DNA of 33,567 nucleotides from an uncultured Bacteroidota bacterium (lineage in GTDB: Bacteria > Bacteroidota > Bacteroidia > Chitinophagales > Saprospiraceae). Below are positions 1 through 33,567 of the stretch, piece by piece. Numbering within the stretch: position 1 is the stretch's first letter; every line of letters begins with the position of its first letter. Position numbers and translations under genes: made by a program. Below the pieces are notes generated by a model that saw nothing but the letters and a program-made list of their open reading frames with translations, was not told where the DNA came from and did no database searches. Where the stretch lies: contig CALMBD010000058.1 in assembly GCA_937861115.1 (NCBI GenBank), positions 1-33,567 of the forward strand, in the 5' to 3' direction.

Positions 1-138
1 CAGCGAGCGATACCTGGTTTATTGAGTGGCGAATGATTTATCACTGTCTTTTTTGGTGTCGTTTTATCTTTGAGTAGGGGGCTTAACTTAATGGGGTTAG
101 TGCATTGTTCTCGGATTTTATTTATTTATTCATTTTCA

Positions 139-158
139 ACACTATATACCGATAGTGT
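139..158 (-). terminator. AT-rich hairpin just after the first HEPN-like gene
   Basis: A perfect 7-base inverted repeat (arms 139-145 and 152-158, loop 6) lies directly beyond the stop codon of the gene ending at 162. On the minus strand it is followed by A/T-rich sequence without a clean T-run, so it is only a weak candidate for a transcription terminator. Nothing else recognisable is seen in bases 1-161. Confidence 0.3.
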
Positions 159-161
159 GCT

Positions 162-869
162 TCATTTGAATACTATTTTTGAATAACTGTGTTCCATTAT
201 GTTGTGCTTTGAAATTTCGTGCTGCAACACTAATTCGTAGAAAAAGGTATTCGTTTCTTCGATGAGGAAAAACACACAATTCCAATCCAAAAAATTTATA
301 GGCTTCGAAACCTCGAAATCAAAATTTTTTCCTTTGTATGAAATGCTTACAGATGGCTTGCAATGGAAACCACCATTATGAATTGTATTTCGAGAAAAGG
401 CATATATTTTTACCAACTCTTCATAGTCAATATTAACCCCTGCCTTTTGTATCAGTTTACATAACAAGTTCTTTATAGAGTTGTCGGCTACGTTAATTTT
501 CTCACCAATAAGCCTTGCACAAGTTTCAAGGTTTACAAAAAATTTTAAGAATAGTCCGCTTTTCATTTCTTCATCGAAATGAAACAACCTATCATTAATG
601 AATTTATGTTTCTCTTCATCGGTGTTATACTTTTGCTTATTCCATAAGTCAAGAGTTGGAAAAAACTCTTTTCGGGCTAAGGTTATCAAATAATAAGATT
701 GCAATATTTCACGATTAAACACAAAATATAATACTCTTGTATCTTTTTTTTCGTCCCAACTATTGCTGTTGACTAATGCCGAAATGTAATTAGTATTCAA
801 CTTGCTTAATTGAGCAAGCCTTTTTTGATGTTCTTCAATTAAATTTTGTGTTAAGGATATATTATACAT
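162..869 (-). CDS. Small HEPN-like hypothetical protein
   Basis: A 235-residue protein of unknown function. It is soluble, probably mostly alpha-helical, with no signal peptide or membrane segment. The sequence RNTIHNGG at residues 160-167 (Arg160, His164) resembles the RN..H motif of HEPN-superfamily proteins, many of which are RNases in toxin-antitoxin, abortive-infection and CRISPR-linked systems. Spacing here is Rx3H rather than the commoner Rx4-6H, so catalytic activity is uncertain. It starts 9 bases after the stop of the PLD-Hsp70 gene, so the two are probably translated from one transcript and may work together, perhaps as partner effector or antitoxin; that is inference. Codon and base composition are AT-rich like the other three island genes and unlike the rest of the window. 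No specific family was recognised from the sequence alone. Confidence 0.75.
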   Translation of the reverse strand: MYNISLTQNLIEEHQKRLAQLSKLNTNYISALVNSNSWDEKKDTRVLYFVFNREILQSYYLITLARKEFFPTLDLWNKQKYNTDEEKHKFINDRLFHFDEEMKSGLFLKFFVNLETCARLIGEKINVADNSIKNLLCKLIQKAGVNIDYEELVKIYAFSRNTIHNGGFHCKPSVSISYKGKNFDFEVSKPINFLDWNCVFFLIEETNTFFYELVLQHEISKHNIMEHSYSKIVFK

Positions 870-878
870 GATTTTGAA

Positions 879-1880
879 TTAAAAAACAAGTTGTCCTACT
901 AAATAAGTTGCTGAAATTTCACTTCCCGTATCAATACTTTTTGCTCTTACGGTTAAAAGACCATTCTTATCAAGAGTAAAATGAACACTAATTCCTGATT
1001 GTCCTGCTAACTTTGGTGGTAAGTCTGCTATCAAGAATTTACCAATATTATGATTATAAGAGCAATAGTCATGTTCGCCTTTAAAAGTTTCTATACTAAT
1101 TGACGTTTGATTGTCAACAGTGGTATAGTAGTTGCCAAAATTTGAATATGGAACAACTATTCCTTTATTGATGAGTATTGAAAATCTACCGTCAATACCG
1201 TCAATTCTAGATTTTATTCCGAGTGCAGTTGTAGTTTTCTTTATTATTTCAACTTGACTAATTCTGTGGTATTCAGTTGATAAAAATGTGTTCGTCGGTA
1301 ATACTCTGGTTGCTGCCTCAAAAAATACTTTATTGTTCTCTTGTTTACCATGATAGTATAAATCAAATGCAAGATAATTTTTTGTTGAAAAAATATCAAA
1401 CATAGACAATTCTTCAAATTTCCTTTTTATTGCAAAAGTTGATTTGTTCAAACTTTGGCATAATTTTTCAAATTCAGTTTTGAATTGCTGTACTAAAAAT
1501 GGATGATTTTGAAATAATACTATATTCTCAATATTCCTACTTTCGGCATAATATGTCCAATTGTATGAACCATTTATCAAAACTTGATTGTCAATTATGC
1601 AAAATTTATGATGCATCGGATTATCTGCATTTCCGTAATACAGATTTCCACCAAGATTGATCAACTCTTGAAAGTTCAAACCCCAATCCCCATTATTTAT
1701 AAAATCATCTATTACTATCACGGAAACATTAACCCCTTGCCGCCTCTTTTGACACAATTTCTCAAAGAGATGAAAATTCGTAAACCAAGCGACTGCTATT
1801 TTTATATCAAATTTTGCATTCTCTAATTGGTCTAAAACAACCTGTCGTATTCCTGAAAAGTAGGCAGTTGAGGTATCCAT
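879..1880 (-). CDS. PLD-family (HKD) protein fused to Hsp70 substrate-binding domain
   Basis: A 333-residue protein counted from ATG at 1880. The open frame runs to 2018, but that part overlaps a hairpin and the end of the previous gene and encodes a low-quality extension, so the internal Met is preferred. Residues about 1-140 form one phospholipase D-like domain: H90-x-K92-x4-D97 (HHKFCIID) followed by GSYNWT, as in PLDc_2-type nucleases such as Nuc or the mitochondrial family. A single HKD implies homodimerisation for activity. After a linker, residues about 235-333 match the beta-sandwich substrate-binding domain of DnaK: IVVPYS, the TTVDNQTSISI stretch, FKGEH, a glycine-containing GKF strand, LPP, VHFTLDKNGLLTVRAK and TGSE appear in the Hsp70 order. 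There is no Hsp70 ATPase domain. The predicted role, a nuclease guided by a peptide- or misfolded-protein-binding domain, is inference. It probably forms an operon with the HEPN-like gene 9 bases downstream. Confidence 0.85.
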   Translation of the reverse strand: MDTSTAYFSGIRQVVLDQLENAKFDIKIAVAWFTNFHLFEKLCQKRRQGVNVSVIVIDDFINNGDWGLNFQELINLGGNLYYGNADNPMHHKFCIIDNQVLINGSYNWTYYAESRNIENIVLFQNHPFLVQQFKTEFEKLCQSLNKSTFAIKRKFEELSMFDIFSTKNYLAFDLYYHGKQENNKVFFEAATRVLPTNTFLSTEYHRISQVEIIKKTTTALGIKSRIDGIDGRFSILINKGIVVPYSNFGNYYTTVDNQTSISIETFKGEHDYCSYNHNIGKFLIADLPPKLAGQSGISVHFTLDKNGLLTVRAKSIDTGSEISATYLVGQLVF

Positions 1881-1914
1881 TTTGCTTTTATTTATTTTCT
1901 TTTTAGTTTCCGAG

Positions 1915-1972
1915 AACGATGGCTTCCTTGTCAGCCGCCGGCTTAGCGAGCGGTTAGCAGGGAAGCATTGTT
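1915..1972. repeat. attC-like imperfect hairpin between island genes
   Basis: A 58-base imperfect inverted repeat, GC-rich inside an AT-rich island. It begins with AAC (1915-1917) and ends with GTT (1970-1972). The arms 1919-1938 and 1950-1968 pair with a few mismatches and an extra base on one side. The layout, with AAC and GTT triplets bounding an imperfect stem, resembles integron attC sites, but the full RYYYAAC/GTTRRRY consensus is absent. It sits between the TIGR02391-type gene and the PLD-Hsp70 gene. It could equally be a terminator-like or fold-back repeat. Confidence 0.5.
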
Positions 1973-1989
1973 GTGAGCAGTTTTTATTG

Positions 1990-2724
1990 TCACAGTTTAT
2001 AAAATACTGATTTGTCAAGTTGTCGATATAGGAATGAAATAAGGCTAAGAATATCTAAGCAGTCTTGCTTGTCGATTGGCCAAGTTATGGCAGGCTCATG
2101 AGCTGTAGGATTTCTAATTGCACTCATTAGTCCACCAGAAATAAATTTAATGCCGTCTTGAAAGTCTTTGTCGGTTTGAGTCTGACAGGCAGTCACTTTT
2201 AATACACCGTTGTCGCAACCCCAAACATTCAGCATTAGGGGTTGCCCGTCTTTGTCACTTTGAGATTTAGTTTTTACGTCTTTATTATACGCCTTAGCAC
2301 TTTCAAAAACTGCGTGAAAAAAATTACTTTGCAAGAATAGTTTTTGCGAATGTTTAACCACTTCTGAATGAAAATTACGTTTCAAAAATTCGTCAAGATT
2401 GTCTTTATATAAAAGGTTATAAGGGCAACCATTTTTTTCTAAAAATTCAATGGTCTGTTTTTTGTGGTCTTGAGGTGTCAATTCCAAGCAAAAACCAATA
2501 AGTCTTTTTGTTCTTTCTGTACTGTCTAAACGTGTCTTGGCAAGAGAGAGCACCCAGTCATAAAGCGTTTTGGCTCTTACAGAAGTAATCGAAGCGTTTG
2601 GAAAGATCTCTTTACTAACCCTTAAAATGGATTGTCCTATTCGGTCAATTTCGTTAACAGAAGTTGAGTATTTTAAAGCATCTCCAATTTGTGTTGCAAT
2701 ATGTCGGTAGTTTATTTCTTGCAT
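1990..2724 (-). CDS. TIGR02391-type (Ymh) HEPN-family protein
   Basis: A 244-residue soluble protein. The C-terminal third, GLMSAIRNPTAHEP followed by a helical segment DCLDILSLISFLYRQLD (about residues 198-238), is characteristic of the TIGR02391 (hypothetical Ymh) family, a HEPN-fold group often found in mobile or restriction/defence neighbourhoods. R204, N205 and H209 form a standard Rx4H HEPN motif, so RNase activity is possible. The N-terminal part is helical and less conserved. It is AT-rich like its neighbours and is bracketed by hairpins at 1915-1972 and 2748-2819, which makes it look like an independent cassette rather than a tightly coupled operon gene. No membrane segment or signal peptide is visible. 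The family assignment is fairly secure; the biological role is not known from sequence. Confidence 0.82.
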   Translation of the reverse strand: MQEINYRHIATQIGDALKYSTSVNEIDRIGQSILRVSKEIFPNASITSVRAKTLYDWVLSLAKTRLDSTERTKRLIGFCLELTPQDHKKQTIEFLEKNGCPYNLLYKDNLDEFLKRNFHSEVVKHSQKLFLQSNFFHAVFESAKAYNKDVKTKSQSDKDGQPLMLNVWGCDNGVLKVTACQTQTDKDFQDGIKFISGGLMSAIRNPTAHEPAITWPIDKQDCLDILSLISFLYRQLDKSVFYKL

Positions 2725-2747
2725 TGTTCGTTCTAAAAATTGCCCAT

Positions 2748-2819
2748 AACGGTTGGCTTGCCGCCGTGCGTTGGGTTTGCGGGCTGGCTGTTCGGCGGCA
2801 TTGACAGCAAGCTATAGTT
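2748..2819. repeat. attC-like imperfect hairpin between island genes
   Basis: A 72-base inverted repeat with AAC at 2748-2750 and GTT at 2817-2819. Paired blocks are GCTTG (2756-2760) with CAAGC (2808-2812) and TGCCGCCG (2759-2766) with CGGCGGCA (2793-2800); a few bases next to the AAC/GTT triplets are unpaired. It fills the gap between the RelA/SpoT gene and the TIGR02391-type gene. The shape resembles an integron attC recombination site, but no integrase is in view and consensus boxes are incomplete. Confidence 0.5.
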
Positions 2820-4123
2820 GGCAGCGATAATTCTATAAATCATCAAGTTCCTTTTTAAGTTTTTCTTTTATAGTATTCGTCGGCATTTTGTCAACTACTT
2901 TTGTTGTCAAAGATTTTAGCCTCTGATAACTATCTTTCAAGTATTCTTCGGCTGGCGTTTCAATACCGTGCAAGAGATAATTTCTAATTTGTCTTAATTG
3001 TCTTAGTTCATCTGCTTCTTTTAAAGTCAGAATTTGTTTTTCTTTAAGAATTTTAAAATCAGGGATTAGATACTTGTTTGGACGAATTTGCTCGTCTTTA
3101 AGTATTTCTCTAACCGCTTTTTCTAGTATTACCCAACAACGAACAAATGATTCAAATCCAGATGCTTTCTTTTCGGATATATGAAGGTTCTTAAAGTAGC
3201 TCTTAAGGTTGATTTTGTCATTATCATAAAATTCAACTAAGAGCATGTTTAAAAGTTGATCGGTTACAGATTCGGGCAGGTCTACATTTACCTTTTTGAT
3301 ATAATTATAAAATTCATTTACATCTAACTTTTTTATTGTATTCAAGTAGTTGTTGAGTAAGTATGTATCACCAAGTTTTACTTTGTTTAAATAGTCTTTG
3401 TTGATGTTGCTTAAAAGAAAGTTCGTTAGCTCGTACTTATCCTTAATTTCATTTTGCTTTTTAGTTCTTTCTGCCATTGCTGATTGAAGTCTTTCAAGTG
3501 CAATTTCTCCACTTAAAACCAAACCATTTATCTCATCAAGGATTGCTAGTTCTTCTTTTGAAAGATTGCCCGAAAAAGGTTTATAGACTAAGTCATGTTC
3601 AACTTCTGACCAAGCGTGCATAAGTACGGACGCTACTTGTATTTCTGCAAGGGTGTCAAAATACCTTTTTGTAGAAGTTTCTTCCTTTAGTTTTACTCTG
3701 TAATGTGTCGCCCAATAACCTGAAAAACGCTTTTCATATTTAGGTGTGTATGCTTCATTTGGAAATGTTTTTGTCTTGATAACTTTGAAAAGTTCATTTA
3801 TTACTTCGTCAATTATTTCTCTCTCAGATGGAAAGTAAAGTGAAACACGAATACCTGCTAAGTCAACAATATCGTCATAAATTTCGCCTATAGTTTGGTA
3901 TTTTTTATCTTCATTCCGCTTAATCAACTTGTCTTTAAGTCGGTCAGGTCGCTTAGCACGATGAGTCACAATGGCTTTTATGCCTAGATTGAAAAGCTGG
4001 TCTTCAATCTTGGATGCAACTATCTGGGATAACTTTTGATAAAAGTCAAACTCCTTGTTGTATTGTCTTATGAAGTCGTCAATCACTTTCATTGTTATGC
4101 CTTTATATTATTACTGCCAACTA
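2815..4123. repeat. 10-base inverted repeats bracketing the RelA/SpoT gene
   Basis: TAGTTGGCAG at 2815-2824 and its exact reverse complement CTGCCAACTA at 4114-4123 flank the gene, lying 8 and 21 bases outside its stop and start. The left copy overlaps the end of the hairpin at 2748-2819, and the right copy sits 3 bases from the hairpin at 4127-4179. The arrangement suggests ends of an exchangeable cassette, but no transposase or target duplication is visible. Confidence 0.45.
2833..4092 (-). CDS. RelA/SpoT-domain nucleotidyltransferase with C-terminal HEPN-like motif
   Basis: A 419-residue protein. Residues about 20-175 show a RelA/SpoT synthetase domain: THRAKRPDRLKDKL (43-56), IYDDIVDLAGIRV (71-83), GYWATHYRV (125-133) and EIQVASVLMHAWSEVEH (150-166), which correspond in order to the substrate-binding and catalytic motifs of small alarmone synthetases. 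No HD hydrolase, TGS or ACT domain is present. A long helical region follows, and near the C-terminus RQIRNYLLHG contains R370, N371 and H375, a HEPN-type Rx4H motif. Relatives make (p)ppGpp, or, as toxic small alarmone synthetases and CapRel-type defence proteins, modify nucleotides or tRNA; which applies here cannot be told from sequence. The gene is AT-rich and is bounded by 10-base perfect inverted repeats at 2815-2824 and 4114-4123, suggesting it moves as a unit. Confidence 0.85.
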   Translation of the reverse strand: MKVIDDFIRQYNKEFDFYQKLSQIVASKIEDQLFNLGIKAIVTHRAKRPDRLKDKLIKRNEDKKYQTIGEIYDDIVDLAGIRVSLYFPSEREIIDEVINELFKVIKTKTFPNEAYTPKYEKRFSGYWATHYRVKLKEETSTKRYFDTLAEIQVASVLMHAWSEVEHDLVYKPFSGNLSKEELAILDEINGLVLSGEIALERLQSAMAERTKKQNEIKDKYELTNFLLSNINKDYLNKVKLGDTYLLNNYLNTIKKLDVNEFYNYIKKVNVDLPESVTDQLLNMLLVEFYDNDKINLKSYFKNLHISEKKASGFESFVRCWVILEKAVREILKDEQIRPNKYLIPDFKILKEKQILTLKEADELRQLRQIRNYLLHGIETPAEEYLKDSYQRLKSLTTKVVDKMPTNTIKEKLKKELDDL

Positions 4124-4126
4124 CCC

Positions 4127-4179
4127 CACCTAATGAATAATCAAAACCCGTACTTCACCTTTTCATTATTCGTTAGGTG
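4127..4179. repeat. Hairpin upstream of RelA/SpoT gene, attC-like
   Basis: The 15-base arms 4127-4141 and 4165-4179 pair at 14 of 15 positions around a 23-base loop. On the minus strand the left side reads ACCTAAC, a match to the attC box RYYYAAC; the other side reads ATTAGGT, one base off GTTRRRY. It lies at the upstream edge of the AT-rich island. Confidence 0.45.
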
Positions 4180-4205
4180 CGTTTATGCCCCCTCCATACG
4201 AAACC

Positions 4206-4240
4206 GCCCCTGCTACCAACATATCGTCGGTAGCAGGGGC
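4206..4240. repeat. Perfect 12-base-arm hairpin at island edge
   Basis: The arms GCCCCTGCTACC (4206-4217) and its exact reverse complement (4229-4240) surround an 11-base loop. There is no T-run on either side, so a simple intrinsic terminator is unlikely. It is followed by GTTGGCA, sharing TTGGCA with the cassette-end repeat at 2815-2824. It may mark the island boundary. Confidence 0.5.
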
Positions 4241-4333
4241 GTTGGCATGCATCAGGGTATGGGTGTATGATCATCTGATTTTAATAAAGCGTGCCGAAAG
4301 TTAACCGGTGTTTTCAAATAACCAAAACAAAAT

Positions 4334-4374
4334 GCGCAAATTTTTAAGTCGTCAAGGAGGCATTTGCGCTTTTT
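4334..4374. terminator. Candidate bidirectional terminator after the symporter gene
   Basis: The 8-base arms GCGCAAAT (4334-4341) and ATTTGCGC (4362-4369) surround a 20-base loop, with T5 after the right arm on the plus strand and a T-rich stretch on the minus strand. It lies about 105 bases beyond the symporter stop codon. The large loop lowers confidence. Confidence 0.4.
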
Positions 4375-4478
4375 CCTGGCCTTTTTCATAATCCCGGTGC
4401 AGGTTGGGCGGCCTTGATAACATCGCCGGGCAGTTCACGTACGCAGCCCCGGTACCTGAGGATATCCCACTCATGCAA

Positions 4479-6083
4479 TTACCAGAACACCGTATACAAA
4501 GCCGTCAATATCCCGCAAATGATCACGCCGCCCACAATAAAGGACGGCTCCACCCGGAACAGTTTGACGTCGATCTCGATGGAGGTGTCTTCCTTGTTCC
4601 GCGACAGCGACATGACGACCATCAGCCCTACGATCAGGACAAATACCCACCCCAGCCGGTCGAGGAACGGGATTTCCGGCGCCAGGAACTTGAACGCAGC
4701 CGACAGCGGTATGGTCAGCAGCGCAGCGGCAAGCGCCGCTCCCGACGTCGTGCGCCGCCAGAACATGCCCAGCAGGAAAATGGCGAAGGCGCCCGGCGTG
4801 ATGAAACTCATGTATTCCTGGATGAACTGGTAGGTCTGCTCCAGCGAGCGCAGTTGCGGCGCGACCATGATGGCGATCAGCATCGAAACGGCGATCGCGA
4901 TCTTGCCCACGCGCACGAGTTTGGCGTCCGAGGCTTCTTTGTCGAAATACCTTTTATATATGTCCAGGCTGAAAATGGTGGCGACGCTGTTGGCCTTACC
5001 CGCGAGCGAAGCCACTACCGCTGCGATCAGCGCGGCAAACGCCAGACCCTTCATGCCCATCGGCAGCAGGTTGAGCAGCGTCGGGTAGGCAAAATCGGGC
5101 TTTACCACGCCGTTGGCGTCCAGCATTTCCTGCTGAAACATCCCCTCCGAATACAATACGAAGGCGGAAATGCCCGGCAGCACCACGATCACCGGGATCA
5201 GGAGTTTCAGAAACGCGGCGAAAAGGATGCCCTTGCGCGCAGTAGGCAGGTCGGCGCCCAGGGCGCGCTGGATGATGTACTGGTTGCAACCCCAATAGTT
5301 CAGGTTGTTGATCCACATGGCCCCGATCAGCACGGTCAGGCCGGGCAGGTCCTTGTAATACTGGTGACCTTTCGGCAGGATCATGTGAAAATGCGAAGGC
5401 GCTTTTTCGCGGATCAGCGCCAGTCCGGCAAACACACCTTCCGATCCGTAATGCTCGGCCACCATGCTCAGGGCCAGGTACACCGTTGCCAGGCCGCCCA
5501 GCACCAGCACCGCCACCTGCACGACATCGGTATAGCCGATCACCCGCATGCCGCCGATGGTGATGAATATGGCGAACAGGGCAAGTCCCAGTATGGCCGC
5601 ATAGAAATCCAGACCGGTGGTCAGTTCCAGCGCCAGCGCGCCGAGGTAAAGGATGGAGGTCAGGTTGACGAACACGTAGGCCAGCAGCCAGAAAACGGCC
5701 ATCAGGGTGGCCACCAGCGGACTGTAACGGCTGCGCAAAAACTGCGGCATCGTGTATATCTTGTTTTTGAGGTACACCGGAACAAAAAAAACGGCCACGA
5801 CCAGCAGCGTGGCTGCCGACATCCATTCATAGGTGGAAATGGCCAGGCCGATGGCAAAACCGGAGCCCGACATGCCGATAAAGTGTTCGGCAGAGATATT
5901 GGAAGCGATCAGGGAGGCGCCGATGGCCCAATAGGTGAGCGAGCCTTCCGCCAGAAAATAATCCCCTGCGGTGTTGTCGCCCGTCTGTTTGCGGCGGTAG
6001 ATCCAGTAGCCGTATGCCGAAACGGCAATAAAATAAAGGGCGAAGACGAGGTAGTCTAACAGGTGGAGACCGGTGGTGTGCAT
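4479..6083 (-). CDS. Sodium/sugar symporter (SSS family, vSGLT-like)
   Basis: A 534-residue inner-membrane protein with about 14 hydrophobic segments, as in the sodium:solute symporter family. It is expected to import a sugar or similar solute using the sodium gradient. ASNISAEHFIGMSGSG (60-75) corresponds to the broken first core helix, and INNLNYWGCNQYIIQRALG (258-276) to the galactose-binding and gate region of Vibrio vSGLT, whose gate tyrosine lies in the same NYWG context. The vSGLT glutamine next to the glutamate in the first motif is replaced by His67, which may shift substrate preference. The length is typical. The 98-base gap to the upstream gene contains a weak minus-10-like box (TATACTTG, 6107-6114) and a perfect 12-base palindrome, suggesting its own regulated promoter. 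The substrate is unknown. Confidence 0.9.
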   Translation of the reverse strand: MHTTGLHLLDYLVFALYFIAVSAYGYWIYRRKQTGDNTAGDYFLAEGSLTYWAIGASLIASNISAEHFIGMSGSGFAIGLAISTYEWMSAATLLVVAVFFVPVYLKNKIYTMPQFLRSRYSPLVATLMAVFWLLAYVFVNLTSILYLGALALELTTGLDFYAAILGLALFAIFITIGGMRVIGYTDVVQVAVLVLGGLATVYLALSMVAEHYGSEGVFAGLALIREKAPSHFHMILPKGHQYYKDLPGLTVLIGAMWINNLNYWGCNQYIIQRALGADLPTARKGILFAAFLKLLIPVIVVLPGISAFVLYSEGMFQQEMLDANGVVKPDFAYPTLLNLLPMGMKGLAFAALIAAVVASLAGKANSVATIFSLDIYKRYFDKEASDAKLVRVGKIAIAVSMLIAIMVAPQLRSLEQTYQFIQEYMSFITPGAFAIFLLGMFWRRTTSGAALAAALLTIPLSAAFKFLAPEIPFLDRLGWVFVLIVGLMVVMSLSRNKEDTSIEIDVKLFRVEPSFIVGGVIICGILTALYTVFW

Positions 6084-6097
6084 AGGATGTCAGGAAT

Positions 6098-6109
6098 TTG
6101 TCCGGACAA
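6098..6109. promoter_or_regulatory. 12-base perfect palindrome upstream of the symporter
   Basis: TTGTCCGGACAA lies 15-26 bases upstream of the symporter start and overlaps a weak TAnnTTTG-like box, TATACTTG (minus strand, 6107-6114). Its position at the expected transcription start makes it a candidate operator for a repressor. A regulator gene is not visible nearby. Confidence 0.35.
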
Positions 6110-6181
6110 GTATAAGTCGCCCGGGCCTTTGGTTGTCTCGGTGGCGGTACTAAAAAGTAAGGGACAACTTCCGGTCCCGAC

Positions 6182-7594
6182 TTACCCGTCTTTGGTTCCG
6201 GGCAACACCTCGAAGAGCACCTGCTGGAAATATTCCTTTTCCGTCAGGACGTCTTCCCGTTCGATGTCGTCGGCAAATGCCTTGACGGCAGCCCGGTCGT
6301 GCATATTGAGGCGCATCAGTTTTTCGCCATACCGGACGATGTTCAGGTAATTGTTGCGGTGGTAGCCGATGACGCGCTTGCGGTGGATGTAGTTGCGCAT
6401 GGCGTCGAGGTGCGACTGGAGCAGATCGTACTCCTGAAGGTTGTAATAGGTTTTGAACAACAGGGTTTTGGCGGCCAGGTTGAGCAGCGGGTCGCGGTAG
6501 TTGGCTTTTTGAAGCAATTCCAGCACGGAGCCGCTGTTGCCGCTCTTGTATTCCAGCCGGGCGAGGTTGTAACTGAAAGCGCTTTCGCGGTATCGTTTTT
6601 CAAGACGGTTCTTGTTGTCATAAATAAAGGTGCGCACCCAGTCCAGTTCGCCAAGCCGCAGGCCGATGGCCACCACGTTGTGGTAGGTGAATCGCGACAA
6701 CATGCCTTCCTCGTACAGGAACCCTTTTTCCAGCCCTTCCCGGTACAGGTCGAATGCCTCCCGGAAATACCGGTCGCCACCCGAGTTGAGCCGGCGCACG
6801 CAGTAATTGATGGCCAGGATAAACAGTCCGTGCATCTCTTCGTCCGAAAACTTTCCGGCATGTTCGAGCAGCAATGCCTTGAATTTCTGAAAATGAACCT
6901 CTTCTTCGGGAAACTTCAGCATCCGGTAGCAATGCAGGTAGGCCGCAATGGCGGGCAATGCGTTCAGGTTGCTTTGCTCCGCGCGTTCGATCAGTTCTTC
7001 CTCCCGACTGGCGTCGGCGCCGGAATGGTAAATGGAGTGGTGCGCCGTCAGCAGGCAGATCAGCCGCAATTTTTGCGACAGGTAGATTACTTCAGACGTT
7101 TCGGACAAGTTGCGTAAACGCGACACGTCCGTGGGATTTTGGATATAGTTCAACTGGTGCGCCTCCCATTCCAGTTTGTATTGCATGTCGTGGAAATACA
7201 TGTTCCGGAGCGCTTGCCGGGCCAGCGATTTTTCGAGACTGCTCCTGACGCGTTCGAAAGATTCGTTCATCCGCCGTTTGCGGTATCCTTTGGCCAGGTG
7301 CAACCGGGCATTGAGCGGGTCGGCAGTCAGTTCCTTTATTTCTATGTAGCGTTCGAGCAGGTTGTGCAGGTAACTCATCAGCAGGCGCATCTTCTGGTCG
7401 TTGTAGGGTGCGCTGCCATGGAGGCGCCGCCACACGGACTGCTTTTCCGGGTCTCCATTGCCGGCCAGGTACTCGAACATCGCCGTCAGGTCGTCGCGCT
7501 GGTTGAAAAACGGCGAGAGCAGAAATTTCTTCACTTCGCGCAGTTCCACCGGTGTAAAGGAGCGTATGAGGTGAAGCAGAACACTTTTGTCCAT
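6182..7594 (-). CDS. Uncharacterised helical protein
   Basis: A 470-residue soluble protein with no signal peptide or membrane segment. No family was recognised. The sequence is rich in Leu, Arg, Glu and Tyr in amphipathic helices, with hairpin-like stretches such as LARLEYKSGNSGSVLELLQKA (about residues 348-368), so it resembles an alpha-solenoid (TPR-like) repeat protein acting as a scaffold; this is a structural guess. The first residues (DKSVLLHLIRSFTPVELREVKKFL) look like a small N-terminal helical module. It starts at ATG 7594, with a 215-base gap to the divergently transcribed glycosyltransferase gene. The symporter gene follows 98 bases downstream on the same strand, but the intervening palindrome and promoter-like box suggest separate control. 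Confidence 0.75.
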   Translation of the reverse strand: MDKSVLLHLIRSFTPVELREVKKFLLSPFFNQRDDLTAMFEYLAGNGDPEKQSVWRRLHGSAPYNDQKMRLLMSYLHNLLERYIEIKELTADPLNARLHLAKGYRKRRMNESFERVRSSLEKSLARQALRNMYFHDMQYKLEWEAHQLNYIQNPTDVSRLRNLSETSEVIYLSQKLRLICLLTAHHSIYHSGADASREEELIERAEQSNLNALPAIAAYLHCYRMLKFPEEEVHFQKFKALLLEHAGKFSDEEMHGLFILAINYCVRRLNSGGDRYFREAFDLYREGLEKGFLYEEGMLSRFTYHNVVAIGLRLGELDWVRTFIYDNKNRLEKRYRESAFSYNLARLEYKSGNSGSVLELLQKANYRDPLLNLAAKTLLFKTYYNLQEYDLLQSHLDAMRNYIHRKRVIGYHRNNYLNIVRYGEKLMRLNMHDRAAVKAFADDIEREDVLTEKEYFQQVLFEVLPGTKDG

Positions 7595-7809
7595 AGTCGG
7601 CGATTGTTAATCAACAGGCGGCAAATATGCCATTTTTCTTATACCGGCCTGAAAATATGGCTCATAAAATATTGATAAACAAATAGAAGTTACAAAAAAA
7701 GTTTAAAAACCACTCTACAACACATATTTTTTGATTTTGGCGTAGTGCGGCAGAAGGCGGTCTTTTGTACCGTCGATAAACCAGGTCAACAGACCGGCCG
7801 ACTGCAGAT

Positions 7810-9702
7810 ATGAAAAACAGACCCGCTTCTCTCACGAAACACAAGGCAAACAGGTCCGGCACAGGCCCGACCGTGCCCGTGCCGGAGCGCCCGGGAAAGG
7901 CGCCTTCCCCGAATGTCGAAGTCTGGCTTGCCGGGCATCGCAGGCAGGTCATTGCGGCGCTGGTGCTGTTGTGGCTCGCCGTGCGGATTTTCATGTTGCA
8001 GACAGTAGCAAGCGGACCCCTGTATCAGATGTACAAATGGCCGGCGTCCGACAATTACTTCTTCGACGAATGGGCGCGCACGCTGGCCGGCGGCGACTGG
8101 CTGAACCGGCAACCCCTGCATCCTTACCACCGGTGGCACGATGAATTTGCCACCTATTACCTGGACCGGCACCCGGAAAAGAAGGCTTCGATTGAATTCG
8201 GAACGTCAAACCGGGCTATTGCGCCGGGCGAGGTGTTGTGGAACGAATGGTACGGCGGAAATATGTATCACCAGGAGCCGTTGTACGCCTACGTCATGGC
8301 CCTGTTTTATGCCCTGACAGGCAACGGGGTGTTTCCCATGATGTTAATCCAGGGGCTGCTGGGTGTACTGAGTGGCGTGTTGATATGGGTATTGACCCGG
8401 AAGTACTTTGGCGATCTGACGGCACTGGTAGCGGGCCTGCTGTACCTGTTTTGCGGGGTAATCCTTTTTCAGGAAGCGCTCATCCTGCGCACGGCATGGA
8501 GCGTTTTCTTCGCCTTGCTGACAGTATGGACACTCGAAAAAGCCCTCGAAAGCCGGAAAGGCGCGGCATACCTGGTATGCGGGCTGTGCCTGGGCATGGC
8601 ATACCTGTTGCAGTCGGTTTTTTCGATGTACCTGCTGGGAGCGCTGTTCCTCTGTTTTATGCAGGAGCGGACGCATCCGCGAATAATGGCACGCCTGGCC
8701 GCTTTGTTGCTCCTGGGTTTTGTTGCGGTAAATGCACCCCTTGTATGGCGAAATGCGGCGGTTGGCGCACCCTTGACCAGCATTTCCAGTGTGGGCGCCA
8801 TCACCTTTACAGCCGGCAACGTATATGGTACGAAAACCATTTCCAACTGGGCGCCGGATGCCGGAAAATGTGCGGAAATTATGGGCAAAACGGAAGGCGA
8901 CTTCGGCGCCGTTGTCGTGGAAACCCTCGGCACGCATCCTTCTGCGGCATCTTACGGCAAATTATTGTGGTCCAAATTCCGGCGTGTACTCGATGGCCTC
9001 GAATGGCCGAACAACGAAAACTATTATTTCTACCGGCAACTGGTTCCGGCACTTCAATGGGCTTTTCTCGATTTTTACTGGATTGGCTGGTCCGGCGCAG
9101 CCGGAATTATTTTCTCCCTGTATTATCGAAAGAAAACGCGGACAATCTTGCTGGCCATGCTGGTACAGCTGGCCGTCATGCTCGGTTTTTATGTGTTGGG
9201 ACGCTTCCGCACCCCGCTTGTTGCGCTGATGATCCCGTTTGCCGCATATGCGCTGGTGGAGTGTGCGCGGTGGTCGCGCTCCGGGCGAATGGAAACAGTA
9301 ATGAAGCTGGCAATTGCCGTGTTGTGTTTTTATTTTTTATCGTACAGTTACAGGCGACACGCCGTCAGCATGCTGGACCCGACCGATTACAACGTGATGT
9401 ATGAACTGGCCTATTATGACCGGATAAAAAATAATGCGGACGCGGGGCAGTGGCGGGAAGCGATTGCATGCCATGAAGCATTTCTGCAAAAGCAACCGGA
9501 ATTTGTCCATACCGCGAAAGCCGGGCAAATACTCAGAGATGCGCAGCAGATAAATGTCCTTGATTTTTTTGCCGATCACTATAAAATGCAAAGTTTCCTG
9601 TACACAGACTCCGGCAACCCGGCCCTGGCCGCAAAATACCTGGCAAGGCACGATGTGCTGAAACGGATCGCACAAAATTCCCGAAAACGGCTGAATCAAT
9701 AA
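7810..9702 (+). CDS. GT39-like membrane glycosyltransferase (PMT_2 type)
   Basis: A 630-residue polytopic membrane protein. After a basic cytoplasmic N-terminus (1-45) and a first membrane helix (about 46-65), the first large periplasmic loop carries the acidic pair D86-E87 (NYFFDEWARTLAGG) and, further on, HQEPLYAYVMALFYALTG, the layout seen in dolichyl/polyprenyl-phosphate-mannose glycosyltransferases (GT39, ArnT/PMT_2). About ten further hydrophobic segments follow up to residue about 525. Such enzymes transfer a sugar from a lipid-phosphate carrier to protein or envelope glycan on the outer side of the inner membrane. The last 100 residues are soluble and helical, with a TPR-like look (WREAIACHEAFLQKQPEF). 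Start ATG at 7810. A T9SS cargo gene begins 32 bases downstream, so co-transcription is plausible. Acceptor and donor are unknown. Confidence 0.8.
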   Translation: MKNRPASLTKHKANRSGTGPTVPVPERPGKAPSPNVEVWLAGHRRQVIAALVLLWLAVRIFMLQTVASGPLYQMYKWPASDNYFFDEWARTLAGGDWLNRQPLHPYHRWHDEFATYYLDRHPEKKASIEFGTSNRAIAPGEVLWNEWYGGNMYHQEPLYAYVMALFYALTGNGVFPMMLIQGLLGVLSGVLIWVLTRKYFGDLTALVAGLLYLFCGVILFQEALILRTAWSVFFALLTVWTLEKALESRKGAAYLVCGLCLGMAYLLQSVFSMYLLGALFLCFMQERTHPRIMARLAALLLLGFVAVNAPLVWRNAAVGAPLTSISSVGAITFTAGNVYGTKTISNWAPDAGKCAEIMGKTEGDFGAVVVETLGTHPSAASYGKLLWSKFRRVLDGLEWPNNENYYFYRQLVPALQWAFLDFYWIGWSGAAGIIFSLYYRKKTRTILLAMLVQLAVMLGFYVLGRFRTPLVALMIPFAAYALVECARWSRSGRMETVMKLAIAVLCFYFLSYSYRRHAVSMLDPTDYNVMYELAYYDRIKNNADAGQWREAIACHEAFLQKQPEFVHTAKAGQILRDAQQINVLDFFADHYKMQSFLYTDSGNPALAAKYLARHDVLKRIAQNSRKRLNQ

Positions 9703-9734
9703 TCTTCCCGTCAGCGGGCTTAATTCTTCAAGTA

Positions 9735-12701
9735 ATGTCAAATTCAAATCCTATGACATCAACATTTTTTACATTCCTGCCTGCCAGACCCTGCATTCGC
9801 CTCGCGCTGGGGGCGATCCTGCTTTGCGCTCACGGCTTTTTGTATGGTCAATGCAGCAACGACACCGTCCCGCCTGTTGCGATTTGCGTCTCTCAGGCAT
9901 ATGTCAACATTTTATTCGACGACCCCAACGACTGCTTCGGACCGGCGGGCCCGAACGGCGTCCCTTCGCCTTCGCCGGGAGCGGGTATCTCCTGGGTGCA
10001 GGCGTCAATGCTGGACGAAGGCTCCTTCGACGCCTGCAACAACATTCATTTGGCCGTTCGCCGGTCGACGCCCTATTCGGCCTGCATCAATGCCCTGAAT
10101 GCCGTGAACGGTACAGCGCCCTGCGATGATTTGTCGGCAGACACGCCGAACGAATTCGAACGCGCCACACAGGAGTCCGATTCCATCAAGTTCTACGCCT
10201 GTGAAGTCGGCACAACGCAGGACGTGATACTGCGCGTCTATCAAACGGATGCCGCGGGAAATATCATGACGAACGGAGGTGTACCTATATATAATGAATG
10301 TACGATCAACGTCGTCGTGCAGGACAAGGTCAAACCGGTTGTGCTGTGCCCCGCCAATGTGACGGTAGCCTGCGAAAACTTCGACCCGAGCCTGCTGGCC
10401 TACGGCGATGCAACGGCGCTGGACAATGCGTGCCTGGATACCGTGCTGAAAACGCTCAACTACGATTTGTTCGATACTGTCTGCAACAGAGGAACCATTG
10501 TAAGGACTTATCAGGCCATTGATTGCAGCGGCAACTTGGCTCAATGCACCCACCGGATTATTGTAAACTACGAGCAGGATTATTTTATCCGGTTTCCAAA
10601 TGACCTGGTCCTCGCGTCGCCGAATGGCGGCAATTATGGGTCGCCCGTTTTTTTCGGTGAAGATTGCGAATTGTTGCAGCTCAATTATCAGGATGTAATA
10701 CTCACCAACGACCCGGACGCAGATATCCGCATAGAGCGTGTCTGGACGATCATCAACGGGTGCTCCTATGTCCCCGGTCAACCCGTGGTCATAGTACCCA
10801 ATCCTGACCCGTTTCCCGACTGGGATAATCCCGGCAACCAGCCCGGCCCAACGGTATCGGCTTCCGGTGCGCCTGCACCCTGGAATCCGACCATATCGAA
10901 AATAACACCGCTGGATACGGTCACTACAGATTTTTCGACATTCTACGACCCCAATGCCAACGGGTATAGTTACACCCAGATCATAAGGATTTTCGATCCG
11001 ATGCAGGCCATTCTGACGGGTAAAGTCTTTCTGGACACCCTTGTCGATTGCACCTTCAATGCCGGCGAACCTTTATTGTCCAACTGGAAAGTCAAAGCCA
11101 CCGGTTTGGTGAGCAATGAAGTGGTGGAGGGATTTACCAATGCCAATGGCGAATACACGCTCCTGTTGCCCGCCTCCGACACCCTCGCGGAAGTAACGCT
11201 GGCCGTTTCGATTAACTTCGGACAAGGATGCCCTTCCGTATTTACGGTGCCATTGGCAAGCGGACAGACATCGGTGCAGGATATTCCGGCACACCTGGAA
11301 TCCAACTGCCCGCAGTTGAGCGTAGACCTGTCCACACCATTTTTGAGGCGCTGTTTCAACAACACTTACTACGTAAATGCCTGTAACCTGGGAACTGAAG
11401 TGGTTGAAAATACCCACGTCGAGGTTGCGCTTGATCCGTATCTGGACTTCCAGTACAGCGATATTCCTGCAACACCGATGGGCAACAATTCCTTTTCCTT
11501 TGCTACCGGCGACCTGAACCCCGGCGCCTGTACCTCCTTTCTGATCATCACCAATTTGTCGTGTGCGGCCCAACTTGGGTACACCCATTGCTCGACGGCG
11601 CATATATATCCCGATACGCTTTGCCCGACGCCCCTTGGCTGGTCGGGGGCAGACATCGAAGTAACCGGATTTTGCGACGGCGACAGTGTGCGGTTTACGC
11701 TGGCCAATGTGGGCATCAGCGATATGCCGCAAGTGCAGGACTTTGTCGTCGTGGAAGACGTGGTCATGTACATGACGGCGCCGTTCCAGCTCAACAGCGG
11801 GCAGAGTCAGATGTATGCCGCTCCGGCAAATGGTGCGACCTGGCGCATGGCGACACCTGAGGTGCCGAATCACCCCTGGGGCGGCGTCGAAGCGGCAGTG
11901 GTGGAGGGTTGCGGCGGTTTGAACAACCCGGGCCTGGTAAACATCTTTTCACTGAACACCTCGAACCCCTATGAATCGGTCGACTGTCAGGAAAATATCG
12001 GGTCTTTTGATCCAAACGACAAGCAGGCCTTTCCCAAAGGCTACGGCACGCAGCATCTGGTCGAAGCCAATACCGATCTTGAATACCTGATCCGCTTTCA
12101 GAATTCAGGAACAGATACCGCATTTACCGTGGTAATACTCGATACGCTGTCCGGTTACGTAGAGGCATCCTCCGTGCAGCCCGGCGCATCGAGCCACCAC
12201 TATGATTTTGCGGTACTTGATGGAAATGTATTGCGCTTCCAGTTCGACAATATCCTGTTGCCCGACAGCAATATCAACGAAGCGGCGTCCCACGGGTTTG
12301 TCAAATACCGGGTATCCCAGAAAGCGGACAATCCGGACGGCAGCCTTATTGAAAACCGTGCGGCAATATTCTTCGACTTCAACGACCCCGTGATGACCAA
12401 TACGACCTTCCATACGATCGGCGATCAATTTATCCTGGTAAAAACCGATGAGAAGAACAACGGAACAGGACTTAACGCCTATCCCAATCCTGCAAGAGGG
12501 ACGGTTACCTTCGAATTCCCGGTACCGATGCGGAATGCTTCGTTTGAACTGACCGGCAGTTTGGGGCGCCTGGTTCACCTGGAAAAATTTGCCGGAACGC
12601 GATACCTTTTTGAAAGAGGAAATTTACCGGCAGGGGTTTACTTCTACAGAATCAATGGCGAAAACAGCGCGCTGTTTACGGGAAAAATAATACTCCGCTA
12701 A
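9735..12701 (+). CDS. Large secreted T9SS cargo protein with HYR-like and DUF7619-like domains
   Basis: A 988-residue secreted protein. The N-terminus has a hydrophobic signal segment ending near residue 38 (ILLCAHGFLYGQ); a start at Met7 (9753) is also possible. The first part contains cysteine-containing HYR-like immunoglobulin-type modules (DKVKPVVLCPANVTVACENF and the following YGDATALDNAC). A carboxypeptidase-regulatory-like beta-sandwich follows around residues 425-510 (AILTGKVFLDT, then FTNANGEYTLLLPA). Around 745-890 lies a conserved Bacteroidota domain (SFDPNDKQAFPKG, LEYLIRFQNSGTDTAF, AAIFFDFNDPVMTN) resembling DUF7619/DUF11. The last 80 residues (NAYPNPARGTVTFEF to GKIILR) are a type A T9SS sorting domain, so the protein should be exported by the Por system and attached or released at the surface. 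An adhesin-like or structural role is likely; there is no catalytic motif. Confidence 0.88.
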   Translation: MSNSNPMTSTFFTFLPARPCIRLALGAILLCAHGFLYGQCSNDTVPPVAICVSQAYVNILFDDPNDCFGPAGPNGVPSPSPGAGISWVQASMLDEGSFDACNNIHLAVRRSTPYSACINALNAVNGTAPCDDLSADTPNEFERATQESDSIKFYACEVGTTQDVILRVYQTDAAGNIMTNGGVPIYNECTINVVVQDKVKPVVLCPANVTVACENFDPSLLAYGDATALDNACLDTVLKTLNYDLFDTVCNRGTIVRTYQAIDCSGNLAQCTHRIIVNYEQDYFIRFPNDLVLASPNGGNYGSPVFFGEDCELLQLNYQDVILTNDPDADIRIERVWTIINGCSYVPGQPVVIVPNPDPFPDWDNPGNQPGPTVSASGAPAPWNPTISKITPLDTVTTDFSTFYDPNANGYSYTQIIRIFDPMQAILTGKVFLDTLVDCTFNAGEPLLSNWKVKATGLVSNEVVEGFTNANGEYTLLLPASDTLAEVTLAVSINFGQGCPSVFTVPLASGQTSVQDIPAHLESNCPQLSVDLSTPFLRRCFNNTYYVNACNLGTEVVENTHVEVALDPYLDFQYSDIPATPMGNNSFSFATGDLNPGACTSFLIITNLSCAAQLGYTHCSTAHIYPDTLCPTPLGWSGADIEVTGFCDGDSVRFTLANVGISDMPQVQDFVVVEDVVMYMTAPFQLNSGQSQMYAAPANGATWRMATPEVPNHPWGGVEAAVVEGCGGLNNPGLVNIFSLNTSNPYESVDCQENIGSFDPNDKQAFPKGYGTQHLVEANTDLEYLIRFQNSGTDTAFTVVILDTLSGYVEASSVQPGASSHHYDFAVLDGNVLRFQFDNILLPDSNINEAASHGFVKYRVSQKADNPDGSLIENRAAIFFDFNDPVMTNTTFHTIGDQFILVKTDEKNNGTGLNAYPNPARGTVTFEFPVPMRNASFELTGSLGRLVHLEKFAGTRYLFERGNLPAGVYFYRINGENSALFTGKIILR

Positions 12702-12736
12702 CATTTTCATTCCATGAGTGACGATTGTATCTCAGG

Positions 12737-12766
12737 ACCGGCTGCCGAAAGGCTGCCGGTTTTTTT
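12737..12766 (+). terminator. Intrinsic terminator of the T9SS cargo gene
   Basis: ACCGGC (12737-12742) pairs with GCCGGT (12755-12760), followed at once by a run of seven T (12760-12766). It is 36 bases after the stop codon at 12701. Confidence 0.75.
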
Positions 12767-12899
12767 GTTGTCAAAGGCCGGGTGACAAAGATCATCATCA
12801 TTCTGATCCACATCATCTTCCCGATCCGGCTTTGGTGCGACATTTGCCGCTGTCCCTCCCGAAGTGCATTTTGAAATCGCCTAAAACAATTCCCGTATC

Positions 12900-13334
12900 A
12901 TGGCAGCAGCCTCTGCTTTCACCCGCTATTTTTACGCCAATACCACGAATCTCCTGAAATGGACCATCGGCTTAGTGTACCTCTGGTTTGGCGCCCTCAA
13001 GTTCTTTTCCGGCCTGAGCCCTGCCGAAGTGCTGGCCAAGGATACGATCCATATCCTGACATTCGGCCTTATCCCGGACAACATGAGTATCATCCTGCTG
13101 GCCATCTGGGAGGTTGCCGTCGGACTCATGCTCCTGAGCGGTTTTTTTGTTCGCTTTGCCGTCAAGGCGGCCATCGTTCACATCATCTTCACCTTTACGC
13201 CGCTGTTGTTCTTCCCTGAACTGTCGTTTACCCATGCGCCCTACGGATTTACCATCATCGGGCAGTATATAGTCAAGAACCTTGTTTTTGCGGTGGCCAT
13301 GGGGATCATTTTGAAAGAAGAGCAACAGAACTGA
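12900..13334 (+). CDS. DoxX-like membrane protein
   Basis: A 144-residue protein with four predicted membrane helices. LLKWTIGLVYLWFGALKFF (about 18-36) is the conserved first helix of DoxX/DUF417-like proteins; the remaining helices lie at about 60-80, 88-105 and 118-138. Members of this superfamily are small inner-membrane proteins linked to redox or stress functions, but the exact role is not known. The start is the ATG at 12900. It stands alone between the terminator at 12737-12766 and the convergent terminator at 13367-13402, so it is probably a single-gene transcript. No promoter could be defined with confidence in the upstream 130 bases. Confidence 0.8.
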   Translation: MAAASAFTRYFYANTTNLLKWTIGLVYLWFGALKFFSGLSPAEVLAKDTIHILTFGLIPDNMSIILLAIWEVAVGLMLLSGFFVRFAVKAAIVHIIFTFTPLLFFPELSFTHAPYGFTIIGQYIVKNLVFAVAMGIILKEEQQN

Positions 13335-13366
13335 CGGCGGTTTTTGAAAACCTGCTTTTCAAATGC

Positions 13367-13402
13367 AAAACGCCACCGTCGCAGCAGCGACGATGGCGTT
13401 TT
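13367..13402. terminator. Bidirectional terminator between doxX-like gene and atpC
   Basis: The 16-base arms 13367-13382 and 13387-13402 pair with a single mismatch around a four-base loop. The arms begin with AAAA and end with TTTT, so the structure has a T-run in both directions and serves two convergent genes ending at 13334 and 13424. Confidence 0.85.
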
Positions 13403-13423
13403 CTTTCCTGAATGCAGGCAATA

Positions 13424-13675
13424 TCAGTTTTCCTTCACGCTGGATACCAGCAGGGATACCTCGTTGTTCAGCATTTCAACGAAACCGCCTTCCACCTGGA
13501 AAGTCACCTTTTCGCCGCCTTCCTTGAGGATGCGCACTTCGCCCTTCGACAGGGAAGATACGATGGGGGCGTGGTTGTCGAGCAATTCAAACTGCCCGGC
13601 GCTGCCCGGCACTTTTACCGACTTTACGGCGCCCGAAAATATTTCCTTTTCAGGACTGAGGATCGTCAGATACAT
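13424..13675 (-). CDS. atpC: ATP synthase F1 epsilon subunit (short form)
   Basis: An 83-residue protein matching the N-terminal beta-sandwich of the F1 epsilon subunit: MYLTILSPEKEIFSGAVKSV, then PGSAGQFELLDNHAPIVSSL, and VEGGFVEMLNNEVSLLV. It belongs to the central stalk that couples proton flow to rotation. The C-terminal two-helix domain that inhibits ATP hydrolysis in many bacteria (full length about 130-140 residues) is absent, a form seen in Bacteroidota. It follows atpD on the same strand with a 92-base gap filled by ATGAATG-type repeats; co-transcription with atpD is expected. A terminator lies just after the stop codon. Confidence 0.95.
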   Translation of the reverse strand: MYLTILSPEKEIFSGAVKSVKVPGSAGQFELLDNHAPIVSSLSKGEVRILKEGGEKVTFQVEGGFVEMLNNEVSLLVSSVKEN

Positions 13676-13680
13676 AATTC

Positions 13681-13765
<85 letters not shown>

Positions 13766-13767
13766 AT

Positions 13768-15576
<1,809 letters not shown>

Positions 15577-15717
15577 TTAACATTTGAATCCTGTGTCTAC
15601 CCGATAGAAAGTGCGACTTTTGCCCCTTCTTTCCTCCGAAATTCCGGTATTGAGGCGTTAAAAGGCATTTATTACACCCACCCGAAGAATAAAATTTCAT
15701 TGCCTGCGTTTTTCGCC

Positions 15718-15746
15718 TTTGTTTCATCCCGGTGTAATCATTTTTG
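15718..15746 (+). promoter_or_regulatory. Probable promoter of the lytic transglycosylase gene
   Basis: TTTG (15718-15721) is followed after 17 bases by CATTTTTG (15739-15746), one mismatch from TAnnTTTG. The predicted start of transcription is about 17 bases before the chosen ATG at 15770, which favours that ATG over the one at 15719. Confidence 0.4.
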
Positions 15747-15769
15747 TACTAAACACAGTAATCGTAACG

Positions 15770-17269
15770 ATGCAGTCGAGAAAGCCTATTTTCTACTGGG
15801 TAACCCTGTTTTTTGCCTTATTTACCTTGCCCATGCTGGCGCAGGAAGCTGATGTCCAGGACGCTGATTTAGCGGATCCGGCCGATTCAGCGGACATGTT
15901 GGTCCCCAAAGGCGCCGTATACCTCAACCTTACCGATGCCGAACTCCGCGAAAGACTTTCCTACCTTTCCGGATGCCTGGAGTTGAAAACAAACGGAGTA
16001 GTCAAAGGCTACATCAAGACGTATGTTCAGACCAAAACAGAAAAAACCAAAACCATGCTGGGCAAACGCCTCACCTATTTTCCGCTTTTCGAGCAGAAAT
16101 TGCGTGAGCACGGTCTCCCCAGCGACCTGAAATACCTTTCCGTGGTGGAATCGGCCCTGAACCCCAAGGCGGTATCGCGGGTAGGCGCTACAGGTTTGTG
16201 GCAGTTCATGCCCGCGACCGGCGCCGACTACGGTTTGCGGACCTCCGGTGTGGTGGAAGAGCGCAGCGACCCGGTAAAAAGCACCGACGCGGCGGCCCGC
16301 TACCTCAAGGCACTGTACGCGCAGTTTAACGACTGGGCCCTGGCGCTGGCCGCCTACAACAGCGGCCCCGGTCGCGTAAATTCGGCCATCAAACGCGCGC
16401 ACAGCCGCAATTTCTGGAGTATTCAACGCTATCTGCCCCAGGAAACACGCAATTATGTGCCGGCCTTCATTGCCGCTACCTATATCTGCAACTATTACCA
16501 GGCGCACGGACTTAGTCCCTACGATCCTGATTTTGACGAGCAACTGACCACCTATATTACGGTATACGACGGTCTCTCGTTCAGGGATATCGCCGAAGCA
16601 ACGGGTATCGACTACGCCATGGTGAAAACGCTCAACCCGAGTTTCCGCCGCGATTATGTGCCGCCGACCAAAGAGGGACATTTTATCGTTCTTCCCGAAC
16701 GCGTGATGCCTGCGTTTGTCCGCTACCTCAATACGCTGGGCAGCCGCACGTATACCATGGAAAGCAACGAAAATTTTGTCAACAGCAACATCGGCGACGG
16801 CCGCTACTGGCACAGCCTTGTCAATATCCAGCAGCCCGACCATATCGATGCGTTTGCCCAGAAGATCGGTTGCAGCGGCGACCACCTGAAAGCCTGGAAC
16901 GGTCTGGAGACCAATTATGTCTACTCCGGCCAGACGCTCAAGATATGGCACCCCGTGTATGTGCAAAAACACTCCGCCATCCGGATTGAAGCGCCCGATA
17001 AAAATGCCTCCAAAACCAGGATTAAAGTGAACGCCGTGCCGCCACAGGACAACCCGGCGCCGGCAGCGGCAAATACCGCACCGCCCACATCCATTGTCCG
17101 AAGGGAATCCTTGTCCGGCGATGCACAGTACCAGTACCATACGGTGCGACGAAACGAGTCGCTGGAAGATATTGCCCGACAATACGCCACCTCCGTGGAA
17201 AGTTTGCGCAAGCTGAACAACACCACCGAACTCAATGTGGGTATGCGCCTGAAGATCAGGGAATATTGA
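15770..17269 (+). CDS. MltD-like lytic transglycosylase with LysM domain
   Basis: A 499-residue exported murein hydrolase. The start at ATG 15770 gives a clean signal peptide (MQSRKPIFYWVTLFFALF, cleavage near MLAQ), whereas the upstream ATG at 15719 overlaps the promoter. The SLT catalytic domain spans about residues 100-250: the catalytic glutamate is E127 in VVESALNPKA, followed by GATGLWQFMPATG and AAYNSGPGRV (194-203), the family 1 (Slt/MltD) pattern. Two degenerate LysM-like segments follow (around TYITVYDGLSFRDIAE and HIDAFAQKIG), and a clear LysM domain ends the protein (YHTVRRNESLEDIARQYATS). It cleaves peptidoglycan glycan strands to form 1,6-anhydro ends and binds the wall through LysM. 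No lipobox cysteine is seen, unlike enterobacterial MltD. It is a single-gene unit bounded by a promoter and a strong hairpin. Confidence 0.93.
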   Translation: MQSRKPIFYWVTLFFALFTLPMLAQEADVQDADLADPADSADMLVPKGAVYLNLTDAELRERLSYLSGCLELKTNGVVKGYIKTYVQTKTEKTKTMLGKRLTYFPLFEQKLREHGLPSDLKYLSVVESALNPKAVSRVGATGLWQFMPATGADYGLRTSGVVEERSDPVKSTDAAARYLKALYAQFNDWALALAAYNSGPGRVNSAIKRAHSRNFWSIQRYLPQETRNYVPAFIAATYICNYYQAHGLSPYDPDFDEQLTTYITVYDGLSFRDIAEATGIDYAMVKTLNPSFRRDYVPPTKEGHFIVLPERVMPAFVRYLNTLGSRTYTMESNENFVNSNIGDGRYWHSLVNIQQPDHIDAFAQKIGCSGDHLKAWNGLETNYVYSGQTLKIWHPVYVQKHSAIRIEAPDKNASKTRIKVNAVPPQDNPAPAAANTAPPTSIVRRESLSGDAQYQYHTVRRNESLEDIARQYATSVESLRKLNNTTELNVGMRLKIREY

Positions 17270-17292
17270 TCCTGTTTTTGGATCAGCAGATT

Positions 17293-17327
17293 CACGAGCC
17301 ACCCTGACCTGTTCAGGGTGGCTCGTG
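17293..17327 (+). terminator. Strong hairpin after the transglycosylase gene
   Basis: Perfect 15-base arms (17293-17307 and 17313-17327) with a 5-base loop lie 24 bases after the stop codon. The stem is very stable, but only TTG follows, so it is a terminator or a 3'-end protecting hairpin. Confidence 0.6.
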
Positions 17328-17464
17328 TTGTTCGTACACCAGACCCGATACGGGCCGCATATTTCAAATATTTATCATCTGCACGACTTTATCCGCGCCT
17401 GCCGTGCTTCTTATTGTAAATAAATACAGACTTTTGCGATGCTAATCATCAAAATCGAAACGAT

Positions 17465-18235
17465 ATGACAACTCGCGCACTGCTCATTGAAGACGAACCG
17501 GAAGGACTGGAAAACCTTCAAAATCAACTGGCCAACTATTGCCCCGACGTAGAGATCGTCGCCACAGGCGGCTCGAATGCCGATCTGCTGCGACTCGCTT
17601 CAGAGGAAAACGAAGGCAAATTCGATGTGGCCTTTCTGGATATCAACCTGCCCGACGGCCTGGTTTTTCAGGCGCTCCAGCAGTTCGATGAAATACCCTT
17701 CGATATCATTTTTGTTACCGCCTTTGATAAATACGCGCTTCGCGCGTTCGAGTTTTCCGCGATCCATTACGTTGTAAAACCCATCGACGGGGAGGAACTC
17801 GTCAAAGCGGTCAGCAGAATACGCAGGCGCAATGCCGCCACCAAACAACGGGTGGAGGTGCTTCAACAAAATTATAATCCCAACGCTCCCAATGCTTTTG
17901 AAAAAATCGGCATTTCCGGACTCGACGGTATCCACTTTGTCCGGCTGCGCGATATTATCCGCCTAGAAGCGGAAGACAATTACACCCACTTCCTGCTCAA
18001 AAACGGCGAACGCATCACGGCAAGCCGCACCATCAAGGCATTTGAAGACACGCTGGCCTCGCTCGGCTTCGTAAGGGTGCACAAAAAGCATATCGTCAAC
18101 ATGAACTTCATGAAAACGTATATCAAGGGCGAAGGCGGCTATCTCGTGCTTGAAACCGGCGAAACGGTTGAAGTGTCGCGACGCAAAAAATCATCACTGA
18201 TCGACACCGTGCGGCGTACGCACGGTGAAATATGA
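17465..18235 (+). CDS. LytTR-family response regulator
   Basis: A 256-residue two-component regulator. The receiver domain (1-120) has the acidic pair E9-D10, phosphorylation site D59 in FLDINLPDG, T85 in FVTAFDKYA and K105 in VVKPIDGEE. The C-terminal LytTR DNA-binding domain (about 150-250) shows LRDIIRLEAEDNYTHFLLKNGERITASRTIKAFEDTL in segments and the FVRVHKKHIVN motif. Such proteins are usually phosphorylated by a membrane histidine kinase of the LytS/YehU (His_kinase) type, but no kinase gene lies in the window. The gene stands alone between hairpins at 17293-17327 and 18258-18288. A GACTTTTG element (17429-17436), one base off the TAnnTTTG box, may be its promoter. Target genes are unknown. 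Confidence 0.93.
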   Translation: MTTRALLIEDEPEGLENLQNQLANYCPDVEIVATGGSNADLLRLASEENEGKFDVAFLDINLPDGLVFQALQQFDEIPFDIIFVTAFDKYALRAFEFSAIHYVVKPIDGEELVKAVSRIRRRNAATKQRVEVLQQNYNPNAPNAFEKIGISGLDGIHFVRLRDIIRLEAEDNYTHFLLKNGERITASRTIKAFEDTLASLGFVRVHKKHIVNMNFMKTYIKGEGGYLVLETGETVEVSRRKKSSLIDTVRRTHGEI

Positions 18236-18257
18236 TAAAGTTTGAAATCCGGGAGTC

Positions 18258-18288
18258 GGGGCTGTGTAACGGACAATTTCACAGCCCC
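18258..18288 (+). terminator. Hairpin between LytTR regulator and ftsY
   Basis: GGGGCTGTG (18258-18266) pairs perfectly with CACAGCCCC (18280-18288). It starts 23 bases after the regulator stop codon. A short T4 follows only after CACC, so termination is probable but not certain. Confidence 0.55.
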
Positions 18289-18325
18289 CACCTTTTAACT
18301 TCAAACGCCAAACTCCAACCTTAAA

Positions 18326-19282
18326 ATGGGCTTTTTTGACAAATTTTTTAACCGGGAAAAGAAGGAAGACCTCGACAAGGGACTCGAGAAAACAAAAGAA
18401 GGATTTTTCGACAAACTTTCCCGGGCAGTTGCGGGCAAAAGCACGGTGGATGTCGAGGTGCTGGATGAACTGGAGAACGTGCTGATCAGCAGCGATGTAG
18501 GACTTGATACCACCGTAAAGATTATTGGGCGTATCGAAGAACGGGTGGCGCGTGATAAATACGTAAATACCTCCGAACTCAACGAGATACTTCGCGACGA
18601 GATCGTCCGATTGCTCGCGGAAAACAATACGGAAGACGCGGAAGATTTTGACGTGCCGGCCGGGAAGAAACCCTATGTCCTGCTTGTGATCGGCGTCAAC
18701 GGGGTGGGGAAGACCACCACGATCGGGAAACTGGCGCACCAGTTCAAACAAAACGGCTACAAGGTGGTGCTCGGCGCTGCCGATACCTTTCGCGCCGCGG
18801 CTGTGGATCAACTCAAGATATGGGCCGATCGCGTCGGCTGCGACTTCTATTCCAAAGGCATGAATGCCGACCCGGGCGCTGTTGCGTTCGAAACGACACA
18901 ATACGCCCTCGACAACCAGTGCGATATTGCCATCATCGATACGGCAGGTCGCCTGCACAACAAAACCCACCTGATGCAGGAACTGGGTAAAATACACCGT
19001 TCCATCGAGAAAAAACTGCCCGGCGCCCCGCACGACGTCCTGCTCGTACTGGATGCCTCCACCGGCCAGAATGCCCAGGAACAGGCCAAACAATTCACGG
19101 AGGTCGCACCGATCACCTGCCTGGCCCTGACCAAACTCGACGGCACCGCCAAAGGCGGCGTAGCCATCAGCATCAGCGACCAGTTCAGGATACCCATCCG
19201 GTACATTGGAGTAGGGGAGAGCATCGACAAACTGCAAATATTCAACAAACGCGCGTTTGTAGAGTCTCTTTTTCAACAGTAG
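18326..19282 (+). CDS. ftsY: Signal recognition particle receptor FtsY
   Basis: A 318-residue SRP GTPase that docks ribosome-SRP complexes at the inner membrane for co-translational insertion. The four-helix N domain spans about 25-105. The G domain shows GVNGVGKTT (123-131), ADTFRAAAVDQL (152-163), DTAGR (205-209) and TKLDG (269-273), and the C-terminal IPIRYIGVGESIDKLQIF is characteristic of FtsY rather than Ffh. The acidic A domain of E. coli is missing, but the first residues (MGFFDKFFNREKKE) form an amphipathic membrane-binding helix, as in short FtsY proteins. No M domain is present. The PBP4-type gene starts 6 bases after its stop, so the two are likely one operon. Confidence 0.97.
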   Translation: MGFFDKFFNREKKEDLDKGLEKTKEGFFDKLSRAVAGKSTVDVEVLDELENVLISSDVGLDTTVKIIGRIEERVARDKYVNTSELNEILRDEIVRLLAENNTEDAEDFDVPAGKKPYVLLVIGVNGVGKTTTIGKLAHQFKQNGYKVVLGAADTFRAAAVDQLKIWADRVGCDFYSKGMNADPGAVAFETTQYALDNQCDIAIIDTAGRLHNKTHLMQELGKIHRSIEKKLPGAPHDVLLVLDASTGQNAQEQAKQFTEVAPITCLALTKLDGTAKGGVAISISDQFRIPIRYIGVGESIDKLQIFNKRAFVESLFQQ

Positions 19283-19288
19283 CGCCGT

Positions 19289-20623
19289 ATGCGACGCCTT
19301 TCCTTTTTCCTGCTGCTGGCCATTGCCCTGTCCTCCTGCACCGCTACGCGTTTGCCGGGACACCGGTTTTCCGGGGCAATTCAACGGGAAGTGGCAAACT
19401 CTGCAGTATTTGGGAAAGCGTTCACCGGTTTTGTTCTGATGGACCCGGCCAGCGGAAAGGTCCTTGCCGATGTAAACGGCGATCACTATTTCACGCCGGC
19501 CTCCAATACAAAGATTTTGACGCTGTACACCTGTCTCAGGGTGTTGGGCGATTCGATGCCGGGAATGATCTGGAGCCGGGACGAGCGGTCGGTTACATTG
19601 GCACCCGTTGGCGACCCGACCTTTTTGCATCCCCTGTTTCAGGCCTGGCAGCCGGTTATGGCGGATTTGCTGCATGTGCCGCAGGATCAGGCAATAATCG
19701 TGGATACCGGCAACTACAACATCCTGCCCCTTGGCCCCGGCTGGGCCTGGGACGACGCCGATTCCGACTATTCTGCCGAAAGAACCGGTTTTCCGATGTA
19801 CGGCAATACAAAAAGGCTGTTTGCCGCCGGTCCCGGCTCCCTGGATATCGAACCGGGATACTGGAAACAATACCTGCAAAGGTCCGACCGGGTTTCCGGA
19901 GACACTACTTTGCTCGTTCGCCAGTCCGGGGATAATACCGTTGTTTATACTTCCGGTGCGCCGGTTGATACTGCGTTTGAAGCATGGCTCCCGGTCCGGG
20001 AATCGGCCGCATACCTGCGCCTTTTGCTGGAAGATACACTCCACAGGAAGTTAACCTGGGGAACCGTGCGGGACAGTTTTGGAATGGTCCGGTATTCCTG
20101 TCCGGTCGACACCGTTTACCGCCGCATGATGCACCAGAGCGATAATTTTATCGCTGAACAGTTGCTGCTGGTCGCGTCAGGCGTCCGAACCGGCTTTTCC
20201 CAACTTAACCAGGATGCTGTTATTCGCTGGATGCTCGACAGCGTGTGGAACGATCTGCCCCAACGGCCCCGGTGGGTCGATGGCTCGGGCCTGTCGCGGT
20301 ATAACCTGGTCAGTCCGCGCGACCTCTCAGTCGTGTTGAAGCGACTCTGGGACGAACAACCGCACGAACGATTGTTCTCCCTGTTTCCGGCGGGTGGCGT
20401 AAGCGGAACCATCGCGGGTTTGTATCCGGGGAAAAACGGCAAACCCTATGTATTTGCCAAAACGGGCTCCATGAGCGGCGTGTACTGCCTGAGTGGTTTT
20501 TTGCGGACGGAACGCGGTAAAATCCTGATATTCAGTTTTATGAACAACAATTTTACCGGGAGCAACAAACCCCTGAAGGCGGAAATACAGCGTATCCTTG
20601 AATTCATCCGGGATAATAACTGA
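19289..20623 (+). CDS. dacB: PBP4-type D-Ala-D-Ala carboxypeptidase/endopeptidase, lipoprotein
   Basis: A 444-residue S13-family penicillin-binding protein. The signal peptide ends in the lipobox LSSC with C17, so it is predicted to be a lipoprotein in the periplasm or outer membrane. The three active-site motifs are intact: S72-N-T-K75, S284-D-N286 and K391-T-G393, along with the DGSGLSRYN signature (331-339). It trims or cuts peptidoglycan stem peptides. Compared with E. coli PBP4 (about 477 residues) it is slightly short. It lies 6 bases downstream of ftsY and is probably co-transcribed. The next gene converges on it with only 13 bases between stops and no obvious terminator there. Confidence 0.92.
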   Translation: MRRLSFFLLLAIALSSCTATRLPGHRFSGAIQREVANSAVFGKAFTGFVLMDPASGKVLADVNGDHYFTPASNTKILTLYTCLRVLGDSMPGMIWSRDERSVTLAPVGDPTFLHPLFQAWQPVMADLLHVPQDQAIIVDTGNYNILPLGPGWAWDDADSDYSAERTGFPMYGNTKRLFAAGPGSLDIEPGYWKQYLQRSDRVSGDTTLLVRQSGDNTVVYTSGAPVDTAFEAWLPVRESAAYLRLLLEDTLHRKLTWGTVRDSFGMVRYSCPVDTVYRRMMHQSDNFIAEQLLLVASGVRTGFSQLNQDAVIRWMLDSVWNDLPQRPRWVDGSGLSRYNLVSPRDLSVVLKRLWDEQPHERLFSLFPAGGVSGTIAGLYPGKNGKPYVFAKTGSMSGVYCLSGFLRTERGKILIFSFMNNNFTGSNKPLKAEIQRILEFIRDNN

Positions 20624-20636
20624 CCCAAACAGCCTC

Positions 20637-23072
20637 TTAGCGGACGATGAGCACATCGCCGGATATCCATCCCGACCGGTTGCGTTGTGTGATCTGCGCC
20701 ACCCAAATATAAACGCCGGGGTCCGGCACACGACCCTGCACACGACCGTCCCAGCGCAGCAGATTTTCATTTTTGACGGAACAGAGCATATTGCCCCACC
20801 GGTCGTAGACCTGGAGTGTCAGCACATTTAAATCCACACCGAAGATTTCAAAAAAGGCATTTGCACCGGTGGTATAGGGGGCAAAGACATTGGGCGCAAA
20901 GTAGGCAAACCCGTCGCGACAATCGGCGCGATAGACATAGATCGAGTCTTCAAACCGACATTTCCGGTACTCGACGACCCGTCGGACCCAGCCGGTGTCG
21001 GCAAATTCAAACGCCGCAAATCCGGGCTCTTCATTCCAGTAAATTTCGCCGGCCACGCTGTTGCCGACGCTGAGTAGGAGGGGTTCGCCGGCACAAACCA
21101 GTGTGTCCGGGGGCAAAGGCGAGGGACTGGGGAAAGGATTCACAGAGACAAAATCAGAGGCGGAGCAATTTCCGAGGAATGCAGTGACCGCGTAATACCC
21201 CTGTTCCGTGACGGCCCGGCGGGGCGTCTCGACGCCATCGCTCCACCGGTACGATTCGGCATTGGGAGTCGTTGCATCGAGCCAGATGGTATCGATGCCG
21301 CAGATGGTCGTGTCGCCGGGCAGCATGACGTCCAGGTTATCGAGCACCTGGACCCGGATCGTGTCTGTGGCGACACAGGCGCCTGTCGAAGCGGTAACGA
21401 TGTAGGCGCCCGAGCCGTTTGCGGTCCTGACAGGCCCCGTGACGCCGTCGCTCCAGGCATACTGCTGGGCTTCGGCGGCCGACGCATCCAGTTTGACAGT
21501 AGCCCCCGTTCCACAAACGACTGTATCCGGTCCCAGACTGAACGGTAAGGGCCCGGGCAGCACTTTTAGTGCCGCATCGAAAGTGTCCTGGCAAAAACCG
21601 TTTTTTACAACAAGCGAAATGGTCGTATTGCCCGGCGTATCGAAGGTGATGCCGCCAGCGCTTTTTACGCCCGATAATGTCGCCGGTAGCCCGCCCGGGA
21701 ACTTCCACTGGTAATTATCCGCCTGTCCGTTGCCTGTCGCGGATACAAAAAGGGGCTGGTACCGGCAAACTTCTCCGGGCACGAGCGAAATGCCGGTGAC
21801 GGGTTTTTCCTTTTCACAATAATCACGGATGCCGACGCTAAACGGAAAGAAATCGGATGATGCAGGCTGGGGCGGCGGGCGGTCTTCCGATTGCCAGTTG
21901 AATACAGCCGGTGTATCGAAAATATCGGTTAGTGGAATGACCACATCTTCAGCAGGGCATGCGCTGCATGCGCCCGACGCGTCTGTTTTTAGCAGCAAAT
22001 GCCCGCCGGGACGGTATCTGATGCCGGCTATGCCTCCGTCATTGGTTACAATACCCGCAGAAATGCCGTAATTGTGACACAAATCGTAGCGTTTGGCCCA
22101 CAAAAAGTCGCCGGCGGGCGAAAGGCAGATCATGTCGGCAACCGGCTGCTCCTTCGGGGTTTCGTAATTGAATATCAGCACGTCGCCGGTGGGTGACAGA
22201 ATCAGACCGGGTAGCCAGTTGAGGGCATTGGGCATTTCAAGCCGTTTGGCCCAGGCGATATTGCCGTCGCTATCGGTTCGCAACACGCATGCGGATTGGG
22301 GAAGCGGTCCGGTCTCGGTCGCAGCGAAGACCCAGCCGCCATCGGGAAGTTCGGCAAAAGCTTTGAACAGCAGTTGATTGTAACGGCGGCTCCAGACCAC
22401 CGTCCCGTCGGGCGAAATACGCAGGATAAAACCGTAATGCGCCGCCAGTTGTCCGTTACCACAGATCAGGAAACTGCCATCCTTGAGCCGTTGTAGGGTT
22501 CTGGGATAGTTTACCCCGTTGTTAAAAAGTATTTTGCTCCATACGATGCTGCCATCGGGTGCAACTTTGGTCATAACGAGGCGGCTGGGTTGGGAACTGC
22601 CGGTGGAACTGAACCGGGCCGATAATACGTATATGTTTCCATCCGGGTCGCTGCTGAGCCGGTTGTGCGCCCAATGCAGTACCTGTCCGTAGTGTACGGG
22701 AGTTTGCCAGACGGGCGCCCCGTCCGGTGCAAGTTTGGCGAGGATGAGGTAGTCGTCGAGCGCCGTGTTGTTGTTGTTCCGGTCGAACAGAGCCCAAACG
22801 CCGCCGTCGGGTGTTTTTTCCAGGTCGTAAATAAAGCGGGTAGAAGCCGTATCGCCTTTTCGAAGGGTATAACCGCCCAGCCATTGGCCGTCGGCGTCGA
22901 GGCGGATGATTTTTCCCAGAAAAGTGCCGAGCCAGAACGTGCCGTCTGCCGTTTGCTCGAGGCAAAAAATGCCGTTCAGGCTATCCAGTTGTTTTTGAAA
23001 GCCCGTTTGGCTGCTCAGATGGAGTGCAGGCAATAAAAAAAGGAAGCAAACAATAGCGCTACGACTACTCAT
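20637..23072 (-). CDS. Secreted propeller/PKD protein with gliding-type C-terminal domain
   Basis: An 811-residue secreted protein. The start is set at ATG 23072 because it gives a clean signal peptide (MSSRSAIVCFLFLLPALHLSSQ); the frame continues 17 codons upstream. Residues about 30-390 consist of repeated blades of the type DGSIVWSK, DGTVVWSRRY, DGNIAWAKRL and AGDFLWAKRY, suggesting a beta-propeller (PQQ/WD-like). A PKD-like domain follows (about 440-540: NGQADNYQWKFPGG and GNTTISLVVKNGFC), then two Ig-like repeats sharing the WSDGV motif. The last 90 residues (YFAPNVFAPY, LQVYDRWGNMLC, PDPGVYIWVAQI) match the CHU_C/gliding-motility-associated C-terminal domain, a T9SS signal. A surface or secreted binding role is likely. 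It converges with the dacB gene. Confidence 0.88.
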   Translation of the reverse strand: MSSRSAIVCFLFLLPALHLSSQTGFQKQLDSLNGIFCLEQTADGTFWLGTFLGKIIRLDADGQWLGGYTLRKGDTASTRFIYDLEKTPDGGVWALFDRNNNNTALDDYLILAKLAPDGAPVWQTPVHYGQVLHWAHNRLSSDPDGNIYVLSARFSSTGSSQPSRLVMTKVAPDGSIVWSKILFNNGVNYPRTLQRLKDGSFLICGNGQLAAHYGFILRISPDGTVVWSRRYNQLLFKAFAELPDGGWVFAATETGPLPQSACVLRTDSDGNIAWAKRLEMPNALNWLPGLILSPTGDVLIFNYETPKEQPVADMICLSPAGDFLWAKRYDLCHNYGISAGIVTNDGGIAGIRYRPGGHLLLKTDASGACSACPAEDVVIPLTDIFDTPAVFNWQSEDRPPPQPASSDFFPFSVGIRDYCEKEKPVTGISLVPGEVCRYQPLFVSATGNGQADNYQWKFPGGLPATLSGVKSAGGITFDTPGNTTISLVVKNGFCQDTFDAALKVLPGPLPFSLGPDTVVCGTGATVKLDASAAEAQQYAWSDGVTGPVRTANGSGAYIVTASTGACVATDTIRVQVLDNLDVMLPGDTTICGIDTIWLDATTPNAESYRWSDGVETPRRAVTEQGYYAVTAFLGNCSASDFVSVNPFPSPSPLPPDTLVCAGEPLLLSVGNSVAGEIYWNEEPGFAAFEFADTGWVRRVVEYRKCRFEDSIYVYRADCRDGFAYFAPNVFAPYTTGANAFFEIFGVDLNVLTLQVYDRWGNMLCSVKNENLLRWDGRVQGRVPDPGVYIWVAQITQRNRSGWISGDVLIVR

Positions 23073-23116
23073 GGGCTTTTGATTGCCCTTCGCATCAAAA
23101 CTGCAAAAGGCCTTTA

Positions 23117-23148
23117 TTGGCAAATAAACAATTTAAAACACTATTTTG
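23117..23148 (+). promoter_or_regulatory. Possible promoter of the beta-helix gene
   Basis: TTG (23117-23119) and TATTTTG (23142-23148) are 22 bases apart. The second box is one base shorter than TAnnTTTG, so this is tentative. It would give a leader of about 75 bases before ATG 23231. Confidence 0.25.
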
Positions 23149-23230
23149 TCGGTAATCGATGCAACCAATTTTTCCTTTTATCGACATTTGGGCAGGTTTT
23201 ATTAAAGAACACTCAAAAATGACATTTCTC

Positions 23231-25960
23231 ATGAAACAATTTTTCCAAATTTTGCTGCTTGTCGCAGCCATGTGTGCGTCTTCCTACGTGCAGGCGCAGA
23301 CGGTCTATGTCAACGCAACCGCTTCCGGCGCCAACGACGGCACGTCATGGACCAATGCCTACACCAGTCTCGATGCCGCCCTTGCCGGTGCAACTGCCGG
23401 TACTGAAATATGGGTTGCGGCCGGGATTTACAGGCCCTCCAACCCCAATCCGAACAACAGTTTTACGGTTCCCTCGGGAGTAAAACTTTACGGCGGATTT
23501 GCCGGAACAGAAACGATGTTGAGCCAGCGGAACTTTAACACCAATATCGTGGTGTTGAGCGGCGATATCAACGGAGATGACGTGACAGGCAATTATACGA
23601 CCAACAGGACCGACAATGCGAAGCACGTCGTGATCATACAGAATACCAATCCATCGGAACGCGCTGTTCTGGACGGTTTCAGGATACAGGGCGGCCATAC
23701 CAGCGACGTATCGACCGATCCGGAGATGCTGCGCCACGGCGGCGGCGTTTTTGCTGCGGCCAAATTAACGGTACGCAACTGCCTGTTTACCGACAACTTT
23801 GGCCGTGCGGGTGCCAGTCTTGCCGCTATTTCAGCCGATGCATCCGGTCTGGTGGTAGATAACTGTACCTTCAACGCCAACAACGCCACCCAGCAATCGG
23901 CGGGTATTTTTATCCGGAACCTCGACGGCGCCGATATAAACCGCTGTATTTTCAGCAACAATACCACCAACCGGGGCAGTCTCTACCCGCTCACTTCTAC
24001 AAATGTGGTGGTAGACAGTTGCCTGTTCGATTCCAATAATTCCGGCGCCAATAACTGCGGCGGCATGTTTACGTTCCAGACCTCGTTCACGCTGACCAAC
24101 AGCATTTTCCAGTTCAACACCGGGAATACCTCGCCGGCCATGTACAACGACGGCCGGATGGGCAGTCATTTCTTTACAATCGACAACTGCATCTTCGACG
24201 GCAACATCTCTACTGCGAATATCGGTGCGATGTATAACTTCCAGGCCTCCTTCCTGCTCAAGAACAGCATCTTCCGCAACAACAAGTCGAAAGCATTTGC
24301 AACGATGTACAACGACGGCCGCGACGATGAGGACTATTTCGTCATCGATAACTGCCTGTTTGAGAACAATATCGTGGACGACGGCAATCCGAACGCTTCC
24401 ACGTTTGGCGGCGCCATCAGCAACTGGCAGGCCACATATCTGCTGAAAAACACCACCTTCCTGAACAACGAAGCCGACAACGGCGGCGCCATTTACAACG
24501 ACGGCCGCGCATTCAACAGCGAGGCGGTCATAGACAGCTGCATTTTTCAGGGAAACAAGGGCAAGGTTTATGGCGGCGGCGCCGTGTATTTCTGGAAATC
24601 GAATGTAGACCTTGGGAATACCACGTTTACGGGCAACATGGGAGAAAATACTGCCGGAGCCTTCTACACGGGCGACTCTTCAGTATACAACATCCACAAC
24701 TGTGTTTTCGACGGTAATATGGCTGCATTCGGCGGAGGGGTGTCTTGCTACGGATCGACCAATACCGGCACTTTCACGGGATGCACGTTTTTGAACAATG
24801 AGGCAGAGACCAGCGGTGGCGCACTGATCAACGGATTTACCGCCAACGTAACCCTCAGCGATTGCACGTTTTCCCAGAACAACGCAGGCAATGCCGGCGG
24901 CGCCATCTCCAACCAGAACGCACTGACCAACCTGAGCATCGAGCGTTGCGTATTCAGCGAAAACAACGCTGCACTGCGTGGGGGCGCCATGAACATCTCT
25001 TCCGGTGTGAGTGTCGGGATCGACGAAGCACAGTTCCTGGGCAATTCGGCCGACGTGGGCGGTGCGATCCGGGTATTTGAGGATACGGTAGGCCAGACGG
25101 TACTGACCATCAATAACGCCGTTTTCCAGGACAATATCGCGTTCACACAAGCAGGCGCGCTCAATGTCGACAACTCCGACGTGGGATTGAGCAACTGTCT
25201 GTTTGCTTCCAACCTCAACCTGAGTTCCACGGGAGGCGCCGGCGGTGCAATTTCAAACAATGCGACCGAAGGGGAGACGGCCAATATCGTTGCGGTAAAC
25301 TGTACGTTTGGTGGAAACTTCGCACCACTGGGCGCATCTATCGCTCAGTTTGATGTAGGCGACGGTGTGGCTTCCCTTACCCTGCAAAACTGCATTTTGG
25401 CGGGCGATCTCGATAATTATGCTATCGAATCGGGCAATCCAACCGTTACCTCGCTTGGCGGCAACCTTTGCAGCGATGCTACCCTGACGCCATACTTCAC
25501 CGGCACCAACGATATCAACGAACAAGACCCCCTGTTCAACGATATTTCCATCTACGATTATCATATCCCGACCAACAGCCCGGCGATTGATATCGGTATT
25601 GCATCAGGTGCGCCCGCTACAGATCTGGATGGCAACCCGCGGATCAATGAGCCCGATGCCGGCTGTTATGAAAACCAGAGTGTTGTAGGCGTATTTGATG
25701 CGCCCAAAACAAGATTGCTCGGCGTCGTGCCGAATCCGGCGGTCGACTTCGCTCAACTCAGCCTGGAGCAGGCGTGGAATGGCGCCGTGACGATCGAGAT
25801 AGTCTCTACGACAGGAGCGATCGTGCGCACCCTGGCGGCTGAAAAGCAGACGGACAACTGGCAGTTCCGGCTCGATGTAAAAGACCTTCCGACAGGTACC
25901 TATATCGCCAAGGTACGTTCGGGTGATACCCTTTACGTGGGTAAAATCGTAAAGCGTTAA
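23231..25960 (+). CDS. Secreted parallel beta-helix protein with T9SS sorting domain
   Basis: A 909-residue secreted protein counted from ATG 23231, which begins a normal signal peptide (MKQFFQILLLVAAMCASSYVQAQ); in-frame ATGs at 23219 and 23159 are less likely. After the VYVNATASGANDGTSW opening typical of pectate-lyase-like and PMP-repeat surface proteins, residues about 130-780 are right-handed beta-helix rungs marked by GGA, NNT/NNC and FxxN repeats. Three longer units around the (M/I)YNDGR motif repeat nearly in tandem. The segment AIDIGIASGAPATDLDGNPR with DAGCYE matches the choice-of-anchor Q module. The last 80 residues (VVPNPAVDFAQLSLE to VGKIVKR) are a type A T9SS sorting domain. 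No catalytic residues are identifiable; it may bind or degrade polysaccharide, or act as an adhesin. Confidence 0.9.
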   Translation: MKQFFQILLLVAAMCASSYVQAQTVYVNATASGANDGTSWTNAYTSLDAALAGATAGTEIWVAAGIYRPSNPNPNNSFTVPSGVKLYGGFAGTETMLSQRNFNTNIVVLSGDINGDDVTGNYTTNRTDNAKHVVIIQNTNPSERAVLDGFRIQGGHTSDVSTDPEMLRHGGGVFAAAKLTVRNCLFTDNFGRAGASLAAISADASGLVVDNCTFNANNATQQSAGIFIRNLDGADINRCIFSNNTTNRGSLYPLTSTNVVVDSCLFDSNNSGANNCGGMFTFQTSFTLTNSIFQFNTGNTSPAMYNDGRMGSHFFTIDNCIFDGNISTANIGAMYNFQASFLLKNSIFRNNKSKAFATMYNDGRDDEDYFVIDNCLFENNIVDDGNPNASTFGGAISNWQATYLLKNTTFLNNEADNGGAIYNDGRAFNSEAVIDSCIFQGNKGKVYGGGAVYFWKSNVDLGNTTFTGNMGENTAGAFYTGDSSVYNIHNCVFDGNMAAFGGGVSCYGSTNTGTFTGCTFLNNEAETSGGALINGFTANVTLSDCTFSQNNAGNAGGAISNQNALTNLSIERCVFSENNAALRGGAMNISSGVSVGIDEAQFLGNSADVGGAIRVFEDTVGQTVLTINNAVFQDNIAFTQAGALNVDNSDVGLSNCLFASNLNLSSTGGAGGAISNNATEGETANIVAVNCTFGGNFAPLGASIAQFDVGDGVASLTLQNCILAGDLDNYAIESGNPTVTSLGGNLCSDATLTPYFTGTNDINEQDPLFNDISIYDYHIPTNSPAIDIGIASGAPATDLDGNPRINEPDAGCYENQSVVGVFDAPKTRLLGVVPNPAVDFAQLSLEQAWNGAVTIEIVSTTGAIVRTLAAEKQTDNWQFRLDVKDLPTGTYIAKVRSGDTLYVGKIVKR
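24140..24507 (+). repeat. Near-tandem coding repeats in the beta-helix gene
   Basis: The 17-base string ATGTACAACGACGGCCG occurs at 24140-24156 and 24305-24321, with a near copy (ATT for ATG) at 24491-24507. Spacings are 165 and 186 bases, so units of 55 and 62 residues are repeated within the same reading frame. Recent internal duplication is the simplest explanation. Confidence 0.8.
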
Positions 25961-26014
25961 AAAAGGGAGGGGTTTAGACGGGTCAGGGTGCAAGCCATGA
26001 CTGGTCTAAACCCC
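25959..26014. terminator. Bidirectional terminator between beta-helix and acetyltransferase genes
   Basis: GGGGTTTAGAC (25969-25979) pairs perfectly with GTCTAAACCCC (26004-26014). On the minus strand the stem is followed by CTCCC and T6, and on the plus strand by A and T4. It lies between two convergent genes. Confidence 0.7.
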
Positions 26015-26023
26015 ACTTTTACC

Positions 26024-26446
26024 CTAAATTTCCCTGAAAAAGTGCAAACTACTGATCCTGAACCCCTTGTTCAGGTATAGCCGGTGCGCGTCGTGGCGAG
26101 CGGGTCCGGAATCGAGCGTCACACAGGCGCAACCCTTCGCTTTGGCCAGCCCGAACACATGATCGAGCAACATGCCGGCGTACCCCTTTCCCCTGCAGGC
26201 CTCCAGTGTGCTGAGGTCGTCTACATATATCTGTTTCCCGTCGTATAATTTCCGCAGGTAGCGAAATCCGATAGCAGCAGCGGCCACGCCGTCTTTTTCT
26301 ATGAAAGCCAGTTCATAGCCCTCCTGCATCATTTCCCTGATCAGGGGAAGAAAGGATTCCTCTTTCAGGTGCGGACGCAGCAGGTGTAATACCGGCCAGC
26401 ATTTCAAAATATCGGCATCTGTTTGCGCGGTGGTGACGTGTGTCAT
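26024..26446 (-). CDS. GNAT-family N-acetyltransferase
   Basis: A 140-residue single-domain GNAT enzyme that would transfer an acetyl group from acetyl-CoA to an amine. The acetyl-CoA-binding loop is ACRGKGYAGMLLDHV (about 83-97, R/Q-x-x-G-x-G/A pattern), preceded by the strand IYVDDLSTL and followed by VTLDSGPARHDAHRLYLNKGF, which matches motif B of the family. The length is typical. It lies 52 bases downstream of the NTF2-like gene on the same strand, with the start at 26446. The substrate cannot be inferred. Confidence 0.9.
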   Translation of the reverse strand: MTHVTTAQTDADILKCWPVLHLLRPHLKEESFLPLIREMMQEGYELAFIEKDGVAAAAIGFRYLRKLYDGKQIYVDDLSTLEACRGKGYAGMLLDHVFGLAKAKGCACVTLDSGPARHDAHRLYLNKGFRISSLHFFREI

Positions 26447-26498
26447 GGCAGTTGTATAATGTTATTGGAACAGGAAGCCATTTGTCATTGATTTCCAT

Positions 26499-26930
26499 TC
26501 AACTGGAGTGGTCAACCACGATTACCCAGCGACCGGCGATTTTCTTCCAGAGCAGGGTGTAATACCCCTCGGGGGCATCTGTTGCACGGTTCAACAGCCA
26601 CTTGCCGGTAACAAAGGCATTTTCAGGCGACAGTATTTCAACGGACAGGATCGTGAAGGTCAGTTTGCCCATTTTTTCGGCGTCAGGATAACTTTTTTTG
26701 TAGTTGGCGAGGGTCTGTTCCCAGCCGAAAGTGAGTCCGCGGGAGCCAATGAAACGCAGGCTGTCCGATTTCCAGTAGCCCTCCATAAAGGCATCCAGAT
26801 CGGCCCGGTTCCAGGCATCTTCCTGGGCAGCCATGATGGATCGGATTTCGGATGCGTCGTCAGTAGTATTCTGTCCGCTGACAGTTAGTGTTGCAGCGCA
26901 TAGCCACAATAAGGAAAGCCAGTATTTCAT
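26499..26930 (-). CDS. Secreted NTF2-like (DUF4440/SnoaL-like) protein
   Basis: A 143-residue protein with a signal peptide ([20 protein letters not shown], cleavage after about residue 20). The mature part is one NTF2-like cone fold: [26 protein letters not shown] (27-52) is the usual first helix pair of DUF4440/SnoaL-like proteins, followed by LRFIGSRG and the strands [20 protein letters not shown] and [22 protein letters not shown]. Members are enzymes or ligand-binding proteins, and the function of this one is unknown. It may be co-transcribed with the GNAT gene 52 bases downstream. Confidence 0.88.
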
Positions 26931-26974
26931 AAGTCCGGGAGGTGTAATTTGAACGCAACGGTTTGGGTATCAAA

Positions 26975-26999
26975 ACAAAAACCCCGCTTGCCAGCGGGG
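26975..26999 (-). terminator. Terminator of tRNA-Leu
   Basis: CCCCGCT (26982-26988) and AGCGGGG (26993-26999) form a perfect 7-base stem with a four-base loop, followed on the minus strand by T5 and GTTTTG. It lies just beyond the 3' end of tRNA-Leu. Confidence 0.8.
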
Positions 27000-27005
27000 C
27001 TTCTG

Positions 27006-27089
27006 TGCCCGGAATGGGACTCGAACCCATACGACCTCAACGGCCACAGGATTTTAAGTCCTGCGTGTCTACCATTCCACCACCCGGGC
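27006..27089 (-). tRNA. tRNA-Leu (anticodon TAA)
   Basis: An 84-base tRNA with a long variable arm, as expected for leucine. The acceptor stem GCCCGGG pairs with TCCGGGC (one G-U), the anticodon stem CAGGA/TCCTG holds the loop CTTAAAA with anticodon TAA, and the T-arm is GGGTTCGAGTCCC. The discriminator base is A. CCA is not encoded. Confidence 0.95.
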
Positions 27090-27097
27090 AGCGGCTA

Positions 27098-27105
27098 CAA
27101 AGTTA
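27098..27105 (-). promoter_or_regulatory. Minus-7 box directly before tRNA-Leu
   Basis: TAACTTTG on the minus strand matches TAnnTTTG and lies 8 bases before the mature 5' end of tRNA-Leu, so transcription would start almost at the tRNA itself. No TTTG is found 21 bases upstream; that position is taken by the hairpin 27121-27144. Confidence 0.45.
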
Positions 27106-27113
27106 GCGGTAAA

Positions 27114-27144
27114 AATAAAAAAACCCCGCGTGAACGCGAGGTTT
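27114..27144 (-). terminator. Terminator of tRNA-Gly
   Basis: The 10-base arms 27121-27130 and 27135-27144 (one G-U pair) have a four-base loop and are followed on the minus strand by a long T-rich tract. It lies 7 bases after the end of tRNA-Gly and before tRNA-Leu. Confidence 0.75.
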
Positions 27145-27150
27145 CTTTTG

Positions 27151-27223
27151 AGCGGAAAACGAGACTCGAACTCGCGACCTCAACCTTGGCAAGGTTGCGC
27201 TCTACCAACTGAGCTACTTCCGC
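27151..27223 (-). tRNA. tRNA-Gly (anticodon GCC)
   Basis: A 73-base tRNA. The acceptor stem is GCGGAAG with TTTCCGC (one G-U), the D-arm begins TAGCTCAGTTGGTAGAGC, the anticodon stem CAACC/GGTTG encloses TTGCCAA with anticodon GCC, and the T-arm is GCGAGTTCGAGTCTCGT. CCA is not encoded. Confidence 0.95.
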
Positions 27224-27266
27224 ATTTTGTGCTTGCCGGAACCATTGTTCCTGCGTTTAGCGGGTG

Positions 27267-27299
27267 CAAAGATAAGACCGTCCTTTTCAGGCAGACAAA
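27267..27299 (-). promoter_or_regulatory. Bacteroidota-type promoter of the tRNA genes
   Basis: On the minus strand TTTG (27296-27299) is followed after exactly 21 bases by TATCTTTG (27267-27274), a full match to TTTG-N21-TAnnTTTG. The expected start near 27260 leaves a leader of about 37 bases before tRNA-Gly. Confidence 0.75.
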
Positions 27300-27371
27300 T
27301 ATTTTTCAAAAAAAATTTACACCTGGCCATATTTTTAGAAAACGAGTCGATTTTGGCTCGTAACGGCAGGA

Positions 27372-29465
27372 TTAAACGGGGGTTCCGGCAATCTGGCCGG
27401 CTTCCTGGGCGGCATCGACCATGCGTTTGTAGTAGAAGTAGGTCTCCAGTTGTGTCCGAACCGGAATATCCGTGCTCACGCGCCGGTATTCATTCTGGTC
27501 GTAGCGATCTATGATCCGTGCCTTCACATTGTCGTTCAGTTGCAGGTCGAGTAAGTCCATGATCTCCTGTTTAAGATCCGGATCATACACCGGGAACGTG
27601 GTCTCGATGCGATAGCTCAGGTTGCGCTCCATCCAGTCGGCACTACTCAGGAAAATCCTTTCCTTGCCGCCATTGTGGAACACAAATATCCGGGCATGTT
27701 CGAGGAATCGATCGACGATACTGATGATCTCGATATTTTCACTTACGCCTTTTAGTCCGGGCACCAGGCAGCAAATACCCCTGACGATCAGTTTGATCTT
27801 CACACCGGCTTTGGACGCTTCGTACAATTTGGCGATGATGGCCTTGTCTTCCAGGCTGTTGATCTTCAGCGTCATGCCGGAAGGCTTTTTGCGTTTGGCA
27901 GCCTCTATTTCATGATCGATCAGCCGGTACAATGCCGGACGGAGGTTGAACTTGCCCACCAGCAGGTGTTCGAATTCTTCTTTTGGCGGCTTGATGTTTT
28001 CCAGAAACGAGAATACATTGCTCACTTCCACCGTAAGGCGCGGGTCGGCGGTGAACAGCCCCAGATCGGTGTAAATTTTTGCGGTTTCTTCATGGAAGTT
28101 GCCGGTGCCGAGGTAGGTGTACAGTTGGGGTTTGCCGTTCTCGACACGGCGTACCAGGGCGAGTTTGGAGTGCACCTTAACCCCCGGAAAGGAATAGTGT
28201 ACCCGGACCCCGGCGCGTTCGAGCCGCTCGCCCCATTCGAGGTTGGCCGCTTCGTCGAACCGGGCCTTGATCTCGACAAACGCAGATACCTGTTTTCCCC
28301 GTTGGACGGCGTGCATCAGGGCTTCGAGTATCTTGCTGTGCCGGGCCACACGATACTGTATAACTTTGATGTGGGTCACGTTGGGGTCTTCCGCGGCCTT
28401 TTCAAAAAAATTGACGACCGATTGATAGGAGTGATACGGGAAATGCAGCATCTGGTCCTTTCCCCGGATGATCTCAAAGGGATCCTCCGCATTGTGCAAA
28501 TGCGTGTGCGGCAGCGGGGGCAGCGGCTTGTATTTCAGGTGCGACATTCCAAAATCCGGAAATTTAAAGAAGTCGAAGTTGTTGTGGTAACGACCTTCCG
28601 GCAGGATGTCGTTTTTGCCCAGATCGAAGGTGTCCTGCAGGTAATCGAGCAGATGGCCGGGCATTTCCCGGTCGTAGACAAAGCGGCTGGCGGGTCCGAC
28701 CTGCCGTTTTTGCAGACTGGATTTGATCTTCTGCACCAGATCGCCGGAATATTCGTCGTCGATATAGAGTTCGGCGTCGCGGGTCAGTTTGATCGAGTAG
28801 GTATCCTGTATTTCATACCCGGGAAACAGCCAGGAAATCGAGTTTCGCACAATGTCGTCGAGCATGATGACATCCTGGCGGTCGCCGGTGGAAGGCAACT
28901 TGATGAAACGGGGCAACTGGTCGGAGGGTATTTTGACCAGGGCGTATTCGCTGTCGCTGAGCGGTTTTTTCTTTTGCCGGAGGTGTACGGCGAGATACAG
29001 GTTGGCGTTTGCCAGGAAGGGCCGGATGCGGCGTTTTACCAGCAATACCGGCATGACGAACGGCAACAGGTTGTTGTGGAAGTAGTTCTCCACAAACTCC
29101 TTCTGGCGTTCGTTCAGATCGAGCCTTCGGAGCAGGAATATATGGTGCTTGCGCAATTCGGGCACGATCTGCTGCTCGAAGGTGGCCGCAAATTCTTCCT
29201 GCTGGTGGTTGACGATCTTGTGTATCTCCTTCAACAGGGTACTCGGATCGAAATCCAGTTGGGCCTTGGTCTTTTTGCCCACCTTTTTCAACTTGCGAAT
29301 GCCGGCTACGCGAATGCGAAAAAACTCATCCAGATTGGAAGAGTAGATCGCCAGGAATTTCAGGCGCTCCAACAGCGGTACGGCCGGGTCTTTAGCCTCC
29401 TGTAATACGCGGTAGTTGAAGGACAGCCAGGAAATATCGCGGTGAATGAGCGGCAGGGTGTTCAT
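27372..29465 (-). CDS. ppk1: Polyphosphate kinase 1
   Basis: A 697-residue enzyme that reversibly forms polyphosphate from ATP. All four family domains are present: the N-terminal domain (IHRDISWLSFNYRVLQEA, 7-24; FLAIYSSNLDEFFRIRVAG, 37-55), the head domain (about 110-310), and two C-terminal PLD-like catalytic domains. The autophosphorylated histidine is H432 in KVHSKLALVRR and the second conserved one is H590 in EHARIFVFHNGG, almost the same numbering as E. coli H435 and H592. GTGNFHEETAKIYTDLGLFT (453-472) is also diagnostic. The length is typical. It stands alone, with a weak CACTTTTG box (29527-29534) upstream; no exopolyphosphatase gene is adjacent. Confidence 0.97.
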   Translation of the reverse strand: MNTLPLIHRDISWLSFNYRVLQEAKDPAVPLLERLKFLAIYSSNLDEFFRIRVAGIRKLKKVGKKTKAQLDFDPSTLLKEIHKIVNHQQEEFAATFEQQIVPELRKHHIFLLRRLDLNERQKEFVENYFHNNLLPFVMPVLLVKRRIRPFLANANLYLAVHLRQKKKPLSDSEYALVKIPSDQLPRFIKLPSTGDRQDVIMLDDIVRNSISWLFPGYEIQDTYSIKLTRDAELYIDDEYSGDLVQKIKSSLQKRQVGPASRFVYDREMPGHLLDYLQDTFDLGKNDILPEGRYHNNFDFFKFPDFGMSHLKYKPLPPLPHTHLHNAEDPFEIIRGKDQMLHFPYHSYQSVVNFFEKAAEDPNVTHIKVIQYRVARHSKILEALMHAVQRGKQVSAFVEIKARFDEAANLEWGERLERAGVRVHYSFPGVKVHSKLALVRRVENGKPQLYTYLGTGNFHEETAKIYTDLGLFTADPRLTVEVSNVFSFLENIKPPKEEFEHLLVGKFNLRPALYRLIDHEIEAAKRKKPSGMTLKINSLEDKAIIAKLYEASKAGVKIKLIVRGICCLVPGLKGVSENIEIISIVDRFLEHARIFVFHNGGKERIFLSSADWMERNLSYRIETTFPVYDPDLKQEIMDLLDLQLNDNVKARIIDRYDQNEYRRVSTDIPVRTQLETYFYYKRMVDAAQEAGQIAGTPV

Positions 29466-29526
29466 GATGAATACGGGTAATGCAAAAAGGAATAATGAAG
29501 GGTGTTTACGGGTTACTGATGTGGCA

Positions 29527-29534
29527 CAAAAGTG
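29527..29534 (-). promoter_or_regulatory. Possible minus-7 box of ppk1
   Basis: CACTTTTG on the minus strand differs from TAnnTTTG at the first base only. It lies about 62 bases upstream of the ppk1 start. There is no clear upstream TTTG element. Confidence 0.3.
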
Positions 29535-29610
29535 CGGTTTTCAGGCGAATTAAAGCAGTCGACCTGTAAAAACAATACCATACATGCAAGAAACTTAACA
29601 GCGGTATTGT

Positions 29611-30519
29611 TCAGAACAGGGTTCCCTGCTGCCCGCCTGCCGGTTTTGGGCCGCGCAATTGTGCTTCCGGTATTTGGGCCTTAAATGCCTCTGCTGTATA
29701 CGCTGCCAGTTCGGGCGCCAGCAGGTTGTCGGGTTCGTGGGTAAAAAAGTACAATTCCCGGAGCCCCCCGGCTGTCCAGCCTTTGGCACGTCGACTCCAG
29801 TCTTCAATCCTGGTGTAGTCCGTGGGGTGCAGGGCGTTCCCGACAAATCGGATCAGTACCCGGGCGCCGGTCAGGCGCATATGGCAAACGTCGCGGCGAC
29901 CGGCCACATCGGTTATGACTGTTGCGACATGGTGTTGTTGAAGGAGTTGAAAATAATCCTCTGCCTGAACGGTGGGCTGAAAAAACGACTCGTGCCGGAC
30001 TTCCACAGCAAGCGGTACGGACGCCGGGAACTGCTCCAGGAAACGCGCCAGCAGGTTGATGTCCCGGACGCTGAAGTAAGGCGGCAATTGCAGGAAACAG
30101 CACCCGAGTTTTTCTTCGAGGCCTGCGATCACGTTGCAAAACACCGCGATCTGCCTGCCCGAAAGCCCGAGATCGCGCGCATGGCTGATGGTTTGGGGTA
30201 TTTTCGGGCAAAAACGAAAATCGCCGGGTGTTTCTTCCCGCCACCGCGCCACGGTAGCCTCATCGGGAATCCGGTAGTGGGTGGTATTGTGTTCAATCGT
30301 ATTGAATTGTTTCCCGTATTGGGCAAGGAAATCCTTCTCTTTTGTCCCGGCGGGGTACCATTTGCCCACCCAGGCTTTCATATTGTACCCCGTAGCGCCT
30401 ATATAAAGCGTCGGCGTCGTAACCGTTGGCAGCGCTGCCAGCAGGGTTTCGTTCTGCGGCGGATCGGCCCGCAACGCAAAATCAACACCTTCCACCGTGG
30501 GTAGTTTGCCAAAGTCCAT
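29611..30519 (-). CDS. DUF72 (YecE-like) family protein
   Basis: A 302-residue soluble protein with a TIM-barrel fold expected from the DUF72/YecE family. Signature segments are LYIGATGYNMKAWVGKWYPAGTKEKDFLAQYGKQFNTIEHNTTHYRIP in pieces from residue 38, FRFCPKIPQTISHARDL, LLARFLEQFP, LAVEVRHESFF and the late strand LRELYFFTHEPDNLLAPELA. The biochemical role of the family is unsettled. It has about 35 extra N-terminal residues before the core, which could mean a later start, but no better Met is evident. It is transcribed divergently from the YCII lipoprotein gene. Confidence 0.93.
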   Translation of the reverse strand: MDFGKLPTVEGVDFALRADPPQNETLLAALPTVTTPTLYIGATGYNMKAWVGKWYPAGTKEKDFLAQYGKQFNTIEHNTTHYRIPDEATVARWREETPGDFRFCPKIPQTISHARDLGLSGRQIAVFCNVIAGLEEKLGCCFLQLPPYFSVRDINLLARFLEQFPASVPLAVEVRHESFFQPTVQAEDYFQLLQQHHVATVITDVAGRRDVCHMRLTGARVLIRFVGNALHPTDYTRIEDWSRRAKGWTAGGLRELYFFTHEPDNLLAPELAAYTAEAFKAQIPEAQLRGPKPAGGQQGTLF

Positions 30520-30537
30520 TTGAAAGAGATACTTTTG
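30505..30537 (+). promoter_or_regulatory. Bacteroidota-type promoter of the YCII lipoprotein gene
   Basis: TTTG (30505-30508), a 21-base spacer and TACTTTTG (30530-30537) exactly match TTTG-N21-TAnnTTTG. The start of transcription near 30544 lies after the upstream ATG at 30520, which rules that ATG out and supports ATG 30595. Confidence 0.7.
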
Positions 30538-30594
30538 GGTACCGGCTCAAAGGTAATGTCCGCTGTTGAATTGATCATTTACCCAACCATAGCT

Positions 30595-31107
30595 ATGAAA
30601 TCGATTCCTTATTTCATTTTCGCCTGTTTCTGCTTCACGGGCTGCATCCAAACCGAAAGCAACACCCCGCAAACGGCAGCCACCGGCCCCGACCTGTTTG
30701 CGCTAATCACTGAACCAAATGTCTCTTACGACTCGACCCTGGCAACAAAACTCCGGGCCGACGAATACGGGATGGCCCAATACGTCATGGCTTTCCTGAA
30801 AGCCGGTCCCAACCGCAGCCAGGATTCCCTCACAGCGGCCAACCTCCAAAAAGCACACCTGGCCAATATTACCAGAATGGCTGATGAAGGCAAACTGGTG
30901 CTGGCCGGACCGTTCATGGACGACGGCGAGGTGCGCGGTATCTATATCTTCAAGGTAAAAACGGTGGAGGAAGCGCGTGCGCTGACCGCCACTGACCCGG
31001 CCATCCAGGCCGGTCGCCTTGTCATGGAACTGCATCCGTGGTATGGATCCGCGGTGTTGCCGCTCATTGTGCCGCTGCACCACCGAGTGGCAAAAACAAA
31101 GATTTAA
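30595..31107 (+). CDS. YCII-domain lipoprotein
   Basis: A 170-residue predicted lipoprotein. The start at ATG 30595 gives a signal peptide ending in the lipobox FTGC (C17); the in-frame ATG at 30520 lies upstream of the transcription start and is rejected. The mature part carries a YCII-like ferredoxin-fold domain: YVMAFLKAGPNRSQDS, LQKAHLANITRMADEGKLVLAGPFMDDGEVRGIYIFK in pieces, and AIQAGRLVMELHPWYG, with the family's conserved His in QKAHLANI and the GPF turn. YCII proteins are usually small cytoplasmic enzymes or domains, so an exported lipid-anchored version is unusual. A strong promoter of its own precedes it and a large inverted repeat follows its stop by 9 bases. Confidence 0.87.
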   Translation: MKSIPYFIFACFCFTGCIQTESNTPQTAATGPDLFALITEPNVSYDSTLATKLRADEYGMAQYVMAFLKAGPNRSQDSLTAANLQKAHLANITRMADEGKLVLAGPFMDDGEVRGIYIFKVKTVEEARALTATDPAIQAGRLVMELHPWYGSAVLPLIVPLHHRVAKTKI

Positions 31108-31116
31108 GGAAGGTAT

Positions 31117-31294
31117 CCTGGTGGTGGCACACATGAGTCACGCGAATCAGGGGTTGAAAATAAGCGAGAATTGGTTTTCAGCCTTTTAGACCTATAAGGT
31201 TTGCCAAACCTTATAGGTCTCGTGCCTAAATGTTCGATTTTCAAAGTCCAAAATCAACCCCTGATTCGCGTGACTCATGTGTGCCACCACCAGG
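31117..31294. repeat. Nested inverted repeat with 41-base perfect arms, MITE-like
   Basis: Outer arms at 31117-31157 and 31254-31294 are exact reverse complements over 41 bases. Inside lies a second perfect inverted repeat, 31188-31203 with 31205-31220 (16 bases each). The two arms are flanked by TAT on each side, which could be a 3-base target duplication. No gene is inside. It occupies most of the 313-base gap 31108-31420 between two convergent genes and may also end both transcripts. The rest of the gap (31295-31420) shows nothing recognisable. Confidence 0.85.
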
Positions 31295-31420
31295 TATTTT
31301 GTTGCCAAACTATATTTGGATCGACAAAGGGCAAAACGACTTATGATACACGCTTACTAAACCCTTATCGCCTTGGGCATCCGATCAGGCTCATTGCCTG
31401 TGGCACACCACCCGATACGC

Positions 31421-33097
31421 CTACTGCCTTACCATTCCAACAGCCTTGTCTTTCGGCCGTTTGATCGAGTAGGTGAACCGGACCTTTTTCGTTTGACCTG
31501 CCGGCACAACAACCTGCCATTCCAGTTTGCCGAAGTCGGCGTTGTACTTGGCGCCGCCTGTTTCTTCCAGTTCCACAACGATCTCTTTTTGTTTGGAGAC
31601 CGGAATCTGGTCAAGCACATCTACCGTTACGGGTGTCGATTTATTGTTTTTAATGGCGATCTCGTAGGTATAGGTTTCTTTGATCGTGGAGCCGAAAATT
31701 TTCTTCCGCTCGGTAAAATCCTGCGGTTGTACCCGTTTGATGGTGATCTGCTCATCGCGGCCGAGAGAAAGCAGAAGAGTGTCGGCGGCCACCTGCGGGT
31801 TGATATACGCCTGACCGATATAGGTATCCTGGAAAAACAGATTGGCCATCCCCGGGAGGAGGTTGTATTTGCCGTAATCGGCCAGTTTGGCCAGCAGGAA
31901 CACCGTAGGCTCCAGTTTGGGCACGGAATGGTACTCGTATGCCGCCGGCATGTCTTTTTCGTCTACCTGGATGATATTCTCCTTGCCGTCGGCGAGTATA
32001 TCCTGCGGTTTGGTGACGTCGAAGGTTACATTGAAGTCGCCGGTATTTTCAAACATGGCATTCAGTACGCCGAGATCATCTGCCGCAATGGGATTTGCAA
32101 GTTCCGCACTGCGCGACCCTCGTATGTTAACAGCCCCGCCATCAATCTGCTGCACCTGTTCCATCTGGTAAATGTTGGTCGCCTGGGCATTGATATCCTG
32201 TTTCTGGTAATAGGCTACCACCGGGCGGAAGTCGACAAAAACGGGATTCAGGATAGGGCGGTCGTTGTTGGACAAAGGGCTGGCGGTCGACAGGTGCAGG
32301 ATCACTCCTTTCCAGTCAAAGCCCGACATGTTGGACACATTGGCCTTGTAAACGAGTTGCAACGGTTTATCCAGCCCCTCGGATCGGAGGTCGTACAAGG
32401 GCGTCCAGCCTGCCTGTGTGACCAGGTAAGTGCAGGTAATCTCGACCGACTGGGCGCTTGCGGCGTCAATTTTCATCACCACCTCGCCGGTCTGGTTGAC
32501 AGTATTGGGCTGCAGGCGTTGCAGGTCGGCCTGCATATTCTTGTAGGTCTCATTGATTTTCCGCTCCCTGATCGCTATCTGAAGCAGGCGATCCTTGATG
32601 CCCATCAGTTGTTGTCGGTAGAAAGCGGTCAGTTCCCGAAGTTCTGCCACTGTAAGCGTCGTTCGGGTATTCGGATCGGTTGTAGTCAGGCCGATCTGGC
32701 CCATTTTGCTGTCAATCAGGGCCTTTTCCCCGTTCAGCACCTCCCGTTCGTCACGGATGCGGGTAAATTCGTCGCCGAGCAGCAGCAGCGAGTCTCGCAA
32801 CACGGGCGCGCGCGGGTGCTCCGGTCCGGCGCCCGGTGTTTTCAGGCTGAATACAGCGGAGAGCAGCGTCGCCGTGCCTTTGATTTTGACCTGCAGGCTG
32901 TTGGCGTTGAAATAGGGCGACAGGTTTTCAAAAATGACCTCCGATTTGCCGGCGGGTATTTTCACCGTCGCCACACTGCTGAGTTTGGCGCCGCTGCGGT
33001 ATACGGTGACTTCCGAAATAACGGGTGTGACCCCCGGGTTGGCAAAAAGATGAAAAGAAAGGAGGAAAAAGAGGAAGGTTGAGCCAATGGTACGCAT
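31421..33097 (-). CDS. Secreted DUF4139/MuiA-like protein
   Basis: A 558-residue protein counted from ATG 33097, which gives a clear signal peptide (MRTIGSTFLFFLLSFHLFAN); the frame runs upstream to 33274 but into sequence overlapping the next gene. The N-terminal domain (VISEVTVYRSGAKLSSVATVKIPAGKSEVIFENLSPYF in pieces, 25-65) is DUF4140-like. A coiled-coil stretch follows (about 95-185, rich in E, K, R, Q and L), and then the beta-rich DUF4139 domain (LVTQAGWTPLYDLRSEG, VSNMSGFDWKGVILHLSTA, and KKVRFTYSIKRPKDK near the end). Relatives are called mucoidy inhibitor MuiA-like, but their biochemical function is unproven. The protein should be periplasmic or outer-membrane associated. Confidence 0.9.
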   Translation of the reverse strand: MRTIGSTFLFFLLSFHLFANPGVTPVISEVTVYRSGAKLSSVATVKIPAGKSEVIFENLSPYFNANSLQVKIKGTATLLSAVFSLKTPGAGPEHPRAPVLRDSLLLLGDEFTRIRDEREVLNGEKALIDSKMGQIGLTTTDPNTRTTLTVAELRELTAFYRQQLMGIKDRLLQIAIRERKINETYKNMQADLQRLQPNTVNQTGEVVMKIDAASAQSVEITCTYLVTQAGWTPLYDLRSEGLDKPLQLVYKANVSNMSGFDWKGVILHLSTASPLSNNDRPILNPVFVDFRPVVAYYQKQDINAQATNIYQMEQVQQIDGGAVNIRGSRSAELANPIAADDLGVLNAMFENTGDFNVTFDVTKPQDILADGKENIIQVDEKDMPAAYEYHSVPKLEPTVFLLAKLADYGKYNLLPGMANLFFQDTYIGQAYINPQVAADTLLLSLGRDEQITIKRVQPQDFTERKKIFGSTIKETYTYEIAIKNNKSTPVTVDVLDQIPVSKQKEIVVELEETGGAKYNADFGKLEWQVVVPAGQTKKVRFTYSIKRPKDKAVGMVRQ

Positions 33098-33186
33098 GGT
33101 TTTGTGCTTTTTGTGAAGGAGATGTGGGTAGGATGCACGGTTTTCACAAAATGCATAAACCAGGACAGGATTCAGGGTTAGACAAG

Positions 33187-33528
33187 TTATTTTGCAAGGC
33201 CGCGCCATTTTTCTTCGAGTTTGGCTAGACGGACATGTCCTTGGTCGGCATTGAGGAAGGTTTCGTCTGGCCACTCTCCGGTTATTTCTGTCATATGGTT
33301 TTCAAGGTAATTAATAAACTTATTTTGAAAGTACGGAATCAATTTGAAATATAAGTTATAAATTTCTTCTCGTGTGCTTTTTATTTTTGAATACTGCTTA
33401 TTAAAAAAAATATAATTATTGATGAAGTCGTATATTTCTTTAATGACAAAAAATATAGAAAATAAAATTAATATGCCGAATACTATTAGCATAATGTTTT
33501 TTAAAAAAATAAGTATTCTGCCAATCAT
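33187..33528 (-). CDS. Small single-helix membrane protein of unknown function
   Basis: A 113-residue protein, not recognised. Residues about 7-32 (IFLKNIMLIVFGILILFSIFFVIKEI) form one strong membrane helix, followed by a charged helical tail that may form a short coiled coil and ends GHVRLAKLEEKWRGLAK. The 5' half of the gene is very AT-rich while the 3' part is GC-richer, like the preceding gene. The start at 33528 is followed upstream by only 39 bases before the window ends, so its neighbours are unseen. It may be the first gene of another accessory region. Confidence 0.6.
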   Translation of the reverse strand: MIGRILIFLKNIMLIVFGILILFSIFFVIKEIYDFINNYIFFNKQYSKIKSTREEIYNLYFKLIPYFQNKFINYLENHMTEITGEWPDETFLNADQGHVRLAKLEEKWRGLAK

Positions 33529-33567
33529 TCCTTGGTTATTATATCCTGCAAAGATAAAAAATATAAA

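What the first reader, a model, noticed from the sequence alone, without database searches (positions are those of the whole stretch)
879..1880. PLD nuclease-like domain fused to an Hsp70 substrate-binding domain without ATPase
One HKD motif (HHKFCIID with GSYNWT) is followed by a beta-domain that matches the DnaK substrate-binding domain block by block (VDNQT, GEH, GKF, LPP, FTLDKNGLLTVRAK, TGSE). An Hsp70 peptide-binding module without its ATPase cannot cycle like a chaperone, so it may act as a sensor of unfolded or phage protein that localises or switches on a nuclease. I know of no named defence system with this architecture.
Basis: partly seen in the sequence, partly recalled or inferred. 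Interest (0 to 1): 0.85.

Follow-up and report, generated by a model that had tools for sequence, protein, structure and literature searches.

The report
Nuclease fused to chaperone peptide-binding domain
A small bacterial protein joins a DNA/RNA-cutting domain to the part of the Hsp70 chaperone that grips unfolded proteins, without the chaperone's motor; relatives repeat the design, so it may be a nuclease steered or triggered by misfolded or viral protein, which no experiment has yet tested.

Summary
The minus-strand gene 879-1880 (333 aa) has a PLD/HKD nuclease domain (residues 16-140, E 1.8e-23) and an Hsp70 substrate-binding beta-domain (226-322, E 3.4e-15), with no Hsp70 ATPase or lid. 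The AlphaFold2 model matches Nuc and solved Hsp70 substrate-binding domains. It is not a frame error or a one-off: seven more single-ORF fusions were found by profile and two diverged ones by profile-profile comparison. In the wider PLD family the nuclease half is constant and the C-terminus is exchanged: of 64 proteins scanned, 17 carry a DnaJ J-domain and 7 the Hsp70 domain. Several fusions lie beside defence-type or mobile-element genes; in two loci the gene follows a reverse transcriptase, a conflict-type histidine kinase and a receiver protein. Best reading: a nuclease effector with a built-in polypeptide-binding sensor or targeting module. Architecture is near certain; function is inferred, and some members have lost the hydrophobic peptide pocket. 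Ten searches of one open-access library listed no description that I recognised.

The parts
879..1880 (-). PLD-SBD fusion gene, 333 aa plus stop, ATG at 1880
   Evidence: translation; the seven homologues of alignment A5 start at the equivalent Met, two residues nearer the AYF-type motif
1461..1835 (-). PLD/HKD nuclease domain, residues 16-140
   Evidence: PLDc_2 E 1.8e-23; Nuc fold TM(target) 0.87
1590..1613 (-). HKD catalytic motif HxK(x)4D, residues 90-97 (HHKFCIID)
   Evidence: H90, K92, D97 among the invariant columns of the 64 PLD proteins of A2; catalytic role recalled from PLD enzymology
1557..1571 (-). GSxN motif GSYNW, residues 104-108
   Evidence: G104, S105, N107 invariant in the 64 proteins of A2
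1236..1454 (-). middle region, residues 143-215, with helices 163-181, 184-193, 198-207
   Evidence: AlphaFold2 model; least conserved part, mean pairwise identity 18% in the 8 proteins of A5
915..1205 (-). Hsp70 substrate-binding beta-domain, residues 226-322; no ATPase domain, no helical lid
   Evidence: HSP70 E 3.4e-15; Hsp70 peptide-binding domain fold, 1.8 A to 3dqg_D
162..869 (-). downstream gene, 235 aa, starts 9 nt after the fusion's stop; possible operon partner, unknown family
   Evidence: no Pfam, NCBIfam or PADLOC match; RNTIH motif suggests HEPN (inference); no homologue among the ORFs of the other loci then held
1990..2724 (-). upstream neighbour: Ymh-family (TIGR02391) HEPN protein
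   Evidence: Hypoth_Ymh E 8e-31, TIGR02391 E 3.2e-24, PD-Lambda-3_B E 1.1e-25
2833..4092 (-). upstream neighbour: RelA_SpoT domain with a HepT/DUF4145-like C-terminus
   Evidence: RelA_SpoT E 5.6e-13; HepT-like E 8.6e-5, just below its cut-off

Best explanation
A single-protein nuclease effector with a chaperone-derived polypeptide-binding domain. The PLD half is an HKD phosphodiesterase that probably works as a dimer and cuts nucleic acid; the C-terminal half is an Hsp70 substrate-binding beta-sandwich that can no longer be driven by ATP. I propose that it holds an extended polypeptide segment exposed on misfolded, over-produced or phage-encoded protein, and that this binding either places the nuclease at sites of phage protein synthesis or releases it from inhibition through the helical middle region, giving phage or mobile-element restriction or growth arrest. 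J-domain members of the same PLD family would reach the same kind of client through the cell's own DnaK. Shown: both domains, their fold, the invariant HKD motif, absence of ATPase and lid, recurrence, exchange of C-termini in the family, defence-type or mobile-element neighbours at several loci. Inferred: nuclease activity, dimer, peptide binding, coupling, and the biological role.
For: Domain calls and structure. Recurrence: eight proteins with significant SBD matches including the window's plus two diverged. H90, K92, D97, G104, S105, N107 invariant in the 64 proteins of A2. C-terminus exchanged: DnaJ 17 of 64, HSP70 7 of 64, TPR_2 5 of 64, ankyrin 1, LRR 1; J-domain checked by profile against PDB sequences, best E 3.3e-8. 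The SBD half is less conserved than the PLD half (mean pairwise identity 26% against 48% in the 8 proteins of A5), as a recognition module might be. Setting: low-GC stretch of about 4.1 kb (GC3 0.23-0.34 against 0.79 for the next gene), not found beside the homologous transporter gene in 4 of 4 same-genus loci read; neighbours with HEPN and RelA_SpoT domains; RT, HisKin-conflict and iREC/receiver genes upstream in L019 and L020; PDDEXK_13 and Mrr in L014. Precedent: bNACHT25 needs host DnaJ, mutations that disrupt the DnaJ-DnaK interaction disrupt its defence, and its authors suggest that other antiphage systems may guard chaperones (PMC12169576, abstract and Discussion read).
Against: No activity data. 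In L019, L020 and L110 the two positions aligned with DnaK V436 and I438 are S with T or A, and in L023 and L014 the first of them is A. In L027 and L052 the domain has diverged so far that it matches the other fusions (probability 96%) but not DnaK (2%). L017 shows no obvious defence neighbour, judged by eye from the first 60 residues of each ORF. No gene neighbouring the fusion in the window was found beside the other fusions. pTM 0.66 says the relative placing of the two halves is not predicted. Neighbours were not compared with a matched control set, so no enrichment is shown.
Confidence: 0.4

Rival explanations
1. The SBD fold is kept only as an adaptor or oligomerisation module: it binds one fixed protein partner (for example an operon partner or the RT/kinase/receiver complex), not unfolded clients, and the nuclease is controlled by that partner.
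For: Pocket positions polar or small in L019, L020, L110; L027 and L052 heavily diverged; in L019 and L020 the fusion follows the same RT, HisKin-conflict and iREC/receiver genes; in L027 it overlaps a SecA-like gene by a few bases if that gene starts at its first Met.
Against: Pocket positions stay hydrophobic in the window protein, L018 and L017; relatives of the same PLD domain are fused to J-domains, which points to chaperone biology rather than to a random beta-sandwich; no partner shared by the window locus and the others.
Confidence: 0.3
2. The SBD acts as an RNA-binding or ribosome-targeting module and brings a single-strand-specific PLD RNase to mRNA or nascent chains.
For: The CoCoNuT authors argue that Hsp70-like domains of low ATPase activity suit RNA binding better than protein remodelling (PMC11090510, passages); the PLD half also resembles Zucchini/MitoPLD.
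Against: The DnaK RNA binding cited there involves both NBD and SBD, and the NBD is absent here; no RNA-binding feature was tested.
Confidence: 0.12
3. An ordinary housekeeping or stress nuclease (for example clearing nucleic acid from aggregates), unrelated to phage defence.
For: J-domain and SBD modules fit stress physiology; L017 lies among genes that do not look like defence (by eye); no fusion was found in the viral-contig scans.
Against: Patchy: 1 full-length match in 394 other genomes of a phylum sample (at most 5 candidates scored per genome) and none in the 59 other genomes of the relatives search; low-GC stretch; mobile-element or restriction-type neighbours at several loci.
Confidence: 0.15
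4. An artefact: chimeric contig, pseudogene or chance similarity.
For: The window's genome is a draft of 348 contigs and the low-GC stretch is at a contig start.
Against: Nine further single-ORF fusions, one in Phocaeicola barnesiae DSM 18169 (diverged) and one in an anonymous genome listed as 100% complete in 30 contigs; E-values and fold matches.
Confidence: 0.02

Closest known systems
Nuc / NucT / MitoPLD-Zucchini single-HKD nucleases (PLD superfamily)
   Same: One HKD motif and the Nuc fold
   Different: Those solved proteins have no Hsp70 substrate-binding domain; here a helical region and an SBD follow
DnaK/Hsp70 chaperones
   Same: Substrate-binding beta-domain
   Different: No nucleotide-binding domain, linker motif replaced, no helical lid
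CoCoNuT and related NxD-McrB systems with Hsp70-like NBD/SBD (PMC11090510, abstract and 12 of 20 places found)
   Same: Hsp70 parts in predicted restriction systems; PLD nucleases occur as effectors in type III-C
   Different: There NBD and SBD come together, fused to McrB or McrC homologues or as CnuD; the passages seen describe no PLD-SBD fusion, and no McrBC gene was found among the neighbours scanned here
GAP1-N2 GTPase conflict systems with HSP70, GrpE and DnaJ fusions (PMC7159879, abstract and 12 of 27 places found)
   Same: Hsp70-system parts used in a predicted conflict system
   Different: GTPase-centred with HSP70 genes; the term PLD does not occur in that text
bNACHT25 with host DnaJ (PMC12169576, abstract and Discussion)
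   Same: Antiphage sensing that depends on the DnaJ/DnaK system
   Different: Uses the host's DnaJ in trans; here a chaperone part would be built into the nuclease
DISARM DrmC and Dpd DpdK PLD proteins
   Same: PLD domain in a defence system; partial matches
   Different: Matches stop before the SBD; no partner gene of those systems among the three window neighbours scanned

Membership tests
PLD/HKD nuclease superfamily | HxK(x)4D motif and GSxN | tested here: met
   residues 90-97 and 104-107; invariant in the 64 proteins of A2
PLD/HKD nuclease superfamily | Nuc-like fold | tested here: met
   1byr TM(target) 0.87, 2.2 A
PLD/HKD nuclease superfamily | two HKD motifs per active unit, by dimerisation if one per chain | not testable with these tools
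   one PLD domain per chain; monomer model only
PLD/HKD nuclease superfamily | nuclease activity | not testable with these tools
   needs protein
Hsp70/DnaK chaperone | substrate-binding beta-domain | tested here: met
Hsp70/DnaK chaperone | ATPase (nucleotide-binding) domain | tested here: not met
   only profile positions 396-492 of 599 matched; the N-terminus is PLD
Hsp70/DnaK chaperone | interdomain linker (LLLDVTP type) and helical lid | tested here: not met
   linker residues replaced; the chain ends six residues after the last strand, 321-327
Hsp70/DnaK chaperone | hydrophobic peptide cleft | tested here: inconclusive
   hydrophobic at two pocket positions in window, L018, L017; polar or small in L019, L020, L110; mixed in L023 and L014 (DnaK numbering recalled)
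CoCoNuT / type IV McrBC | McrB-like GTPase and McrC homologue nearby | tested here: not met
   none among the window's five genes scanned nor among the neighbours scanned in L014, L018, L019, L020, L023, L027, L110, each locus only in part
DISARM (DrmC) / Dpd (DpdK) | partner genes of the system | tested here: not met
   three window neighbours matched no such model; the fusion gives only partial DrmC/DpdK matches, best 2.5e-7
Named or candidate antiphage system in PADLOC-DB 2.0.0 | match over the whole protein | tested here: not met
   18 partial matches, none beyond residue 152
Antiphage defence gene (function) | protection in a phage challenge | not testable with these tools
   needs experiment

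The most novel reading that the evidence does not exclude
A previously undescribed family of proteostasis-sensing immune nucleases: one PLD nuclease chassis repeatedly fitted with pieces of the Hsp70 client-recognition machinery, either an ATPase-free substrate-binding domain that catches exposed polypeptide directly or a J-domain that reads what DnaK is handling, so that the flood of folding phage protein, not a phage nucleic acid or one phage protein, triggers or aims nucleic-acid cleavage.
Probability: 0.3. Interest if true: 0.87.

Novelty: new variant of a known kind. Interest (0 to 1): 0.7.

Why it matters
If true, bacteria would have built infection sensors from the chaperone's own client-binding parts, which makes the suggestion of the bNACHT25 authors (that other antiphage systems may guard chaperones, PMC12169576) directly testable in a single 333-residue protein. 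It would also be a natural ATP-independent use of the Hsp70 substrate-binding domain. Even if the defence role fails, a PLD family that exchanges SBD, J-domain, TPR and other C-termini is a clear set of architectures to explain.

Tried and rejected
Single-sequence scans of genome and viral contigs with the window protein found no relative; the two-sequence alignment worked for genomes but not for viral contigs. The eight-fusion alignment brought 13 viral-contig PLD relatives; none has an SBD by the local profile, and the one HPD string among them lies in front of the PLD match and does not look like a J-domain. Plasmid and phage records: in 4,290 plasmid records with a match none has a place covering 80% of the query; 1 of 22 phage-collection records does, an unverified faecal scaffold (MT838246) that looks bacterial (inference). 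The Nocardia hit H2 is a 635-codon Hsp70-type ORF, used only as an SBD reference. The Hymenobacter plasmid hit H1 has the PLD domain split over two short ORFs; not used.

Considered and rejected: frame error or chance (single-ORF fusions elsewhere); membership of CoCoNuT, DISARM or Dpd (table above); the downstream 235-aa gene as an obligate partner (no homologue in the other loci then held; 1 weak match, E 6.6e-5, in 295 other genomes; none in plasmids). One origin of the SBD fusions is neither shown nor rejected (AU p 0.19 for 10 rows; fewest changes on the tree 5 for 9 rows). One clade of the 22 HPD-labelled rows is rejected (p 1.7e-6), but labelling by an HPD pattern misses degenerate J-domains (L041 HPN, L048 HED) and L030 may be a chance HPD, so this does not count J-domain gains. 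Foldseek of the J-type model showed mainly PLD-family matches and no DnaJ chain in its first 50 rows; the J-domain rests on Pfam and on the profile search, whose 15 rows were picked by the HPD motif, so its invariance there is by construction; that list also holds weak matches to designed helical proteins.

Counts are not a census: one search kept the best 80 of 292 relatives, ranked by likeness to the window protein, and A2 held 64 of the 91 PLD proteins then in hand (the window's, L014, nine from the genome search, 53 of the 80); the 27 left out were short, PLD-at-the-C-terminus, near-duplicate or similar frames that I passed over by length. L012-type proteins with another C-terminus are in the 64.

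Full report
1. What is there. The gene reads on the minus strand from the ATG at 1880 to a stop at 879-881 and gives 333 residues. Pfam finds PLDc_2 at residues 16-140 (E 1.8e-23) and HSP70 at 226-322 (E 3.4e-15), both above the curated cut-offs; the HSP70 match uses profile positions 396-492 of 599, the beta part of the substrate-binding domain. NCBIfam DnaK and HscA models hit the same stretch and NucT models hit the N-terminus, all far below the equivalog cut-offs, as expected for a fragment. By sequence, PDB chains of DnaK/Hsp70 and of Nuc match the two halves. The own genome also holds two open frames of 634 and 662 codons that match the SBD, so the cell seems to keep normal Hsp70s.

2. 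Structure. AlphaFold2 on a 30-row alignment (A4) gave mean pLDDT 91.2 and pTM 0.66: the domains are confident, their relative placing is not. Foldseek matches Nuc 1byr (TM by target 0.87, 2.2 A), NucT, FAM83, and Hsp70 peptide-binding domains such as 3dqg_D (TM by target 0.71, 1.8 A). Between the domains lie three helices within residues 163-207. There is no ATPase domain and no helical lid: the chain ends six residues after the last strand (321-327). The Hsp70 linker motif is replaced; LGI at the start of the first SBD strand survives in the window protein.

3. Is it real and recurrent? The faecal scaffold MT838246 carries a full-length homologue (98% of the query, 32% identity, E 3e-40) with both Pfam domains (HSP70 E 1.8e-7). 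A scan of genome contigs with the two-row alignment found 292 relatives and kept the best 80. A local SBD profile built from four Hsp70-type ORFs hits, besides the window, L014, L017, L018, L019, L020 and L023; L110, from an anonymous genome, makes the eighth protein (HSP70 E 5.6e-9). L027 (Phocaeicola barnesiae DSM 18169) and L052 (a Prevotellaceae record) have C-termini that match the fusion SBD profile (hhalign probability 96% together, 93% and 88% alone) but not DnaK (2%), so I count them as diverged members. These nine are single ORFs. Seven of them lie in records titled as Bacteroidota taxa; L014 and L110 are not named. In a sample of 395 genomes of the window's phylum, its own included, one other genome (G083) has a full-length match at E 1e-25 or better (at most five candidates scored per genome): the fusion is rare and patchy. 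None of the 59 other genomes of the relatives search has one.

4. The family around it. Sixty-four PLD relatives (of 91 in hand) were scanned: PLDc_2 in 64, DnaJ in 17, HSP70 in 7, TPR_2 in 5, ankyrin and LRR in one each. H90, K92, D97, G104, S105 and N107 are invariant in these 64. The J-domain call was checked with a profile of 15 J regions against PDB sequences: the best hits are DnaJ-type chains, E 3.3e-8 and weaker, with some weak hits to designed helical proteins in the same list. Eight PLD proteins (L006-L013) from other genomes of the window's genus carry yet another, shared C-terminus; five of them were scanned singly and showed PLD-type Pfam matches only. So the PLD half is a chassis and the C-terminus is exchanged; in this sample two of the commonest recognisable attachments are parts of the Hsp70 system. 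On a PLD-domain tree of 104 rows (146 columns, many unresolved forks) the SBD label needs five changes against a shuffled mean of 8.7; one clade of the ten SBD rows is not rejected (p 0.19), one clade of 22 HPD rows is (p 1.7e-6).

5. The binding cleft. With E. coli DnaK numbering recalled, not fetched, the window protein has Y at 426, T at 429, I at 436 and I at 438; at the last two L018 has M and I, L017 L and C, L023 A and I, L014 A and C. In L019 and L020 they are S and T, in L110 S and A. Five fusions (window, L014, L017, L018, L023) carry a four-residue insertion in the loop after the first strand. The window protein may therefore still hold a hydrophobic peptide, while some members probably bind something else or nothing. 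Across the eight proteins of A5 mean pairwise identity is 48% in the PLD half, 18% in the middle and 26% in the SBD.

6. Setting. The window's first 4 kb has 32-37% GC per kilobase, against 48-59% beyond, with GC3 of 0.23-0.34 against 0.79 for the next gene. In four same-genus genomes read beside the homologous transporter gene, only 4476-6100 of the window's first 8 kb aligns, and the three other genes of the low-GC stretch have no match. I did not compare the other side of the transporter gene, so that these are the same chromosomal place is not shown; and the stretch starts at a contig end, so a misjoin in a draft genome is possible. Neighbours: a Ymh/HEPN protein, a RelA_SpoT protein with a HEPN-like C-terminus, and, 9 nt downstream, a 235-aa protein of unknown family. 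Elsewhere: L019 and L020 share, in order, a reverse transcriptase with a HisKin-conflict domain (one gene in L019, two in L020), a gene of about 200 codons, an iREC/receiver protein and then the fusion, with TOTE conflict genes next in L019; L014 has PDDEXK_13 and Mrr genes; L027 lies by a SecA-like gene and an E1-E2 ThiF gene; L018, L023 and L110 have PDDEXK_1, VapE-like, recombinase-like or relaxase-like genes nearby (partly by eye). L017 shows nothing of the kind by eye. L052's neighbours were not read. I made no matched control, so enrichment is not claimed.

7. How it may work. Single-HKD enzymes of the Nuc type work as dimers (recalled), so two SBDs would sit on one nuclease. An SBD without ATPase and lid can bind peptide but cannot be cycled (recalled Hsp70 biochemistry). 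The simplest mechanism is that polypeptide binding either holds the nuclease at its target or shifts the helical middle region from the active site. J-type relatives would obtain the same information by recruiting DnaK. The nearest experimental precedent is bNACHT25, which needs host DnaJ and the DnaJ-DnaK interaction (PMC12169576, abstract and Discussion). Whether the nucleic acid is DNA or RNA cannot be told: Nuc and Zucchini/MitoPLD both match.

8. What is known. Ten searches of the open-access library listed no paper on a PLD-SBD or PLD-J protein that I could recognise from titles and opening abstract lines; several of these lists were cut at 8 to 15 papers. Six papers were opened. Passages in PMC11090510 (12 of 20 places), PMC7159879 (12 of 27), PMC3710099 (12 of 47) and PMC8195603 (4 of 4) describe other uses of Hsp70 or DnaJ parts or of PLD nucleases; PMC13092281 holds none of the terms in its main text. 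Supplements were not searchable, and subscription papers and preprints are mostly missing, so absence from print is not shown.

9. Verdict. The architecture is real, recurrent and unusual; the interpretation as a sensor is reasonable and now better motivated by the J-domain relatives, but untested. Interest 0.7.

Noticed in passing
L019:1195-6217 and L020:3029-7983: Gene row of a reverse transcriptase with a HisKin-conflict domain (fused in L019, separate in L020), a ~200-codon gene and an iREC/receiver protein, ending in the PLD-SBD gene; looks like a two-component-type defence system with an RT.
   Followed up: partly
L051, L056, L061, L066, L070, L028, L031 downstream of the J-type PLD gene: In these 7 of 12 J-type loci looked at, the next gene starts with a loosely shared helix-like motif (such as ITDKIL or LSITQKIL) followed by a variable module, by eye vWA-like, WG-repeat-like or Fib_succ_major-like in some; possibly a docking tag (by eye).
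   Followed up: no
L006-L013 (same-genus genomes): Eight PLD proteins with another shared C-terminus (like IGIVQSxPQPFxGxxFSSFRAVQW) that recalls an EVE/PUA-like fold by eye only; five scanned singly have no Pfam match there.
   Followed up: partly
window 2833-4092 minus: RelA_SpoT synthetase domain with a HepT/DUF4145-like C-terminus carrying RNYLLH: a possible alarmone-synthetase-HEPN toxin.
   Followed up: no
window 162-869 minus: 235-aa gene with an RNTIHNGG motif and no family; 1 weak match in 295 other genomes of the phylum sample.
   Followed up: partly
L022:200-2533: 778-aa protein in a record titled Methanobrevibacter MAG: PLD in the middle, long coiled-coil-like stretch, and a C-terminus that looks TerD/DUF2135-like by eye.
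   Followed up: no
L027:8004-11598: Diverged PLD-SBD gene overlapping a SecA-like gene by a few bases (first-Met start): a nuclease and a preprotein-translocase relative side by side.
   Followed up: partly
L124, L125, L129, L130, L133 (viral contigs): PLD relatives on viral contigs that seem to share another C-terminus (motif like AIANxxEYxEEPE...WIDMR), by eye.
   Followed up: no
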